A DNA stretch of 64,000 nucleotides, from the NCBI RefSeq assembly GCF_001485215.1, contig NZ_BBWW01000003.1, forward strand, positions 1-64,000, in the 5' to 3' direction. Position 1 is the first letter of the stretch. Each line of letters begins with the position of its first letter. The stretch comes from Leptolyngbya sp. NIES-2104. Lineage in GTDB: Bacteria; Cyanobacteriota; Cyanobacteriia; Leptolyngbyales; Leptolyngbyaceae. Under the pieces are notes generated by a model that was given only the letters and a program-made list of their open reading frames with translations, made no database searches and was not told the origin of the DNA. Made by a program: the position numbers and the translations under genes. Shown here piece after piece: positions 1 through 64,000 of the stretch.

Positions 1-110
1 CGCCGTTTGATTTAACCCGTTGAGCTTCCTCAACAGCTGTAATCTGCGACGCGATCTCGTGTAGGAAAGCCACGCCCACCTCCGATGGCAGACGGGTCGA
101 TCCTCATAGT

Positions 111-680
111 TCATCCCAATTGTTGCAAGGCTTCATTCACCTCAATTAGCTCAAATGCCTCTGGATTGAATGCTCCACCCACCCACTCTCGCATCGATTC
201 ATGCTCTGGATGATTGGGATCGCTCAGCGTTTCTACTAACTCCGTATACCCCCAAGTCCCACCGCAGTCTTCGGGTGGACAGGCTCGCTTCCCGGTGACA
301 CAAACGCTATGACGAGGAAGGTCAGCGGCAGGCAGAATTTTTTCAATCAAGAGTTCATGCTCCCAACTGTCTCCCATATCGTAGGTGTAGCGAAACTTGA
401 ATTTTTCGCCAGCCACAACTCGGTTCAGCTTCATTTTGCGCTCATTCTTCACTTCCCAATCATATTCTGGAGCGGGTTCACCGTACTCCTCACCCTGAAT
501 AAGAAACACGTGCAGATGAGAGTTTGTCCAACCCATTGCGGTTTGAATGATCTCATGGAGATCGCCTAACGTGATGTCGCTGCGAACTTGTACACGTCGC
601 CAGATGGGAGGGCGCAACTCTAGCAGCGTGATCTTAATTTGATAAAGGCTGACAGAAGCTGAGGATTTCCGAGCGGGCAT
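111..680 (-). CDS. Plasmid pRiA4b ORF-3-like protein
   Basis: This is a 189-aa protein that matches the pRiA4b ORF-3-like family from end to end. The visible family features are an N-terminal strand with LRPPIWRRV, the segment AMGWTNSHLHVF, and the central YTYDMGDSWEHEL block. The C-terminal part has the family's CPPEDCGG motif followed by an acidic helical tail. The biochemical role of the family is unknown; members are common on plasmids and in accessory regions. It stands alone, with nothing recognisable in the roughly 100 bases to its left. Confidence 0.9.
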   Translation of the reverse strand: MPARKSSASVSLYQIKITLLELRPPIWRRVQVRSDITLGDLHEIIQTAMGWTNSHLHVFLIQGEEYGEPAPEYDWEVKNERKMKLNRVVAGEKFKFRYTYDMGDSWEHELLIEKILPAADLPRHSVCVTGKRACPPEDCGGTWGYTELVETLSDPNHPEHESMREWVGGAFNPEAFELIEVNEALQQLG

Positions 681-808
681 GGTTGTAAGCCTCTGAGTTC
701 TAATCTCCTAGATTAGTTCACCCGGAAACGCTCAGATGCGGATGCTAACAAAATGCGATCGAGCTTCACTCAATGTAACCTCTCAAATTGTTCCGCTGAT
801 TTCAGCGA

Positions 809-1019
809 TCACTGCCGGGTAAGCGACAATTCACAAATATTTTGCAGTTCCCGTTGAGCCGTGGCACGAATTTCAGGGGGAATGTGGGCATTGATACGAT
901 CGATCACATTGGTCAGTCGGTCTTTGAGTAGAACATCACCGAAGCTTTGACGTTCAGGAGCGCGCTTCAGGCTTGATGTCAAAGTTTCCTTCAGGGCGAT
1001 TAGAGACTGCTCAGACCTC
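809..1019 (-). pseudogene. Remnant of type I restriction subunit HsdR (N-terminal fragment)
   Basis: About 65 residues in one minus-strand frame, just downstream of the toxin gene, resemble the N-terminal region of HsdR, the motor and nuclease subunit of type I restriction enzymes. The key stretch is RQSFGDVLLKDRL followed by VIDRINAHIPPE and a helix. In intact HsdR proteins this region precedes the nuclease core, but here the frame closes after SLTRQ with no PD-ExK nuclease or helicase sequence. No start codon of its own is evident. The match is from memory of the family and the fragment is short, so confidence is moderate. Confidence 0.4.
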
Positions 1020-1430
1020 CCAAGGGTTGACGATCTCAATGCCGCAGTTTGAAAAATCATCGACATTCCGAGTTGCAATTGCAGCTTGATGGGTGCGGCA
1101 GATGGCAGCGATTTGAGCATCCGACTGAGAGATCGGTCTGCCTCGTCTTCGGCGATCGCTGCTAATTGTGGCAAAGTGTTCGGCAGCTTGTGAGTCAAAC
1201 AAAAGAATTTGATTGAGAAATTCTTGGTTAAACGCGGCTTGAGCGGCAGATTGAAGCCGTTGTTTTCGGTTGCCCTCTGGCAGAATGGCAATCCCGTACA
1301 AGATCTCAGCCTGGGTAATCGTGGTTGTGAATAAGCGCTCTCTAGGTTGTGCATCCGCCCACGATTTAACGGTCTGTGAGCCTTGAGGGTTCATCAATTC
1401 AGAGAGAACGTTGGTATCAAGAACGATCAT
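1011..1430 (-). CDS. PIN-domain toxin of a FitB/VapC-type TA pair
   Basis: A 139-aa PIN-domain protein, expected to be a Mg-dependent ribonuclease toxin held inactive by the upstream antitoxin. It starts with MIVLDTNVLSE, whose Asp is the first catalytic acid. The TQAEILYG segment supplies the conserved Glu, and ISQSDAQIAA plus ATRNVDDF supply the C-terminal acids. The chosen start places the first catalytic Asp at residue 5, as is normal for the family. A start four codons further upstream is also open. The gene overlaps the antitoxin by about 14 bases, the usual arrangement for coupled toxin-antitoxin genes. The active-site residues look intact. Confidence 0.88.
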   Translation of the reverse strand: MIVLDTNVLSELMNPQGSQTVKSWADAQPRERLFTTTITQAEILYGIAILPEGNRKQRLQSAAQAAFNQEFLNQILLFDSQAAEHFATISSDRRRRGRPISQSDAQIAAICRTHQAAIATRNVDDFSNCGIEIVNPWEV

Positions 1431-1686
1431 TGTGGTTCTCAAAGTTGGGCGGCGTTCTCATGGGTTCTCTTAGAATTTCAGGAATCTCGAAGTCCTCAAT
1501 GCCGGCAAAGTGCTGTTGGATTGCAGTGGCAAGACCCAGAGTAGCGTTCTGAGGAGATTCTGGAGTGAGGACGCTGGCAAGGATCACAGCGATTTCGTCT
1601 TCGATCGTGCGTCCGTTTTGGCTGGCGCGTTGTTGCAGTCGCTCTGTGAGCTGTGAATCGAGTTGGCTGAGTGTGATTTGGGTCAT
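1417..1686 (-). CDS. FitA-like antitoxin
   Basis: An 89-aa partner of the PIN toxin. The N-terminus MTQITLSQLDSQLTERLQQR followed by A-x-x-NGRTIEDE is the ribbon-helix-helix pattern of FitA-type antitoxins, in which the strand MTQITLSQLD binds operator DNA. The acidic, proline-containing tail would wrap the toxin active site. The frame is open further upstream, but those residues do not look like coding sequence, so the internal ATG before TQITLSQ is preferred. Such pairs usually autoregulate their own promoter. Confidence 0.82.
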   Translation of the reverse strand: MTQITLSQLDSQLTERLQQRASQNGRTIEDEIAVILASVLTPESPQNATLGLATAIQQHFAGIEDFEIPEILREPMRTPPNFENHNDRS

Positions 1687-1981
1687 GGCAGTCGATTCAG
1701 GTTGGGTGGATGGCTCGATTATAAAGGCTATTGAGTGATACGGAGTTTGCCACTCATGAACTGAGGCAAAAGCACGTCGCGGGTTTGGGTCAGGGACGGA
1801 TGCGTTGAAAGCTAAGAGCAATGAATTTTTCAAGCGGTTCGAGAATCGTAAAGAACTTATCTTGAGATCCATCAATTTTGAGTAAAACTATCCTGAGTCA
1901 GAGTGCAATCTGACTCAACTCCTGTGTCAGAAGCTTACTTTATCGGTTCCGGGTGTCCTCACACAGTCGCTGATACCAAGA

Positions 1982-2341
1982 CTACAATTGTTGTAATGCG
2001 ACGGGTCGAAGTGGATGATTGGTCTCTAGTTTGAGCAAGTCTGCGATCGCTTTTCGCTGCATTGACCCACGGCTCAGCAACCTTAACCATAGTGTTTCTA
2101 GCGTTTCTGGCAGTTCGCGAGTGCAGACAATTGTTGTACAGTACACTGGCGGTAGCTCGTAAAGACCTGCGATAGGGCGACAAGACACTGTTGCTCCCCA
2201 TCCTTCCAGTTGTTGATTTGTCATCTGCGGAACGATCACGAGCAACCGTCGATCGCACTTTAACACTTCATCTTCGGACTCATCCTTGTTGTCGATTAGA
2301 GTTTCTTCATCGACCGGAATGATGCTGCTGTTTGGGCGCAT
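1982..2341 (-). CDS. Hypothetical protein, possibly Rpn-family C-terminal remnant
   Basis: A 119-aa frame that starts 3 to 4 bases from the left end of the adjacent insertion element. The segment ETLWLRLLSRGSMQRKAIADL resembles the C-terminal part of cyanobacterial Rpn-like PD-(D/E)xK (putative transposase/nuclease) proteins. No nuclease core is visible. It may be a 5'-truncated remnant left by the insertion, or a short orphan gene. The function is not known. Confidence 0.4.
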   Translation of the reverse strand: MRPNSSIIPVDEETLIDNKDESEDEVLKCDRRLLVIVPQMTNQQLEGWGATVSCRPIAGLYELPPVYCTTIVCTRELPETLETLWLRLLSRGSMQRKAIADLLKLETNHPLRPVALQQL

Positions 2342-3850
2342 CTATTAGTTGGGGGAGTACAACGAAAGCGATAAATTTTCATTAGAGAACAAAGAGTCAA
2401 ATCGCTGATTCGTCCAAGCTAACCGGAGATGAAGCAGATGGTTGAATCCGTCTTCACTCCATCGCATCCCTGCTCCCTTAAAGCGCTGTTGAATCATCCA
2501 TTTACAAGCACTCTCAACCATGCCACTGCCAATGGGCAAGCCCATCTGCTTAAAGGAGCGATACTGAATGTGGTCAAGGTGGAGCTTTAAGTAATCTCGC
2601 ACTTGGCGCAAAATTGGTTTGGTTGCTTCGGCAGTATTCTTAGACTTGCTCAACCAGTCGAGTTCTTTAATAATACCTTTGCCGAATCCGTGGCGCAACC
2701 GATGACGTAAGCTAGCAAACCACTGCTGAGGCGTTCTGTGTGGATTGCCATCTTGATAGACGCTTGCTGCTTGCCACAAATGTTGTGCCGCATGATAGAA
2801 ATCTAAAATACCAACAGCCCCAATCGGCGCAAAGCATTCGCGGTAGAGTCGCCAAAAGCCCCGTGCACCATCGGAGATCCAAACGACTTGTGAGGCTGTG
2901 ATCATCCCCTGCTTGAGTGCTTCGAGTTGAAGACGAGGTTTTAAGTGATTAATGTCTCCGAGGCTTGCCACAACGCGCCTCTGGTGTAATTGCGTTCTCG
3001 TTGCCTCTGTTCTAGTCTGATAGTTGCCGAGACGAGCTAAGAGCGCGACTTTCACCTCTCGCCATACAATTTTGCCTTTCGGGGTCTTAGCCTGTGGGCG
3101 AAACGGGACTGTGACCCCATCAGCAGCAATCATCAAAGGCATCGTTAAGAGCGGTGCATCTAGCGTTTCTGTTTGAATTGGCTGTCCCTCGCCTAACTGC
3201 TGAAGTTGCAATTCCAAGTTTTCGTTAGCTTGTTGTCCAGCAGATTGCACCCAGTTCCAAATCGTATCATCACTGACTTGAATGCCACTCAACTGCTGAA
3301 GCATCCAAGCGGTAAGTTCAAAGGGCAAACATACTGCTAGCAAACATCCGAGTCGCATTAACTCGACTGATGTTTGTTGATAAGCATTAATGCCAAGAAC
3401 CTGATCAAAAGGAGTACTCTGGCTGCCTCGACACCTACGAGGGCAGCGTCCAACTCGACGTTTCCACTCGACCCAACCAACTAAGGTAAGAATTCGGCGG
3501 TTGGCAAATCCTTTGCTCACCAATCGAGCTTGGCAGACAGGGCAAGCCTGCCATTCAACTGAAATAGCAGCTTGCTCCTGTAGTTGATGTTCTAGGATTG
3601 TTCTAGCTAACCAAATTCCCATTTGCCAAGCAACTAGCACCTGTTCAACCAATGTTACCTTAGCCTTGAGAATGTTGCATAACTGTTGCCAATCCGGGTC
3701 ATCTGGCAGCAGTTGTTCAATTGAACCTTGCATAGAAGTCATTTTGATTGCTCCTAATCATTTAGATTGGTAGCGATGGATTTAGGCAACCTGAAAGGTT
3801 GTAATTTGCTCATCAACTTGGTTGTACTTCAATCAACTTAAGCCTATTAG
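2342..3850. mobile_element. ISKra4-type insertion sequence
   Basis: The element encloses the transposase gene at 2345-3742. Imperfect inverted repeats are visible: AGTTGGGGGAGTACAAC at 2347-2363, and the complement of 3821-3838, which reads AGTTGATTGAAGTACAAC. A 7-bp direct repeat CTATTAG occurs at 2342-2348 and 3844-3850 and could be a target duplication. The left copy partly overlaps the inverted repeat, so the exact ends are uncertain. The element lies between the Rpn-like fragment and the broken SnoaL-like gene. Confidence 0.65.
2345..3742 (-). CDS. ISKra4 family transposase
   Basis: A 465-aa transposase. The N-terminal part carries a zinc-binding pattern (CPVCQARL, then GRCPRRC). The middle region has SDDTIWNWVQ. 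The catalytic DDE region begins at LMIAADGVTVPFRP and continues through WISDGARGFW and ILDFYHAAQHLW, with the terminal Glu in GSGMVESACKWMIQQR. These blocks are characteristic of ISKra4-type enzymes. No frameshift or stop is visible, so the enzyme could be active. Confidence 0.88.
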   Translation of the reverse strand: MTSMQGSIEQLLPDDPDWQQLCNILKAKVTLVEQVLVAWQMGIWLARTILEHQLQEQAAISVEWQACPVCQARLVSKGFANRRILTLVGWVEWKRRVGRCPRRCRGSQSTPFDQVLGINAYQQTSVELMRLGCLLAVCLPFELTAWMLQQLSGIQVSDDTIWNWVQSAGQQANENLELQLQQLGEGQPIQTETLDAPLLTMPLMIAADGVTVPFRPQAKTPKGKIVWREVKVALLARLGNYQTRTEATRTQLHQRRVVASLGDINHLKPRLQLEALKQGMITASQVVWISDGARGFWRLYRECFAPIGAVGILDFYHAAQHLWQAASVYQDGNPHRTPQQWFASLRHRLRHGFGKGIIKELDWLSKSKNTAEATKPILRQVRDYLKLHLDHIQYRSFKQMGLPIGSGMVESACKWMIQQRFKGAGMRWSEDGFNHLLHLRLAWTNQRFDSLFSNENLSLSLYSPN

Positions 3851-3852
3851 AA

Positions 3853-3873
3853 CTAGCTCTGGAAAAGAGCTAG
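3853..3873 (-). terminator. Stem-loop downstream of the SnoaL-like gene
   Basis: A perfect 8-bp inverted repeat (CTAGCTCT, 5-base loop, AGAGCTAG) lies 25 bases past the original end of the SnoaL-like gene. It lacks a clear U-run, so it may be a weak terminator or a processing hairpin. Confidence 0.35.
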
Positions 3874-3897
3874 AGAGATTGTTTGACCTGACATTGA

Positions 3898-4431
3898 TTA
3901 ATGATTCTCAGATGCCCCACGTCCCCAACATTCGCGCTCCGCCACATCGGGCATGAACGTAGCGTTGACTGCGAATTGGTCATACACTCGTTGGTAAATG
4001 CGCCACTGAGCATCGGTCTTGCGTAGACTGTCAATCACAACGGCATGTCCAATGATTCGGGGTAGGCTAGAGTCTTCGCGCCCTTAGGTGTTGAATAACT
4101 CTATACTGATCAGGTAGCTCGCCGCCTCCGCCTCATTATCGCCAACTCGCCGTGTCACGATGTTGAGTGCGTGATGCCGTTTCCCATCGAAACCAACTGA
4201 GAATTTCTGAAGAAAAGCGATGAATGCCTCCAACCCTTCCGTGTTGCCTGCTGGATGAATCTGTACAAAATCTTCAGTGCAAATTTGGTGTAGCGCGTCG
4301 TAATCGCGTGTGTCTTCGACCAGGTACACTCTTGTAACCAATTCGTGAATTTCAATTCGGTCTGCGGCATCTAGAGGTGTCGCACTCAACGGCTTGACAA
4401 ATCGGTCTGGAATATTAGTGCGTTCGTGCAT
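3898..4431 (-). pseudogene. SnoaL-like/NTF2-fold gene broken by one in-frame TAA
   Basis: The first 115 codons (4084-4431) encode an NTF2-fold protein of the SnoaL-like type: IEIHELVTRVYLVEDTRDYDALHQICTED motifs, then a HHALNIV strand. A TAA at 4084-4086 stops it, yet the same frame continues for another 61 codons without a break (GREDSS, RIIGHAVVIDSLRK, WRIYQRVYDQF) to a natural stop at 3898. The residues after the stop are the expected last strands of the fold, so the original protein was about 177 aa. This is a single nonsense mutation in an otherwise intact gene. The substrate is unknown; the family includes polyketide cyclases, isomerases and dehydratases. Confidence 0.8.
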
Positions 4432-4466
4432 GACAAGTTTACTCCTGTATTATCAGTAGGGTTAAT

Positions 4467-5528
4467 CTAAGTACAGGACAAAAATTGTAGAACTTGCATA
4501 AACTCGCTCATCTTTTCATTCAAGTTGAGTACAATGTGACGGAGATGATCGAAGCCATAGCGAAAGATACTTTTGGCTTTGCGACCATGCTCTTTGAGCT
4601 TGAGCGGTGTGTGTTGATGCAACCACTCTCCAACTAAGAACGCCCAGCACAAGGCTAATGAGAGCAGCGCGAGTAGCTTGCTCAATCGCTCGGCATCGGT
4701 CAGGTGGGTCGATTCCAAGCAGAAGCCACGGGTCTTGAAAATGCCGAATAGCGTTTCAATTGCCCAACGCTTGGCGTAATCGGCAATCGCAGACTTGGGA
4801 GCGCTTTGAGTGGCAACGACAAGGAGTTCGCCATCGGCTAAACGGGTTGCCGCAATGTAAACCCAATGTCCCCACAGACGACGCTTGTGCCGCAGAATCT
4901 TCGTCTGACCGATTTGCACATCAGCAAAGAGAGTCCGAACCTTGCGACTGATGCGACCATCACTAAGCTTGTGATTTTCGCGAATCCGAATGCGAAATCG
5001 GGTGAGGGGGTCTTGCAAGAGATAGCCAAACCAAGCTTTGCCGATAAACTCTCGGTCTGCGGTGAGACAGGCAACTTCGCGATCTCCAAAGCGTTCAAGA
5101 AACTGATTGAACAGTTCCATGCGTTCAGTACTGTTTGAGTTGCCTCGCTTATCGAGACAACACCAGACCAATGGAAATGCGACTCCGTCATGGACGACTC
5201 CCAGCATCAGGATGTTGAACACACAAGTGCCAAACTGCCAATCGGTTCGGTCTATCGATAGCACCCACGGTTCTGGAATTGCCATCAGGGCGACAACGGC
5301 TTGGGCGATCTCGACATAGTCCATCTCGTAGTCTCGAAAAAACCGTTGCAGTCGCTTGTAATGAGAATCTGTCTGAGTCTTGCCACTGAAGGCAGTTGAG
5401 AGTTCGCTAAAGTTGACAGTCTTGACCCGAAACAACGCAATCAGAAAGGCGGCAACAAAGCTCAATCTTGCACCGTGCCAAGCGAGGTGGGGACGCAATT
5501 TTTCTCGAAGTGCAGTAACCCGATTCAT
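4467..5528 (-). CDS. IS4 family transposase
   Basis: A 353-aa DDE transposase. Catalytic blocks visible are LSIDRTDWQFG (first Asp), CLTADREFIG (second Asp) and the YAKRWAIETLFGIFKTRGF block, which carries the IS4 Y-(2)-R-(3)-E-(6)-K signature. The methionine before NRVTALREKL is preferred as start because the upstream residues overlap the terminal repeat region. The reading frame is complete. Confidence 0.87.
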   Translation of the reverse strand: MNRVTALREKLRPHLAWHGARLSFVAAFLIALFRVKTVNFSELSTAFSGKTQTDSHYKRLQRFFRDYEMDYVEIAQAVVALMAIPEPWVLSIDRTDWQFGTCVFNILMLGVVHDGVAFPLVWCCLDKRGNSNSTERMELFNQFLERFGDREVACLTADREFIGKAWFGYLLQDPLTRFRIRIRENHKLSDGRISRKVRTLFADVQIGQTKILRHKRRLWGHWVYIAATRLADGELLVVATQSAPKSAIADYAKRWAIETLFGIFKTRGFCLESTHLTDAERLSKLLALLSLALCWAFLVGEWLHQHTPLKLKEHGRKAKSIFRYGFDHLRHIVLNLNEKMSEFMQVLQFLSCT

Positions 5529-5610
5529 AGGGGTTTCGTGTTTTGGAATGTGGTAATTCTCATGAAATCCCGCCCCGTCAACTATTTGCAAGTTTTTGTC
5601 CCGTACTTAG
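4467..5610. mobile_element. IS4-type insertion sequence with intact inverted ends
   Basis: A 1144-bp element. The left end CTAAGTACAGGACAAAAAT at 4467 matches the complement of the right end CTAAGTACGGGACAAAAAC at 5610 with very few mismatches. The transposase stop codon (TAG) lies inside the left repeat. The flanks (ttaat and gaatt) do not form a clear target duplication, which could mean later rearrangement. It sits just upstream of the broken SnoaL-like gene and may have removed its promoter. Confidence 0.82.
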
Positions 5611-5757
5611 GAATTCTCCATACAACGAGTTGCACAATTTTTCGAGATGCTTCGCAGAATTCCTGCAAAAGATATTCTATTAGAAAATTTGCTTTGCAGA
5701 ATTCTGAGGGATCGCTGCATAAAGAGATTATAGAAGAACCCACTAAACAAATAGGAG

Positions 5758-5935
5758 GTGTTGCTAGGTCTCAAATGTCTATTACTAGAAACTCACGGAG
5801 TATCAGTCACAGTCCTAGAAGTACGCGATCGCACTGTTGGTCGCGTTCATACTCTAGACGACGTTCCTGTCACCGAAGGGGGAGAACAGGGATTTAATGA
5901 GTTGCTTGCAAATGCCCGTGAAGTCGGTAAATCAG
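5758..5935 (+). pseudogene. Remnant of a flavin amine oxidase N-terminus
   Basis: The translated fragment LLLETHGVSVTVLEVRDRTVGRVHTLD followed by EGGEQGFNELLANAREVG lines up with the FAD-binding region of the full amine oxidase gene at 12989-14434 (LLEAQGLKVTVLEARDRVGGRVHTLD, AGGQGF). The essential GG pair has become TVG and nothing follows beyond about 60 residues. The DNA in front of it also resembles the DNA in front of the intact gene (gctgcataaagagatta in both), so the fragment comes from a duplication that included the promoter region. Confidence 0.75.
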
Positions 5936-6140
5936 CACCGAAGTTCTGGCGCGCGTCAGCTCGTAAAGTGCATTCCTGACCTGGGTATTTTACGAATTCA
6001 TTAGAATAGGCATTTCGGCACTTATTGTTCAAAAACTGTGTCTAAATCATAAAGCAGCGTTGAACTTCAAATTAATTATCAGGGTATTTTTCATTCTGCA
6101 ATACTTTCACGTTAGCAAATCTTTTACAAGAAGACAAAAA

Positions 6141-7292
6141 ATGAAACAACAACAGGGATCGACGAATCCCAAAGCAAATCGGCGAATGCGGGTCGGGGCA
6201 ATGACAAAAGTGATGCTGGTTGGTGCGATCGCGCTTGTCTGTATTAATCGAGCTGTTGCAGGAAGTGAAGCCAACCCAGTATCCGCACACCTGCGGCAAC
6301 CGTCAGCAGAAGCTAAGCAAGATTTGGGCGTTGCGGGTCAGGAGCAGAAAGCTGATGGCGTGAAATTGCAAAATAGCTGGAATTCTGCTTCTGTGTATGT
6401 CCTCGGCTTTAGCCCAGATGGACAAATTATCGCCTCTGGGGGTGAGATGAATGGCACCGTCAAACTGTGGAATCGAGACGGCACATTGATCAAGACGCTG
6501 AAGGGACATACTTGGGCTGTGAAAAGTATTAGCTTCAGCCCGGATGGACAAACACTCGCCTCTGCAAGTGAGGATGATACGATCAAACTGTGGAATCGAG
6601 ACGGCACAGTGATTAAGACGTTGAAAGGACATACTGACGCTGTGAGAAGTGTCAGCTTCAGCCCGGATGGACAAATACTCGCCTCTGGAGGCGATGATGA
6701 GGATAATACGATCAAGCTGTGGAAGCGAGACGGCACACTAATTAAGACATTGAAGGGACATACTCAAGGGTTGAGAAGTGTCAGCTTCAGCCCAGATGGA
6801 CAAACACTCGCCTCTGGAAGTCAAGATAGCACGATCAAGTTGTGGAAGCGCGATGGCACACTGATCACTACGATCGACAACCGCGTAGATGCTGTAGAGG
6901 GTGACAACGTTCGTTTGGCTCGTGTGTTCAGTGTGAGCTTCAGCCCGGACGGACAGATTATCGCCTCTGGGAGTAATGGGGGTGCGGTCAAGCTATGGAA
7001 GCGAGACGGAACGCTGATTACTGCACTAAAGGCACACAAGAGTTTGGTGACTAATGTGAGTTTCAGTCCGAATGGACAAATCTTCGCCTCCAGTTCTACA
7101 GATAGCGCCATCAAGCTATGGAGGCGAGACGGAACGCTGATCACCACGCTGAGTCCAGTCAGTTTTATTGTATCGGGTCTAAGTTTCAGCCCAAATGGAG
7201 AATTTCTCGCCTCTGGTAGTAATTTCGCTGAGTCGTTTGGTGAACGATCGGTTAATCTGTGGGATTTGAGCGGGATTAGGTTGCAAAGATAA
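6141..7292 (+). CDS. Membrane-anchored or secreted WD40 repeat protein
   Basis: A 383-aa protein with an N-terminal basic stretch and one hydrophobic segment (MLVGAIALVCINRAVAG), then about seven WD40 repeats of the form SFSPDGQ-x-LASGS-x-D-x-TIKLW-x-RDGTLI-x-TLKGH. WD40 propellers are protein-binding scaffolds, and this one would face the outside of the cytoplasmic membrane. The ATG at 6141 is preferred because its first residues (MKQQQGSTNPKA) match the start of a second small protein at 15698 (MKRQQRSTNHKA). The repeats are nearly identical at the DNA level, which suggests recent expansion. No fused enzyme domain is present. Confidence 0.85.
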   Translation: MKQQQGSTNPKANRRMRVGAMTKVMLVGAIALVCINRAVAGSEANPVSAHLRQPSAEAKQDLGVAGQEQKADGVKLQNSWNSASVYVLGFSPDGQIIASGGEMNGTVKLWNRDGTLIKTLKGHTWAVKSISFSPDGQTLASASEDDTIKLWNRDGTVIKTLKGHTDAVRSVSFSPDGQILASGGDDEDNTIKLWKRDGTLIKTLKGHTQGLRSVSFSPDGQTLASGSQDSTIKLWKRDGTLITTIDNRVDAVEGDNVRLARVFSVSFSPDGQIIASGSNGGAVKLWKRDGTLITALKAHKSLVTNVSFSPNGQIFASSSTDSAIKLWRRDGTLITTLSPVSFIVSGLSFSPNGEFLASGSNFAESFGERSVNLWDLSGIRLQR

Positions 7293-7652
7293 CGGAATGA
7301 GCGGAGCTAATTTTCTGCTAACTCGATCTAAAGAGCTTCTCAAAATACTTTAATCAAAAGCTTTGAAAGCAGTGAGAAAAGACGATGTGGGCTGTTTTGC
7401 TCCGCTGCTTCGTCGTCCCTTCTACGAACTGAACAATGCTAGAATTGCACCCTTTACGTGCTTGTTTGCAAAGAACAAATCGTTAACGATTCAAGCCAAA
7501 ACGCTTGCCAAATTGTCGAACGATTGGCTATTTCAGACCTTCGCCCGAAGAAGTTCCGAAGCTTGCAGATAGAGAGTATGTACCTTGAGTAAGACAATGA
7601 GCCTCGTTCAGTTTGCTAACCTGATTGAATTCTGCTGCAACCGGAGAAAGTG
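7293..7652. other. Intergenic region with a palindromic motif
   Basis: No convincing gene is seen in these 360 bases. A near-palindromic 21-mer starting TTCGCCCGAAGAAG at 7541 recurs in inverted orientation at about 12590 (19 to 20 matching bases), upstream of the inverted, deleted copy of the following gene. A good ribosome site (GGAGAAAG) ends the region. Confidence 0.5.
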
Positions 7653-8855
7653 ATGTCAATTCAAACCGCAACATTGACCTGGGAGCAATTATTAGAACTT
7701 GCTCAAAGTCATACTGCTGCGCGACGGGTTCGTAGACCTGGACAATTACCGTCTACTGTACCGATTCCAAGCAGCTTGTCTCAACTACCTCCAGGAACTT
7801 CCCCGCCTGTTGTGTTCTATCGTGACGCGAATTCTTGGTGTCCGTTCTGTGAGCGGGTATGGTTTGCGCTAGAAGAAAAGAAAATTCCGTTTTCCACTGA
7901 ATTTATTGACTTAAATCACAAGCCGAAATGGTACACCGACCTCGTTCCATCAGGGCTTGTTCCCGCTATTGAAATCAGTGACACGATCGTATGTGAATCA
8001 AAAGACATCCTGCTGGCGTTAGAGTCACAGTTTCAAGATTCACCCCTGCTGCCAATTGATCCCGAAGAAAACAGCGTTGCATATCAGATGATCGAAGATG
8101 CTGAAACGAACGGAGCAAAAGAACTCGGCTACAAATTCATGATGGGAATGAGCGATGATTCTACAGGCGCACAAGCGGCTTTTGAAGCAAAGCTAGACGA
8201 CCTAGAGCAAGCTTTAGCAAACTATCCGGGTTCCTACTTTCTGAGTACCTTTAGCTTGGTAGACATTTTGTATGCTCCGCATCTTGATCGACTTGCGGCA
8301 GGTCTACCTGTGTATCGAAACTATCACATCAAAGGCAATCCCCGCTTTCCCAATCTCAATGCTTGGTTTGCTACCTTAGATCAACGTTCTGCTTTTCAAC
8401 GGGTCAAAACAGATGCAACGACATTTAATCTTGTTCTGCGTCGGATTTGGGGCATTGAGTCGATCGCACCGCCATTACCAATCGATTCGATGGAAAGTGA
8501 AGTGATGCACTACCGGGCAGAAGCAGCAGAACGATTAAGCGACAATCGCGAAGCTGCGATCGCCGATATTTTTAAGAATTCTGGCGTACAAGCGCTAGAG
8601 GGTGATGCTCCGATTGTAAAAAACGCGATCGAGGCACATCTCAAGCTGCTGGCAGCCTATTTGCTCGATCGCAATACTTTGCTACCGTGGGGGCGAGTCG
8701 GGGGAAAAGAAAACTTTGATTCAGTTGCGGCGGCTGTCGGTGCAATTACACTTGCTTATGTGAGAAATCGAATTTGTGCGCCGCGTGATATGAGTGCAGG
8801 CGCAGCTACCGCATTTCGATCAAGTGTCGATCATCTGTTGACAGCAATCTATTAG
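7653..8855 (+). CDS. Glutathione S-transferase-like protein, long form
   Basis: A 400-aa protein. Residues about 50-130 form a thioredoxin-fold glutathione transferase N-domain with a CPFC redox motif (DANSWCPFCERVW), the cis-proline strand GLVPAIE and the ESKDILLALE segment that binds glutathione. An all-helical C-domain follows. The last 130 residues, ending in LLPWGRVGG and CAPRDMSAGAATAFR, are an extension not usual in ordinary GSTs. ATG at 7653 is chosen over the GTG one codon earlier because GGAGA lies at good spacing. A copy missing about 270 internal residues is found in inverted orientation at 12124-12516. Confidence 0.85.
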   Translation: MSIQTATLTWEQLLELAQSHTAARRVRRPGQLPSTVPIPSSLSQLPPGTSPPVVFYRDANSWCPFCERVWFALEEKKIPFSTEFIDLNHKPKWYTDLVPSGLVPAIEISDTIVCESKDILLALESQFQDSPLLPIDPEENSVAYQMIEDAETNGAKELGYKFMMGMSDDSTGAQAAFEAKLDDLEQALANYPGSYFLSTFSLVDILYAPHLDRLAAGLPVYRNYHIKGNPRFPNLNAWFATLDQRSAFQRVKTDATTFNLVLRRIWGIESIAPPLPIDSMESEVMHYRAEAAERLSDNREAAIADIFKNSGVQALEGDAPIVKNAIEAHLKLLAAYLLDRNTLLPWGRVGGKENFDSVAAAVGAITLAYVRNRICAPRDMSAGAATAFRSSVDHLLTAIY

Positions 8856-8949
8856 AAATATTAAATCAGCGATCAATTAGGAACATTCAACCGATTGAAG
8901 CTGTTGGGTAAGCCATGTATTCTTAGACTAGCAACGGGAGAATTGTTCA

Positions 8950-9813
8950 ATGGATGTGCAGATTCGATCAATGAAGCAAGAAGATGTCGAAACCTGTGGG
9001 TTAATCTGTTACAACGCTTTCAAACATAGTGCTGAGCGCCACAATTTTCCTCCCGATCATCCGTCTCCAGCGTTCAGCATTCAGTTAGCACAATCTTACT
9101 TCGCGAACCCTCAGATTTTTAGCATTGTTGCCGAACATGACGGCAAAATTATCGGCTCTAATTACCTAACGGAATATGATGTAGTTCGAGCCGTCGGACC
9201 GCTGACGATCGACACGACGGTTCAGTCAGAAGGCGCAGGTAGACAATTGATGCAAGCTGTAGTGGAGCGTGGCACCGAAGCGAACAGCATTCGTTTGGTT
9301 CAAGATGCTTTCGATCAAGCTTCGCTTTCGCTTTATACTTCGCTGGGGTTCAATGTGAAAGAGCCATTGGTTGTGATTGAAGGCACCATTAAAGCTGATG
9401 CTCCGACTAACATTGAGATTCGTTCGCTCCGAGAACAAGACTTAGCCGAGTGCGCCGAATTATGCCGCAGCGTGCATGGGGTTGATCGCACCGGAGATCT
9501 CAAGAACGCACCATCTCTGACCGCTTTTGTGGCGGTGCGCGACGATCGCATTGTTGCTTATGCTTCAGCCCCGCATTTTTGGGCATCGAATCACGCGGTT
9601 GCTCAGTCAGGAGCAGACATGCAGGCTTTGTTAGCGGGTGTGGGAAATCAAAGTAGCGACCGTCCCCTCTCGTTGCTACTGCCGACACGCCAATCCAATC
9701 TATTTCGATGGTGCTTGAACCAGGGGATGCGCGTTGTTAAGCCAGCAACACTAATGGCAATGGGCAAATACCAAGAACCTGACGGTTGCTATCTCCCCTC
9801 CGTGGGGTACTAA
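8950..9813 (+). CDS. GNAT family N-acetyltransferase, two-domain
   Basis: A 287-aa protein beginning IRSMKQEDVETC, typical of the GNAT fold, with an acetyl-CoA loop in TVQSEGAGRQLMQAV and the SLYTSLGF motif near residue 130. A second, more degenerate GNAT-like half begins at IEIRSLREQDLAECAELC. It would move an acetyl group from acetyl-CoA to an unknown amine. It follows the GST-like gene by about 95 bases in the same direction and may be co-transcribed with it. Confidence 0.85.
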   Translation: MDVQIRSMKQEDVETCGLICYNAFKHSAERHNFPPDHPSPAFSIQLAQSYFANPQIFSIVAEHDGKIIGSNYLTEYDVVRAVGPLTIDTTVQSEGAGRQLMQAVVERGTEANSIRLVQDAFDQASLSLYTSLGFNVKEPLVVIEGTIKADAPTNIEIRSLREQDLAECAELCRSVHGVDRTGDLKNAPSLTAFVAVRDDRIVAYASAPHFWASNHAVAQSGADMQALLAGVGNQSSDRPLSLLLPTRQSNLFRWCLNQGMRVVKPATLMAMGKYQEPDGCYLPSVGY

Positions 9814-9986
9814 AGTCTGTCGTTGTAGGGGGTAAGTCTGCCTCTCAATAGTGGGTGTAGAACCGCGCAATGGTAAAAGAAGCAACACCTTCGGTGAGGC
9901 TTCCATCTGAGGCAGCAGAGCGATGTTGACTTGTTCAACGTTACGATAGTCTCCAGATAGATGTTGTTAGTTAAAGCTCAAGGCTG

Positions 9987-11114
9987 TCAGTATTTGAGAG
10001 AAGTCAAGACTTCGTTGTAGGGAATGACACCTGCAACGGCATGGGTGATCTGTTGGGCAACGCGCGGGTTTCGTTTCATTAACCAAATGAGCAGGTAATT
10101 CATCGAGGAAAGTTTTCTGAAGGCTTTGATGCGTAGAGCCGCACGCAGATCTGCTTCAAAGTGAGATTCATAAAGATACTGCCAATTCTCTGCGATCGCA
10201 CTAGGGGTATTGCTCATATTCACGGCTTGCGCGGCGTGAAAGCCACTGAGTACCGCATTTGCAATTCCCTCACCCGTTAATGGATCAGTCAAATTCGCCG
10301 CATCGCCAATTCTAAGAACTTTTCCATCAGCAACTCGATTTCCCTTCTTGGCAGTGGCTAGAGGAAAGACCTTTGGCGGTTGTTGGCTCACTGCCTGACT
10401 CAGCATCTGTCGGGTTGTTTCATTATTGTGGATAAACTGCTTGAAGAGTTGAATAATGTTTGTCTTGAGTCTGGAGTATTCGTCTAACCAAACGCCAACT
10501 CCAACATTCAATCTGATCAGATCATGCTGTGTAGAAACGGGAAAAATCCAACCATAGCCATTCACTCCTAGGCTGCGATCGAAATGAATTTGGGCTTCAA
10601 TCAACGCGGTTTGGGATAGATCTTGCCGCTTTAGAACCCAATAAGCGCGAATCGCGATGGCATTCACTTCCCCCGCAGAAACGCCACGAGCATCAACAAT
10701 CGTATCAAACGCATCATACAACCCTTGATGATGCCAATCATTTCTGCGAACACTCTGAGTGATAAAACTACATCCTGCGCCGATCGCTTTCTCGTATAAG
10801 AGTTGATCAAACACAAATCTAGGAATACAGTAGGCTTCTAGCTGGGTCATCTCACTATGAGAAATTTGATTTGAGATCCCCAAAAGAAAGCGATCGATTG
10901 GCGCGTACTCTGAAGCTAATTTTCTAATGTCTTGCGGATAAATTCCCATCATCGACACTGCCTGTATCGACTCAATGCTGATGCCATCGCCGCATACCTT
11001 GTCTCTGGGAAAACAGTTCTTGTCCATGAGCGTGACCTCATGCCCACTTTTTGCCAAGTGGTACCCTGCTGAACACCCGGCTGGACCTGCACCCACGATC
11101 GCAATTTTAGGCAT
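9987..11114 (-). CDS. Geranylgeranyl reductase-like FAD-dependent oxidoreductase
   Basis: A 375-aa flavoprotein. The Rossmann FAD-binding motif IAIVGAGPAGCSAGYHLA is at the N-terminus, followed by FPRDKVCGDGIS, a signature of the geranylgeranyl reductase/halogenase-like group. The second FAD motif LRIGDAANLTDPLTGEGI lies near residue 270. Such enzymes reduce isoprenoid double bonds or hydroxylate or halogenate small molecules; the substrate cannot be told from sequence. It is transcribed away from the GNAT gene. Confidence 0.85.
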   Translation of the reverse strand: MPKIAIVGAGPAGCSAGYHLAKSGHEVTLMDKNCFPRDKVCGDGISIESIQAVSMMGIYPQDIRKLASEYAPIDRFLLGISNQISHSEMTQLEAYCIPRFVFDQLLYEKAIGAGCSFITQSVRRNDWHHQGLYDAFDTIVDARGVSAGEVNAIAIRAYWVLKRQDLSQTALIEAQIHFDRSLGVNGYGWIFPVSTQHDLIRLNVGVGVWLDEYSRLKTNIIQLFKQFIHNNETTRQMLSQAVSQQPPKVFPLATAKKGNRVADGKVLRIGDAANLTDPLTGEGIANAVLSGFHAAQAVNMSNTPSAIAENWQYLYESHFEADLRAALRIKAFRKLSSMNYLLIWLMKRNPRVAQQITHAVAGVIPYNEVLTSLKY

Positions 11115-11303
11115 TATTCAATCTCAGTCAGTTAGGAGTATACGGTTTCAGAAGAAGGTGACTAGCCATTCAGAAGGTCGAACGTTTCGATACAGATTGA
11201 ACATTCTGCTGCCTCTTTACCTGAAACCCGTTAAAAAGTAACAGAAGAAATGGCTAGAACCTAGGTTAGATTAGGCATAGAAGTTTCCAGCAGAAGTGCA
11301 AAA

Positions 11304-11552
11304 ATGCTCGCTAAAACAACAAGCTTGCTAAGCGAATGCTACAAAATGGTGATGACTAGAAACTCCATCTTAAGGAGTAAACATAGATTAAGCATCGTGA
11401 TTGTTAAACCTCCTCTGGTTGGAATCAGCGCAGGTATTTTGCAAGGCAAAAAGCTGTTGATTGAAACTTTAAACGTTGGCGTATTTGCGAACGCGATTGT
11501 TTCCGCTTGGCTGAAACGTAAAAGCAAGCAGCCTGATCAGTTAGATCAATAA
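11304..11552 (+). CDS. Small hypothetical protein
   Basis: An 82-aa open frame with a mildly hydrophobic centre (KPPLVGISAGIL) and a basic tail (AWLKRKSKQ). It may start at either of two methionines (codon 1 or 15). No family is recognised and the ribosome site is weak. It lies in the 440-base gap between two minus-strand genes, and could be a chance frame. Confidence 0.3.
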   Translation: MLAKTTSLLSECYKMVMTRNSILRSKHRLSIVIVKPPLVGISAGILQGKKLLIETLNVGVFANAIVSAWLKRKSKQPDQLDQ

Positions 11553-11559
11553 GCACGAA

Positions 11560-12099
11560 TCATTCACTTGCAGAGAGATATTTTGAGAGAACAGTGCTAT
11601 CAAGCGGTTCTTGCAATACATTGTGCTGACCAATCAAGCGACCTAACACTGTGATAGCAGCGGTATGGCTTTCTTGATCTCCATTAGAGGCTGAGTAATA
11701 CGTTAAGACGCAAGGACGGATGAGCTGTTCAAACAAATCAACAGCCGTTAGCATAACACAGCAATCTATATCAATCCCACAGACAAACACAGTATCAATC
11801 TTACTATGCTTTAGGAAAGCAATTGTTTCTTGATTAATGCTGCTGTAAGTGTATTTATCAAAAACCACTTCAGCAAAAGGCTGGAGAGAACTAACCAAAT
11901 TTCTCTCTTCTTCAGAGATGAGGTGTTGCCAGTTCAAAAAATTGACCCAAGGACTACCACCAGTATTCAAAAACCTTGTAAATACTACATAATCAAAGAG
12001 AGATTGCTTTAGTAAAGTCTCGATGCGCTCAACAACGTATTTAGTGTTTTGACTAACGAAGCCAGTCTGGACATCGATCACAAAAAGGCATGACTTCAT
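11560..12099 (-). CDS. Isochorismatase-like cysteine hydrolase
   Basis: A hydrolase of about 179 aa of the isochorismatase/nicotinamidase superfamily. The catalytic Asp is in LFVIDVQTGF, the Lys in VFDKYTYSS and the nucleophilic Cys in CGIDIDCCVMLTA. The family cleaves C-N or ether bonds in small metabolites. The start at the second methionine (before KSCLF) is preferred because GGAG lies 9 bases upstream of it. The neighbouring gene downstream on the same strand is the deleted GST-like copy's inverse partner region, so no pathway can be assigned. Confidence 0.85.
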   Translation of the reverse strand: MKSCLFVIDVQTGFVSQNTKYVVERIETLLKQSLFDYVVFTRFLNTGGSPWVNFLNWQHLISEEERNLVSSLQPFAEVVFDKYTYSSINQETIAFLKHSKIDTVFVCGIDIDCCVMLTAVDLFEQLIRPCVLTYYSASNGDQESHTAAITVLGRLIGQHNVLQEPLDSTVLSKYLSASE

Positions 12100-12123
12100 C
12101 TCTTGCATCTCCGAGAAATATCT

Positions 12124-12516
12124 TTAATAGATTGATGCCAACACTTTGTCTGCGGCGGCTCGAAATGCGGTTGCTGCACCTGCACTCATATCACGCGGCG
12201 CACAGATGCGATTTCTTACATAGGCAAGCGTGACAGCTCCCACCGCAGACGAAAACGGGTCAAGCTTGTCTCTGCCACCCACCTGACCCCAAGGTAATAG
12301 CATTTGATCGCTCTGTTGGCAAAAAGGACACCAAGAATTTGCATCGCGATAAAGTAAAACAGGCGTTGGAGTTTCTGGAGAAAGCTTGTGCAAGCTACTG
12401 GGAATAGGGGCAGTCGAAGGCAATTGTTCAGGTCTGCGCACTCGTCGAGCAGGAGTATTGTTTTGAGCAAGTTCTAAGATCTGATCCCAACTCAATGAAG
12501 TGTTCTGAACTGACAT
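12124..12516 (-). pseudogene. GST-like gene copy with an in-frame internal deletion
   Basis: The 130-aa frame matches the first 73 and last 55 or so residues of the gene at 7653-8855, with about 270 residues missing between. The junction runs from DANSWCPFCQQ directly to LLPWGQVGG, where the full protein continues CERVWFALEE and reaches LLPWGRVGG much later. The frame is kept, and a ribosome site (GGAG) precedes the double ATG. The remaining protein keeps the CPFC motif but lacks the rest of the thioredoxin fold, so it is probably not a working transferase. It is 26-30 percent diverged in places from the long copy, so the duplication is not recent. Confidence 0.8.
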
Positions 12517-12988
12517 CATTCACTCCGTTTCTAACAATGTTCACATCATACTCATTTCCTGATCCTATAACTATCTCAAGTTTAAATAGGTTCGTAACTT
12601 CTTCGGGCGAAGGGGCTGATGATGTTCAGATATCGTTTTGTTACGCTCGACTTACGCCGAGCTTCAAAGAATTTAGCCTATCGATAAGCCTGGAAAGCAT
12701 TCAGGTGAGCAATGCTCAAGGATTAGGGAGCATAGGGCTTTCGTTTGGTACGAGATTTCTCCAAGCAGTTTTTACTTGTTGGAGCGATGCTTTTGGTATA
12801 GAGAACCTGCTCGCTGCATAAAGAGATTACAGAAATACCCATTAGAGCAATAGGGAAGCTTTGCAAATTTCACGAACTTCTTCCGGCTCGTTGTCCAAAG
12901 AAATTCTGAAATTTTCCAACCGCTTTCGTTGAGTCCTGAAAGTAGAAAGTTCGTCAACCAGAACCGTCGAAGTTTGAATCAAAGCATT

Positions 12989-14434
12989 ATGTCTACAAAC
13001 CGTTGGAATCGCCGCGAATTTCTTTGGCAGTCCAGTCAATCTGCCCTCGGTCTACTCGTTTTGGGTCGTGCTGCTGAGCGCGTTGTTGCAGCTCAGCGTC
13101 AGCCGACCACAGTGCTAGTTTTGGGAGCTGGATTGTCGGGGTTACGAACTGCATCCTTATTAGAAGCACAAGGATTAAAGGTCACGGTTCTAGAAGCACG
13201 CGATCGCGTTGGCGGTCGCGTTCATACCTTAGATAACATAGTCGGAAAACCCGAAGCGGGAGGACAGGGATTTAGCGAAAAATATCAACGATTGCTTGCC
13301 CTAGCGAATCGCTTGCAAGTTCCTGTCAAAACGAGAAACAGGGTAGATCAAAAGACGCTGCTACAAGTTCGAGGACAGACCGTGTTGCCCCAGGACTGGG
13401 CAAAATCTTCCGCGAATCGCTTAGCCGAGCCTGAGCGCCAGTTACTTCCTGCACAGTTGCTGTCCCATTACCTCCGACCCCACAACCCACTCAAAGACGC
13501 GATCGCGTGGACAAACTCACGCTATGCAAGTTTGGATGTTTCTCTAGTAGACTACCTCCGCACTCAAGGAGCTTCCGCAGAAGCACTTCGGTTAATGCCC
13601 TTTAATTCTAGTTCGTTGCTCAATGACTTAGAAACGACCTCCGCGCTGTTTGCTCTACGCAATGATCAGCGCTCACAGATTCGCGCTCGACAACCGATGC
13701 AGATTCAAGGTGGAAATAGCCGTCTTCCAGAAGCGATCGCAGCTTCTCTTAAATCTCCGGTTCAACTTAAAAAAGTGGTGGTGTCATTGCAGTCTCGCGA
13801 TACTGAGGTCGAAGTTCACTGTGCTGATGGTTCAAAATTTCGGGCAGACTTCGCAGTCGTCACTCTACCATTTTCAGTCTTACGTCAGATTGAGATTAGC
13901 CCTCCGCTACAAGGGGCACAAGCTGAGGCAGTTCAAACCCTGCCCTATACCGCAGTGACCCAAATTCACCTGAAGGTACGCCAGCCATTTTGGGAGCAAG
14001 ATGGGTATCCGCCCATGATGTGGACGGATTCAACGCTATCAACTGTGATGCCCCATCGGGATGATCAAGGACGGCTGCAAAGTCTGGTTTGCTGGGCGAA
14101 TGGAAGTCAAGCTCAACGGTTAGATGCTATGAGTGCTTCGGCATTAGCTCAATTTGTGCAATCAGAACTGAAGAAAATCCGTCCGTCAATGGAAGGCAAG
14201 GTTGAGTTAAATCGAATTGTATCCTGGGGGCGTGATCCTTACGCACGAGGCGCTTACTCGTACTTTGCACCCGGACAGGTTCGCCGCTTTCAAGCACAGA
14301 TGGCAAAGCCCTGGAAACGGATTCATTTTGCGGGTGAACATACCGCGATCGCATCCCCAGGACTAGAGTCGGCACTAGAATCGGCTGAACGTGTCGCAAT
14401 TGAAATTCTGGCGCTGGTAAAACCGCGATCGTGA
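12989..14434 (+). CDS. Flavin monoamine oxidase family protein, Tat-exported
   Basis: A 481-aa flavoprotein with a twin-arginine signal (NRREFLWQSS followed by ALGLLVLG). The FAD motif VLVLGAGLSGLRTASLLEAQG is followed by ARDRVGGRVHTL. The C-terminal FAD motif HFAGEHTAIASPGLESALES is intact. These features define the monoamine oxidase/L-amino acid oxidase group, which oxidises amines with release of ammonia and hydrogen peroxide. The internal ATG at 12989 is chosen because it opens directly on the Tat signal. A fragment of a second copy is at 5758. Confidence 0.88.
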   Translation: MSTNRWNRREFLWQSSQSALGLLVLGRAAERVVAAQRQPTTVLVLGAGLSGLRTASLLEAQGLKVTVLEARDRVGGRVHTLDNIVGKPEAGGQGFSEKYQRLLALANRLQVPVKTRNRVDQKTLLQVRGQTVLPQDWAKSSANRLAEPERQLLPAQLLSHYLRPHNPLKDAIAWTNSRYASLDVSLVDYLRTQGASAEALRLMPFNSSSLLNDLETTSALFALRNDQRSQIRARQPMQIQGGNSRLPEAIAASLKSPVQLKKVVVSLQSRDTEVEVHCADGSKFRADFAVVTLPFSVLRQIEISPPLQGAQAEAVQTLPYTAVTQIHLKVRQPFWEQDGYPPMMWTDSTLSTVMPHRDDQGRLQSLVCWANGSQAQRLDAMSASALAQFVQSELKKIRPSMEGKVELNRIVSWGRDPYARGAYSYFAPGQVRRFQAQMAKPWKRIHFAGEHTAIASPGLESALESAERVAIEILALVKPRS

Positions 14435-14487
14435 AATGCTGGTAGTTCGCTAATTCATCAGCATCCACTTTATGGCTCTTAATTTTT

Positions 14488-15285
14488 ATGACTTTCATCC
14501 TGCAAAAACTGCGTCTAAATAAAGCTCGTTGCAAAAGAATTTTGCTGGGTTTAGTTTTTGGTAGCACGGGTCTTGGTTTTGCCTTAGCAATCGACCTTTT
14601 GCTTGCAAAAACGAACTACTCGCTTACCCTGTTGTATCAAGCGGCGAGTGCTGGAATCTGTGTGCGATCACCCGCTCCTTCCTGTGGTTCGACTGCGACA
14701 CCAACACCACCGACTGCAAAGCTTGGAACAACTGGGATGGTGGTGAGCGAACAACGGGAAGCAACCCAAGCTGGAATCGACATTCTCAACCAGGGCGGAA
14801 ACGCGATCGATGCGGCGGTCGGTGTAGGGTATGCGCTTGCGGCAACCTATCCCTGCTGTGGCAATCTGGGCGGCGGTGGGTTTATGCTAATTCGGTTTGC
14901 AGATGGTCGCAGCCGATTTGTAGATTTTCGGGAGATAGCACCCGGTGCAGCAACCCCAACGGTGTATTTAGACGCTCAAGGAAAAGTGATTAAGGGACTG
15001 AGTACGAAAGGCTATCTTGCAGTTGGTGTTCCGGGAACGGTGAAGGGACTAGATTATGCTCTAGCGACTTATGGTAGTCGCGATCGCAAACAGGTGATGG
15101 CTCTGGCAATCACTCTTGCTGAGCAAGGATTTGTTCTACAATCGGCTGATGCAGAGTTATTGCAAGGGTTCACGCAGACTTTCAAAGCGCAGCCGAATGT
15201 TGCAGCGATCTTTCTCAAGAACGGCAAGCCTTATCAGTCAGGCGAGCGACTTGTGCAATCGAATTTAGCGCGATCGACCCAGTAA
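14488..15285 (+). pseudogene. Gamma-glutamyltransferase, large-subunit half only
   Basis: 265 aa with a hydrophobic N-terminal segment and the start of gamma-glutamyltranspeptidase: GMVVSEQREATQAGIDIL, GGNAIDAAVGVGYAL, GNLGGGGFMLIRF, the DFREIAP donor-site motif and VPGTVKGLDYAL. It ends after GERLVQSNLARS, where intact enzymes of about 550 aa continue to the autocleavage Thr that is the catalytic nucleophile. No continuation was found in the 400 bases that follow. Without the small subunit the enzyme cannot work, so this is read as a 3'-truncated gene. It follows the amine oxidase by 53 bases. Confidence 0.8.
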
Positions 15286-15697
15286 CCAAAACAATGTATG
15301 GACTCCACGACTCACGCAAACCCACAGGATCAGTAATGGTTCAACCGTAATCAACAGTCTGTGTAAAAGGTCTTCAACCATACATTTCAATTTCTGTGCC
15401 ATCGCAGTCCTAGCTTGTCTTTTCCTTAATCGATGATTTCAAGGTGAAAAATTCGTTCTTTTGAGCAATTACTGCATAAATGTCTACTCGAAATACCCAC
15501 TCAGTAAATAGAGGAGAATTGTTGAACTTCAGTGGTGTTCTAGACCTATGGATTGCATAGCAAAACAGAACTCCTTAACCGTCTCAGTTTTCATCGATTT
15601 TCAAATAAGCTATCTTGGTGAAAGATAGCTTAGGTTAACTCAAGAGATTTTGCATTCTACACAGCTTTTACGTCAGTAATTTTTTAATTAAACCAAA
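15286..15697. other. Gene-poor region with the recurrent upstream element
   Basis: No gene is seen. The segment at 15472-15530 (ctgcataaat, then gaaatacccactc, then gttgaacttc) resembles the DNA at 5716-5765 and 12816-12860, and GTTGAACTTC recurs at 6058. These stretches lie in front of the leader-protein genes and the amine oxidase, so they may be duplicated promoter regions. Confidence 0.5.
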
Positions 15698-15961
15698 ATG
15701 AAACGACAACAGAGATCAACAAACCACAAAGCGCATAAGCAGACACGAGTCAAGGTAACTGCAAAGATGATGTTAATCGGAGCGGTCATGCTTGTATGTG
15801 CCGGAGGCAGCGCAGCAGGATTTACGGCTTGGCAAAGTTCAAAAGGGATGACTGCTAATCTTGATTCGCTCCGCGAAGTTCCGAAGGATCGATCAGTTGG
15901 ATCGCTTGAAACAGTTCGCCCAAAGCCCGAACCCTTGGCAGCCACTGAACAAAATTTGTGA
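15698..15961 (+). CDS. Small membrane-anchored protein sharing the WD40 leader
   Basis: 87 aa: a basic N-terminus (MKRQQRSTNHKAHKQ), one hydrophobic segment (MMLIGAVMLVCAGGSAAG) and a short polar tail with LREVPKDRSVGS. The first 40 residues align with those of the WD40 protein at 6141, and the DNA just upstream aligns as well (gcattct, actttcacgt/cttttacgtc). The WD40 repeats themselves are absent. It may be the stub of a duplicated gene cut by the adjacent IS256 fragment, or a small membrane protein in its own right. Confidence 0.55.
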   Translation: MKRQQRSTNHKAHKQTRVKVTAKMMLIGAVMLVCAGGSAAGFTAWQSSKGMTANLDSLREVPKDRSVGSLETVRPKPEPLAATEQNL

Positions 15962-15993
15962 GGAGATGTTGTCAAATGTGGTGTACGGGAGAA

Positions 15994-16797
15994 TTAAGCC
16001 GCATCTTTTTTTCGATTTAAACGATCGCGCTCATCACTGCGAATTCCATCGGTAAATTTCACGCCTTCAATCAGCTCCGCTAATCGATTAAACTTCTGAA
16101 TTCGCAACCATCGCTTCTGAGCCGACTGCACTAACTTGAAAACTAACAACAAGATGCTAGATTGAGAGACGCAACCCCTAGTTTTATCAGTTCTCAAGCG
16201 TACGGTGGCAAAGGTGGATTCAATTGGATTGCTGGTACGAATGTGCATCCAATGTTCTGCCGGAAAGTGGTAGAACGCAAGCATTGCTTCCCGATTTTTA
16301 CTCAAGCATTCGACAGCCTTCGGGTACTTGACCGCATAGGTTTCGATGAAGCGGTCAAAGGCAATTTCTGCGTCTGCTTTGGTGGCAGCCAGATAGATAT
16401 CTTTGAGTGCTGTCTTCGCCTGCGGTTGTTGTGAACTCGGCAACGTGTTGAGGACATTGGCAGTTTTATGCACCCAGCACCGTTGCACCTGAGTTTGCGG
16501 GAACACTTGACGCAATGCTTTCCAAAATCCTAATGCTCCATCGCCAATCGCCAGTTCTGGAGCCTCTTTCAGTCCTTGGTCTTTCAGGCGCAACAACAGA
16601 CTTTTCCAGTTCAACTCAGCTTCGCGAAATCCGATTTCTAGTCCCAGCAGTTCCTCATGTCCGGTGTCGCTTACCCCAATCAACACCAAGATACACTGTC
16701 GGTCATCTTCGGCTCGAATATTAAAGTACACTCCATCTGCCCAAACGTACACGTACCGCTTTTCTTTGAGACTGCGGTTCTGCCAGTCTTGATTCAT
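15994..16797 (-). pseudogene. IS256 family transposase, 5'-truncated
   Basis: 267 aa corresponding to the C-terminal two thirds of an IS256 (mutator-type) transposase. The first catalytic Asp is in YVWADGVYF, the second in LAIGDGALGFWKAL, and the Cys/His segment VQRCWVHKTANVLN and the Glu in RTSNPIESTFATVR follow. About 130 N-terminal residues, including the DNA-binding domain, are missing at the 16797 side, so it is inactive. Confidence 0.85.
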
Positions 16798-16834
16798 CTA
16801 CTTGGCACAAATATCGGCTTAAAAGCCAATTAAA

Positions 16835-17659
16835 CTAGGGAGATTGCACTAAGGAATCGTTGAACAGCAATGCTTTAGAAAACTGCTGCATCTGAGCAAC
16901 AGTTTTCGAGCGGCTGTTCTGAGTGCGCTCTTTCAGTCGGTTAGGGCACTCCTGCTGAATCTGCGCCAGTGTCTCAGTTCGCCGAGTTCGTTGAATCAAG
17001 GTTGCCCCGTCTGGTTGCCAAGCCGCTTCAAAAGTCATGCCGCTCTGAGGTGTACGTTTCTGAATCCCCAGACGGTCATAGATATCGATCGCAGTTCCAT
17101 CTTGGGTATGCCCTTTACCAGTGCCGCAGTAGTCTGCTCGAACCATGCGGGTACAAGCTTGATGAAACGCTCGTAGCGATCGTCCTTGAACCGTCTTCCA
17201 AGGTTTATAGCCCCATCGGACACACTTCGCTAACGCGCCACTGGTGCAGCCAAATGTGATTTTTCCATCATCTAGGTGTGCGCCCGTCTCATCCCAACTA
17301 CCCGATAGCGGAATTGCTTTAGCCACCTGGTCACGATCGGGTTGGCACAGGTTGCGCCACTGCAAAGAAGTTGGGTCTTGATAGAGTACGGTGTAGAGAT
17401 ACGTTTCTCGCTCTGGGTCTTGAGCATCTAGCGTTACCTCGCTGATTTTGAGCTTGAGCGATCGTTGAAGCGAGTTGCTGCTTGCATCAACACCCGCAGT
17501 CTCTAAAACGGTTCCTTCTGCATCTTTGCCTTTGATCGTGTATTCAGTTTGAATGGCAGTAGATGGATGAGTCGGGCTGGCAGAACGAAGCGATTTAACG
17601 GCAGGTAGTGCGATCGCGATCGCACTACCAAACAGCAGGAAAAAGAATTGCTTTTGCAT
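16835..17659 (-). CDS. Secreted ADYC-domain protein
   Basis: A 274-aa protein with an N-terminal signal peptide (MQKQFFFLLFGSAIAIALPA). The central region contains the residues that name the ADYC domain (MVRADYCGTGKGHTQDGTAIDIYD) and several cysteines (NLCQPD, FGCTSGALAKCVRWG, HQACTRM) that could form disulfides outside the cytoplasm. The domain's function is not known. The internal ATG at 17659 is chosen because it opens on the signal peptide. It lies 86 bases downstream of the NG-repeat protein gene on the same strand and is probably co-transcribed with it. Confidence 0.8.
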   Translation of the reverse strand: MQKQFFFLLFGSAIAIALPAVKSLRSASPTHPSTAIQTEYTIKGKDAEGTVLETAGVDASSNSLQRSLKLKISEVTLDAQDPERETYLYTVLYQDPTSLQWRNLCQPDRDQVAKAIPLSGSWDETGAHLDDGKITFGCTSGALAKCVRWGYKPWKTVQGRSLRAFHQACTRMVRADYCGTGKGHTQDGTAIDIYDRLGIQKRTPQSGMTFEAAWQPDGATLIQRTRRTETLAQIQQECPNRLKERTQNSRSKTVAQMQQFSKALLFNDSLVQSP

Positions 17660-17745
17660 TGTCTCAATGCGTCCCTCTGAGAATGATGAGTTTGTGTTGG
17701 GACGCTGCATGGAACGCCCCAATCGTGTCTACCTCCTGCGAAAAT

Positions 17746-18144
17746 TTAACGAACTGTGCGCTGCAAATGGAACATCAATTGACTGCCTTCTAGACTGATT
17801 TGCTGGACAGGTACACCATTCAACGCAGCGGTTGTCACTGTAGACTGAGTTGATTTTGTTCCATGCGTCGAAAATCCATTAAAACTCAAGCCGTTAAAAC
17901 TCATCCCGTTGAGAGTTATTCCATTAAAACTCAAGCCGTTGAAAGATGTTCCGTTAATAGATACTCCATTAAAACTCAAGCCGTTAATAGATACTCCATT
18001 AAAACTCAAGCCGTTGAGAGATGCTCCATTAAGCCTCATCCCGTTGAGAGCTACTCCGTTCGTCACGGTTCGAGCTTCTGCAACGGTATTCACAGAAGCA
18101 ATTGTCAAACACAGACCAGTCATCAAAGCAAATCGGTGAAACAT
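17746..18144 (-). CDS. Secreted NG-pentapeptide repeat protein
   Basis: 132 aa. A signal peptide (about 24 residues, ending VAEA) is followed by about 14 tandem pentapeptides of the form x-S/L-F/I/L-N-G, for example LSFNG, VSING, MSFNG. After the repeats comes a 40-residue tail with TAALNGVPVQQISLEG. A five-residue period with a central hydrophobic residue suggests a right-handed beta-solenoid, as in pentapeptide proteins, but the invariant Asn-Gly differs from the usual A(D/N)LXX pattern. A strong ribosome site (AAGGAG) precedes the ATG. The function is unknown; the pairing with the ADYC protein suggests a joint extracellular role. Confidence 0.82.
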   Translation of the reverse strand: MFHRFALMTGLCLTIASVNTVAEARTVTNGVALNGMRLNGASLNGLSFNGVSINGLSFNGVSINGTSFNGLSFNGITLNGMSFNGLSFNGFSTHGTKSTQSTVTTAALNGVPVQQISLEGSQLMFHLQRTVR

Positions 18145-18359
18145 GCGATATCTCCTTATAAAGTAAATTAGTATCAGTTGTGTTCAGCCCTGCAAGTCAT
18201 CAAATCAAGGAAAATTGCAGACGAAATCCTATCCTGCTCGTTTTAGAGCAGTGCAAACTAAAACAGTCTGCCTGTGACAATTTCAGCGATCGTTTAGTAC
18301 CGATTAAGCATCAGGTAAGCAATCAAAAGCGCGATCAATCTATGCTTGAACCCCTACTC

Positions 18360-19826
18360 TTATTTTGCTGACACAAACAGACCGTGAAATTCTAGGGGAA
18401 TGTGATGAGGCAAATAAGCACGACCTAGCTCTCGAAAGGAACTGGCATCCAACACCAGTAAAAAAGATTTCTGCTCAACCGCATCCAGAACGACACTCAG
18501 AATGACCCCATCATCTTCAGTCTTGGCATGGGGAGCAGCGACGAAGACGGGTTCACCAGGATAAGTATCCGATTCAAACCACGCTGTCGTGCTGCTGTTC
18601 TGGATATCAATTTTAACTAACTGACCGACTAAAGTTGACCAGTTTTGATTGTGGCTGACGGCATAAGCATAGCGGTAGTGCCGTGAACTACAGCGATCGT
18701 GATTGATGCAAGCCATTTCGATCCGCTGATCTGACAATCGTTCATAATCAACAGTGCTAGAGCGAGAAGCACGTCGAAGGGGTAAACGATAGTGTCTATA
18801 CTCTGCTAAGGGATGATCCTCAGATCGCGTTGCGGCTCGTAAGGGTTCTAGATAGGATTTATACATCAAATCTGGTTGAGCAGAAGCGGCAATATCGATC
18901 GCAATTTCATCACCCTGTTCATAAGCATTAATGTGATGAAACGCGAAGAACGCCTCGCTTTTGAAACGAGCGACTTGCTTGCCGCTATGCTTGTTGACGA
19001 CCAGAAAATTGGTTCCGCGCTGGGGTTTCCATCGTAAACACTGCATCGGTGCTTTACCATCCAGGATTGCTGCCTTTGTGTCAATGACTAGGGGGAACTC
19101 CACCAGAATAATGAAGTTTTCAGTTAAGGCAAAACTGTGCATATAGCACGCTTCGCGCACGGGAATTCTGGCGATCAGGCGGCGTTTGCTGCTCGTTGCC
19201 TTGACGCGGTAGAGATTGTAGGTATTGATCAGACCGAAGCAAGTTAGGTAATTGATGTATTCCTGGTTTTGGTAGTCATACTGAGGATGACCACAGGAGA
19301 GATGTCCTAGTAGGTTGTCATCAAAATAGAAAGCTCCTTGAGTTTCGAGGGTGACTGGATCGAACACTGTAGGGACAGGTTGCTCGGTTAGAGCCATAAA
19401 TTTCTCAGCGAGGCAAAGAATACTAACATTGGTGTTATAGGTCTGTCCCGTCCGATAACCAATTGTCTCCAAAAGCATCTTGCAAAGACGACTAGCTAGA
19501 GAGGTTGGTCGAACCATTTCAAAGCCGGAGCTAAGCTGTCCGGTAGACATCATTTGGGTGTAGGGAGAAGTGCGTAGAAAGCGATTGCGATAGGCAATTC
19601 GACCTTCGCGAAAGGAATAGCGATGAATCATCGCCTGTCCGTCGAACCAGTGATTGTAGCTAGCCTCACTCATCTCGAATTTAGCAGGACCATTGCGGAA
19701 TAGAGCACCATTTAGCCAGCGAGGGATTTCTCCTTTCACGGGCAGATCGTCGATTTCGACCTCAGAGTCAAGACTGCTGAATGCTAGTTTCACCCCAGTT
19801 TGAGTCGGAGAGATTGAAGAAAGCAT
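18360..19826 (-). CDS. Carotenoid oxygenase (apocarotenoid-forming)
   Basis: A 488-aa enzyme of the carotenoid cleavage dioxygenase/RPE65 family, which uses non-haem Fe(II) to cleave carotenoids or apocarotenoids. The start region has LNGALFRNGPAKFE and HWFDGQAMIH. The four iron-ligand His residues are visible in LGHLSCGHPQYD, CYMHSFALTENF, FAFHHINAYE and the C-terminal LEFHGLF. Length and all landmarks are complete. It is a stand-alone gene; which carotenoid is cut, and at which bond, cannot be told. Confidence 0.9.
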   Translation of the reverse strand: MLSSISPTQTGVKLAFSSLDSEVEIDDLPVKGEIPRWLNGALFRNGPAKFEMSEASYNHWFDGQAMIHRYSFREGRIAYRNRFLRTSPYTQMMSTGQLSSGFEMVRPTSLASRLCKMLLETIGYRTGQTYNTNVSILCLAEKFMALTEQPVPTVFDPVTLETQGAFYFDDNLLGHLSCGHPQYDYQNQEYINYLTCFGLINTYNLYRVKATSSKRRLIARIPVREACYMHSFALTENFIILVEFPLVIDTKAAILDGKAPMQCLRWKPQRGTNFLVVNKHSGKQVARFKSEAFFAFHHINAYEQGDEIAIDIAASAQPDLMYKSYLEPLRAATRSEDHPLAEYRHYRLPLRRASRSSTVDYERLSDQRIEMACINHDRCSSRHYRYAYAVSHNQNWSTLVGQLVKIDIQNSSTTAWFESDTYPGEPVFVAAPHAKTEDDGVILSVVLDAVEQKSFLLVLDASSFRELGRAYLPHHIPLEFHGLFVSAK

Positions 19827-19944
19827 AGGATAAGAACCTTGGTAAACAATTATCTAGAAGCGCAGAGCTAATAATCTTTGCGCTGAGATGCTCATCGAAG
19901 CGATCGCTTCGTCGTCCACTAAAAGCAACCTTTATCAGCAAACG

Positions 19945-20367
19945 TCAGAGGCAGCCGATTTCGTGATTTGGCGGACGGTAGGCGTTACGGATGTTGTTGG
20001 AAACTCGATCAGCATCGTTGGTCACGCCTGCGACGGCAAACACGGGCATCGTTCCTTCTCCACCACAAAAACCTTGACTGGGCAGCGGAACGCAAGTGAC
20101 GAAGACTAAAGTATCTCCTACATTCGGCGAATACCCGCTTACAAACGTATTATCACTGTGATTGCTATTAACTTGGGGAATTCCTGCCCGCTTCAATGTG
20201 TTGGCGATTCCTGCTTTACAGTCATGTCGATCGTATTTTGTTGATGCACCGTAGAACATCGTGGTTCGAGGTGCAGCCGAAACTGGAGCTTGAAACAGCG
20301 CAAACTCTAAACTCAGTATCAATGCGATCGCGAAAATCGCTCGAATCCGCTTGAAAAACACTGACAC
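19945..20367 (-). CDS. Secreted protein of unknown function
   Basis: A 140-aa protein with a signal peptide (VFFKRIRAIFAIALILSLE, cleavage near VSAAP). The mature part has four cysteines (HDCKAGI, FVTCVPL, GFCGGEG and the C-terminal GCL), which suggests disulfides, and a segment NVGDTLVFVT. GTG at 20367 is chosen because AGGAGG lies 8 bases upstream. No family is recognised. It is followed upstream by the Trp-rich protein gene on the same strand, 239 bases away. Confidence 0.65.
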   Translation of the reverse strand: MSVFFKRIRAIFAIALILSLEFALFQAPVSAAPRTTMFYGASTKYDRHDCKAGIANTLKRAGIPQVNSNHSDNTFVSGYSPNVGDTLVFVTCVPLPSQGFCGGEGTMPVFAVAGVTNDADRVSNNIRNAYRPPNHEIGCL

Positions 20368-20605
20368 CGCTTTGTCCTCCTGAAAAATATGGTGAATGCT
20401 ACCGTTCTTCACGATTAAGGTTGGTTTAATATGCGTCACACTTGGCGAAATCATCGTGCAGAAGAGCAACTCCTGTTTTGGTCAGTTAGACTGATGACAA
20501 TTCAATCACCAAAGTTTGCTCCTCTGCGTCACTTTTTAGGGTCACTCAGCGTGGTCTCTAGTTCTTCAACACCTAAACAGAGGATGTTGTGAACTCGCTA
20601 CCCGC

Positions 20606-21316
20606 TTAGCAACCTCCCGAAGGAGTCGGTTTCGGGGTCGCCCACCAAATTCCTGCCCAAGTGATGTAGATTCGGATGCCATTATCGTTGGCAATTGCTT
20701 TTAACGCTCCAACAATCAAGGCAATTACAGTTGCAGCGATTCCGCCGATTCCCATCGACGCAAGGATGCCTGCGGCGGCTCCGCCTGCACTTGCAAGCCA
20801 ATTGACCGCAGTTCGGTTGAAGCTGATTCGGACTCCCCACCAGTATTTTTTTCGCCACCACTGCCATCCACAGCCTTGGGCAACAAGTGAGTTGAGATCG
20901 CTGCTCATGGTTCGCTCAGCATCAGTCTCCGGAGCCAACAGTGAAGCATCCGCAGGAGCCTTTGTCACGACACCTTGATGTTCTTCTTCTGGCTCATCGG
21001 GCAGCGGAACAAATCGTTGGTTGGTGCCCCGTCGTAGTTTGATCGCTCCGGCTTGCAATTGGCGTTGATAGCCGCCAAGGAGTTGCTGTACGACTTGTTC
21101 TTCATCAGAAGACAATTCAACTCCAGCACTTCTAGCGACCTGTCCCGTCGCCGGATCAAATGAGAATGCTTGATTTAGATTGTCGAAAGCTGCTTCAACT
21201 TCAGCCGGGGCGACTTTTCCGAATCTAGAAAGCGAGATTGGTTGATTCGGCTCTGCTGCCTTCAGCGCTTGTAATAGAGATTGAGTGGACTGGGGTAAAC
21301 GATTTAACGTTGGCAT
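20606..21316 (-). CDS. Protein with Trp-rich, glycine-zipper C-terminus
   Basis: 236 aa. Residues 1-110 are helical and polar (LPQSTQSLLQAL, DEEQVVQQLLGGYQRQL). After a linker rich in Pro and Glu, the last 85 residues begin CGWQWWRKKYWWGVRISFN, continue with a long Gly/Ala-rich hydrophobic stretch (GGAAAGILASMGIGGIAAT, then VIALIVGAL) and end in ITWAGIWWATP and GGC. This C-terminal pattern (aromatic WWG-V plus a glycine-rich hydrophobic hairpin plus an aromatic strand) resembles small hypothetical proteins of other bacteria and could insert into a membrane. A strong ribosome site (AAGGAG) is present. It is divergent to the SARP-NACHT gene and shares its 296-base intergenic region. Confidence 0.7.
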   Translation of the reverse strand: MPTLNRLPQSTQSLLQALKAAEPNQPISLSRFGKVAPAEVEAAFDNLNQAFSFDPATGQVARSAGVELSSDEEQVVQQLLGGYQRQLQAGAIKLRRGTNQRFVPLPDEPEEEHQGVVTKAPADASLLAPETDAERTMSSDLNSLVAQGCGWQWWRKKYWWGVRISFNRTAVNWLASAGGAAAGILASMGIGGIAATVIALIVGALKAIANDNGIRIYITWAGIWWATPKPTPSGGC

Positions 21317-21612
21317 TGTTACTTCTCCTTTTGTTGTTGATTGAGTAACGAATCGACCTTAACCAGCGATCGTCTACGTTCCGTCCACAGCAGCGTGAAT
21401 TCAGCGTGAAACGATGAAGCGTTGAAATTCGCAATTTGAGTTCTATCTATAAACTGATTTTTAGTAAGGGTTTTAGTTACTCCCTTATACTGATAATGCT
21501 CAAAATCTTACCCTTGCGGGTAGTCTTTGAAGGGTTGACGCATCCTCGTGCATAATTCCTAGCTATCATTCCTGAATAGATCATGAAGGTAACGTGAAAA
21601 GCAGGAGTCTTC

Positions 21613-24567
21613 ATGTCGCAACTAGAATTGTCGCTTCTAGGGTCGTTTCAAGTTCTTAAGAATGGGTATCCGGTGCCACATTTTCCCTATGAGAAAGTAA
21701 AAGCGCTGCTTGTGTATCTCATGGTTGAAGCACACGCGGTCCATCATCGAAATGCCTTGGCGGTTCTACTCTGGTCAGATCAAACAGAGTCATCCGCCCG
21801 GAGCAACCTACGGAAAGCGCTATCGATGCTGCGAAAAATCTTGGACGATCGCGATTCCGCTCAGCCCTTACTGCTGACCACGCGCAACACCATTCAAATC
21901 AATGCTAACCACAACTACACTGTAGATGTGGCAGCCTTTACAGCCCATTTCAAAGCAGCAACGACCCATTCACATTCATCTACTGATCTTTGTTTAGATT
22001 GTGTGGAGCATCTAGAACAAGCGATCGCACTTTATCAAAAAGAATTTCTGTCCAATTTTGCGCTTTCAGAGTGCGATCGCTTTGAGGATTGGCTTGCTTG
22101 TACCCGCGAACACCTGCATCAACAAGCAGTAGAAGTTTGTACGCAATTAACCACTCACTTTGAGCATCAGCAGAAATGGAACCGAGCCAAGTTTTATGCA
22201 AAACGTCAACTAGAACTGGAACCGTGGAATGAAGGGGCACATCAAGCACTGATGCGTGCATTAGTGATGGACGGGCAGCGTAACGCCGCCTTGATTCAGT
22301 ACGATCGATGTCGCCAAATTCTCAGTGCGGAGCTTGAAGTCGAACCAGAGTATGCGACGATCGCGCTTTATGAACAAATTCAGAACGGCTACTTTAGCCC
22401 AATTAATCGATTGCCCTTCTTGTCGATCGAGCAGCCCGATGCAATACCATCCCTTCAAATACCAGCACAACTTCAGGCTTCTGAAGAACCAGATTTAGTA
22501 CCTTCCCCAATCCACAGCGAACCAGTTCATTCAGCTACTCTGATTTCCAACGAACCAATCCATCAGAGTTCGATTCGTCAAAGCTCAAAGGATCGCAACC
22601 GTATGATCCAAAAAGTTCAAAGCTTTTGGATCAAAGGAGTATTTGAGCGATCCCTGTATGAATCGGTCTTGATCGACTTAGAACTAGAAGAACATCCAGC
22701 GGCATTGGCTTCTTCCTGGACGGTTGAAGCTCAGTCTCCTCTTTCTGAGCCGTCGCAACAGTGTAAAGGCACGATTCTTGAGGTTTACGATGCCCTAGTC
22801 GGAACGCTGTTAATTCTGGGGGCACCGGGTTCTGGAAAAACAACCTTGCTCCTAGAATTAGCTCGATCGCTGATTGAGCGGGCAGAACAAGATCCAAATC
22901 AGCCAATTCCGGTTGTCTTTCATCTTGCCTCCTGGTCGATTCAATCATTGCCAATTGATCAATGGCTCGTTGAAGAACTCCACGATCGCTATCAAGTGCC
23001 CCGCCGCCTTGCTCAAGTCTGGGTTAACGAGGCTCAGGTGCTTCCGCTGCTCGATGGACTTGATGAAGTGGCGCGATCGCATCGAGAATCTTGTGTTGAA
23101 GCGATTAATGAATTTTGCAAGCAGTCCTGGCTATCAAATCTAGTCGTTTGCAGTCGAGATGCCGATTATGAGGCACTTACGACTTGTCTTCAGGTTCAAG
23201 CTGCGGTGATGATTCAATCGCCAACGATTGAGCAAATCGATGCTTACTTCTCAAGCTGTGGTGAAAAATTGGCAGGAGTACGATCGCTGCTCCAACATCA
23301 TTCAGGATTGCGTGACCTGGTCAATACGCCCTTAATGATCAACATTCTGACGCTTGCTTACCACGGGCAATCGATCGAGGACGTATCGCCTGACGTTGCT
23401 CCAGAACACTGGCAGCACACGCTGTTTACAGCCTACGTTCAGCGAATGTTGACTCGCCGTAGCTCAAACCCTGCTTATCCGCCTGAGCGCATTCTAACTG
23501 GATTGTCGTGGCTTGCCAGAGCCTTAAAACAGCACGCTCAGTCTACTTTTCTAATCGAGCGGATTCAGCCCTCTTGGTTAATCTCCGAAGCACAACAGCG
23601 CCTGCTCGCTATTAGTGAAATCGTTGTTGTGGCGCTGCTACTGGGATTAGTTGGCGGGCTAGGTGTAGGAATTCATGCGGGGTTAGCAACGGGCTGGAAT
23701 AGCGGCATGACAATCTGGTTGCAACATGGATTACGAGGAATGTTGACTGGCTTAGGCGTTGGGTCGATCGCGGCAATTGGAACAAGTGCGATCGTCGGCT
23801 GGCTGACCGCAATTCAAATGAATACGAAATATCAGCAACAGCGAATCTGGTATGCTGCTCGGCTAGGACTTGCGGCAGGTGGACAGGGAATTTCTGTAGG
23901 GATCATGCTGGGACTTGAATTTGGTTTGGGCGATATGTTGATTACCGGATTCGGTGTGGGACTGACGGCTTGGCGGTTCTTGTGTCCTAGCCAGATTACT
24001 CTTTTAGAAGCTTGGGGCTGGTCATGGAAGCAAATGCACCGGGGCATTGTCCCTGGGATTGTTCTCGGTGCATCATCTGCTATCATGAACGGTCTCGTAT
24101 ACGGCGCGATGTACGGTGCAATCATTGGTCCAATTGTTTTTCTACTAACGCTCATTGGATTTGGACTGACGAGCAGTGAAATCGAAACCAAAATCCTCCC
24201 AAATCAGGGAATTCGCCGCTCTGGGCGAAGCGCATTGCAAATGAGTCTTTTTATGGGCATTCCTTTCGGAATTGCTCACGCTGTAGGGTATGGACTTACC
24301 CTTGACTGGGCAGGAGCAATTGGGAATGGGTTGAGTGCTGGATTGGTCGGCTGCACTACACTCTGGCTGATGTGCGGTGGTTTGACCTGTATTCAGCATC
24401 TAATTATCCGGGTTTTCCTCTGGAAAGCGGGCGTTGCCCCTTGGAACTATGCTGAATTTCTCGATCACGCCGCAGAGCAAATGTTTCTGCAAAAGGTGGG
24501 CGGTGGCTATTTGTTCGTTCACCGTTTACTACTAGATCATTTTGCGATCGCTGCTTTAGAGCCATAG
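21613..24567 (+). CDS. SARP-type regulator fused to NACHT ATPase and a membrane domain
   Basis: A 984-aa protein of unusual build. Residues 1-95 form a winged-helix DNA-binding domain of the SARP/OmpR type (LLGSFQVLKNG, NALAVLLWSD, ARSNLRKALSMLRKIL). Residues 105-265 are a bacterial transcriptional activator (BTAD) domain with helical repeats. After a variable linker comes a NACHT-type STAND ATPase: Walker A GAPGSGKTT at 403-411, Walker B LLDGLDE at 479-485, and sensor-like VCSRDADYE. From about residue 668 the chain is Gly-rich and hydrophobic with around eight membrane-spanning segments. The last 45 residues resemble the end of NACHT proteins (KVGGGYLFVHRLLLDHFA). The start has a good AGGAG. 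It may bind DNA while tethered to the membrane. Confidence 0.88.
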   Translation: MSQLELSLLGSFQVLKNGYPVPHFPYEKVKALLVYLMVEAHAVHHRNALAVLLWSDQTESSARSNLRKALSMLRKILDDRDSAQPLLLTTRNTIQINANHNYTVDVAAFTAHFKAATTHSHSSTDLCLDCVEHLEQAIALYQKEFLSNFALSECDRFEDWLACTREHLHQQAVEVCTQLTTHFEHQQKWNRAKFYAKRQLELEPWNEGAHQALMRALVMDGQRNAALIQYDRCRQILSAELEVEPEYATIALYEQIQNGYFSPINRLPFLSIEQPDAIPSLQIPAQLQASEEPDLVPSPIHSEPVHSATLISNEPIHQSSIRQSSKDRNRMIQKVQSFWIKGVFERSLYESVLIDLELEEHPAALASSWTVEAQSPLSEPSQQCKGTILEVYDALVGTLLILGAPGSGKTTLLLELARSLIERAEQDPNQPIPVVFHLASWSIQSLPIDQWLVEELHDRYQVPRRLAQVWVNEAQVLPLLDGLDEVARSHRESCVEAINEFCKQSWLSNLVVCSRDADYEALTTCLQVQAAVMIQSPTIEQIDAYFSSCGEKLAGVRSLLQHHSGLRDLVNTPLMINILTLAYHGQSIEDVSPDVAPEHWQHTLFTAYVQRMLTRRSSNPAYPPERILTGLSWLARALKQHAQSTFLIERIQPSWLISEAQQRLLAISEIVVVALLLGLVGGLGVGIHAGLATGWNSGMTIWLQHGLRGMLTGLGVGSIAAIGTSAIVGWLTAIQMNTKYQQQRIWYAARLGLAAGGQGISVGIMLGLEFGLGDMLITGFGVGLTAWRFLCPSQITLLEAWGWSWKQMHRGIVPGIVLGASSAIMNGLVYGAMYGAIIGPIVFLLTLIGFGLTSSEIETKILPNQGIRRSGRSALQMSLFMGIPFGIAHAVGYGLTLDWAGAIGNGLSAGLVGCTTLWLMCGGLTCIQHLIIRVFLWKAGVAPWNYAEFLDHAAEQMFLQKVGGGYLFVHRLLLDHFAIAALEP

Positions 24568-24637
24568 CGCTGCGATCACATCAAGTATTCAAACCGAAAA
24601 ATAAGACATCAGCCAATAATTGATCTGAGCCAGTAGA

Positions 24638-24705
24638 TAAGGTCATTGTTCGCGACTGAATATGAATATCGCTTGGTTGAAGGATGCTGGGCAAGTTGGA
24701 GATTG
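24638..24705. repeat. Diverged direct repeat, copy 1
   Basis: This stretch (AGGTCATTGTTCGC, then TGAATATCGCTT, then GGGCAAGTTGGAGA) is repeated with changes in two nearby pieces, at 25438-25452 (AGGTCATTGTTCGC) and 25546-25592. Read on the minus strand both give a similar peptide (SILQPSDIH and SILQLSDIY), so they may be decayed copies of a gene end. Confidence 0.5.
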
Positions 24706-24879
24706 TGGCATGTTGAATCGATTCAATCCTGCCCGATTCTGCCGATCGTGGTCGCTCAACATTTAGGGAGCACCATGATCGAGCAAATTCGATCTGCCTT
24801 ACTTCAACCGGATGCAGAACTAAAAGTAGGAATGGGACAAACGAATGCGAAGCAGTATGCAACAGAAGGCAGTGCATAG

Positions 24880-25236
24880 AAGCTTGCATGAGCACCGCAG
24901 AGACATGATTTTGGTTTCGCAAGTTTGTGGCGCGATAGCGATTCAACTCACTCAAAGTTTTACGCTTACCGACGAATTGAGAAACCGCAGCTTTGGCGAT
25001 CGTCATTTTTTCACCACCTGCGACGCTTTCTGCTATTGAACCAGAGGAATCAAGCGCGACCAGCACGTTGAGAGGTTGAGCCGCTCGCGGTTTGTTTTTG
25101 CCCGGAAAGTCACTGTCTTGTAAATGACCGTTGTAGTATTTTGCGAACCCGTACAGCTTGCAAACTGAGTACAAATGATCGCAAGCAACGCTATGAAGGG
25201 AATGGGTCGAGTTAACCGCGTCTTTTTCTCTAGCAT
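24880..25236 (-). pseudogene. Frameshifted VWA-domain lipoprotein
   Basis: One minus frame starts with a lipoprotein signal (IPFIALLAIICTQFASC) at 25236. A second frame then carries the start of a von Willebrand factor A domain, NVLVALDSSGSIAES with the metal-binding DxSxS motif, followed by AKAAVSQFVGK. The two lie in different frames and are joined by a frameshift near 25120-25150, and the rest of the VWA domain is not recognisable. The intact protein would have been a secreted VWA protein of the type that binds other surface proteins through a divalent metal. Confidence 0.65.
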
Positions 25237-25264
25237 AGGAAAACCATAATCTCAACGGCGACAA

Positions 25265-25811
25265 TTCAGCATGAGCAATCTTGCCTTCTACTCAGTCTAG
25301 CTACCGATTTTCTCAAAAAGCTTGATTTGAGATCTCTACCATTTAACGGACGACAACTCTCGAACAATCTCTGACTCTATTGATCGATGGGCAGCTTGAT
25401 GAATGCTGCTTTCTTGTTAAGATTTGCGTCACTTGAATAGGTCATTGTTCGCTGAAAAGTTGGAGAGCAGCAATACCGCTATTGTTATCGTTTATTAAGG
25501 CATAAGCTTCATAATGCTTTTTTGAAGCCTTCTCGAAACGTGCGGTTGAGTGTAGATATCGCTTAGCTGAAGAATACTGAGCAATTTGAAGATTTTCGCG
25601 TCAATTCTGTTCAACCTTGGGTGGGATCGCGCTGGTTTTCCATTCACTGATTTTTCTACGCGATTTGCTGACGAACACCGGATAGGAACTCGATCAATTG
25701 CTGCATTAGGGGGTGACGCTGAAGGCTCTGCACTTGGGCTGCTGTAAGGTGATTAATCAACTTTAAGTCAAGTGCAGTTTATTGACTGCTCTTACTATCA
25801 CACAAGGCGCA
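25265..25811. other. Gene-poor region
   Basis: About 550 bases without a convincing gene. It contains the second, split copy of the repeat described at 24638-24705 and otherwise no recognisable structure. Confidence 0.5.
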
Positions 25812-26195
25812 TTAGGGTAAGTTTTCGCACGCTTCTAGTAATCTATCTGCATATGCTTCTGCTGAACTCTTAACCCAAGCAGAGTTAATCCATAGCAACC
25901 AAGCAGTAAGCAGAAAAACATTTACTGTTAAGCACGCGAACGACAGGGCAGAGAATTTGGGAAACTGTAAACCTATGATTGCTTGAACAAAATTACCCAT
26001 TTGCATGATTGTAGGTGAATTCAGCAAACCCATTGTAGAGGTATACTGTCCAATTAATAGCAGTATTCCCATGCAAGAAAGAGCAATTCCATAGGGTTTC
26101 ATGCCCAGTAGGTTTCGCCGAAATCCGTAATTGCAATTCTCTTCATAAACTAGAGAAAATTTACTGTGATCTCGCGTTTTGGACAGGAGAAATTT
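25812..26195 (-). pseudogene. C-terminal fragment of a membrane protein
   Basis: About 125 residues read as natural protein: KFSLVYEENCNYGFRRNLLG, then two membrane segments (IALSCMGILLLIGQ and SFACLTVNVFLLTAWLLW) and a tail SSAEAYADRLLEACENLP. The frame stays open to 26489, but upstream of 26200 it only mirrors a cytochrome P450 fragment on the other strand, so the true gene is truncated at its 5' side. An ATG at 26102 could allow a 96-aa product. The family is not recognised. Confidence 0.5.
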
Positions 26196-26220
26196 GACAT
26201 AGGTAGCATATATTTGAGCG

Positions 26221-26451
26221 TATAGTGCTGATGAGTACCTGCCGTTTGGGGGCGGGTCACGGCGGTGTATTGGGGCAGAATTTGCCAAGTTAGAGATGAA
26301 GCTGATTGTGGCAACCATCCTAAAACAGATGCAGCTTGCAGCCGTTGACAGGGGTGAGATTCGCCCGGTGCGGTATGGCATTACAATGGCTCCACCGACC
26401 GACCTAAAGTTGAAGGTGCTGAAGCCAATGGAAATTGCACCGTTGCGATAA
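26221..26451 (+). pseudogene. Cytochrome P450 C-terminal remnant
   Basis: 76 codons ending in TAA encode the haem-binding end of a cytochrome P450: EYLPFGGGSRRCIGAEFAKL (Cys haem ligand), then MKLIVATILKQMQL, VDRGEIRPVRYGITMAPP and LKLKVLKP. An in-frame TGA stands immediately upstream, and the rest of the enzyme (about 370 residues) is absent. The fragment is hidden under a longer open frame on the opposite strand. Confidence 0.82.
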
Positions 26452-26573
26452 ACAGTAGCAGCGCGTCGGTTAGATAGATCCAAATCCACGCTCGTTTAAG
26501 TCGCTGTGCCGCCGCTTCATCTAGGTCAACACTTAACTGCCGCAGGCAACGAGACCCACATCAAAGCTCAGGG

Positions 26574-27287
26574 CTACACCGCCAAATATTGGTGAACCAG
26601 TGCATCCGTTAACTCAGATGTTTCACCGTTTGCAACGATCGCTCCCTTTTCCATAATGAAAAACTTCTGAGCCAGTTGCCGAGCAAAATCAATCTTTTGT
26701 TCAACCACCACCACAGTGATCCCCTTTTCGCAATTAATTCGTTTCAGCGTCTCTTCGATTTCCTGCACGATCGACGGTTGAATTCCTTCGGTCGGCTCAT
26801 CGAGCAACATGATCTTGGGATTGCTCAATAGTCCACGAGCGATCGCAAGTTGTTGTTGTTGTCCACCGCTCAACAATCCACCTTGGCGATTTAGGTGCTG
26901 CTTGAGCATCGGGAAAAACTCAAAGATTTCATCAGGAATCTTGCGACGCTTCTTTCCTACCGCCGACATTCCCAGCTTGAGGTTGTCGAGAACAGATAGG
27001 TAAGGAATAATCTCGCGCCCTTGAGGAATGTACGCAATGCCATAACGAGCGCGTTTAAACGTAGGAATTTTCGTGATCTCGTCCGCATCAAACACAATGT
27101 TACCGGACATCACTTTGTTTAATCCAATGACACTTCTGAGCAAGGTTGTTTTACCAACTCCATTTCGACCGAGAATGCAGGCAATTTCACCTTGCTCGAT
27201 CGTCATATTGACCCCGAAGAGAACCGGGGTCTGATCATACGAAACAGTGACATCTGTCAGTTCAAGCAGCTTTGTCAATTTGTTCAC
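26574..27287 (-). CDS. urtE: Urea/short-chain amide ABC transporter ATPase UrtE
   Basis: A 237-aa ATPase of the branched-chain amino acid/urea group. Walker A GRNGVGKTTLL, Q-loop, signature LSGGQQQQLAIARGL and Walker B IMLLDEPTEGIQPS are all present. IAYIPQGREIIPYL is the typical LivF/UrtE segment. It overlaps urtD by 26 bases, indicating translational coupling. It is the last gene of the urt cluster. Confidence 0.93.
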   Translation of the reverse strand: MNKLTKLLELTDVTVSYDQTPVLFGVNMTIEQGEIACILGRNGVGKTTLLRSVIGLNKVMSGNIVFDADEITKIPTFKRARYGIAYIPQGREIIPYLSVLDNLKLGMSAVGKKRRKIPDEIFEFFPMLKQHLNRQGGLLSGGQQQQLAIARGLLSNPKIMLLDEPTEGIQPSIVQEIEETLKRINCEKGITVVVVEQKIDFARQLAQKFFIMEKGAIVANGETSELTDALVHQYLAV

Positions 27288-28035
27288 GACCTAAATACAC
27301 CTCAATGACTTGATTGTTTGATTGAATCTCCTGGACTGATCCTTCTGCTAACTTCTCGCCTTGGTGGAGTACTACAATGCGCTCAGCGATTTGTTTAACA
27401 AATTCCATATCGTGTTCGATGACGACAACCGAATGAGCTTGAGCGATCGATTGAATAATGTCGCCCGTTGCAAAAGTTTCGTCAGTCGTCATGCCTGCGG
27501 TCGGTTCATCGAGCAGTACAACGGTCGGATCTTGAGCAATCACCATGCCAATCTCAACCCATTGTTTCTGTCCGTGAGACAGCGAAGAAACTTTGGCATA
27601 GCCTTTATCGAGGAGTCCAATGCGATCGAGTACTAATTCAATCTTTTCTCGTTTTGCACGAGTTAATTTTGAGCGAATCGATGCCAAGACACTATGCGAC
27701 CCTTTGAGCGCTAATAACAGATTCTCAAACACAGAGAGTTCGTTGTAGACGTTCGGGTTTTGAAATTTGCGACCGATGCCCATTCGTGCAATGTCGTATG
27801 GACTGGAATTCGTAATCTCGCGCCCGTGATAGAAAACATGACCGGATGCAACGGGTGATTTGCCGACGATCGCATCGAGTAGCGTACTTTTGCCTGCTCC
27901 GTTTGGTCCAATGATCGTTACAATCTCTCGGTCTGCAACCTCTAAATCAACGCCCTTGAGCGCTTTGAAGCCAGAGAAGACAACCTTGAGATCTTGAACA
28001 GATAGAACAGGTTCCGTTCTAGAGTCTGCTTGCAT
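27262..28035 (-). CDS. urtD: Urea/short-chain amide ABC transporter ATPase UrtD
   Basis: A 257-aa ATPase with Walker A GPNGAGKSTLLDAI, signature LSHGQKQWVEIGMVI and Walker B VVLLDEPTAGMT, then the H-loop VVIEHDMEFVKQIA. The LSHGQKQ signature and the segment RKFQNPNVYNELSVFENLLLA are typical of UrtD. It works with UrtE as the second nucleotide-binding subunit of the permease. It is 12 bases from urtC. Confidence 0.93.
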   Translation of the reverse strand: MQADSRTEPVLSVQDLKVVFSGFKALKGVDLEVADREIVTIIGPNGAGKSTLLDAIVGKSPVASGHVFYHGREITNSSPYDIARMGIGRKFQNPNVYNELSVFENLLLALKGSHSVLASIRSKLTRAKREKIELVLDRIGLLDKGYAKVSSLSHGQKQWVEIGMVIAQDPTVVLLDEPTAGMTTDETFATGDIIQSIAQAHSVVVIEHDMEFVKQIAERIVVLHQGEKLAEGSVQEIQSNNQVIEVYLGREQIDKAA

Positions 28036-28047
28036 AACATTGATTCC

Positions 28048-29229
28048 TCACCGTTTACTGCGAACACTTTGAATCAACCGAACTAAGGGCGTGTACCAAT
28101 CGAATAGTTCAACTCGTACAAATCCAGCCGTAGAGCTAGACCCTCTTGGTAGGACAATTCGATTGATTTCAGTAAAGCGAAACTTCTTCGGCAGCAGACT
28201 CATCAAGCCATTCGGCAAAAATAGCACCACTGCTAAAAGAATGATGCCAACAATCAATTGCCAATCCTGCGTAACACGATCGACTGAGTTCTGTAGCTGT
28301 CCGAGCAAAATCGCTGCGATTACAGGTCCGAACAATGTTCCTCGACCGCCAACCGCTACCCAAATCACAATCTGCGTTCCAAATGCAACGGCAAGATACA
28401 CCGGAGAAATAAATCTGTTGAGCGGCACAAACAAGCCACCTGCAATTCCGGCAATTCCCGCTGATAATGTCCAGATGAAGATCTTGAAGCTCGCGACATC
28501 ATAGCCCAAGTAAGAAATGCGCTGTTCGTTTTCTTTAACTGATCGTAGAATCAATCCAAAATTTGATTGCGTCAACCACCAGCTACCAGCAATCACAAAT
28601 GCTGTAAAAAACAGAATGATGTAGTAAAGACCAAGCTGGGGTACAACAATGCCGAAGAAGCTCAGCTTTGAAACATCTGTGATGCCGTTTGTGCCGCCAG
28701 TAAATGCTTGTTGACTCACAAAGAAGGTCGTCAGCGCGGACGAAATCGCCAGGGTAATGATCGTGATGTAAACTCCACTCACTTTAGAGCGAAAGATAAA
28801 CCAGCCGATGATATAGGCAAATCCGGCAGGAATCGCGATCATTGCGATCGCGGCGATCGGGAAAAACTGTAAGGGTGCAATAAACCAAGGTAGCTCTTTG
28901 AGTCCGTTCCACACCATGAAGTCCGGCAGTGCAACTCCATAAGTATTCGCGGAGGCTGACAAGTTTAGCTTAAGATAGTACGCCATCGCATACCCGCCCA
29001 GTGTGAAAAAGACACCGTGGGCAAAGCTCAGAATCCCAGTAAATCCCCAAACCAGATCGAGCGAAACCGCTAAAGTTCCAAACAATAGCAGCTTTGCCAT
29101 CAAATTTGTTTGAAAGCTGCCTGCGACGAGTGGGAATACGAACAGAATTAGCAGCAGAACTGCACTGATTACAATTAACCGTTTCGGTACATTTGTTGCT
29201 CTTTGAATTTTTCCAATGACTTCCGCCAT
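28048..29229 (-). CDS. urtC: Urea/short-chain amide ABC transporter permease UrtC
   Basis: A 393-aa membrane protein of the LivM/UrtC family, with about ten hydrophobic segments. Family landmarks include LVWGFTGILSFAHGVFFTLGGYAMA, GGTNGIT and the ATPase-contact region SVKENEQRISYLGYDVASFKIFIWTLSAG. The gene ends 12 bases before urtD and lies 5 bases after urtB. Confidence 0.92.
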   Translation of the reverse strand: MAEVIGKIQRATNVPKRLIVISAVLLLILFVFPLVAGSFQTNLMAKLLLFGTLAVSLDLVWGFTGILSFAHGVFFTLGGYAMAYYLKLNLSASANTYGVALPDFMVWNGLKELPWFIAPLQFFPIAAIAMIAIPAGFAYIIGWFIFRSKVSGVYITIITLAISSALTTFFVSQQAFTGGTNGITDVSKLSFFGIVVPQLGLYYIILFFTAFVIAGSWWLTQSNFGLILRSVKENEQRISYLGYDVASFKIFIWTLSAGIAGIAGGLFVPLNRFISPVYLAVAFGTQIVIWVAVGGRGTLFGPVIAAILLGQLQNSVDRVTQDWQLIVGIILLAVVLFLPNGLMSLLPKKFRFTEINRIVLPRGSSSTAGFVRVELFDWYTPLVRLIQSVRSKR

Positions 29230-29234
29230 GATGA

Positions 29235-30215
29235 TTAGCCCCGCTTCTGAACCGTGAACAAACCTTCTGGGCGATAGCGAATCAGCACAATCACGGCTGC
29301 TAACACAATCACTCTAGCAGTCGGATCGTTGAGCAAATAGGCAAGCGCAGCATTCGATTGCCCAATCAGAAACGCACCTGCTAACACTCCGATCAGTCGA
29401 TCGACTCCTCCGGTAACAACCGTCATCCAAGCATCCACGAGATAATCCTGCCCCATCGGTGGAGCGACACTTTTTAGCGAAGATATGACAGTTCCAGCAA
29501 CCCCTGCTAAACCACATCCATAAGCAAACGTTGCCATGTCAACGAGGCTGGTATTTACGCCCAGACACTTCGCCATATCTCGGTTCTGGGTTACCGCCCG
29601 AACTTCCCGCCCTAGGGGTGTGCCATACAGTAAGTAGGCAGTTAGCGCTAACAATAACAGCGCCATCAGAATGATGAACAAGCGATAGATCGAAATTTGA
29701 ACTGCCTGTCCTCCTGCTTCAAATAAAGTCCAGTTGCCGCGAATGTAAGGCGGCGCTTTCACGTACTTCAACTGAGCCGTAAAAATGAGCTTAACGACCC
29801 CTTGAAGGACAATACTCAACCCCCAAGTCGCCAAGAGCGTTTCTAAAGGGCGACCGTAAAGGCGGCGAATAATCGTTAGTTCTACGATCGCACCTACGAT
29901 CGCGGTAAACAGAAACGAAAATGGAATGGTTAGGAGCAAATCCATCTTAAAGGTACTCTGAAGCACAAAGGTTGTGTAAGCGCCTAGCATGATAAATTCG
30001 CCGTGTGCAAGATTGATAATCCGCATCACTCCGAAAGTAATTGCTAACCCCAGCCCTGTGAGCAGAAGAATGCCTACGATCCCCAGCCCGTTGAGAAGCT
30101 GATTTGCAAACGAGATCAGATCAAATTCTTTCACGGTCGGAGACTGTGCAAGATAGATGATCGAATTCGCGATCGAGGCAATTGGATGATCTATCGAAAT
30201 GGTGTGAGGTATCAA
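29235..30215 (-). CDS. urtB: Urea/short-chain amide ABC transporter permease UrtB
   Basis: A 326-aa LivH/UrtB-type permease with about eight membrane segments. Landmarks are LGLAITFGVMRIINLAHGEFIMLGAY, GRPLETLLATWGLSIVLQG, and TQNRDMAKCLGVNTSLVDMATFAYGCGLAGVAG. It pairs with UrtC to form the channel. The 85-base gap to urtA contains a stem-loop. Confidence 0.92.
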   Translation of the reverse strand: MIPHTISIDHPIASIANSIIYLAQSPTVKEFDLISFANQLLNGLGIVGILLLTGLGLAITFGVMRIINLAHGEFIMLGAYTTFVLQSTFKMDLLLTIPFSFLFTAIVGAIVELTIIRRLYGRPLETLLATWGLSIVLQGVVKLIFTAQLKYVKAPPYIRGNWTLFEAGGQAVQISIYRLFIILMALLLLALTAYLLYGTPLGREVRAVTQNRDMAKCLGVNTSLVDMATFAYGCGLAGVAGTVISSLKSVAPPMGQDYLVDAWMTVVTGGVDRLIGVLAGAFLIGQSNAALAYLLNDPTARVIVLAAVIVLIRYRPEGLFTVQKRG

Positions 30216-30256
30216 AGCAGTTATGTCCTCTCAACTATAAATGGGTTAAAACTCAG

Positions 30257-30288
30257 ACTCTTCAGCCTGTGTGATCAAGCTGAAGAGT
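30257..30288 (-). terminator. Stem-loop between urtA and urtB
   Basis: A perfect 10-bp inverted repeat (ACTCTTCAGC, 12-base loop, GCTGAAGAGT) lies 12 bases after the urtA stop. Such hairpins commonly stabilise or partly terminate the message after a binding-protein gene, raising its yield relative to the permease genes. Confidence 0.6.
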
Positions 30289-30300
30289 GATTGCCGCGAA

Positions 30301-31689
30301 CTAAATCTTTAGAAGCTCGACTGCCAGATCTTTGTTCGTTTCAACGATCGGATTGCTGCGCTTATCTGGAGCTTGGTGAACACAAATTCGACCTTTGTAG
30401 AGCGCTTGGCTCCAAGGAATCGGTTTTACGGCTGCCTCAGTCGTGAAGACAATTTCAGCCTGTCCGTCTCCCTTCCACTTACCAATCCGAGAATACAGAT
30501 AGGTGTGATAGTTTTCTGGGTCAATTTTGACTGTTCCTTGAGGCGCTTTGAAGACTTGTCCACGAGTGGCTTCTCGCAAACTGGCTGTATTGAGTTCCTT
30601 TCCTTCTTTGAGGGCTTTTTCCATTGCCTGCGCCATGAAGAAGGTTTGGAAGTAGGCAGCTTCCATCACGCCGTTTGTGACTCGATCGGGTCCAAACTTC
30701 GCTTTAAACTGTTCCACAAACGCCTTGTTTTCGGGCGTATCCACAGTTTGGAAGTAGTTAAAACTGGTATAGTGCCCCTCAGCAAATTCAGGACCCATTG
30801 CCTGAATTTCTTCCTCAGTGGTGGGATAAGCCATGATGGGAATGTCTTTCGAGGTAATTCCCGAATCTTTCAACTGCTTGTAAAACGCAGGAATACTATC
30901 ACCCACCAGATTGCTGAGAATAAAGTTTGGCTTTGCCTGCTTGATCTTGTTGATGATAGTAATGAATTCTGTCGTACCTAACGCCGCATATTCATCACCC
31001 ACGACTTCGCCGCCTGCTTTGACTAACTCTGCTTTTGCAATCCGGTTACTTTCTTTCGGATAGATGTAGTCAGAGCCGATAAAGAAGCCTTTCTTACCAA
31101 ACGTCTTCGCACAGAATGGGATCGAGTCAGTAATTTGCTGGTTCGGTGCTGCTCCGGTGTAGAACACATTAGAACTGCATTCATTCCCTTCGTAGTAGAC
31201 CGGGTAATACAGCAGCTTGTCTTTTTCCTCGAATACAGGCAGTACCGACTTACGACTGGCGGAGGTGTAACAGCCCAACACACAAGCGACTTTATCTTCG
31301 TCGATCAGGCGCTTTGCCATTTGGTTGTATAAATCCCAATTTGAGTCAGGATTCACGACCACCATGTCGATCTTTTTACCATTGATGCCCTGCTTGCCTG
31401 ACCAAGGACCTTTCCCCTCATTGATTTGCTCAACTGCGAGGAATGTTGCATCTTGCAAAGACTTTTCTACGATCGCGATCGTACCCGTCGTTGAATACAG
31501 AACTCCCACCTTGATCCCATCACCCGAAGGCGAAGAGACTCCTGTTGCAGTTCCACTGCTTGTAGCAACTGTGTCACTACCTCCACTCGAACAAGCAGCA
31601 ACAACACTGGTACCCAGCGCTAAAGAACCATACTGAATAAACCGACGACGACTAATTCCGCCTACAATCCGAGGTGTGCGCGACTTCAT
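30301..31689 (-). CDS. urtA: Urea/short-chain amide ABC transporter substrate-binding protein UrtA
   Basis: A 462-aa periplasmic binding protein. The N-terminus combines a twin-arginine motif (SRRRFIQYGS) with a lipobox (VVAACSS), so it is probably a Tat-exported lipoprotein. The mature part follows the UrtA/FmdD/AmiC pattern: VGVLYSTTGTIAIVE, GCYTSASRKSVLPV, YPVYYEGNECSSNVFYTGAAPNQQ and ESNRIAKAEL. The direct neighbourhood of fmdA and an FmdB-like gene, and the absence of urease genes here, leave open that it binds formamide or acetamide rather than, or besides, urea. Confidence 0.9.
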   Translation of the reverse strand: MKSRTPRIVGGISRRRFIQYGSLALGTSVVAACSSGGSDTVATSSGTATGVSSPSGDGIKVGVLYSTTGTIAIVEKSLQDATFLAVEQINEGKGPWSGKQGINGKKIDMVVVNPDSNWDLYNQMAKRLIDEDKVACVLGCYTSASRKSVLPVFEEKDKLLYYPVYYEGNECSSNVFYTGAAPNQQITDSIPFCAKTFGKKGFFIGSDYIYPKESNRIAKAELVKAGGEVVGDEYAALGTTEFITIINKIKQAKPNFILSNLVGDSIPAFYKQLKDSGITSKDIPIMAYPTTEEEIQAMGPEFAEGHYTSFNYFQTVDTPENKAFVEQFKAKFGPDRVTNGVMEAAYFQTFFMAQAMEKALKEGKELNTASLREATRGQVFKAPQGTVKIDPENYHTYLYSRIGKWKGDGQAEIVFTTEAAVKPIPWSQALYKGRICVHQAPDKRSNPIVETNKDLAVELLKI

Positions 31690-31726
31690 TGATCAAAATT
31701 CTCCTTAGCAATATTGCAAAATGAAA

Positions 31727-31987
31727 CTAGTGTCCAATCATCCAAGGGCGACTGCCTGAATGATTCTGAAGTTGAGGTGCTTTAGGTTCTCGATCGCGTT
31801 TGACTAACTGTGGTTCTCGATTTTCCTGCTTCAAGCGCAGCGAACTAGACAAAACGGCGGGCGGTGAAAACATTCGTCTTCCGGGCTGATTGCAGTCTGG
31901 ACACAGTGCAGGATCGCTTGATTCAGCGAGCGATCGCCAAACATCGAACACACCGCAATCACCGCATTTGAACTCATAGAGAGGCAT
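31727..31987 (-). CDS. fmdB: FmdB family zinc-ribbon protein
   Basis: An 86-aa protein starting MPLYEFKCGDCGVFDVW with a second pair of cysteines in PALCPDCNQPGRRMF: the CxxC-CxxC zinc ribbon of the FmdB regulatory family. The tail is polar and basic. A GTG five codons upstream is also possible, but family members start at MPLYEF. It sits between fmdA and urtA, the same neighbour relation as in formamidase operons of methylotrophs, where FmdB was proposed to be a regulator. The role is inferred from that context. Confidence 0.85.
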   Translation of the reverse strand: MPLYEFKCGDCGVFDVWRSLAESSDPALCPDCNQPGRRMFSPPAVLSSSLRLKQENREPQLVKRDREPKAPQLQNHSGSRPWMIGH

Positions 31988-32006
31988 AGGCGTGTTGCTC
32001 ACTCAA

Positions 32007-33215
32007 CTAAACGGGCAGAATGTTTTGATCAAAGATCGCGGTTGGAATTGCCAAGGTACAACAAGCATTTGGAACATCCACAATGCCGCTCACTCGACCC
32101 TCCACAGGCGCACAGCTTAACAGTAAGTAAGCTTGCTCTCCGGTGAACCCGAACTTTTTGAGATACTCGATCGCATTCAAACAAGCCTGACGGTAAGCAA
32201 TATGCACATCCATGAAGTACTGCTTGCCTGTAAATTCATCAACTGAGATTCCTTCAAACACAAGGTACTCAGAGTAGTTAGGTTCAACAGGTCCCGGCTT
32301 AAAAATCGGGTTGACCATGCTGTACTTGTCCACACCACCTTTGATGATGTCTACGTGGAGATCGATATAGCCAGACATCTCGATCGCGCCGCAGAATGAG
32401 ATTTCACCATCTCCTTGTGAAAAGTGGATGTCACCCATTGATAGCTTTGCGCCTTCTACGTAAACCGGGAAGTAGATGCGCGTTCCTCTCGACAAATTCT
32501 TGATGTCGCAGTTCCCTCCATGTTCTCGTGGTGGAACAGTACGAGCCGCTTCAGCCGCAACGCGATCGTATTCTGACTTGTCTAATGTTCCTAGAATGGC
32601 ATTGGTTGGATTGGGCAAGGTTGCAAGCACTGGAACGCCATCGATGTTAATACCTGCCCCGTACGTTCGTCGATCGGGCTGAGTTGTCATCAGTTCCGTT
32701 TCTCGCTTGTTCCACTTCGCCAATAGTTCATGCGAAGGAGCGCAACCGATCAAACCAGGATGAGTAATTCCGGCAAATTTAACACCTGGAATGTGACGAG
32801 ATGAAGTGTAAATTCCTTGAAAATCCCAAATCGCTTTTGCAGCAGATGGAAAATGATCCGTTAAAAATCCTCCTCCATTCTTCTTGTCAAAAATGCCTGT
32901 AAAGCCCCACTCATCCCCTTGCAAGGCTCCAATATCAACTAGATCAACAACGAGGATGTCTCCCGGCTCAGCCCCATTCACCCAGATTGGACCACTCAGT
33001 ACATGAACAACACTGAGATCAACATCTCGAATATCATCAGGACTATCATTATCTTTGATTTGTCCATCTGTCCAATCTTTGCATTCAATCCGAAACACAT
33101 CACCCGGATTCACTGAAACAACGGCTGGAATATCTGGATGCCAACGATTGTGTCCTGGTAGCTCTTGCTGATCCATTGGTTTCGTGAGATCAACTTTGAA
33201 TAGAGTCTTGGGCAT
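32007..33215 (-). CDS. fmdA: Formamidase (acetamidase/formamidase family)
   Basis: A 402-aa enzyme that matches formamidase from start to end: MPKTLFKVDLTKPMDQQ, HNRWHPDIPAVVSVNPGD, RIECKDWTDGQI, VVDLVDIGAL, HPGLIGCAPSHELL, REHGGNCDIKNLSRG and FSQGDGEISFCGAIEMSG. It hydrolyses formamide to formate and ammonia in the cytoplasm. An excellent ribosome site (AAGGAG) precedes the ATG. It is the first gene of a probable operon with fmdB and urtABCDE, expressed from the NtcA-type promoter about 200 bases upstream. Confidence 0.93.
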   Translation of the reverse strand: MPKTLFKVDLTKPMDQQELPGHNRWHPDIPAVVSVNPGDVFRIECKDWTDGQIKDNDSPDDIRDVDLSVVHVLSGPIWVNGAEPGDILVVDLVDIGALQGDEWGFTGIFDKKNGGGFLTDHFPSAAKAIWDFQGIYTSSRHIPGVKFAGITHPGLIGCAPSHELLAKWNKRETELMTTQPDRRTYGAGINIDGVPVLATLPNPTNAILGTLDKSEYDRVAAEAARTVPPREHGGNCDIKNLSRGTRIYFPVYVEGAKLSMGDIHFSQGDGEISFCGAIEMSGYIDLHVDIIKGGVDKYSMVNPIFKPGPVEPNYSEYLVFEGISVDEFTGKQYFMDVHIAYRQACLNAIEYLKKFGFTGEQAYLLLSCAPVEGRVSGIVDVPNACCTLAIPTAIFDQNILPV

Positions 33216-33421
33216 TAGCTTCTCCTTGCATTTGAAAGCTTCACTGCAATGCGAAAATAGCTTGAATTGAATGACAGAGTTGCAGACGAATGATGTGAAT
33301 TCGTCTTCTGTGTTGATGAATATCTTGAAGTGGATGAAAGACTATCGATCGAGAAACAACAGAATGCTAAATGCAGAAACCGAGCAATATTTGCACCACC
33401 GCTTCTGTTTGATTGCTCATC

Positions 33422-33463
33422 ATTCTAGAGACAGAGTAACTAGAGTTTTGTACTTCGCGATAC
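33422..33463 (-). promoter_or_regulatory. NtcA-activated promoter of fmdA-fmdB-urtABCDE
   Basis: On the minus strand the palindrome GTA-TCGCGAAG-TAC (33450-33463) fits the NtcA consensus GTA-N8-TAC. Exactly 22 bases later comes TAGAAT (33422-33427), which fits the -10 form TAN3T. This is the class II NtcA promoter layout (NtcA site near -41.5). The predicted leader is about 200 nt. NtcA activates nitrogen-scavenging genes in cyanobacteria under nitrogen limitation. Confidence 0.8.
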
Positions 33464-33623
33464 GATTCAATTAATTTGTTAACTTTAAACAAGTGAAAAA
33501 TTAAGTACTGAATAAACAGGCGAAAAAGTTTCCAGAGAGAGCGATTGAAGCATTCCCCAGCTTGTCAACGAGAAAGGCGAAAGTCGATCTCCCAATCAAT
33601 TCGATGGGATCAACTTCCGCTGT

Positions 33624-33666
33624 CACTACACCTGCGATCGAAACGGTGCTCCTACCGTTTCGTAGT
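33624..33666 (-). terminator. Stem-loop downstream of amiE
   Basis: A perfect 9-bp inverted repeat (CGAAACGGT, 6-base loop, ACCGTTTCG) at 33639-33662, flanked by CACTA and TAGTG that could extend it. It lies 41 bases past the amiE stop. A U-run is not obvious. It probably ends or protects the amiE message and also separates it from the fmdA promoter. Confidence 0.5.
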
Positions 33667-33702
33667 GCCACCACTGTTCAGGTGAAACTTCAATTGCGCT
33701 GA

Positions 33703-34788
33703 CTAGAGGCTGGTCGAAACCGGAACAGTTGCGGGCTGAGACTTCTCCGGAGCGATCGGCAGCTTTTGATTGGGTAATCCTTCGATCGGGCACTCAGGTG
33801 TTCCAACTGTTGGACGAGTGAGCGATTCGACTTTCTCTTTGGTTTTCTTCGGATCTAGAATCCATTCGCGGTAGAACTCATAAGGACACTCTGCCATCCC
33901 ATCCGAGCCATCACCAGAGTTCAGCATTCCGGTGTAACCCCGATGGAGCAATTTAAAGAGATGGTTTTGAGATTGAGCATTCTTGCGGAAGTCGCGAATG
34001 GCAAACTTCGACAGTGCTGCGTATTGAATGCCGTTTTCTTCTTCACCGCATTCACCTAAAGTCCGTCCATCAAATCCGACCACGGCTGAATGTCCAAAGT
34101 AGCTATACACTCCGTCAAATCCAGCAGCATTCGCAACAGCAACATACACATTGTTCATCCATGCCATTGCTTTAGACACCATGATTTGCTGATCTTTGGC
34201 AGGATACATATAGCCCTGACAGCGAATGATCAGTTCTGCACCTTTCATCACGCAATCGCGCCAAATTTCAGGATAGTTGCCATCATCACAGATGATCAGA
34301 CTGATCTTCAAGCCTTTTGGACCGTCTGAAACATAGGTGCAATTCCCTGGATACCATCCTTCGATCGGTGTCCATGGCATGATTTTTCGGTACTTCTGAA
34401 CAATCTCACCCTGATCATTCATCAAAATGAGGGTGTTGTAAGGCACTTTGTTGGGGTGGTCTTCGTGTCTTTCGCCTGTGAGTGAGAAAACGCCCCAGAC
34501 TTTGTTTCTGATGCAAGCTTCTGCAAAAATCGCGGTTTCTTCACCGGGTATGATTGCAGCAGTTTCCATCATTTCACCGGGATCGTACATAATCCCATGA
34601 GTGGAGTATTCAGGAAAGATCACTAAATCCATCCCCGGTAGACCCAATTTCATGCCATCAATCATTGAAGCAATGTTTTTGCAGTTCTCAATGACTTCTG
34701 TTTTGGTGTGCAGACGCGGCATTTTATAGTTAACCACCGCAACTCCAACAGCATCATTACTCGAAGAAATATCACCGTGATAAGACAT
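33703..34788 (-). CDS. amiE: Aliphatic amidase AmiE
   Basis: A 361-aa nitrilase-superfamily amidase closely matching Pseudomonas AmiE along its length ([37 protein letters not shown]). The catalytic Glu60 (VIFPEYS), Lys135 (KYRKIMPW) and Cys167 (LIICDDG) are present, offset by one residue from the Pseudomonas numbering. It hydrolyses acetamide and similar short amides to acid plus ammonia. The start at MSYHGDIS is chosen for its GGAGG site; an upstream start six codons earlier is possible. It is preceded by its own NtcA-type promoter. Confidence 0.93.
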
Positions 34789-34978
34789 TCTGACCTCCAA
34801 TTGCATTCAAAATCATCTTGGCTCGTCACAAACTTGAAAGATTAGTGAGTAATCTTCCTGTCAACACAACACTATTAAACTTTCAGAATTTTGACGATCG
34901 CTGCTCGTTGATCAGAGCGACTCAACCCTGCACCACCAATCCACTGATTTCTAGACGGCTCTTGGTGGCATGACAAGC

Positions 34979-35021
34979 ATCATAGGGAAAGCGTCTAGCG
35001 AATTTTGTATCTAGTTTTACA
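34979..35021 (-). promoter_or_regulatory. NtcA-activated promoter of amiE
   Basis: The minus strand carries TGTA-AAACTAGA-TACA (35006-35021), a symmetric NtcA site GTA-N8-TAC. After exactly 22 bases TATGAT follows at 34979-34984 (TAN3T, a -10 box). The layout and spacing equal those of the fmdA promoter. The leader to the amiE start is about 185 nt and includes a 7-bp hairpin (AAGATTA and TAATCTT) some 60 bases before the start codon. Confidence 0.82.
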
Positions 35022-35113
35022 CTTAATAGTTAATCTCTTAACTATCTTCTGATAATACAGATTTTCCTGACTTATCAAGGCTTCCAGCCAGCGAAAAGAA
35101 ATGGAGGCGGTCT

Positions 35114-36286
35114 CTAATTCGCCGATCCTTCACCCAAAATCGTTAAGCATTTCCGCGCCAGTTGAATCATTTTCTGGCGTTCTGTGTCATCCAAAGTTTC
35201 GAGCAAATGAGAAATCTGATAGTCATCTTGAGGATCAATCCAGCCTAAAAATTCTTGTCCTTTCGGAGTTAGCCTTACTTTTAACGCTCGTCGATCGCTA
35301 GGATTATGATCTCGCTCCACGTATTTTTCTTGCTCTAAGCCATCGAGCAACCCCGTCATTGCTGCTCTCGATACTCCACAATGTTTTGCTAACTCAGATG
35401 GACTAGCACAGTGATCAGATTCTTCGTTCAAATACATCAAGACTGAAAGCTTTGTTTGTGACAGTCCTAGTTTTGCTGAGTGTTCGTCAGTGAGGCGTAG
35501 CACTAATCGAGCAATCTGAGTAATCATCGTTAGCGTAGACAGCGCACCTGTATTCGATCGATTCAGAATATCATTTGTCACTTGGGTCACTAACCGACCG
35601 AGCGTTTCAATTTTTTCACTGTAAGGAGAAGGTTGAACGGCTTGGAGCCGGAGCAAAGACTGTTCGAGTTGTGCGACTTTTTCCCGCTCCTGACGTTCAC
35701 TCGATCGTAGATCCGCTGCTGCTTGCTGATACTCGATTAATTGCGATCGCAGTTTTTGACTCATTTCCAACATTTGCATAAAAGTCGAAAAAGCTCTCAG
35801 CGCTGTTACGACCGTAAGAAGCAGCTTTTCAGAAGTTAGTTCAGTTTTAAGTTTGTAATCATCAATTTCATAGTGAGTAGTGACATGAATCTCCGGAGCT
35901 TGTCCGGGCTGTCCAGTTCGTAAAATAATTCGTGCAGGCTGATTGCCTACCTCTTCGCGTACGTATTTGACGAACTGTAATCCTGCATCTTCTGTCTCCA
36001 TCACGACATCTAGGAAAATGATCGCGATATCCGGATGCGATCGGATCAACTGTTTCGCTTCCTCAGCAGAATAAGCGCTGATAAACGTGAGCGATTTATT
36101 CTCAAACGTCACATCACTCAAAACGAGTTTTGTCACTTCATGAACTTCAATCTCATCATCGACAATCAAAATCTTCCAACTTCCGTCAAGCGATCGAGTT
36201 TCGGTTTCTTCGGCAAACTGAATTTCGTCTTGAGCAAAAATCAACTCATCGCTTTGAGAATCATGAGATTGAACATTCATTGACAT
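35114..36286 (-). CDS. Response regulator-MarR fusion
   Basis: A 390-aa protein joining two normally separate regulators. Residues 38-165 are a receiver domain (ILIVDDEIEVHE with Asp43/44, phosphoacceptor Asp93 in IIFLDVVMETED, then RIILRTGQPGQ). Residues 165-225 form a coiled-coil linker (LRSSERQEREKVAQLEQSLLRL). The last 160 residues are a MarR-type winged helix: LGLSQTKLSVLMYL, HCGVSRAAMTGLLDGLE and the wing RDHNPSDRRALKVRLTPKG. MarR proteins bind DNA as dimers and often repress. It lies 91 bases downstream of the permease-kinase gene, on the same strand, so the kinase is its likely phosphodonor and amiE or fmdA its likely targets. Confidence 0.85.
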   Translation of the reverse strand: MSMNVQSHDSQSDELIFAQDEIQFAEETETRSLDGSWKILIVDDEIEVHEVTKLVLSDVTFENKSLTFISAYSAEEAKQLIRSHPDIAIIFLDVVMETEDAGLQFVKYVREEVGNQPARIILRTGQPGQAPEIHVTTHYEIDDYKLKTELTSEKLLLTVVTALRAFSTFMQMLEMSQKLRSQLIEYQQAAADLRSSERQEREKVAQLEQSLLRLQAVQPSPYSEKIETLGRLVTQVTNDILNRSNTGALSTLTMITQIARLVLRLTDEHSAKLGLSQTKLSVLMYLNEESDHCASPSELAKHCGVSRAAMTGLLDGLEQEKYVERDHNPSDRRALKVRLTPKGQEFLGWIDPQDDYQISHLLETLDDTERQKMIQLARKCLTILGEGSAN

Positions 36287-36377
36287 AGCAAACTTTTACC
36301 GATAGGAATCTATTAAACGCTTAGAAAATCGACTTTAAACAGGAACTGATTGAGAGGACGATCATGAAAAATACGGC

Positions 36378-39170
36378 TCAAGGTTTCGGTAGCGTAATGA
36401 TGAATTTAGTTCCTTGGGAAGGTTGACTCTCACACCGAATCTTGCCATTCAGCTTTTGAGTCACCAAGTTATAAACAATAGGTAATCCTAAACCACTGCC
36501 TCCTTGCCCCCGTCTCGTTGTAAAAAAAGGTTCAAAGATCCTACTGATGTTCTCAGGTGCGATCCCTTGACCGTCATCAGCATACTCAAAAATGATCTGA
36601 TCCTCAACCGCTACAAAGCACAATCGAATATAGCCCTGATCTCCTGGCTCATAGGCGTGGAGCAGAGAATTCATGATTAGATTCGTTATGATTTGCGAAA
36701 ATGCACCCGGATAACTATTGAGTGTCAAAGCTGCGTCTCCCTGAATGTCGATCGTATGCGGTGTGGGTTTAAGCACTGGGCTAAGTTGTAACAACACTTC
36801 TTCTAGATAACATTTGAAGTTGAACACGCGCTTAGACTCGCTCGATTGGTCAACTGCGACCTGCTTAAAGCTCTGAATCAATTGAGCCGCTCGATTCAGA
36901 TTGTTCAAAGTCATCTGGCTGCTTTGATGCGCGAGATCGACAAATTTTTCTAAGTCCGATCGCTTAATTGCATTCCGCTTAAATGCCTCTGAAAAAGCAG
37001 TCGTCTTCTCGACTAACAAGGAAGCCGCAGTCACTCCAATCCCGATCGGTGTATTAATTTCATGAGCAATCCCCGCGACCAGACCACCGAGGGCTGCCAG
37101 TTTCTCGGTCTGAATCAGTTGTGCTTCTGCTTGTTGTAGATTGTGCAGCGTTTGTTCTAGCTGTTGAGCTTTTTCTTGCAGTTGAATTTCTGCTAACTGC
37201 CGTTCTTCGACTTCTTGCTGAAGGAGGAGATTCTGTTTGTCGAGTTCTTCCTGAGCCAACTGCCGACTTTCCTGTGTCAGAATCAACCACCAGGAGCTAA
37301 TCCCAATGACGACAAACAACACCGCAGAGACTTCGATCAAAGTCGCGTTCAACCGTTCTACCATTCGCTGATCTAAATCAGGTTGGCTCACAACCTGCTG
37401 GTAGTACACGACTCCTAAAATCACACTTAGAAGCGTTGATAGAGAAAAGAACAAAGCCAAATATTTCAGCAATCTCACTTTTGTTCGCGGCGACAGTTTC
37501 GCTTGTAAGACGCTTTTAACCGTGAGTTTGTCTGAATTCTGATTCAAGTTTGAAGTCGTTTTGCAAGCGTCGTGACAGCGCATATCAAGGCTACAACATA
37601 AGGAACAGATAGCATCGCTATAGACTGGACAGAATGCCATATCTTGAGGTTCGTATTCCTGTTCGCAGATACAGCAATGAATCGTATGTGTGCAATCTGA
37701 GTAAGCATCTTCACGAGCAATGTAATATTTTCCCTGAGTCAAAAACGCGATCGCTGGAACTAAAACGATCGCAAGTCCCAACGCGATAAACGAGGCAAAC
37801 GCTTTCGCCACTGAGCCAAACAATCCGACAAACGCGCTCATCGACACGATCGACGCAATCAGAACGGCACCACATCCCACCGGATTAAAGTTATAGAGGT
37901 GCGCTCGTTTAAATTCAATATAAGAAGGACTCAGACCCAGAGGTTTATTGATCACCAAATCTGCAACTAATGCACCCACCCAAGCGATCGCAACATTTGC
38001 ATAAAGTCCTAGCACCGCTTCCAACGTAGCAAACACACCCAGTTCCATCAATAAAAGGGCGATCACCACATTGAACACAAGCCAAACGACCCTCCCTGGA
38101 TGACTATGTGTTAGTCGAGAGAAGAAGTTTGACCAAGCCAGCGATCCCGCATAAGCATTCGTCACATTAATCTTCACCTGAGACAGAATCACGAAAAAAA
38201 CGGTCACTGCAAGCGCGATCGACGGATTCGAGAACACCGACTCAAACCCAACAGAATATATTTGAGTTGGCTGCTTCGCTTCAATCAGACTCATTCCATG
38301 CTGAATCGCTAATGCAGCTAAAAACGAGCCTCCCAACTGCTTCGCACAGCCGAAAAAAATCCATCCCGGACCCGCCAACACCACAGCTAACCACCACTTA
38401 CCGCGATTCGTTTCCTGCTGATCCGGCAAAAACCGCAAATAGTCTACTTGTTCACCGATCTGCACAATCAAAGAAAACGAAACCGTTGCCGCAGTCCCGA
38501 ATAACAGCGGGTCAAACCCCGCCCCACTACTCGACTGTCCAGCAAACTGTATCCAATTCGACAGTGAATCGGGCTGTTTATACAAGACACAAACATAAGG
38601 TAGAACCAGCAACGTCAGCCAGATTGGTTGAGTCCAAAGATGTAATTGATTAATCAATGTCACGCCAAAAAAGACGAGCGGAATAATCGCCAAAGAACAA
38701 ACCACATACCCGATCGCTAACGGCAAGTGAAAATATAGCTCTAACGCCTGCGCCATGATCACCGCTTCGAGCGCAAAAAAGATAAACGTAAACGAAGCAT
38801 AAATTAAGGAGGTAATCGTTGACCCGATATATCCAAACCCTGCGCCTCGTGTCAGCAGATCCATATCAATGTTGTATTTGGCGGCATAGTAGGCGATCGG
38901 GAGTCCGGTCAAAAAAATGATCGCTCCGACCGTGACAATTGCCCAAAAAGAATTCGCAAAGCCATAGTTAATCGCAAGCGAACCCCCGATCGCTTCTAAT
39001 GCCAAAAACGACAGTCCCCCAGTTGCCGTATTCGTAACCAACCACTCTGACCATTTCCGAAACGATTTAGGCGCAAATCGCAGCGCGTAATCTTCGATCG
39101 TTTCTGCTGCAACCCAGGAATTATAGTCGCGCCTAACTTTAACAATCTTGAAGTTTGACTGAATGGGCAT
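36378..39170 (-). CDS. NCS1-permease/sensor histidine kinase fusion
   Basis: A 930-aa protein. Residues about 40-490 are a purine-cytosine/allantoin (NCS1) type permease with a dozen membrane segments (NTATGGLSFLALEAIGG, DLLTRGAGFGYIGS). Residues 490-535 form a cysteine- and histidine-rich stretch (HTIHCCICEQEY, ICSLCCSLDMRCHDAC) that could bind a metal. Two further membrane segments (about 565-630) and a coiled coil lead to a histidine kinase: phosphoacceptor His near 706 in AGIAHEINTPIGIG, N box NLIMNSLLHAY, G1 DDGQGI, and G2 GQGGSGLGLPI. The permease part could sense, rather than only import, an amide-like nitrogen compound. It lies upstream of the REC-MarR gene with 91 bases between. Confidence 0.88.
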   Translation of the reverse strand: MPIQSNFKIVKVRRDYNSWVAAETIEDYALRFAPKSFRKWSEWLVTNTATGGLSFLALEAIGGSLAINYGFANSFWAIVTVGAIIFLTGLPIAYYAAKYNIDMDLLTRGAGFGYIGSTITSLIYASFTFIFFALEAVIMAQALELYFHLPLAIGYVVCSLAIIPLVFFGVTLINQLHLWTQPIWLTLLVLPYVCVLYKQPDSLSNWIQFAGQSSSGAGFDPLLFGTAATVSFSLIVQIGEQVDYLRFLPDQQETNRGKWWLAVVLAGPGWIFFGCAKQLGGSFLAALAIQHGMSLIEAKQPTQIYSVGFESVFSNPSIALAVTVFFVILSQVKINVTNAYAGSLAWSNFFSRLTHSHPGRVVWLVFNVVIALLLMELGVFATLEAVLGLYANVAIAWVGALVADLVINKPLGLSPSYIEFKRAHLYNFNPVGCGAVLIASIVSMSAFVGLFGSVAKAFASFIALGLAIVLVPAIAFLTQGKYYIAREDAYSDCTHTIHCCICEQEYEPQDMAFCPVYSDAICSLCCSLDMRCHDACKTTSNLNQNSDKLTVKSVLQAKLSPRTKVRLLKYLALFFSLSTLLSVILGVVYYQQVVSQPDLDQRMVERLNATLIEVSAVLFVVIGISSWWLILTQESRQLAQEELDKQNLLLQQEVEERQLAEIQLQEKAQQLEQTLHNLQQAEAQLIQTEKLAALGGLVAGIAHEINTPIGIGVTAASLLVEKTTAFSEAFKRNAIKRSDLEKFVDLAHQSSQMTLNNLNRAAQLIQSFKQVAVDQSSESKRVFNFKCYLEEVLLQLSPVLKPTPHTIDIQGDAALTLNSYPGAFSQIITNLIMNSLLHAYEPGDQGYIRLCFVAVEDQIIFEYADDGQGIAPENISRIFEPFFTTRRGQGGSGLGLPIVYNLVTQKLNGKIRCESQPSQGTKFIITLPKP

Positions 39171-39349
39171 AAGATGACCCCGCTGGGTGACCCGTAGCAG
39201 AAAGATACAGATAATATATAAGAGTCAGAACCCGTTCACCAAATTCACTGGTTGCTATTTTCTGTTTGTCATCTTGATAAGCGGTGGCAGTTTGTCAGAG
39301 ATGGTAGAGACCCAGAATTCCGAAGTATTTTGAGAAACGACAAGCCAAA

Positions 39350-39649
39350 TTAAAAGGTTCGTAACAGCGCCAGCAGACTCGGCTCCGATCGTTGGCTTAC
39401 CGTTTCACACACTCTTTGCCACAGGTCTGGGTCTTGGTAGTAAATGCTGAGGGCTTTGATCGCGCCTTTCGCATTAGGAATCTCACCCTCGCGAATCAGT
39501 TCCAGCAGAAATGCGATCGCGTCATCTTGTCGAAGAAGCGCGACCCTTGCGGTATCTGCGAAGCAGCGCGTTGATTCTGGCACATGAGGATCACGCCGCA
39601 CGGGGTCGAGTTGGGCAAGTAGTTGTTCCAGCTTACGAAGTTTTGCCAT
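39350..39649 (-). CDS. Cyanobacterial hypothetical protein, helical
   Basis: A 99-aa protein starting MAKLRKLEQLLAQLDPVRRDPHVPESTRCF. It appears all-helical, with HEAT-like short repeats (DTARVALLRQDDAIAFLLELIREGEIPNA, KGAIKAL). The upstream-open residues are rejected because the internal ATG opens on the helical domain. The function is unknown. Confidence 0.5.
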   Translation of the reverse strand: MAKLRKLEQLLAQLDPVRRDPHVPESTRCFADTARVALLRQDDAIAFLLELIREGEIPNAKGAIKALSIYYQDPDLWQRVCETVSQRSEPSLLALLRTF

Positions 39650-39764
39650 ACCGCAAAAAGGGGGATAAAGGTATAGTCTGTTCGTACTACACACTGAGAA
39701 AGCGAGGCTGTTCAAACGTATTGCTGCTCAAGAATTGATGCGGTAGAAAAATGGCAGGTGCGCT

Positions 39765-40037
39765 TCATTCCCAGTAATTCTCCCAATCATCCTTGAAAGC
39801 TTGTTTTAGTCTATTCATGTAAGCATTGGTTTTGACTTTAACCATCCATACGCCACTCGCATTTCTTCCCTTACACACAACACCTTCATCGACACTGTAT
39901 CTACCTGCACGAACATCCTCGATAAACTTGCCGGTAAGCTTGCCACGATAGACAATTCTTGCAATGTTCACAGAACTAAAATCTTGGATGAATTGCTCAG
40001 GAGCGACTATGCCCTCACAAGTCTGCACATCGAACAC
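39765..40037 (-). pseudogene. C-terminal fragment of an RNA ligase family protein
   Basis: About 90 residues matching the end of RNA/DNA ligase-like nucleotidyltransferases: DEGVVCKG (ligase motif IV-like), then VWMVKVKTNAYMNRLKQAF and DDWENYWE. The ligase motif I (adenylated Lys) and the rest of the enzyme are missing upstream, where the sequence runs into an unrelated gene, so it is 5'-truncated and not expected to work. Confidence 0.65.
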
Positions 40038-40042
40038 AAAGC

Positions 40043-40771
40043 TTTTTTATCGGCATTGCGGCTAACATTCAGCACTGGCTTGATCCCGAAAGTCCCACCG
40101 CTCAAGAGCAAGTTGCCGAAGCCCTCACTGAAGAATTCCAAATCGAATTTGCCAAGCGTGCCCTTGTCCCCGAAATTTCCCAGCTTCGCCTAGAATCGAT
40201 CGCAACCAAAACAGCAAAAACCTATCTCAGGAGTATCCAGCAGGAATTCAACCAGATCCCAATCGAAAACCACATCCCAACTGCATCCTGGGAACGTTAT
40301 CTCAAAGAAACAGTGATCAATGTTCCTGGCATTCAAGGTGAAATGGCAGAGTTAACCCTACAGAAACTCACCGTCGGTGGTGGATACCTTGCCCTCAAGC
40401 CTGCGATCGCTCCTCTCATTCCCAAAGTCGGTAGTGCGGTTGCGGTAAAACTAGCGGGCAAAGCTGGAGCAGAAATCGCTACCAAAACAGGGACGGTGGT
40501 CGCATCTAAAATCGGCGGCACGCTTTTAGATGTCACTGTTGGAGCAGGCATCCTCTTCTAGGACATTTGGGATACCAATCGGACTGCCAGCATCGAGAAA
40601 CCGATCTTGCGTCAAAGCTTGATCGACTACCTGCAACAGATCAAAGAGTCGGTGTTAGAAAATCCTGACAATGGCATCTTGACTGTGCTTGACCACATCG
40701 ATCAAATGATCCTGCGCTCAATTCATGTCGTCCGCGATCTCGACTCCTCTACGCCCATCCCGAAATCATGA
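40043..40771 (+). pseudogene. Broken gene with one in-frame TAG, membrane-active segment
   Basis: One frame runs from about 40043 to a TGA at 40771, interrupted only by a TAG at 40558-40560. The first part is helical (QEQVAEALTEEFQIEFAKRAL, SWERYLKETVINVPGIQGEM) and ends in a Gly/Ala-rich hydrophobic stretch (KVGSAVAVKLAGKAGAEIA, GTLLDVTVGAGILF). After the stop the frame continues DIWDTNRTASIEKPILRQSLIDYL and ends SSTPIPKS. The downstream gene begins with an ATGA overlap of this gene's end, so translation was once coupled. The family is not recognised. The 5' end is joined to the ligase fragment, so the gene may be truncated there too. Confidence 0.65.
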
Positions 40772-41049
40772 AATTCCTGCCATTCTTTAAGCGGGCGATC
40801 GCACTCGTTCTCACAATGCTTTGCCTATGGGCAGAAGTAATTCGTATTCTCAGCGCATTTGCTAACGAACTCACACCTCGTTCCGATTCGCTTGTTGCTA
40901 TTGCTTCCATCCCTGCTCAAACATCTAATGGACAGTCTTGGAACGAGATTGATCACGCTCTAGCTAAAGCGATTCGCCATGCTGTGAAATGTCAAGAGCA
41001 TTTTCAGACTGACGACAGCTACACGGCAGATAGAAGAATGCTGAAGTGA
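40768..41049 (+). CDS. Small secreted hypothetical protein
   Basis: 93 aa with a signal peptide or anchor (MKFLPFFKRAIALVLTMLCLW). The rest is polar (NEIDHALAKAIRHAVKCQEHF). The ATG overlaps the stop of the preceding broken gene by ATGA, which implies coupling and an operon. Its end (DDSYTADRRMLK) lies next to the istB remnant and may be truncated. Confidence 0.45.
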   Translation: MKFLPFFKRAIALVLTMLCLWAEVIRILSAFANELTPRSDSLVAIASIPAQTSNGQSWNEIDHALAKAIRHAVKCQEHFQTDDSYTADRRMLK

Positions 41050-41232
41050 CAAAACTCGGAATGCTGGGAAGATAAATTAAACGACTTTGCAGGACACTGA
41101 AAAAAGCGTTGAAGAGAGGTATCTCTCTTCAATGCGACAACTAAGATCGAATCAGCAAGCTGATTCGGAAGTTTCAGCAGGCTGAAGGTGAGCAGCTTTC
41201 GAGAGCGCCGATGAGGCGCGATAGCTTTGAGG

Positions 41233-41374
41233 TTAAATCTCAACAATCAGCGCATGATGCACTAATCGGTCTACTGCCGCGACCGTCATCATCGAGTCGG
41301 TGAAGATTGCATCCCATTGGCTGAACGGCTGATTGGCTGTGATGATTAAACTGCGACGCTCATACCGAAAACTT
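41233..41374 (-). pseudogene. IstB (IS21 ATPase) C-terminal remnant
   Basis: About 46 codons read YERRSLIITANQPFSQWDAIF, then DSMMTVAAVDRLVHHALIVEI and a stop. This is the end of IstB, the helper ATPase of IS21-family elements. The rest of IstB and all of IstA are missing. Confidence 0.8.
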
Positions 41375-41664
41375 TTTTGAGTCTCATATGGGATTGCAAA
41401 GCGATCGTATGAACTGCTCTAAGACCCTAAAAACACGTTGATTTGTTCATGCTCTGTCTAAATAAAATATGAATTAACTGATCCGCGATTTTGATGAAAA
41501 TCCCTAGTTTTCAAGGTTTTCAGGAGTTTTCTTCATCACTAAGGGGGTCAGTCTCAACAAGGCGTAGGTGTTTTCAGTAAAGCTCTAAAAAATTTAGTCG
41601 ATTTTAAGGTTCAACGCAATCATTAGGTTTCAGGCTCTAAAACTGTCCGTAATTCAACTATTAT

Positions 41665-42288
41665 TTGGACAGGTTTGAAAGTAGTACAGATGTATACTCG
41701 ATCATTGCCAGTTCGACAAAAAACGAAGTCTACCGCAGTCGAGAATATCTCATTCCGAACGAGACACTTCGTTTGATCGAAGTTGCTGGGGAACGGAGTC
41801 GTCATCGACTGCGTGATCGCACACTCCTCCTGATGTTTCGTCACGGATTGAGAACCGGAGAAGCTTCACGATTGAAATGGGATGCAGTCATGTTAAATGA
41901 TCGAAATATTTCGATCACTCGACTCAAAGGGAGCCAGAGCGGCATACATCGACTTCAGACCAGCGAGATTAAAGCACTAGAGCAACTGAAAGAACGCTAT
42001 CCCGGTAACTACCATCTGTTTGTCGGGGAGCGAGATAAGAAATTGGCGACGGGTGCGATCGCGAAAATTATGAAATGCACTGGAGAGTTAGCCGATCTGC
42101 CCTTACCTATTCATCCTCATATGCTGAGACATAGCTGCGGGTACTACCTGGCTGAACAGGGATTACCCACGCGAGACATTCAGAAATATTTGGGACACAA
42201 GAACATTCAGCATACGGTGAGATATACGGCTGCAAATCCGGCTCGGTTTGATCGAATTAATTGGCAGTTGGTAGAGATATTGAGATGA
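41665..42288 (+). CDS. Tyrosine recombinase/integrase
   Basis: A tyrosine recombinase of at most 207 aa without an N-terminal core-binding domain. Catalytic residues are visible: Arg in MFRHGLRTGEASRLKW, Lys in ITRLKGSQSG, HxxR in HMLRHSCG, His in YLGHKNIQHTVRY and the nucleophilic Tyr in that last motif. This short FimB-like form is common in cyanobacteria. The start is uncertain: the frame opens with TTG and family members usually begin a little before REYL. No matching attachment sites were found. Confidence 0.8.
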   Translation: MDRFESSTDVYSIIASSTKNEVYRSREYLIPNETLRLIEVAGERSRHRLRDRTLLLMFRHGLRTGEASRLKWDAVMLNDRNISITRLKGSQSGIHRLQTSEIKALEQLKERYPGNYHLFVGERDKKLATGAIAKIMKCTGELADLPLPIHPHMLRHSCGYYLAEQGLPTRDIQKYLGHKNIQHTVRYTAANPARFDRINWQLVEILR

Positions 42289-42878
42289 AGCAGTAATCTC
42301 TTGAAATACAAAAAAGCTCATTTCTAGCAACATGCGATTGCTTTTGTCGCTTGAGCGTACTGCTAAATATTTAGAGGGCGAAGTTTCAGGACTACACCGG
42401 CGACAAACCCTGGGGCGACTACCCAAGGTAATTCGATAAGCATAATGTTAAAAATAACATGAATTGCTAACATACTTTCACAATTCAGATTTTAATTTTT
42501 TGATAAAAGATTATTAGAAGGCCTGCTAGGTAGAAACTTCAACAATTTACAAAATTCTTGCGAAGAGCCTTTAATACGTATATAAACTGAAAAATAAAAA
42601 TAATCTTAACCATATGTATACTATGGAGAGCTAACGTTACTGTATATTTTAGTCTGAAGCGAAAATGTTTCTGTTTAACTTAGCTTCCTGCAAGTAGCTA
42701 GAATATTAAAGCTGATTAACCTCATTATTTGAGTTGGTTCTGCATGATATGTTCGTAATGTGTATGGAGTAGCTAGAAAGCTTCTAATGCTGCATCTATA
42801 ATTATCGCGCCTTTCTGAGGATGTCTTCAATTCTCAAATCTGTGTAAACTTGCTTGATGAAGTAGGAGAAATAGAATT
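42289..42878. other. AT-rich gene-free region
   Basis: Nearly 600 bases with no convincing gene on either strand. It is much richer in A and T than its neighbours. It ends with a good ribosome site (AGGAG) for the GAF-domain gene. Confidence 0.5.
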
Positions 42879-43958
42879 ATGAAGTTTGATAATTCGCCTT
42901 CAGAAGTCCCTATAGAAGCAGGTATTTCATGGTCAGAGATTACTGAATTGAGAGCATTTGGCAATCAGCTTCTGCGATGCCAAAACATCCATGAAGTGGT
43001 TAAAGTTGTATTTGAAAAGATTGACGAGGAGATACACCCTCAAGTTATTTCGCTTTTTACCTTTGCTAAAGACGGGCGTATCAGACGTTTCAAGATACAG
43101 GGTATAGATCATGAAGGGAAACCAATTGAGGACAGTTGGCTAGAAGGAGAAAGCTATTCACCTGGTGAAAGTTTTTCTGGCAAAGCTGCTGCTCCTGGTG
43201 AAAACACATCAAGCCCTTATGGTGAGCCTAATATTTGCCAAAATCTAGATCAAGAAGCAGACAACTTTATTAACGGCGCTGCTTATAAAGAGAAATTGGG
43301 TTTTCTGAAGTGTGGAATCTCAGTTCCTCTTAATGGAAATAACAGAACTTTTGGTACGCTTGAAGTTCTTAATAAGGTGGAAATAAACACGCATATACCC
43401 AATCGTCAGTTGAGCTTTACTGATAAAGAGATCTGTTGGCTAACAATAGTAGGTTCGCATGTCTCTGCTGCAATCAGTAGATTACGAGAAGAAGACAAAA
43501 GTAAAGTGTACACAAATATTAGTCGGATGCTTGCAGATCCACAAGATTTTAGAAGGTCTTCTAAAGAGGCGTACAAGTCTGTTATTGATCAACTTGTTGG
43601 TGATTTAATGCCCTATAAAGTTTGTATTTTACGTTTATTAGAAGGTAGTGATACGCTGTTTTTTGTTGAGGAGTCGCATACTGAAGATGTTGATATGCGG
43701 TCGAAAGGTAGCGCGCCAAGAAGGATTACAGAAGGACTCGTTGGTGAGGCATTTCAATCGGGTAGACCAATCAAAATAGAGCAAATAAAAAATGAAATTG
43801 ATAGGTTCAAAAGCAGGGCTTGGATTGAGGAGCAAGATATGAAATCTTACATTTGCTTTCCGCTAACCGTTCAAGGAGAGTCAGTAGGAGTGCTGTCTTT
43901 GTATACGGGATATGTGAGATGGACCCGTAGGGTTGGACAAGAAATAGATAGTGAATAA
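42879..43958 (+). pseudogene. Two-GAF-domain protein, cut by an IS3 element
   Basis: 359 aa. The first GAF domain covers about residues 25-200 (LLRCQNIHEVVKVVFEKI, CGISVPLNG, GTLEVLNKVE) and the second about 215-350 (PYKVCILRLLEG, CFPLTVQGESVGVLSLYTGY). GAF domains sense small ligands or redox state. The natural sequence ends at about codon 347, where the IS3 element begins; the last residues (VRWTRRVGQEIDSE) are encoded by the element's end. The part beyond the second GAF domain is lost. Confidence 0.75.
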
Positions 43959-44008
43959 GCTACAGTTCTAGATCTCAATTCTACTAACTTTACTGATCTA
44001 GATTCAAT

Positions 44009-44851
44009 TCACGCTTTTGCTTCTTTCATGTTCACATTCTTTAGACTACTACAATACACTTGATTCGGTGTCTTGTATTCTAATCCTTGATGTGGTCTGA
44101 CTTGATTGTACCATTGAAACCAGTGTTTCACTTCTTGATTCAAATGCTGTCCATTCTCGAATGACTTGAGATAAATCAACTCATACTTCAAACTCCGCCA
44201 TAATCGCTCAATGAAAATGTTGTCATGACATCTGCCTCGCCCATCCATGCTGATGTTGATTTGAGCTGCTTGGAGACAATCGATGAACGCTGTCGCCGTG
44301 AACTGTGCGCCTTGATCACTGTTAAAGATCTCTGGCTTGGGATAACCCGCTAATGCTTCATCCAATGCCTCCACACAAAACGCCACTTCTAACGTGTTTG
44401 AGATGCGCCATGACAAGACTTTGCGGCTGTACCAGTCCATCACTGCTACCAGGTAAAAGTGTCCCTTCGCGCCTGGAAGATAGGTAATGTCGGTACACCA
44501 GACCTGATTCGCATTCGTAATGGCTAATCCTCGCAGCAGATAGGGATAAATCCGATGCTCTGGATCGGCTTTGCTGGTATTGGGTTTCGGATAGATCGCA
44601 TACAACCCCATCTCCCGCATCAACCGTTGCACCCGTTTTCGATTCACGTTGTACCCTCGCGATTGCAGAAACACCGTCATTTTCCGACTGCCGTAAAACG
44701 GCGTTTCCAAGTATTGTTCGTCGAGCAACCGCATGATTGCCAGTTCTTCTTCCGACGGCGGCAAAGCTTGGTAGTAGAAACTCGATCGCGCAATGCCCAA
44801 CAATTCACACTGACGCACAATGCTCAACTCTGGATGCTCTGAATCTACCAA
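44009..44851 (-). CDS. IS3 family transposase OrfB
   Basis: 280 aa with the DDE core of IS3 enzymes: WCTDITYLPG (first Asp), FNSDQGAQFTATAF (second Asp) and FIERLWRSLKYE (Glu). The N-terminal HTH_21 region reads LLGIARSSFYY. It overlaps orfA by seven bases, which allows the usual programmed -1 frameshift to make the OrfAB transposase. The genes are complete. Confidence 0.88.
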   Translation of the reverse strand: MVDSEHPELSIVRQCELLGIARSSFYYQALPPSEEELAIMRLLDEQYLETPFYGSRKMTVFLQSRGYNVNRKRVQRLMREMGLYAIYPKPNTSKADPEHRIYPYLLRGLAITNANQVWCTDITYLPGAKGHFYLVAVMDWYSRKVLSWRISNTLEVAFCVEALDEALAGYPKPEIFNSDQGAQFTATAFIDCLQAAQINISMDGRGRCHDNIFIERLWRSLKYELIYLKSFENGQHLNQEVKHWFQWYNQVRPHQGLEYKTPNQVYCSSLKNVNMKEAKA

Positions 44852-45180
44852 GGCTTTTCGGTCGGCAAGCCCAATCGTGCCGACCTGTTGGCTAAAAAAT
44901 CTCGCTCCACTTGCAACTTGCCAATTTGTCGATATAACTCGTCAACTTGGGCGCTCGTTTCTGGCTCCACTGCACTCGATTTCGCACCGCGTTCAAACAA
45001 CTCACTCGCACCGTCCAAAAGCTGCCGTTTCCAGTTGTGGATCATCGTGGGGTGAACGCTGTAATGACTCGCGATTTCCGCGATTGTCTTTTCTCCTTTA
45101 ATCGCTTCGAGGGCGACTTTGGCTTTAAACTGGGCGCTGTGTTGTTTACGTTTGTTTTGGCTCATATCTACTCCTACCAT
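44845..45180 (-). CDS. IS3 family transposase OrfA
   Basis: 111 aa with a helix-turn-helix (QFKAKVALEAIKGEKTIAEIASHYSVHPTMIHNW pattern) and a leucine-zipper segment (VDELYRQIGKLQVERDFL). It binds the IS ends and provides the N-terminal part of the OrfAB fusion. Start MVGVDMSQNKRKQ is open; M6 is equally likely. Confidence 0.85.
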   Translation of the reverse strand: MVGVDMSQNKRKQHSAQFKAKVALEAIKGEKTIAEIASHYSVHPTMIHNWKRQLLDGASELFERGAKSSAVEPETSAQVDELYRQIGKLQVERDFLANRSARLGLPTEKPW

Positions 45181-45232
45181 GAGGTTGAGGGGTGTAGCTT
45201 ATTCACCTGTCCAGTTTTTTTGTTCCACTTCA

Positions 45233-45696
45233 CTTATCTATTAGCTGTTTATCGAGTGGGTATAAGGAGAGCTACGGAAGCCAAGAAATTAATGGCTTAT
45301 GAGTCGAGTCAACAAGGCGAAGAAGATGTCAGCTTTCAGATGATAAAAGAGCAAAAGACGGAGTTAGAAGAGCAATTCGCTCTTATTAAAAAGAGGAGAA
45401 AACTCTTCAGAGTAAAGCTTCTAATTTTGCTAGGTCAGATTGTTTTAGGAATACTGCTCTTCATTAGTTTCTTGTATATTGTTCTAGCTTCTTATATTAA
45501 CCTAGGATTTTACTCAAATCTTCCTAAATACTCTGACGCTCTCTCTGCTCTTATTGCTACTGGCATTCTCATATGGGTTTGCTCGAAACTCATGAATGTC
45601 AAGTCTCTACTAGCTAAGATTAAGCAATTGTCAGATTTCCATTCCTGGGGTAGCTCTTTGCTTAATAGAGTTGTCAATCTAGAGAACAAAGCATAA
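45233..45696 (+). pseudogene. Membrane protein, 5' end lost at the IS3 element
   Basis: The natural frame begins right at the IS border and continues to 45696: LLAVYRVGIRRATEAKKLMAYE, a long coiled coil (MIKEQKTELEEQFALIKKRRK), two membrane segments (LLILLGQIVLGILLFISFLY and ALIATGILIWV) and a basic tail. The apparent longer frame starting at 44947 is an artefact reading through the IS. The original N-terminus is missing. It is followed, 38 bases on, by a second membrane protein, and the two probably worked together. Confidence 0.6.
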
Positions 45697-45734
45697 GAAA
45701 TATAGGGTTGCATTAGAGATGCACGTTGCAAGAT

Positions 45735-46364
45735 ATGGTTGAATCTAATGACGGCAAATCTTCAGAAATTGAAGCTCAGAGTTTATCGAGCGAAATTAGG
45801 GAGTTTATCAAGCAGGCTAACGAACTTAACTTATTAGTAGATTCAGCTACTGACCAGCTATCAAAACGAAGTTCTTCCTACTTAGTTGCGTTAATTGGTG
45901 GAGCAATTGGTAGTTTAATTGGTATAGCTGTAAGTAGCCTAGCAGTGGTTAGTGGTCCAGTAGGCGCGCTTGTTGGTGCGGCACTTGCAGTTTTAGCTTG
46001 GCGAGGTCCTGAGTATGTTCAAAGAGAAAGAAAAATAGAGAGAACGAAGGTGGCTTTAGACCAAATCAAAATGTGTTTGGACGGAAAAGTAGCGCAGCTT
46101 AAAGACCTTCCCGACAGTGCGCCGGATGAACTTAAGAAGCAATTATGGGGGGATATTATGGATCTTAACAAGATTTATATGAATCATATTAGAAACTGTA
46201 CCTATATTCCCTCTATGAACACTTCTGAGGTGAATTCCTTAGAGTTAAGATCCGCCTCAGAAATAGCTGTTGAACAACTCAGAAATGACAACGAAAGACG
46301 GCTAGAAGATGATGTGGATCAGGCAAAGCAACCCCAATTGATCGTGAATCAAGAGAGCGAGTAA
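45735..46364 (+). CDS. Membrane protein with coiled-coil and glycine-zipper hairpin
   Basis: 209 aa. A polar N-terminus (SSEIREFIKQANELNLLV) precedes a Gly/Ala-rich double hydrophobic segment (LVALIGGAIGSLIGIAVSSLAVVSG, GALVGAALAVLAW), which looks like a glycine-zipper hairpin. A long polar and helical C-terminal domain follows (ERKIERTKVALDQIKMCLDG). No family is recognised. It follows the truncated membrane-protein gene directly and may belong to the same operon as the GAF protein before the IS3 event. Confidence 0.65.
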   Translation: MVESNDGKSSEIEAQSLSSEIREFIKQANELNLLVDSATDQLSKRSSSYLVALIGGAIGSLIGIAVSSLAVVSGPVGALVGAALAVLAWRGPEYVQRERKIERTKVALDQIKMCLDGKVAQLKDLPDSAPDELKKQLWGDIMDLNKIYMNHIRNCTYIPSMNTSEVNSLELRSASEIAVEQLRNDNERRLEDDVDQAKQPQLIVNQESE

Positions 46365-46456
46365 ATTTTTGAATAGCCTTTCTAAGCAAATCGCCCTGTT
46401 CTAAGTCGCTTCTGTAAAGTCAGATTGGTTAGTGGGAAAGCGATCACCCGTTTGCT

Positions 46457-46870
46457 CTAAGTCTCCACAATCTGAGTCGCAATCCCTACAATGTTTCTCG
46501 CCTCATCCTTTCCTACAACGTAAACATCAATCTGTATTTCTCCCACTCGGTAAACCTTGAGATCAGAAAGGTTCTCTTTAAGTGCAGACAAGAGCGATCG
46601 ATACTTTGCAGCCGTTTCTTTCTCTTCATCTCCGAACCAATCCTGCTCAGTCACCACGGGTTCAAAGAATTGCTCTAACTCCACTTCTTCAACGGGCGTA
46701 CCTGCCTCATGATGCGTTTGTTCTAGAAGCTGCTCAGGAGTCTCGATCGCACTGCAATCTTTTCAGCAGACGACCTGCATTGTTGCATCCGTCTCACTCA
46801 TCCAGAATAGGTTTTCTGTCAATTTCTCTAGTGTCGCAACCAGTTCAGAAGATTGATTACTTTCTTGCGT
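46457..46870 (-). pseudogene. nuiA: NuiA-like nuclease inhibitor, broken by in-frame TGA
   Basis: The downstream 102 codons match the nuclease A inhibitor NuiA: EVELEQFFEPVVTEQDW, YRSLLSALKENLSDLKVYRVGEIQIDVYVVG and a VET end. The upstream codons LVATLEKLTENLFWMSETD match the family's N-terminal helix, and a TGA at 46763-46765 separates the two parts in the same frame, where other family members have Trp. No start codon is clear further upstream. NuiA normally binds and blocks NucA. The 75-codon piece alone lacks the N-terminal helix and may not fold. Confidence 0.7.
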
Positions 46871-46929
46871 CGTTTTATATGTTCGCTCATAAAATGCTGG
46901 ATGAAACTCAGTAAAGAAAAGGGTTTGAG

Positions 46930-47800
46930 ATGATCATCGATGTGTTCCAGAAAACAAAAATCAAGAAAAACCTCTATTACTGGTTCTTCAGCATTTTAAT
47001 TTTCTCGCTCATCGTAATTCATAGCGGCATCTCAGATGCTCGAAATAATGGCAGCATTCATCTGATTCTGGGCACTCCCACACCTGCGACGAATGATCCC
47101 ACGAATGAAGACGATTACTTGATGCTAAAACGCCAATATGCACTTTCCTACAACAATAGATAAGCGGATCGCGAATTGGGTGAGTCGGCAATTGAATGAA
47201 TCGTGGTTGGGAGATGTCGATCGCTGTTCGAGTTTCAGTCCTGATCCCGATCTGCCCGATAATTTCGTTGCAGTGCGCCCGAATGACTACTCCGGCAGTG
47301 GGTTTAGTCGAGGGCACATAACGCGATCGGGTGATCGTTCCAATAATAGAATCGATAATTGCTCGACTTTCTTGATGACCAACATTCTGCCGCAGACTCA
47401 GGATAATAATGGTGGTCCGTGGTTGGAACTCGAAAACTTATCGCAAGATTTAGCGCGGGAAGGTAAGGAACTTTACATCATTTCGGGAGGTAATGGTGAA
47501 GGTGGAACGGGTACGAAGGGATTTGCCACTGAGATCGGAAAACCTAAGATTTCTGTCCCGGCAACTTTTTGGAAAGTCGTTGTGGTTCTTGATCGTCCTG
47601 GCTTGGGAAATCGTGGCGTAACTGAAGAGACTCGCGTGATTGCAGTGAATATGCCGAACGTGCCGGGAATTCAGAAAAAGAGCTACAAGGACTATCTGAC
47701 GACCGTAGACAGTCTTGAAGAACTAACAGGCTATGACTTTCTCTCGGATGTGCTAGAAGAGATTCAGAAGGTGATTGAGGCGAAGAAGGACGCAGAATAA
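46930..47800 (+). pseudogene. nucA: NucA-like secreted nuclease, frameshifted
   Basis: Two overlapping frames together make a NucA-type DNA/RNA non-specific nuclease. The first (46930-47163) has a signal anchor and SIHLILGTPTPA, DYLMLKRQYALSYNN. The second resumes at about 47155 with RIANWVSRQLNESWLGDVDR and runs to 47800 with YSGSGFSRGHI, LMTNILPQTQDNN, ELYIISGGNG and LTGYDFLSDV. The break is a small indel near 47158. The DRGH active-site motif reads SRGH here, an additional change at a normally conserved Asp. It lies next to nuiA, in the opposite direction, the expected nuclease-inhibitor pair. Confidence 0.82.
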
Positions 47801-47879
47801 ACGGAATGATTCGGGCTGTTTCTACGGATAGATAAAGGGTAAGAAATATTACTGTTAACTGTCTCCTGCCCTTTTCAAA

Positions 47880-48477
47880 ATGCCAGTGATGAAGCCTTCA
47901 ATCTGGTTGATCCCGGTTCTGTTTGTAATGGTTGCCTGTTCTGCTCCATCTCAAAATACCGCGACCGTTCCTGCTCCCTCTGAATCTTCCCCACCCCTTC
48001 CAATACCCGTTACACCTTCACCGATTCGCCAACGTCAAGAAACCGAGTCCGACCGTTCCATCCTTAAGAGATCGACAAGGAACGCTGACGGCTCAAGATC
48101 CGAAGGCTCAGATCAACGTGCATGAAGATGCCACTACTCGCTCGACTGCTCAACACTACGAGGCTGTGGGCGATGCGGTTCAGATTCTCGACCAGAAGCA
48201 GGGGGATGATGGTCGAACCTGGTATCAGGTGAGGTTTCAATCTGGGGCTACGGATTGGGTGAATGGTCAATTTGCGGCGATCTCTGGAAGAGATTCAACA
48301 GAACGATTATCGCCAGCGGTATCACCTTCTCCCGCTTCTGAAGGACCGATCCCAATTCGAGAGCCTGTGTCTGGAAGTTTTGAATGCCCCTACGATACTG
48401 ATAAACGAGATCGAAGATGTGGGGTGCGATCGGCTTATTCTCGTCCGGGTGGGGCTGCACCTGTGTGTTATCGATAG
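47880..48477 (+). pseudogene. SH3-domain lipoprotein, frameshifted
   Basis: The first frame (47880-48125) encodes a lipoprotein signal (IWLIPVLFVMVACSA) and a Pro/Ser-rich linker. The second (from about 48065 to 48477) carries a bacterial SH3 domain (AQINVHEDATTRS, VGDAVQILDQ, RTWYQVRFQ, DWVNGQFA) and a Cys-containing C-terminus (CPYDTDKRDRRCGVRSAYSRP). They differ by one frame, so a single indel near 48060-48075 breaks the gene. Such proteins bind cell-wall peptides. It follows nucA by 80 bases. Confidence 0.75.
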
Positions 48478-49002
48478 CGTTCCCCTAGCGCACATCTGCC
48501 AGGAAAATGGTCTTGCCATCTTATAGTTACCACCGACGTAGGCAGAAATCCCATCAGCGCCATTGATTAAGCAGAGTCGTTGAAGCGTCGAGACCCTATT
48601 CTCGATCGCAATGGCACGATCGCGCAAAATAGAGGCTCGATCTCCGTAACCGCCGTAAACTAGAAGAATGCAACACAGATGGTTTGACACCCCTCGCTTC
48701 GGTCTGTTCATTCACTGGGGGCACAGCAGCCAGCAGGGAGTTTAGTTTGTTCGTAGATTGAGTTGTTTGAGTTTGCCACAATCACGATCGCTCTTTGTGC
48801 CGTCTTGCGCTGTCAGTTCTACCAAGGTAGACATTTTAAGGACATCAGAATCAAATTTCGCCCGATTCAGGTCCACTTCGATCAGTTTTGTCGTAACTGA
48901 ATGGGTATCTTCTATCTCGATATGTTATCAGTGTTCTCACCGCTTGCGATAGTGTAAACTTCACCTTAAATCGGCGTTGACATCTAGCAGGATTTTGACT
49001 TA
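48478..49002. other. Region without a recognised gene
   Basis: About 525 bases. Short minus-strand peptides such as GADGISAYVGGNYKMARPF suggest that a decayed gene lies here, but no family could be named and no frame is long enough to call. Confidence 0.4.
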
Positions 49003-50232
49003 ATGACAGTAGTAAATAGAGTCCTAAGAAAATTGTGGCAAATCTGGATAAGAACTAAGCGAGAAAATAAATTTCTATTCCTGTGTATGCTGTTCGCATT
49101 TTTTGCAGCAGTGTGTATTTTTACTAATAACAACCTACTGTGTGGAATATGCTTATTAATCTCTACCTGTCTCTATTTTGCATGGCAGAAGAACATTCAA
49201 GGCAAGTTACAAGATGACAGCGAAATCTTAAGAGATGACGATAATGAATACACAAGTCAGCAAGAAATACCAAATACTTCTGACGATTGTCCTCAACGAA
49301 ATATCAATATTGAGAATGGAAATTACAACGAGCACATCGCAGGTGATTATATTACCGTACAAGGGAACTTAATTAGTGTGAATCAAGATTTCCCTGATTT
49401 TGTTGATAGTTTAGCAGCCGTTGTAGCGAGATTAAGTGCTGAACAGGATAAATTCGCTGAGCTTCGCGAAGGTATTGTTGATGATTTAGAAAATTCTGCG
49501 CGGCGTAACCCAGTGTTTAAGAAGAAACTGAGTCGTTGGAAACCAAATCTTGGAAAAAGCTCGAAAGCCTCCGATGCTGAAGTAGCTACAGCTTTGATGA
49601 ATAAAGTAGAAGAAGTGAGGTGGAATGTAGTCAACAAGGAAGTGATATTTGACAGTGAAGTATACGAAAATCTAGAAAATTATTTGAAGGAAGGCGACTG
49701 GGAAAAAGCTGATAGTGAGACGGTTGAGGTAATCGTGAAAGTGTTGTCAGCCGCGTTTGGTAGCGAATTCACGACTGACTTAAAAAAGAACGCGAAAGAG
49801 ATTAGGCAAGGCAACTATCAGGATGGCATTAATCTGAAAGGATTATCTGCGGATCACATCATTCTGCTCCCGTCGATACACTTGAAACATATTGATAGAC
49901 TGTGGACAAAATATAGCAGTGGTCGTTTTGGATTCAGCGTGCAGAAACGCCTCATACGCGAAATTTATAAGAAACATGAATATTGGGATAATTATCTATA
50001 CTGGAATAATTCGTATTCTTACTATGGGCAGCCCCATCGATTTGGTCAACGTGTGGGCTGGCAAGTTGACGGGCATTGGATTTTTATTACCGATGCCAGT
50101 TTTACAACTAACGCTCCTGTTGGACACCTCCCTTTTCAACTGTATGCAGCCAGTTCTTCCTACTCACACAGGTACAAATACAAAGTGTGTCTTCCTATTC
50201 TTAAAGTTATTGCAGAACGCCTTTATGACTGA
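49003..50232 (+). CDS. Membrane protein with C-terminal GUN4 domain
   Basis: A 409-aa protein. Two membrane segments lie at residues 20-62 (FLFLCMLFAFFAAVCIF, LCGICLLISTCLYFAW). Residues about 98-120 read NIENGNYNEHIAGDYITVQGN, a short repeat-like module shared with the convergent pentapeptide gene. Residues 125-200 are helical with ENSARRNPVFKKKLSRW. From about residue 220 the chain follows the GUN4 fold: YENLENYLKEGDWEKADSET, LPSIHLKHIDRLWTKYSSGRFGFSV and VGWQ. GUN4 domains bind porphyrins in chlorophyll synthesis but are also fused to other domains in cyanobacterial signalling proteins. The role here is unknown. Confidence 0.78.
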   Translation: MTVVNRVLRKLWQIWIRTKRENKFLFLCMLFAFFAAVCIFTNNNLLCGICLLISTCLYFAWQKNIQGKLQDDSEILRDDDNEYTSQQEIPNTSDDCPQRNINIENGNYNEHIAGDYITVQGNLISVNQDFPDFVDSLAAVVARLSAEQDKFAELREGIVDDLENSARRNPVFKKKLSRWKPNLGKSSKASDAEVATALMNKVEEVRWNVVNKEVIFDSEVYENLENYLKEGDWEKADSETVEVIVKVLSAAFGSEFTTDLKKNAKEIRQGNYQDGINLKGLSADHIILLPSIHLKHIDRLWTKYSSGRFGFSVQKRLIREIYKKHEYWDNYLYWNNSYSYYGQPHRFGQRVGWQVDGHWIFITDASFTTNAPVGHLPFQLYAASSSYSHRYKYKVCLPILKVIAERLYD

Positions 50233-50286
50233 TGCGTTTTGCCCTAACTGATATGTTTAGGTAGAGACTAAGCGTTCACTCAAGAA

Positions 50287-51720
50287 TTAAGACAGTCCAG
50301 CCGCCTTGAGTGCCAAAGTGAAAACCACCTTCGCTGCTTCGCTTACCGTTGTCTCACTAGCTTTGTTTGCCATCGCTTTGCCCCACAGCACCAATTTTCC
50401 CATCATTGCAGGATTACTTTTGGCTTGTTTTGCCATGTCTGTCGCGACTTGTTGCTGAGCGGCTTCAACTGTGACACCCTGATTCTGAAGCTGTTGAAGG
50501 AGATTTTGAATTTGCTGAGCGGCTTGAGTGAGGTCTTGGCTCATATTGGTGTAGTTACCCTGAATGTAATTACCCTCGATTCGCTCGTTGTAATTACCAC
50601 TACCCATGTGAATATTTCGATCTCCCATTGCTTGGCTCCCTGCGATCGCAGTTATATGAATTGATCTACTAGCTTGAAGTTTAACGATTTCAATCATATC
50701 TGTACTCTGACGCTTATAGATTTCGATTTCTCGGTCTTTTGCGTCTAGCTCGGCTCGATATTGAGTTTCTAGAAATTGAAGCTTCATATCATAAAGTTCT
50801 TTCGCCTGACTCTCGATCGCTGCCTTATCCGCTTCTGCTGGCACTTCTAATCGAATGACGAAGGCTCCGTCGCTTTTCTTCTCAATCGCCTGAATGGAGA
50901 GGTCATTGTACTGCAATCTCAGTTCTTGAAAAGATTGGAAGAAGACTTGCCAGTTAATTCCATCGACAAAGACCAGATCAACGGTTTCGAGAGCTTGCTG
51001 AATGAGTGTAGTAAATTCACCAGGGGCAAAGGTGCAATTGGGATCGCTGGGACGACGATCGCTCAAAAGGTATCTCCGTTCTTGGTTTGACCACTCATAT
51101 TTCCAATAAACATATTCACAGATTATGTTGTCTAACTGCACCCTATTAATGTTCCAATCTTGAATACAAGCACCTGTCAAATTTGCAGAAGTTAAGTTGC
51201 TCTCTATCAGTTCGGAGGCGCTTAAAAGGGTATTGCTAAGATTGGCAAAGCTGAAGTCGGCATGGCTCAGTCTACATCTCCAAAGATTGGCATCTCTAAG
51301 GTCAGCACCATTTAAATTGGCATAAGCAAGGTCAGCACGGCTGAGATCGGCACCTCTAAGGTCAGCACTCATGAGACTGGATTCCCTGAGATCAACCTCC
51401 CTAAGATCAGCACTACTGAGGTCAGCGCGTATGAGATTGGATTCTCTGAGATCAGCACGTATGAAATTAGCATCTCTAAGGTTGGCATAGAAAAAATTAG
51501 TGCATATCAAAATGGCATCACTGAGGTTCGCAAAGCTGAGTTTGGTTCTATTGAAGTCAGCACCCTGAAGTTTGGCTCTAGTAAAGCCAGCGCCAATGAG
51601 GTCGATATCGCTGAAGTCAGCACCACTAAGGTCAATCTCTACATCACGATGTTCTTCTCGCCACTGATTCCAAACCTCTATCCCCTATCTCAACACCTCG
51701 ACCTGCTCCCGATTCGCCAT
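50287..51720 (-). pseudogene. Pentapeptide-repeat protein with early in-frame TAG
   Basis: The frame starts at ATG 51718-51720 with MANREQVEVLR, meets a TAG at codon 12 (51685-51687) and continues GIEVWNQWREEHRDVEIDLSG without change of frame to the stop at 50287 (477 codons). Codons 25-150 are pentapeptide repeats (ADLRESNLIRADL, GADLRDANLW). A middle region of about 130 residues follows, then a coiled coil and GSGNYNERIEGNYIQGNY, and the last 90 residues (QAAQQIQNLLQQLQNQG, AKSNPAMMGKLVLWGKAM) resemble the helical part of the convergent GUN4 protein. A product could still be made from an internal TTG or GTG. Ribosome site GAGGAAAAG precedes the first ATG. Confidence 0.8.
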
Positions 51721-52051
51721 CATCTTTTCCTCAGCGCTGCGACATTCACTACTTCACCACGATCGCGCCTAATCCCTGATTTCTCTTTAACTTACAGCGA
51801 CGGAAAACTATCACATCTCATCAGCATTTTCAAATGTCGATCGGTTGAAGGAAATCGATCGCGCCGATACTTCTCCCGATTCGCCTCCTGATGCTCCGGG
51901 CTACCCTCCTCACCGACCTCGCAAGACTTCAACCACCCCCTTTTGCTTCAGAGCCGCGAAATGCGGCAATAAGGCGACCTGAAGAAAACCCCTGCGGCTC
52001 AAGAAGCAGAGCAGGCAGGGAAAGAGAAAATTCAGGGTTGCTGTTGCTTTA
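51721..52051. other. Intergenic region
   Basis: Some 330 bases hold no convincing gene. The part next to 51720 would contain the promoter of the pentapeptide gene and the other side the 3' end region of the next gene. No clear terminator was found. Confidence 0.4.
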
Positions 52052-52751
52052 CTACTTCTTCTTTTTGCTAGTTTTCTTACGAGTGTTTTTCTTCACGGTC
52101 CTCCGCTGTGATGCCATTCCTTTTGGCTTCGATCGATCCGGGGTAGGTTGACCGAGAGACGAAAACGCCAAACTTCCATCGATTAGGCTTCTGAGTGGAT
52201 TCGCACTCGAATCAGGCGAATTGAGGTCAAGGCTTGCAGTGTATTGCTGCTGAAACGCTTCAATTCCTTGAGAATTCGTCATATCAAATTCGGCTTGATG
52301 TCCCATCATCATCAAGGTTTTCGCAATTCCGCCTCTTGCAGGATCGCTCATCATGCCCGGAAATTGAGTCGCGATCGATTCCAAATATTTGACGATCGCA
52401 TTGGCACTACGAAGATTGTACTGTCGCTGAAGAAATCGCCAGAATGCCACCAGTTCAGGAATGGCATCTTCGGCTTCAGAAGGGTCAAGGATCGTAACTT
52501 TGCGAGGGAGTGTGGATTCCATTAGCATCTGCACATCCCTTGGTCAGCCTGGGTAACGTAGTCTCACCGTAGTTGTAGCCCAATTCGATAAAGGTGCTAA
52601 TCCAATAGCCGCCGTTAGAATAATCCTGGAGGTGTGCTTCTCCTTCAGGCGAGTTAACAAATTCCTCGATCGCGCTGTTAGTGTATGTATCAAGGATTGG
52701 TTCAATCTCTCCTACGATGAGATTGTCTAGCTGCCGTAGGTTGAAAGCCAT
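52052..52751 (-). pseudogene. Cyanobacterial conserved protein, frameshifted at a G run
   Basis: The frame from 52751 (MAFNLRQLDNLIVGEIEPILDTYTNSAIEEF, SPEGEAHLQ, STFIELGYNYGETTLPRLTK) and the frame ending at 52052 (VQMLMESTLPRKVTILDPSEAEDAIPELVAFWRFL, GMMSDPARGGIAKTLMMMGHQAEFDMTN) together form one protein of a type I recall as a single chain in other cyanobacteria. The join is at LTK/DVQ, where the minus strand reads AAGGGATG; dropping one G restores the frame. The C-terminus is a lysine/arginine-rich tail (KKNTRKKTSKKKK) that could bind nucleic acid. The function is unknown. The G run makes a sequencing error possible. Confidence 0.65.
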
Positions 52752-53012
52752 GCTGAGTCTCCTGCAAATACAACGTCCCCCATTGTGCCATCGCTGAACG
52801 GGTATTCTGAGATTCGAGCAATTATTTCAACAATTTCACCTTCACTTCTGCAAGTTTCGCGATGCCTCTGGCGCAGTGCTCACTGCTTGCTCTTACTTTA
52901 TCCCTGATTTTCAGAAGCAAGTAGACTATGAAAAATTAGTCAAAAAACAGTAGAATCTCAGTTGGTTAGAGTCAATAACAGGAATTTATACCTTGGAATC
53001 TGGGAGGTCAGG

Positions 53013-53423
53013 ATGGAGGGTCAATGTCTTTGTGGTGCAATCACAGTGAAAACGCCAGATAAAAAAAGCGTTGATGCTTGTCATTGCGGAATGTGTCGGC
53101 GCTGGGGAGGCAGTCCGGCTTTGGGAATTTCTTGCGGTTCAGAGGTTCAAATCGACGGCAGCGATCAATTGAAAGTCTATCAATCTTCAGAATGGGCTGA
53201 GCGGGCTTTTTGCAGCGAATGTGGAACTCACATTTTCTATAAGTTGCTGCCAGCAGGTGAATATTTCCTGTCCGCAGGACTGTTTCAAGATGGGATTGAG
53301 TTTGAGTTTACGGAACAGATTTTTATTGATCGCAAGCCCAACTATTACGATTTTGCGAACCAGACTTTGAATCTGACAGAAGCAGAGGTGTTCGCCAAGT
53401 TTGCGTCGATCGAGGAGGGTTAG
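53013..53423 (+). CDS. GFA family (CENP-V/GFA) protein
   Basis: 136 aa with the zinc-binding pattern of the GFA fold: MEGQCLCGAITVKT, DACHCGMCRRWGG and AFCSECGTHIFY. These cysteines hold two zinc ions. The family is related to glutathione-dependent formaldehyde-activating enzyme, although most members have unknown substrates. The start at 53013 is chosen because GGGAGGT lies directly upstream. It is a complete single-gene unit. Confidence 0.9.
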   Translation: MEGQCLCGAITVKTPDKKSVDACHCGMCRRWGGSPALGISCGSEVQIDGSDQLKVYQSSEWAERAFCSECGTHIFYKLLPAGEYFLSAGLFQDGIEFEFTEQIFIDRKPNYYDFANQTLNLTEAEVFAKFASIEEG

Positions 53424-53458
53424 TCAAAACGTAAACTCAACCTGATACAGTCTCAATC

Positions 53459-54067
53459 TCAACACTCTAAGTTTGAACTGATAAAGCGATCGACGACTTG
53501 TATAATCCGCTCCTCAAACTGCTGTTGACTTCGTGGCTCCAGCGACGGCGATAGAATCAGAATATCAGGCGAGATGAACCGCTCGATCGGGACAGGATAA
53601 GCAATCAGATAAAGTTCTAATCCGCCTAAACGCTCCCAGTACGGGCATAACAGTTGGGATAAGAGACTTGAATCGATGATCAACTCATTAATTTCTCCAA
53701 GGGCGACCGTTTCATCGATTGGTCGCAGCATCCACTGCTGCTCGCGCTGCCGAGATGGATATTCCGTTTGTAATTCTCGCAGTCGCGCTAGATTTTCGGG
53801 TGTGCCTTCCCAAGCGGCGAGTTTATCTCCCTTCCAAAGATTAGGTGGCGTTACTTCTCCATAAAGATGCTGCACAGCGGCTTGCAGCTTGAGAGCTTGT
53901 TGGTGCTGCCACGCTACTCGTCGATCGCTTTCTTGAGTGAGTGCGGGTGAATCAAAAGCAGGCAGTTCGAGATCAGGATACCTTGACTTTGACTCTTCGC
54001 CCCATTGCAAAAGCCGCTCTCGCTCTCGCTGTTGTTCCGCTTCGAGACTCTCAACTTGCCACTGCAT
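53459..54067 (-). CDS. Hypothetical protein, probably 5'-truncated
   Basis: 202 aa beginning MQWQVESLEAEQQRERERLLQW (charged helix) and ending with a folded domain (LGGLELYLIAYPVPIERFISPDILILSPS, QQFEERIIQVVDRF). The same frame reads as natural protein upstream of the ATG (EIWQRWLTKTALLLDSR) until a TGA near 54137, so the original gene was longer and the present start may be secondary. No family is recognised. Confidence 0.55.
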   Translation of the reverse strand: MQWQVESLEAEQQRERERLLQWGEESKSRYPDLELPAFDSPALTQESDRRVAWQHQQALKLQAAVQHLYGEVTPPNLWKGDKLAAWEGTPENLARLRELQTEYPSRQREQQWMLRPIDETVALGEINELIIDSSLLSQLLCPYWERLGGLELYLIAYPVPIERFISPDILILSPSLEPRSQQQFEERIIQVVDRFISSNLEC

Positions 54068-54140
54068 TCGTGAATCGAGCAGGAGTGCAGTTTTGGTCAG
54101 CCATCGTTGCCAAATCTCTGCGGTATGCCGGACTCACGTA

Positions 54141-54443
54141 GTGGGCAATGATGACCTGCTTGCTCCATATGGTGAGCGATCGTTAAACCGTCGCCGAGAG
54201 TTGTGCGAGATTCTGCGATCGCATTACGAAATTGACATTGTGCTGAAAAACTTTATCTCGGATGGAGAAGATGAAGGTCAGTCTTTGTACTCAACGACAC
54301 CGCTTCAGATTGCTCAAATACAGAAAAAACTGCTCGTGATCACCTGTTCCTATGAATGGCTAGGTGTAAAAGAAGGAATAGAGAAGGCAACGAAGATTTC
54401 TCCAGATTCGATCAAATTCCATTTGTTTGAACAAGTCCAATAA
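54141..54443 (+). CDS. Hypothetical protein, possibly a C-terminal fragment
   Basis: 100 aa from a GTG at 54141: RRRELCEILRSHYEIDIVL, DGEDEGQSLYSTTPLQIAQIQKKLLVITCSYEWL and SPDSIKFHLFEQVQ. It reads like natural protein, but the start is not supported by a good ribosome site and the upstream part overlaps the gene on the other strand, so it may be truncated. The family is unknown. Confidence 0.4.
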   Translation: MGNDDLLAPYGERSLNRRRELCEILRSHYEIDIVLKNFISDGEDEGQSLYSTTPLQIAQIQKKLLVITCSYEWLGVKEGIEKATKISPDSIKFHLFEQVQ

Positions 54444-54776
54444 TCGTGTTCTTGGGCAACTCGCTACCTTTACAAATTCTGGAATGCTATTGTTCAGGGG
54501 TGAGTTGCGGCAAGCGATCAAAGCGATATGGCTTATCGGCTTCGGTAAACGCAGGATAGTTCGCTTGTAGTCGGTTGGGTTGAATGTGTGGGTATTTTGG
54601 TGATACTGTTCGATGGGCGCATCTTGGCAGTACGGTAAGCCAAACACGCTGCCCACAAGTGACCGCGATAATTTCCATCCCTGCTGGCTACTGTGCCTCC
54701 AGTGAAAGAACAGACCGAAGCGAGCGGTGTCAGACCAAGTATTTTGAATGCTTCTAGTTTACGGTGGTTGCAGAGA
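54444..54776. other. Region without a supported gene
   Basis: About 330 bases. A minus-strand frame ends with NRLQANYPAFTEADKPYRF and may be the tail of a decayed gene, but no family is recognised and no start is visible. Confidence 0.35.
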
Positions 54777-55343
54777 TCAATCCTCTACTTTGCACGATCG
54801 TGCCACAGCGTTGTTTACGCTCGTAGCTACCACAGCCCGAATATCGCAAAAGTCGCAAGGTGATCCATGATTCACCAGCGCTGTCATTTTGGAGCCAATC
54901 GCGTTGTGCAGGCTCTGAAGCTGAAGGGGCGACCAGGACGATACAATCGACGGCTCAATTTCACCAGCGCGATCGCGCATTTGCACAGAAAACATCGGAT
55001 TGTCTTCCTGCTTCAACTCTAAAATCATTCCGGTGCATATGGGGCGATCGTGCAGCATTAGTCCATTTACTTCACTCACTTGCTGCACAATTGATCGCAA
55101 CCGTTCTACGGCAAGCCGCTGCTCAGACTCTGGAGATGGTTGTGCCCATTCCACCTGAAGCATGTGCCTCTCCCGATCGTTCAGATAGCATTGCAAAGCG
55201 AACTCTCCAACCAGGACGAAATGTTGCGCTTCTGGAATGTCACACAACTGTTGCAGAATTGCGTCTACGATCGAATGAATCTGGGTCGGGCGTTGCGGTC
55301 GAAGTGATACCCGTATCTGATTCGGGAATGTCAGCAACGACAT
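54777..55343 (-). CDS. AbiEii-like nucleotidyltransferase-fold protein
   Basis: 188 aa. VDAILQQLCDIPEAQHFVLVGEFALQCYLNDRERHMLQVEW follows the AbiEii toxin pattern (AHFVL-GGTAL...R.S.DiDl), but the catalytic GG-x-AL/DxD residues are partly replaced (VGEFALQ, MLQVEW). The C-terminal segment SLHNAIGSKMTALVNHGSPCDFCDI matches the family's conserved helix region. AbiEii toxins transfer nucleotides to RNA and are paired with an AbiEi antitoxin; none is visible here. The internal start before SLLTFPNQ is preferred. It may be an inactive relative. Confidence 0.6.
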   Translation of the reverse strand: MSLLTFPNQIRVSLRPQRPTQIHSIVDAILQQLCDIPEAQHFVLVGEFALQCYLNDRERHMLQVEWAQPSPESEQRLAVERLRSIVQQVSEVNGLMLHDRPICTGMILELKQEDNPMFSVQMRDRAGEIEPSIVSSWSPLQLQSLHNAIGSKMTALVNHGSPCDFCDIRAVVATSVNNAVARSCKVED

Positions 55344-55445
55344 CCCTTTCAGGCACAAGACTTGTGCTGCCTTTGGCTCACAGCACGATCGTGGATTGTG
55401 TCGTTCATAATGGGCTTGTAGAACTGAGCCACCCAAAACTGGAGT

Positions 55446-55763
55446 TCAACCGAACCCGCTTCTGAAGGCGGCATACGCTGGAGAATGAAGTAATGGAAAG
55501 CCATCAAACACTTCGCGCCACGTGGAAAATAGCAAAAAAGTTTCTGGAGTGGGAATGATGCCAAAGTCCCAAGCTCCACAGATACGAGCCACATAGTCGG
55601 CTTGATCTGCGATCGTGACTTCGCAATTTGGACAGCGACTCGTGAACATCGGATGCCAGTCGAGCAACGCCAATTTATCCGCTTCAATCCATTTCTGCAC
55701 CGAGGAGCTAATCAATTCTCCTGCATAGTACGATTCGCCTATTCGCAAGTCAGAATATGGCAC
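55446..55763 (-). CDS. Hypothetical protein next to the glycosyltransferase
   Basis: About 105 aa from a GTG at 55763 (VPYSDLRIGESYYAGELISSSVQKWI). A CPNC motif (SRCPNCEVTIADQADYV) plus ARICGAWDFGIIPTPETFLLFS follow. The longer open frame upstream mirrors the glycosyltransferase gene and is not used. It is transcribed divergently from that gene with 33 bases between the two starts. The family is unknown and the start is uncertain. Confidence 0.45.
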   Translation of the reverse strand: MPYSDLRIGESYYAGELISSSVQKWIEADKLALLDWHPMFTSRCPNCEVTIADQADYVARICGAWDFGIIPTPETFLLFSTWREVFDGFPLLHSPAYAAFRSGFG

Positions 55764-55796
55764 GATCGAGATTGTCGCACTTTGTAGAGGAAAAAA

Positions 55797-56615
55797 ATGA
55801 GTGATGTTCAAATTAGCCTCGTCACTGCGACACATCTGCGCGCTCAGATTCTTCAACAACAGGCACTTCCCAGTATCCTGAATCAAACGGATATGAACTT
55901 CGAGTGGATTGTGATCAACGACGGATGTGATGCTCAGACACGATCGCTGATCAAACAGCTTCAGGCTCCTTGCTCGATCGTCTACCTTGAATTCGATCAT
56001 CCCGCAACCGGGTTTGGACTCTGCCATGCCCGCAATCTCGGCATTGAAGCGGCTTCAAATTCTCTCATTGCTTACCTGGACGACGACAATACGATCGTGC
56101 CCCACTTCATCGAGCAAACACACCAGTTCTTTTCACACCACCCGGATACGCGGTACAGCATGGCAGTCCAGCAGCGACAGCGAAATGTAGAGGAAAATGG
56201 AACGATCGTTCGGGCAGGGCAACCGTTCTTATCTCCGCCCCCAGACTGTACGCTGACAGATTTAATTGAACAGCGATCGCTGTTTGACAGTAACGGATTC
56301 ACGCACTATCGAGAGAATGCACCCCGTTGGAATCCAGAATACAAGGTGTTTGCGGACTATGAGTATTTACTGCAATGTGTCCAGCTTTGGGGACGCGAAC
56401 CGTTCAAATTGCAGTCTCAACCCTTAGTTCAGTACATTCAGTCTTCAATGGGCGTGATTGGGCGATCGACCTATTCAGAGTGGGCAGACGAACTCCAATC
56501 AATTTTAGAATCTAGAGATGATCACGCTCTCACTGAATCAGAGATGGCTATGCTTACTCAATCGCTTGAGTCTTGGCGTTTCAGAGCTACGCCCATTTCA
56601 GCATTTCAACCATGA
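55797..56615 (+). CDS. Family 2 glycosyltransferase
   Basis: A 272-aa GT-A fold enzyme. It starts ISLVTATHLRAQILQQQALPSIL, has NFEWIVINDGCDAQT (nucleotide-binding Asp), ARNLGIEAASNSLIAYLDDDNTI (DxD metal site) and an FADYEYLLQC acceptor-side motif. It adds a sugar from a nucleotide sugar to an unknown acceptor. The gene ends in an ATGA overlap with the next gene, so the two are translationally coupled. Confidence 0.87.
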   Translation: MSDVQISLVTATHLRAQILQQQALPSILNQTDMNFEWIVINDGCDAQTRSLIKQLQAPCSIVYLEFDHPATGFGLCHARNLGIEAASNSLIAYLDDDNTIVPHFIEQTHQFFSHHPDTRYSMAVQQRQRNVEENGTIVRAGQPFLSPPPDCTLTDLIEQRSLFDSNGFTHYRENAPRWNPEYKVFADYEYLLQCVQLWGREPFKLQSQPLVQYIQSSMGVIGRSTYSEWADELQSILESRDDHALTESEMAMLTQSLESWRFRATPISAFQP

Positions 56616-57081
56616 CTCCCTGTAGTTCATTCACTACCAAGACGATCGAGAATGACCAAGTCATCTCCACAGTCTTGACTGGACACATCGATCTCGTCAG
56701 CAGCCCGCGCATTGTCTCGTTCGGGTCTTCACTACTGGCACACCTTCTAACTCCAGCACGATTGTGTTGTCTGAACTTTGCAGTAATGATCGTCAAACTC
56801 AACTTGCGTCGGACTTTGGCACGATCGCAGATGTCGTCTGGAGTGGCTTAAAACAGCAGGGAGTCAGCGTGAACCTCGATACCCTGACCTGGCTTGCTCA
56901 CTACGGCAATTTCTCTTCATTTGAGGCGCTTTCCCCAGAAACGTTTCTGGTGGTGAATTTGCATCAAATCAACGGACAGTTTCAGGAGACTGAACCAGAA
57001 ACTGTGCTGCTTAACACGCAAGATTTCGTGCCCTACATTAGTAAACTTCCATTAGAGCCAGTCTTCGAGGTTCTTCATTAA
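56612..57081 (+). pseudogene. Frameshifted gene coupled to the glycosyltransferase
   Basis: The first frame starts at ATG 56612 (overlapping the previous stop) with MTPCSSFTTKTIENDQVIST and reaches DLVSSPRIV. The second frame, from about 56715, reads VFTTGTPSNSSTIVLSELCSND and continues FGTIADVVWSGLKQQGVSVNLDTLTWLAHYGNFSS and VFEVLH to 57081. Together they form a protein of about 155 aa broken by one small indel near 56715-56720. No family is recognised. Confidence 0.55.
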
Positions 57082-57426
57082 CTGGGTTGGACAGCGCATC
57101 ACTGATGACAGCAACACATTCGATCAGGATTGCAGCTAGCGCCAATGTAAAGCCTCACCATGAGTCAATAGAAAATCTGCAATCGCTAGCAGTTTCTGGT
57201 AGCACACAGCCGGCGATCTCCGCCCTGCCCACTACTAAACCAATGTTCGACGGTCGAGATCGAGCAGCAAATCTGGCTAACTTCGAGAGAGGAGAGTGTC
57301 CAGCGAGCCAGAAAAGCATCGGGTGACATCAATCGTGAAACTACGCCAGCCATTCTCGATCTCGCTGCCTTTGGCACAGGGAACCTGCTCGCGTCAGGAA
57401 TCTGGTTGATTCTAATCGTGATTGGA
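57082..57426. other. Possible remnant of a membrane protein
   Basis: No gene with a proper start is seen. One plus frame from about 57195 to 57489 reads EIEQQIWLTSREESVQRARK, then ILDLAAFGTGNLLASGIW and LILIVIGSS, which looks like natural protein with one membrane segment, but it has no start codon. It runs into the end of the next gene on the opposite strand. Confidence 0.35.
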
Positions 57427-57954
57427 TCAAGCACTCCAGAAATTGCAGGTATCCATCACCCCGACACTGCCGAAGATGGAGCAAGCTGAAAGCGCGAGGG
57501 TTTTGTCTCCAACTCGTTTCACCGTTCCGGCACGAGTCGCGTGCATCAGGGTTGCATCCAGTGTTTTTCTGGCTCTCGGTATCTCCGTCGCATCAAATTC
57601 GTCATACAACGCATTGATCAAATCATCGCCTGTATAAATCTGCCCTGGGTCTTCCTGCATGGCTTGAAGCATCGCCTCACTCGAATTCATCCCCTTAAAT
57701 TTACGCGTCAGTTGCTTTGCATCAAACGCTTTCACTGCGGTGGGTTCCGCCGCTGGTTCTTTGAGTTTTGCTTTCTTCGCACCTGTTTTACGCGAGGTCT
57801 GTGATGCACGAGTAGACGTAGGCTGGAGGTCAGTTGGAGTTTGTCCTAGTTGTTCTGTCACAGATTCAGCGTGTTTTGATTGTAGTACTGGGAATAGCAG
57901 ACTGTGAAATGACTGAGACACTGCGCTATGAGAATTCGCAATGTCGATATTCAC
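57427..57954 (-). CDS. Plasmid hypothetical protein with winged-helix-like domain
   Basis: 175 aa. A polar, basic linker (TSRKTGAKKAKLKEP) is followed by FKGMNSSEAMLQAMQEDPGQIYTGDDLINALYDEF and ARKTLDATLMHATRAGTVKRVGD, which resembles winged-helix domains of cyanobacterial plasmid proteins. The last 20 residues may be altered. It could be a DNA-binding protein of the plasmid, but this is an inference from the fold only. Confidence 0.5.
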   Translation of the reverse strand: MNIDIANSHSAVSQSFHSLLFPVLQSKHAESVTEQLGQTPTDLQPTSTRASQTSRKTGAKKAKLKEPAAEPTAVKAFDAKQLTRKFKGMNSSEAMLQAMQEDPGQIYTGDDLINALYDEFDATEIPRARKTLDATLMHATRAGTVKRVGDKTLALSACSIFGSVGVMDTCNFWSA

Positions 57955-58063
57955 AGATTGTTGAACCTAGATCAATCACAAAGTGCAAGAAGCGACTAGC
58001 AGAATAAACTGCTGATCGCTTGACTGTTCTCCTTGAATCTGAAAATTGCAAAATGGAAGTCAT

Positions 58064-59185
58064 CTAAGCAGCACTCGGCTGAGCCTGACGCTGAAGAAAC
58101 GCGAGGATTGAAGGCTTTTCCAATTGTCCCACTAAGCTGCCGTTCTCACGAATGACCGTTAAGGCTGAAAGATGTTTTTCATCTAGCAGTTTCACCACAT
58201 CGAGCAAAGATGCTTGAGCTGGAACTGTTCTCTCGACTGCGATCTCACTCATTACGTCTCGCACCCGCTGATTCGACCAGTCCTCAACTGGAACACTTCT
58301 GAGTGAATCGATCGAGATTTCTCCTACTAATTGCCCTTCTGCATCCGTCACTAGAAACTTCTGATTTGGGTCACGATTCAAAATCTGCTGATCAGCAAAT
58401 GCTCTTAGCGGTAATTCTGCATCCACAGCCGAGCGATTTGCCATCACTGCCTCTTCAGCCGTGAATTGAGCTAATTGCTCTTGCACCCGTGCAGATCGCG
58501 CCGATTGAGTTGCATTCTGAAGCAAGAAACCGCCAATAAGCAGATTCCAGATATTCGCAAAACTGCCAAACAGAACCAGTGGAATTAAACCTGATGCGAT
58601 CGCAATCCAACTTAGAACTTGTCCAGATCGACTCGCAACTACTGTCGCACGATAAGGATTTCCAGTCAGTTTCCAAACCAAAGCTTTCAGAACGTTCCCA
58701 CCGTCCAGCGGCAGACCTGGAATCAAATTAAATAAAGCAAGTGCCAGGTTCACCGAAGCAATCACACCTAAAATCTCTGCCCCAATTCCAGTTCCGATTG
58801 CCCACCCGAATAGGCTTAGAAATCCGAATAGAATCAAGCTGACGACAGGACCTGCGATCGCAACCTGAAAGGCTTCAGAGGGTGTCTTGGATTCTTTCTC
58901 TAAGCTGGCAAGTCCACCAAATAGGAAAAGCGTAATTGATCTCACTGGGATGCCTTGGCGCATTGCGACCAGACTATGCCCCAACTCATGGGCAAGGACT
59001 GAAGCAAACAGCAAAAGTGCCGTCACAAGTCCAAGTATCCAAGGCAGTCCTACAGCAAGTTCTGGAAGTTGAGCTGCAATCCCTGAGCCGTAGCTCCAAG
59101 TAATCAATCCCAGTACCAGAAACCAGGAAGGATGCACATAAAAGGGAATGCCGAATAGCTTGCCGATGCGAATATTACCGTTCAT
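58064..59185 (-). CDS. Site-2 protease family protein with CBS domains
   Basis: A 373-aa membrane metalloprotease. The zinc site HELGH is in SVLAHELGHSLVAM, and the third ligand is in LDGGNVLKAL. Hydrophobic segments lie on both sides (FLVLGLITW, ILGLVTALLLFAS, AGPVVSLILFGFL). The last 130 residues are a pair of CBS-like domains (KFLVTDAEGQLVGEI, RVRDVMSEIAVERTVP, LSALTVIRENGSLVGQL). S2P enzymes cut membrane-anchored regulators. It is complete, with its start at a clear MNGNIRIGKLFGIPFYVHPSW, typical of this subfamily. Confidence 0.92.
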   Translation of the reverse strand: MNGNIRIGKLFGIPFYVHPSWFLVLGLITWSYGSGIAAQLPELAVGLPWILGLVTALLLFASVLAHELGHSLVAMRQGIPVRSITLFLFGGLASLEKESKTPSEAFQVAIAGPVVSLILFGFLSLFGWAIGTGIGAEILGVIASVNLALALFNLIPGLPLDGGNVLKALVWKLTGNPYRATVVASRSGQVLSWIAIASGLIPLVLFGSFANIWNLLIGGFLLQNATQSARSARVQEQLAQFTAEEAVMANRSAVDAELPLRAFADQQILNRDPNQKFLVTDAEGQLVGEISIDSLRSVPVEDWSNQRVRDVMSEIAVERTVPAQASLLDVVKLLDEKHLSALTVIRENGSLVGQLEKPSILAFLQRQAQPSAA

Positions 59186-59413
59186 AAGTAATCCCTGAAC
59201 TTCAGTGGATGACTCTAATGTAACGGAATATGAAGCAAGAACTCAGGATCGTGAGGTGGTGAAGACCGTGCTATTTATGACGGTTCACACCCTGAGCGAA
59301 GTTGACTAAAACGATCTCATTTTGAATCAAAGACCGCTTTGAAGCTGCATAAAGTCGTCGCAGTTTTGAAAGAAAACGCAGCTCGATCGAGAATTCAAGC
59401 TGAGCAAATTTTC

Positions 59414-60034
59414 TCAAAGACTTTGCAGCCTCTCTAGAAGCTGATTTGCTTCAGTTACGGCAACCTGTGCAGTCGTTTTGTGCAGGGATCTCATGACCCA
59501 CCACTTATAATCCGCCAACGACCACCCTAATCGCACCGTTTCGCGAAAGATTTGTCGCATCACGGTTTCTTGCTGCATCGAATAGCCGGAAGTAGGATCA
59601 GGATAAAATCCTGGGGCTTGTCCAGTTGCACTCAGTTGAAAGCAGGCGACGGGAAACTGTTGCATTGCGGTTGAAAGGGGCAGCGGACGAGCATTCCAAT
59701 AGTGATCAGGGTGAAGATACCAATCGGCATCGGTCAGCCGAAAGTCAGGGGGCGGAGCCGTGTAGAAGAGGGCAGTTCGTCCGTTGTTCTCGGAAGTGAG
59801 ATATTCAGCTTTTACCACTTGATCGAGCCAATCTCGTTCAGCGGCGGTTAACGATCGAGGCTGAAGCGAATCTGGAAGCTGGAGGTAAAGTAAGCCTGCT
59901 TCCCAAAGCGCGATTCGCTCTGCTGCTTCAATAGTGGGAAAATTTTGCCATTGATTAGATTGTTCAGTTTGATTGGCACGTTGTCTTGCCCGAATCGAGG
60001 AAGTTGGTTGACCAAAGCCTTTAGATGAAGACAT
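59414..60034 (-). CDS. Plasmid hypothetical protein
   Basis: 206 aa. It starts with a polar region and continues ERIALWEAGLLYLQLPDSL, AAERDWLDQVVKAEYL, PPPDFRLTDADWYLHPDHY and DYKWWVMRSLHKTTAQVA. It looks well folded but no family is recognised. It lies 42 bases downstream of the primase-like gene on the same strand and may be part of the replication operon. Confidence 0.6.
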   Translation of the reverse strand: MSSSKGFGQPTSSIRARQRANQTEQSNQWQNFPTIEAAERIALWEAGLLYLQLPDSLQPRSLTAAERDWLDQVVKAEYLTSENNGRTALFYTAPPPDFRLTDADWYLHPDHYWNARPLPLSTAMQQFPVACFQLSATGQAPGFYPDPTSGYSMQQETVMRQIFRETVRLGWSLADYKWWVMRSLHKTTAQVAVTEANQLLERLQSL

Positions 60035-60076
60035 AACAAACAGAGCATCAACAGCTTCGTTTATCCTAAAACATCT

Positions 60077-61762
60077 TTAGCCACTCGGAAATCTTAACCA
60101 ACCTGGATAATAGTGAGACCAGGCATACGCCTCCGCCTGCAAGATGGGATCACCTGAATCAAGAAATCGCTGCATTTTCATAACTTGATGGGGCGCAGGC
60201 GGAGGATTTGAATCAGTTGCGTTCTCTAATTCAAAAGTCTTTGACAGATCCTCAATTGCTGCGAGATGGACACAATCCATTTCAGCTTGTTGCTCAGTCG
60301 TAAAATTACTGCCTAATGAAACAGAATCAACATCAACACAATCGCTAGAAGCAGGATGTAGAAAGGAATTACCGCCATGACCAGGTAATAAGCTTGTAGA
60401 ATCCACAAGCAATTCTTGAGCGCTACCTGCTTCTAGCTGAGTAGAAATATTTCTAGAGTTCTCACAATCTAAAGAATCTGGATCGGTCAACTCCGAGCTA
60501 ATTGAAAGATATTCAGGATGCCAGAGATCTCGATGTTTATAGAGTGATCCACCTCCAATTTTGTAGTGCAGCAGAACTTTAAACCGAGCAGTTGCATTTG
60601 TAGGTAATGATTCTTTTTCTAACAAATCAGCGATCGCACTTCTAATTCGATCTCTTGCGTTTTCTGATTGTTGCTGATTCCAAGTGGGAGCTTTTTCAAC
60701 GGCTTGATCAATTAGCTCTGACTTTTGCCTGAATTTGCCGTTCTGTTCTCCATAGTGAAAGTAATGGCTATTCTCAACGCACCGTGCCCATTCTTCTGCT
60801 CTGTGTTCGATTTCATGTTGATGATTACAAAACTCGGTGTAGCCTGGAAGCGATCGTGCAACTTCCACAATGCGATTCACAAGTGCTGTTCCTATGAGCG
60901 GCTCACCTCCGGCTAAAACATGATGAAAAATGTATTCGCGCATCGTAATTCGACCTAGCAAGCGATTCGTTTGTCCCGAACTCGTCCAACCCAATTCAAT
61001 CTCAGCATTAAGATCCGCAATGAATTTATCTGCTTTTCCTGAAATGTGAAGCAGACGGTGTTTTGCTTGCTTCAGAATCCGCTTAAAGAGTTGCGAATCT
61101 AATTCATTCTGTTGTTGAGCAAACTTCCACTGTTCTGCAAATTGTTGCTGTGTACTCCAAATCGGTTCAAGATCTCGATTGAGTAGGTAAGAACCTACTT
61201 GCAGAGGGAGTCGATGAGCATTGAACAAGCTCAGAGTTCCATCTGCGGAATAAGGTTTTGGATTTGGAAAGACTTCGAGTTGTCCCGACCGAATCTTGAA
61301 GCCAGCATTTTCCAACAGTGTAGAAATGACGATCGCCAACTGCCAGGAACTCACAGCCTGCGACAAAGGAAAGTACAAATGAAGTCCGCCGCTATAACTG
61401 GAAGTACAAGCGAGATACTGTACCAATCCAAGCACTTCTAGAGTTGCGGCAATCCGGGAGATCGCAAAGGGATCATGAGCCGGATGATAGAAGCTTTGAA
61501 TATCAATGTCGAGTAAACAGTACTGTGTTTGACTACCAAAGCGCACACCGTACAAACCAGTCGATTGCTGAATGACGCGATCGCTGAGGGGATAGCGGCT
61601 TTCTGTTTTCCAACTGGGTTTCTCTTTGGGTTGGGCGTGATCTGCCCAAATGAAATCATAGCGATGCGGAAAAAGTGCCAGAAACTCGTCGCTCCATTCC
61701 TGCACAAACGATGAAGAGAACTTCCCTGCATCCCTTTGAGATTGTTGTAATCGATCACTCAT
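60077..61762 (-). CDS. Primase-polymerase-like protein (plasmid replication)
   Basis: A 561-aa protein with the catalytic pattern of archaeo-eukaryotic-type primase (PrimPol-like) domains: YCLLDIDIQSFYHP (metal-binding Asp pair) near residue 90 and SSYSGGLHLYFPLS (sGGxHxY-like) near residue 130. A helical C-terminal half follows (TSSGQTNRLLGRI, LRFPSG at the end). Such proteins prime replication on plasmids and phages. The second methionine (MSDRLQQSQ) is preferred as start. It lies directly downstream of the iteron region and upstream of the gene at 59414. Confidence 0.72.
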   Translation of the reverse strand: MSDRLQQSQRDAGKFSSSFVQEWSDEFLALFPHRYDFIWADHAQPKEKPSWKTESRYPLSDRVIQQSTGLYGVRFGSQTQYCLLDIDIQSFYHPAHDPFAISRIAATLEVLGLVQYLACTSSYSGGLHLYFPLSQAVSSWQLAIVISTLLENAGFKIRSGQLEVFPNPKPYSADGTLSLFNAHRLPLQVGSYLLNRDLEPIWSTQQQFAEQWKFAQQQNELDSQLFKRILKQAKHRLLHISGKADKFIADLNAEIELGWTSSGQTNRLLGRITMREYIFHHVLAGGEPLIGTALVNRIVEVARSLPGYTEFCNHQHEIEHRAEEWARCVENSHYFHYGEQNGKFRQKSELIDQAVEKAPTWNQQQSENARDRIRSAIADLLEKESLPTNATARFKVLLHYKIGGGSLYKHRDLWHPEYLSISSELTDPDSLDCENSRNISTQLEAGSAQELLVDSTSLLPGHGGNSFLHPASSDCVDVDSVSLGSNFTTEQQAEMDCVHLAAIEDLSKTFELENATDSNPPPAPHQVMKMQRFLDSGDPILQAEAYAWSHYYPGWLRFPSG

Positions 61763-61919
61763 GCTTGTAGAACAACTCACATCCGATCGGGATCGTTTAT
61801 ATCAGATGCTCGATCGCTGATCCGGCTTAGGATCTGACTGTTTTGTAATCGCTTTGATTACAACTGTGCGAAGTTATCACGATGTAATCGGTAGTGTAGC
61901 GATCGATTGGGGCAGAGGT

Positions 61920-62162
61920 TCTAGAGCGATCGGGTAGGGGGATCTAGAATTTTTGGGTTAGGGGGTCTAGTGCGATCGAATGCGGCTCTAGAGTCAATTG
62001 GGGAGGGGGATCTAGAAGAATTGGGGAGTAGGGTCTAGAGCGTTTGGGGGTGACGCTCTAGAAGTTTTTCGGGGGTGCAGGTCTAGGGGCAGTTGTAATC
62101 AGTTGTTTGGGTATGAGGTTCTAGAACAAGCTGTAATCAATTGTTTGGGGTGGGGGATCTAG
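61920..62162. repeat. TCTAGA iteron array (putative origin, part 1)
   Basis: Ten copies of TCTAG, mostly TCTAGA preceded by GG, start at 61920, 61943, 61966, 61987, 62011, 62034, 62057, 62082, 62120 and 62158. The first eight are 21 to 25 bp apart, about two helical turns. The last two are each 38 bp on, with TGTAATC(A) motifs in the wider gaps. Regular spacing on one DNA face is the hallmark of initiator-binding iterons. The array lies between the primase-like gene and the rep gene. Confidence 0.8.
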
Positions 62163-62300
62163 ACTCGTGTGTAATCGGCTAAGAGTTTCACCGTTAAAAG
62201 GTTTGAGCGTTTTAACATGAGGTTGCATTCTCGATCTAATTTCAAGAAGATTCCTAAAATTAACAAGCAGAATGACGAGATAGAACGGCTTTGAAGCGTT

Positions 62301-62392
62301 GTAATCACTTTGATGGATCGCCGATCGTGATTACAACGCTGTAATCACCTGTAATCAAATCTTGTAATCAAACGCTGTAATCATCTGTAATC
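62301..62392. repeat. TGTAATCA repeat cluster (putative origin, part 2)
   Basis: GTAATCA occurs at 62301, 62341, 62351, 62364, 62377 and 62386, with an inverted copy TGATTAC at 62328. Further copies of GTAATC lie at 61845, 61884, 62095, 62132 and 62171, inside the first array. The cluster is only 25 bases from the end of the rep gene. It may be a second binding site for the same or another initiator, or an AT-rich melting element. Confidence 0.72.
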
Positions 62393-62416
62393 ATCTCGAT
62401 CGAATAACAAGCAAAA

Positions 62417-63835
62417 TTACAAGTCTTGCTCAAATAATTGCCGCAAAGTCTGTTCGTTTTCAGAACTAATCGATCGCTCTTCGTTCTCGATCAGCGAAAT
62501 CAGCCCCTGACTCATGCCACTTAGTTGAGAGAGCTTGCGCTGACTCCATTTTTTTGACTGACGTAACATCTTGACCTGTTGCCCGGTCAATCTCTGATCT
62601 TCAACGATCGTAGTCCCAGACTCTTCATGCTCTTCAACGGTTGTGGCTGTAATCGCTTCAGTTTGCCAATCTTCGGCAGGTGTGATCCAGAGTTTTGCGG
62701 CGAGTAGTCGATCGAAGAAGCCACGAGGACGTTGAATCTCATCGCGCCCAAATCCAGGCGGCTGAAGCTCTAAAGGATAGGTTTCTGCATCAAACTGAAT
62801 CGACCATCCACGATCGTGCAACGTCAGCAAATCTTCATCCCAAGTACTCGCTAATTTCTTGCGAAACTCACTGCCTTGTTTTGCTTGCTGGATTTTCTGA
62901 TTGCCATATGCTACTTCCATCAGGGTTTGAACATTCAGCGGATCTTGACGATTGAACTGAGCTTTGAACAAAAGCCAAACAATCAATCGCGCTGCTCCTT
63001 CTCGATGCTGCCAAAGGCTCATGACACTTTCAAGCAAGGTTTGTGGCAGGTTTCCAAGCTGATGATACGCAGTGCGATCGCGCTTTCCTTCCTCGTTCAG
63101 AAAGTATCTCGCCCACAATCCCGGTTTAACAATAAACGTCATTCCCGTGAGTTCTTTATTGCCAAAGAGGTCTTGCTGATAGTGATAGCGTGTTCCCATA
63201 ATGTGCCACAGTCGCCCTTCTTCAACCGTGAACCCTTTGACTCGTCCTTGAGTGGGCAATGAAATGAAAGTAGTGATTTTACAAGGCTGTTTGACTAATT
63301 CCTCGATGAGCGCGAGCTTTTCCCTGCGGTTTTTATCAGTCCGTTTTTTCAGTCCCAAGTAAGCTTCGATTTGTCGATCGTCAATAATTAACTCTTGCTC
63401 CCAAGGGCGTTCTAACTGTGCTGCGTGTGCTGCGTAGATCAAGTGCATACAAGCTGCACGAATATCAAAGGTGTCAATCACTGCCAGCGCTGCCGCTCCT
63501 GCAAGCGTCGCGGGATGTTCGTCTTCTAGATTCTCTGTCACCCAGAAATGAATTGCACCCTGCCCATCTCCAATGTCTCGCGCATAGTACAGCTTGCCAT
63601 CTGGGTCGTTATCCCAAGGAAGATGCTTACGCTGAGTCAGAATGTTGCCTGCCTCCCAAATGGGTAGAGCCGATGCCATCCGGGTTGCGTGGTGTTCAGA
63701 AAAGAGATCCGGGCTAGTTTTCGGTCGCTCGACCGCACTGATTGGCTTCGGTTTCTGTTTTGCCTTTTGAGTTCGAGCAGGTTTTGGTACGGCAGAAGTC
63801 TCAGTTAATTTTGCATTCTTTTTTTGACGAGCCAT
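62417..63835 (-). CDS. Plasmid replication initiator-like protein with C-terminal HTH
   Basis: A 472-aa protein. After a basic N-terminus (KKNAKLTETSAV, RTQKAKQKPKP) the middle part shows winged-helix-like segments typical of large plasmid Rep proteins (YHQLGNLPQTLLESVMSLWQHREGAARLIVWLLFKAQ). The last 55 residues are an XRE-type helix-turn-helix (QVKMLRQSKKWSQRKLSQLSGMSQGLISLIENEERSISS pattern), which would bind DNA. It directly borders the iteron region. The Rep assignment rests on this position, the overall domain order and the neighbouring primase, not on a named family. Confidence 0.68.
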   Translation of the reverse strand: MARQKKNAKLTETSAVPKPARTQKAKQKPKPISAVERPKTSPDLFSEHHATRMASALPIWEAGNILTQRKHLPWDNDPDGKLYYARDIGDGQGAIHFWVTENLEDEHPATLAGAAALAVIDTFDIRAACMHLIYAAHAAQLERPWEQELIIDDRQIEAYLGLKKRTDKNRREKLALIEELVKQPCKITTFISLPTQGRVKGFTVEEGRLWHIMGTRYHYQQDLFGNKELTGMTFIVKPGLWARYFLNEEGKRDRTAYHQLGNLPQTLLESVMSLWQHREGAARLIVWLLFKAQFNRQDPLNVQTLMEVAYGNQKIQQAKQGSEFRKKLASTWDEDLLTLHDRGWSIQFDAETYPLELQPPGFGRDEIQRPRGFFDRLLAAKLWITPAEDWQTEAITATTVEEHEESGTTIVEDQRLTGQQVKMLRQSKKWSQRKLSQLSGMSQGLISLIENEERSISSENEQTLRQLFEQDL

Positions 63836-63863
63836 GCTGCTTCCCTCTTGAACTTGAAATCGA

Positions 63864-64000
63864 TCAGACTTTCGCTTTCAAACGCCGCTGGATCACTTTC
63901 TCAACTTTTTTTAACTCAGCCTCTGACAGTTGCTCTAGATACTGTAAAACAGTCTGTAAGTCGAGGTGATGAATCGCGTGATTTACTTTAGCATCAACTG
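63864..64000 (-). CDS. C-terminal end of a gene that runs off the window
   Basis: The last 44 residues of a minus-strand gene: VDAKVNHAIHHLDLQTVLQY, LEQLSEAELKKVEKVIQRRLKAKV, stop. It is charged and helical, like many small plasmid partition or regulatory proteins. It ends 28 bases before the rep start, so the two are probably in one operon. Confidence 0.6.
   Translation of the reverse strand, partial: VDAKVNHAIHHLDLQTVLQYLEQLSEAELKKVEKVIQRRLKAKV

Follow-up and report, generated by a model that had tools for sequence, protein, structure and literature searches.

A gene for a transporter-like protein fused to a histidine kinase, followed by a gene for a receiver domain joined to a MarR DNA-binding domain (REC-MarR), precedes amiE and fmdA in the 64,000-nucleotide stretch of DNA analyzed here (the window; Table 1), raising the question of which signal such a pair might read and which promoters it might control. 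A first-pass annotation had described both genes as intact and 91 bases apart, and had assigned to them the sensing of a small nitrogen compound and the control of amiE and fmdA. Indeed, both ORFs are open and separated by 91 bp, and the interpretation as a whole is partly supported by the analyses below. Rfam-known RNAs were ruled out as further elements of the window, which had no match at gathering scores.

Table 1. Coordinates of genes and predicted sites in the window
Feature	Position	Strand	Remarks
Permease-histidine kinase, 930 aa	36378..39170	-	ORF intact
REC-MarR response regulator, 390 aa	35114..36286	-	ORF intact
Cys-rich segment (aa 493-536) of permease family	37563..37694	-	Also in stand-alone permeases
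Candidate REC-MarR operator TAGTTAA-N4-TTAACTA	35027..35044	.	Between REC-MarR and amiE
NtcA-type box GTAAAACTAGATAC	35007..35020	-	6 bp from candidate operator
-10-like TATGAT, amiE promoter	34979..34984	-	22 bp after NtcA box
amiE, aliphatic amidase	33703..34806	-	NF009802, 709.8 bits
Weaker operator copy, upstream of fmdA	33469..33484	.	Mismatches: 1 in 12-base core, 3 in 14-base form
NtcA-type box GTATCGCGAAGTAC, fmdA promoter	33450..33463	-	4 bp from weaker operator; then N22-TAGAAT
fmdA, formamidase	32007..33215	-	NF045496, 673.4 bits; PF03069
urtA-like amide/urea ABC transporter binding protein	30301..31689	-	Under UrtA cut-off
urtB-like permease	29235..30215	-	TIGR03409 above cut-off
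urtC-like permease	28048..29229	-	ORF; name by position and eye
urtD-like ATPase	27262..28035	-	ORF; name by position and eye
urtE-like ATPase	26574..27287	-	ORF; name by position and eye

Architecture of the two proteins

The larger protein is composed of a permease part (aa 1 to ~488), the Cys-rich segment, a hydrophobic pair (aa 565-634), a coiled coil placed by eye, and a kinase part that carries H703 in its H-box and matches HATPase_c (PF02518, E 1.7e-24; aa 824-929), with HisKA at 19.6 bits, below the Pfam cut-off of 26.9. The kinase and the Cys-rich stretch, which contains ten cysteines, are thus as originally described; C499, C502, C514, C522, C525 and C526 are invariant among 23 permeases compared, four of them stand-alone. 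The hydrophobic pair, located between the Cys-rich segment and the kinase, is absent from the first-pass annotation.

REC-MarR comprises a receiver (aa 39-148, with D93), a linker and a MarR domain (about aa 245-390), and the fusion proposed earlier holds: the winged-helix domain scores 48.9 bits against PF01047 (E 6e-13; cut-off 24.6), placing the protein in the MarR family, and Response_reg scores 28.0 bits (E 2.6e-6), just below its cut-off of 30.2. Receiver residues D43/D44, D93, T124 and K147 are invariant in seven sequences, the window's and six relatives. Given an H-box and HATPase kinase, an Asp/Thr/Lys receiver and paired genes, with HisKA and Response_reg slightly under their Pfam cut-offs, we infer that the permease-kinase and REC-MarR form a two-component system, and phosphotransfer between them is predicted.

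The permease part had been called an NCS1 permease, which may stand as a remote relationship by profile and low-confidence fold, but does not hold as family membership. Plain NCS1 membership was rejected, as this part had no Pfam match even at E 10 and PF02133 (NCS1) picks out a different gene in the same genome; NCBIfam gave weak unrelated matches only. By hhalign, a remote profile match to NCS1 was obtained (73 %, E 3e-5, 370 columns). A low-confidence AlphaFold model of the permease (pLDDT 57) retrieved Mhp1 as the best Foldseek match (E 1.7e-7), followed by CodB and, not far below, by other LeuT-fold families, and gave VIA Z values of 20.2 for CodB, 19.1 for Mhp1 and 18.8 for NIS. A check for SLC5-STAC membership returned the same lack of a Pfam match, with NIS folds just under CodB and Mhp1. 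On profile and fold comparison, the permease part appears to be a remote relative to which NCS1 transporters are nearest. The REC-MarR model, also of low confidence (pLDDT 53), gave MarR folds in Foldseek. As both models are weak, we draw no residue-level claim from them.

A candidate operator and an adjoining NtcA-type module

The dyad TAGTTAA-N4-TTAACTA upstream of amiE is a new candidate REC-MarR operator, and the 6.39-Mb genome of the window has no copy at 0-1 mismatches other than the one at amiE. Counted within 650 bp of amiE at up to two mismatches, the dyad was present in 11 of the 12 amiE genomes with REC-MarR vs 0 of 14 without (Fisher p 1.6e-6, uncorrected for kinship). Where amiE neighbors REC-MarR, all ten intergenic regions held it with at most one mismatch, compared to 4 of 20,000 shuffles; its arms are conserved and its spacer is variable. 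Among genomes whose amiE is not beside REC-MarR, the single genome site at up to one mismatch lies upstream of the distant amiE in G067 and G094, and G043 has a two-mismatch dyad at amiE. Genome G040 carries REC-MarR and amiE, yet its amiE has no dyad; the only one, degenerate, is at the permease cluster.

Dyad counts alone do not exceed controls (21 sites at up to one mismatch in 14 REC-MarR genomes vs 35 for the reversed pattern; 14 vs 83 at up to two mismatches in the window genome); the signal is position plus the second arm. Thirteen of the 21 sites lie at amiE (10), at a permease-fmdA cluster (1), at a nitrile-hydratase/cobW locus (1) or between fmdA and the permease-kinase gene (1); four of the other eight, inspected by eye, showed nothing relevant, and the remaining four were left out. 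An exact dyad adjoins nitrile hydratase in G174. A general link to nitrile hydratase was rejected, this being one locus only: in REC-MarR genomes, five strong and one weak further match to nitrile-hydratase genes were without a dyad, one weak match being left out. Control of urtA was rejected as well, with a dyad at up to two mismatches in 0/7 urtA promoters, though the NtcA module described below occurs in 4/7; at this threshold, the dyad was found in one of 13 permease-kinase promoters (G188 only). The assigned control of amiE is thus well supported by a conserved candidate operator that tracks REC-MarR. That of fmdA fares less evenly: the window has a weaker, degenerate dyad within the same promoter layout as at amiE, but this is not the case in every relative, and the layout was not found at the fmdA promoter of G004.

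NtcA-activated promoters follow the consensus GTAN8TAC-N22-TAN3T. The amiE and fmdA promoters of the window fit this consensus and thus contain predicted NtcA sites; what sets them apart from other NtcA-activated promoters is the extra REC-MarR-linked dyad just upstream. In a best-fit search of 13 amiE promoters, the module followed the dyad in each (a single box had one mismatch), and in the 17 promoters with both elements the dyad lies upstream, 3-14 bp from the NtcA box. The module occurs without the dyad in 10/14 amiE promoters of genomes lacking REC-MarR.

A pattern of half-dyad plus NtcA module, searched in 388 genomes, gave 39 sites vs about 100 for its reverse. Thirteen fell in 13 REC-MarR genomes, twelve at amiE and one at a permease-fmdA cluster; in G233, the site predicted a REC-MarR not known before, which was then confirmed. 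The pattern missed four of the 17 REC-MarR genomes (G008, G040, G124 and G188), and the other 25 genomes with a match had no full-length REC-MarR. Among the 26 sites in genomes without REC-MarR, the only one whose genes were read precedes an orphan permease-kinase (G149).

An NtcA box next to the candidate operator is not mentioned in the first-pass annotation; its presence changes the likely regulatory logic.

Proposed regulation at a shared promoter

The gene pair, its catalytic residues, the dyad, the NtcA-type module and the co-occurrence of these are found in the sequence. We suggest, with a probability of roughly 0.7, that the kinase is a transporter-type sensor conveying short amide or urea signals to a response regulator of MarR type, which works alongside NtcA. 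The LeuT-fold, NCS1-like domain would bind the presumed short amide or urea ligand; this event would be relayed via the Cys-rich segment, the hydrophobic hairpin and the coiled coil to the kinase, which is predicted to phosphorylate REC-MarR at D93. A REC-MarR dimer would bind the dyad that precedes the NtcA box at amiE promoters of NtcA type and, in some genomes, at fmdA, at the stand-alone permease-fmdA cluster and at the nitrile-hydratase locus. With NtcA predicted to bind its neighboring box, transcription would need nitrogen shortage (via NtcA) and depend on whether the compound is present (via REC-MarR).

We lean towards REC-MarR as a co-activator with NtcA, given that the dyad is placed ahead of the activator box, clear of the core promoter. 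Repression is the usual role of MarR proteins, and a serious contender, at somewhat less than even odds, is that unphosphorylated REC-MarR on the dyad blocks NtcA or the RNA polymerase α subunit until the signal releases it. The short distance to the NtcA box would be near enough to hinder NtcA; however, the dyad overlaps neither that box nor the core promoter in any of the 17 promoters, and gaps of 3, 4, 6 and 14 bp, too few for a test, fall roughly on one helix face, as would suit a contact-making activator. Since the candidate dyad sits beside the amiE NtcA site, amide use may need both nitrogen shortage and amide sensing, which raises the question of how a signal-specific and a global nitrogen regulator share one cyanobacterial promoter.

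Gene neighborhoods, the likely signal and related systems

The permease-kinase gene lies directly upstream of REC-MarR in 16 of the 17 genomes with REC-MarR, the 17th locus being cut by a contig end; the refutation test set beforehand, a lack of co-occurrence of the two genes elsewhere, therefore did not refute the earlier reading. As these genomes belong to five families of one class, independent events are fewer than genomes. REC-MarR as the partner of every permease-kinase was rejected: at eleven cyanobacterial permease-kinase loci, none of REC-MarR, amiE and fmdA is a neighbor, and a REC-kinase hybrid adjoins the permease-kinase in three cyanobacteria without REC-MarR. A Vibrio permease-kinase is accompanied by a REC-DUF3369-GGDEF-EAL protein, and proteobacterial permease-kinases are paired with other response regulators, one annotated as LuxR-family.

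These eleven loci without an adjoining amide gene, the nearest folds (nucleobase/hydantoin transporters) and the invariant acidic residues E135, E240 and D243 within conserved permease segments would also suit a sensor of something other than amides or urea, such as a nucleobase, hydantoin or cation, with amidase control as one output among several. We consider this unlikely, as fmdA, urt or urease genes adjoin the permease-kinase in 11 of 12 proteobacterial regions read (12 of 13 regions read for the proteobacterial context overall), and stand-alone paralogues lie beside fmdA in three of four cyanobacterial loci (L120, L121 and L171; not L172) or, in one case, beside a urease gene set. Gene neighborhoods from two phyla thus support the small nitrogen compound predicted earlier as the signal. 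Stand-alone MarR proteins, which occur in the same genomes, might instead read the dyad, leaving REC-MarR another role, but this is improbable given the lack of the dyad in all 14 amiE promoters of genomes without REC-MarR and the prediction of REC-MarR in G233.

Tentatively, and at somewhat less than even odds, a transceptor-type urea/amide sensor kinase and a MarR-type regulator serving as a phosphorylation-switched NtcA partner at a composite promoter would form an AND gate that governs the use of amides and nitriles and takes nitrogen hunger and substrate as its inputs, with a permease-sensor common across phyla and the response regulator swapped (MarR in these cyanobacteria, others in Proteobacteria).

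Pseudomonas AmiC/AmiR also provides amide-dependent amiE control, but AmiR, an ANTAR-domain protein, works by antitermination, and there is no kinase. Short-chain amide fmd/urt clusters share fmdA and a Urt-like ABC transporter; the present analysis adds a candidate regulator and its predicted site. CbrA/CbrB and CrbS/CrbR (SLC5-STAC) are likewise LeuT-fold transporter-kinase fusions with a paired regulator in nutrient sensing (PMC13022988; PMC9100948), whereas in the present system the permease is NCS1-like, not SLC5, the place of STAC in CbrA is taken by the Cys-rich segment and the hydrophobic hairpin, and the output is MarR, that of CbrB being of the sigma-54 type. KsAmt5, an ammonium transporter-kinase fusion, is similarly a nitrogen-compound transporter turned sensor (PMC8534201), with an Amt domain and another ligand. 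REC plus MarR is already a counted class of Azospirillum response regulators, with one in B510 and two in Sp245 (PMC4618731, Table 5); the likeness is by domain listing, not sequence, and the available portions of that paper give no function or partner. We found no paper describing the permease-kinase/REC-MarR pair in the open PMC literature, and MarR is absent from the main text of PMC3333781. The locus thus offers a concrete, testable regulon and a candidate operator for a widespread transporter-like sensor kinase family of which we found no description in open PMC, a case of a MarR-output response regulator with a predicted DNA site, and a possible starting point for a genetic switch that responds to amides or urea. 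Within plasmid records alone, most of the permease is present in 525 records.

The permease-kinase/REC-MarR pair and its neighbourhood

The genome bearing the window comprises 6.39 Mb; among named organisms, its closest relatives at this locus are cyanobacteria, Leptolyngbyaceae for example. The pair is encoded with amiE, fmdA and a urtABCDE-like set, for which UrtB scored above its NCBIfam cut-off and UrtA below (425.1 vs 492.75 bits).

Features of the permease-kinase region
Feature	Window position	Strand	Remarks
permease-kinase	39170-36378	minus	first in gene order
REC-MarR	36286-35114	minus	second in gene order
AGTTAA-N4-TTAACT, exact	35028-35043		single exact match in the 64-kb window
amiE leader	34807-34978
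amiE	34806-33703	minus	NCBIfam equivalog cut-off passed, 709.8 bits
AGTTAA-N4-TTAACT, one mismatch	33469-33484		single such site in the window; upstream of fmdA
fmdA	33215-32007	minus	NCBIfam equivalog cut-off passed, 673.4 bits
urtABCDE-like set	31689-26574	minus	C, D and E named from position and by eye
tyrosine-recombinase-like and transposase-like ORFs	41665-42288 and 44009-44851		by eye, from translations

Of 194 related genomes, 14 contain REC-MarR, 13 of them with both halves and one (G008) with its MarR half at the end of a contig; three further genomes, G262 (locus L032), G268 (L031) and G233, contain it too. The first-pass annotation had asked whether REC-MarR always neighbours an NCS1-kinase gene. 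Sixteen of the 17 genomes have a permease-kinase gene upstream of REC-MarR in the same orientation, with gaps, measured from match to match, of 29–120 bp (352 bp in G233, 432 bp in G146); in the 17th, G008, the contig stops within REC-MarR, and a permease truncated at the edge of a different contig fits the same arrangement. The converse pairing fails, as some permease-kinases occur without REC-MarR. A second cyanobacterial class (L161-L170) combines a permease 69–75 % identical to that of the window with a diverged kinase (30–35 % identity), and neither REC-MarR nor an amide gene adjoins it; five of its loci were also checked by eye.

A candidate operator next to an NtcA module

A perfect inverted repeat, TAGTTAA-N4-TTAACTA (the dyad), was first spotted by eye between REC-MarR and amiE, and is the one site at ≤1 mismatch in the whole genome. 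The total of the shorter AGTTAA-N4-TTAACT in the window is no higher than chance (27 vs 27.0), 25 other sites having 2–3 mismatches. The dyad was present at ≤1 mismatch in all ten tested regions between REC-MarR and an adjoining amiE, while 4 of 20,000 shuffles of such regions carried it. An ortholog search (E 1e-100) located amiE in 26 of the 194 genomes; a dyad (≤2 mismatches, within 650 bp) lay near amiE in 11 of 12 genomes with REC-MarR vs 0 of 14 without (Fisher p 1.6e-6, uncorrected for kinship), the sole exception being G040, where REC-MarR and amiE are present and the dyad at amiE is absent. Exact dyads numbered 19 across the 194 genomes, eight in the 14 REC-MarR genomes (amiE, six; permease-fmdA cluster, one; nitrile hydratase, one) and 11 in the other 180, and raw counts at one mismatch in the 14 genomes were not above the reversed-pattern control (21 vs 35). 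The sites are thus set apart by position, not by raw genome-wide counts.

In one genus (g21), amiE and REC-MarR do not adjoin. The only genomic dyad at ≤1 mismatch in G067 and G094 lies upstream of the distant amiE, as does a 2-mismatch dyad in G043. G174 has no amiE match; one of its exact dyads stands before a run of an ORF without identification, a stand-alone permease and fmdA, and the other between a nitrile hydratase gene (PF02979, E 2e-89) and a cobW-like gene followed by cobalt-uptake-like genes (named by eye). As nitrile hydratase yields amides, the predicted target set is coherent. The dyad is missing from another five strong nitrile-hydratase genes of these genomes.

Aligning the dyad sites revealed a second conserved block next to the dyad, which we take to be the NtcA consensus. 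In a best-fit search (gap 0–24, spacing 20–24 permitted), all 13 tested dyad-bearing amiE promoters had the order dyad, 3–14 bp, GTAN8TAC, exactly 22 bp, TAN3T, with one mismatch in GTAN8TAC in G008. The same layout recurs at fmdA of the window, at the G174 and G040 permease clusters and at the G174 cobW promoter, with one mismatch in the NtcA-type box of the last and 3/14 mismatches in the fmdA and G040 dyads; it is absent from both G188 directions and from the nitrile-hydratase direction. Among 14 amiE promoters without REC-MarR, ten carry the NtcA module and none the dyad. NtcA control therefore looks like a common base, to which the dyad would add a layer tied to REC-MarR. This base agrees with a passage of PMC4509649, in which Arthrospira raises FmdA and nitrile hydratase under nitrogen depletion. 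The amiE leader is long (175–439 nt from the -10 element to the start used, 13 promoters) and partly conserved; the window has no Rfam match.

A pattern of half-dyad, 2–16 bp, NtcA box, 21–23 bp and TAN3T, run against 388 genomes of the class, gave 39 sites in 38 genomes vs about 100 reversed-pattern matches. REC-MarR genomes account for 13 of these sites, of which 12 lie at amiE and one lies at a permease-fmdA cluster. The pattern missed four genomes known to have REC-MarR (G008, G040, G124, G188). The other arm of the dyad matched at ≤1 mismatch in 10 of 30 loci examined, every one in a REC-MarR genome, and had 3–6 mismatches in the remaining 20. Full-length REC-MarR occurred, among 28 of the 38 pattern-bearing genomes searched, only in G233, G262 and G268. 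G233, which first surfaced through the pattern, has permease-kinase, REC-MarR, dyad and amiE; the pattern's prediction of REC-MarR held. A half-dyad with NtcA module also lies directly upstream of an orphan permease-kinase (G149:C1:183507-183563) in a genome without REC-MarR.

In the mechanism we propose, the transporter-like domain would bind a short amide or urea and control the kinase, and REC-MarR, after receiving the kinase signal by phosphotransfer, would bind and act at the dyad. Judging from the promoter gaps, the dyad centre lies 19–30 bp upstream of the NtcA-box centre; if NtcA occupies -41.5, it would fall near -60 to -72. Because the dyad is upstream of the activator and leaves the core promoter clear, we lean, weakly, towards co-activation rather than repression as the sign of control.

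The sensor and its relatives in other phyla

The permease-kinase consists of a transporter part of ~488 residues, a Cys-rich segment (aa 493–536), an extra hydrophobic pair (565–634), a coiled-coil-like stretch, H703 and an HATPase domain. The transporter part, previously called an NCS1 permease, has no Pfam match even at E 10; a profile built from 23 sequences aligned over 370 columns with proteins that Pfam assigns to NCS1 in related genomes (hhalign 73 %, E 3e-5). The best Foldseek matches of a low-confidence AlphaFold model (9-sequence input, pLDDT 57, pTM 0.54) were Mhp1 (1.7e-7) and CodB (1.3e-6), and its VIA Z scores were 20.2 for CodB, 19.1 for Mhp1 and 18.8 for NIS. These comparisons support a LeuT fold for the modelled part and make NCS1 its nearest family, with other LeuT-fold families scoring nearly equal; the transporter part is a divergent relative of NCS1. 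Stand-alone permeases (~550 aa, 64–66 % identical) retain the Cys-rich segment, which therefore belongs to the transporter family. In a 38-row tree, with several proteobacterial rows on long branches, REC-MarR-linked sensors grouped together with support of 92/88, slightly short of what the tool marks with a star, and four stand-alone permeases from cyanobacteria formed a second group (100/98).

Permease-kinases are common in Proteobacteria. The permease matched 536 plasmid records, 342 of them Klebsiella plasmids, and most of the permease of the permease-kinase was present in 525. In two Klebsiella plasmid regions, L257 (NZ_OM489427.1) and L261, a permease-kinase annotated merely as 'ATP-binding protein' adjoins fmdA and urtABCDE. 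Thirteen annotated proteobacterial regions, chosen from top and spread lists, contained fmdA (eight), a urt-type transporter (eight) or urease (two), all three being absent from the Tistrella region. In twelve the permease is fused to a kinase, as judged either from a match or from length together with annotation, and a listed response regulator follows 11 of these, one annotated as LuxR family. By this gene context, the tie of the sensor to short amides and urea holds across phyla, with a differing output. In the 13th region, from Acinetobacter lwoffii (L260 8001-15774), a stand-alone permease directly precedes a urease gene set, which suggests an unrecognised urea transporter family.

The regulator and its precedents

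D43/D44, D93, T124 and K147 are conserved in seven REC-MarR sequences, six with SRAAMTGLLD and one with TRAAMTGLLD. Receiver relatives (80 loci kept out of 269) bear different outputs: five of ten scanned carry DUF3369, combined with HD in three, with GGDEF-EAL in one and unaccompanied in one; the others have, one each, a cyclase, kinase, sigma-54 ATPase, SpoIIE or no further domain. The receiver is thus a promiscuous module.

The permease-kinase is a transporter-kinase, a known kind (CbrA, KsAmt5), and REC-MarR shares its MarR output with known response regulators; this architecture has a precedent in PMC4618731, where a table lists one or two MarR-output regulators in each of two Azospirillum strains. 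No description of the combination of transporter-kinase and MarR output, of its candidate operator or of a composite NtcA promoter was found in the literature searched (open PMC). At L128 8199-12579, in one cyanobacterium, kinase-type matches and receivers of this family occur in alternation.
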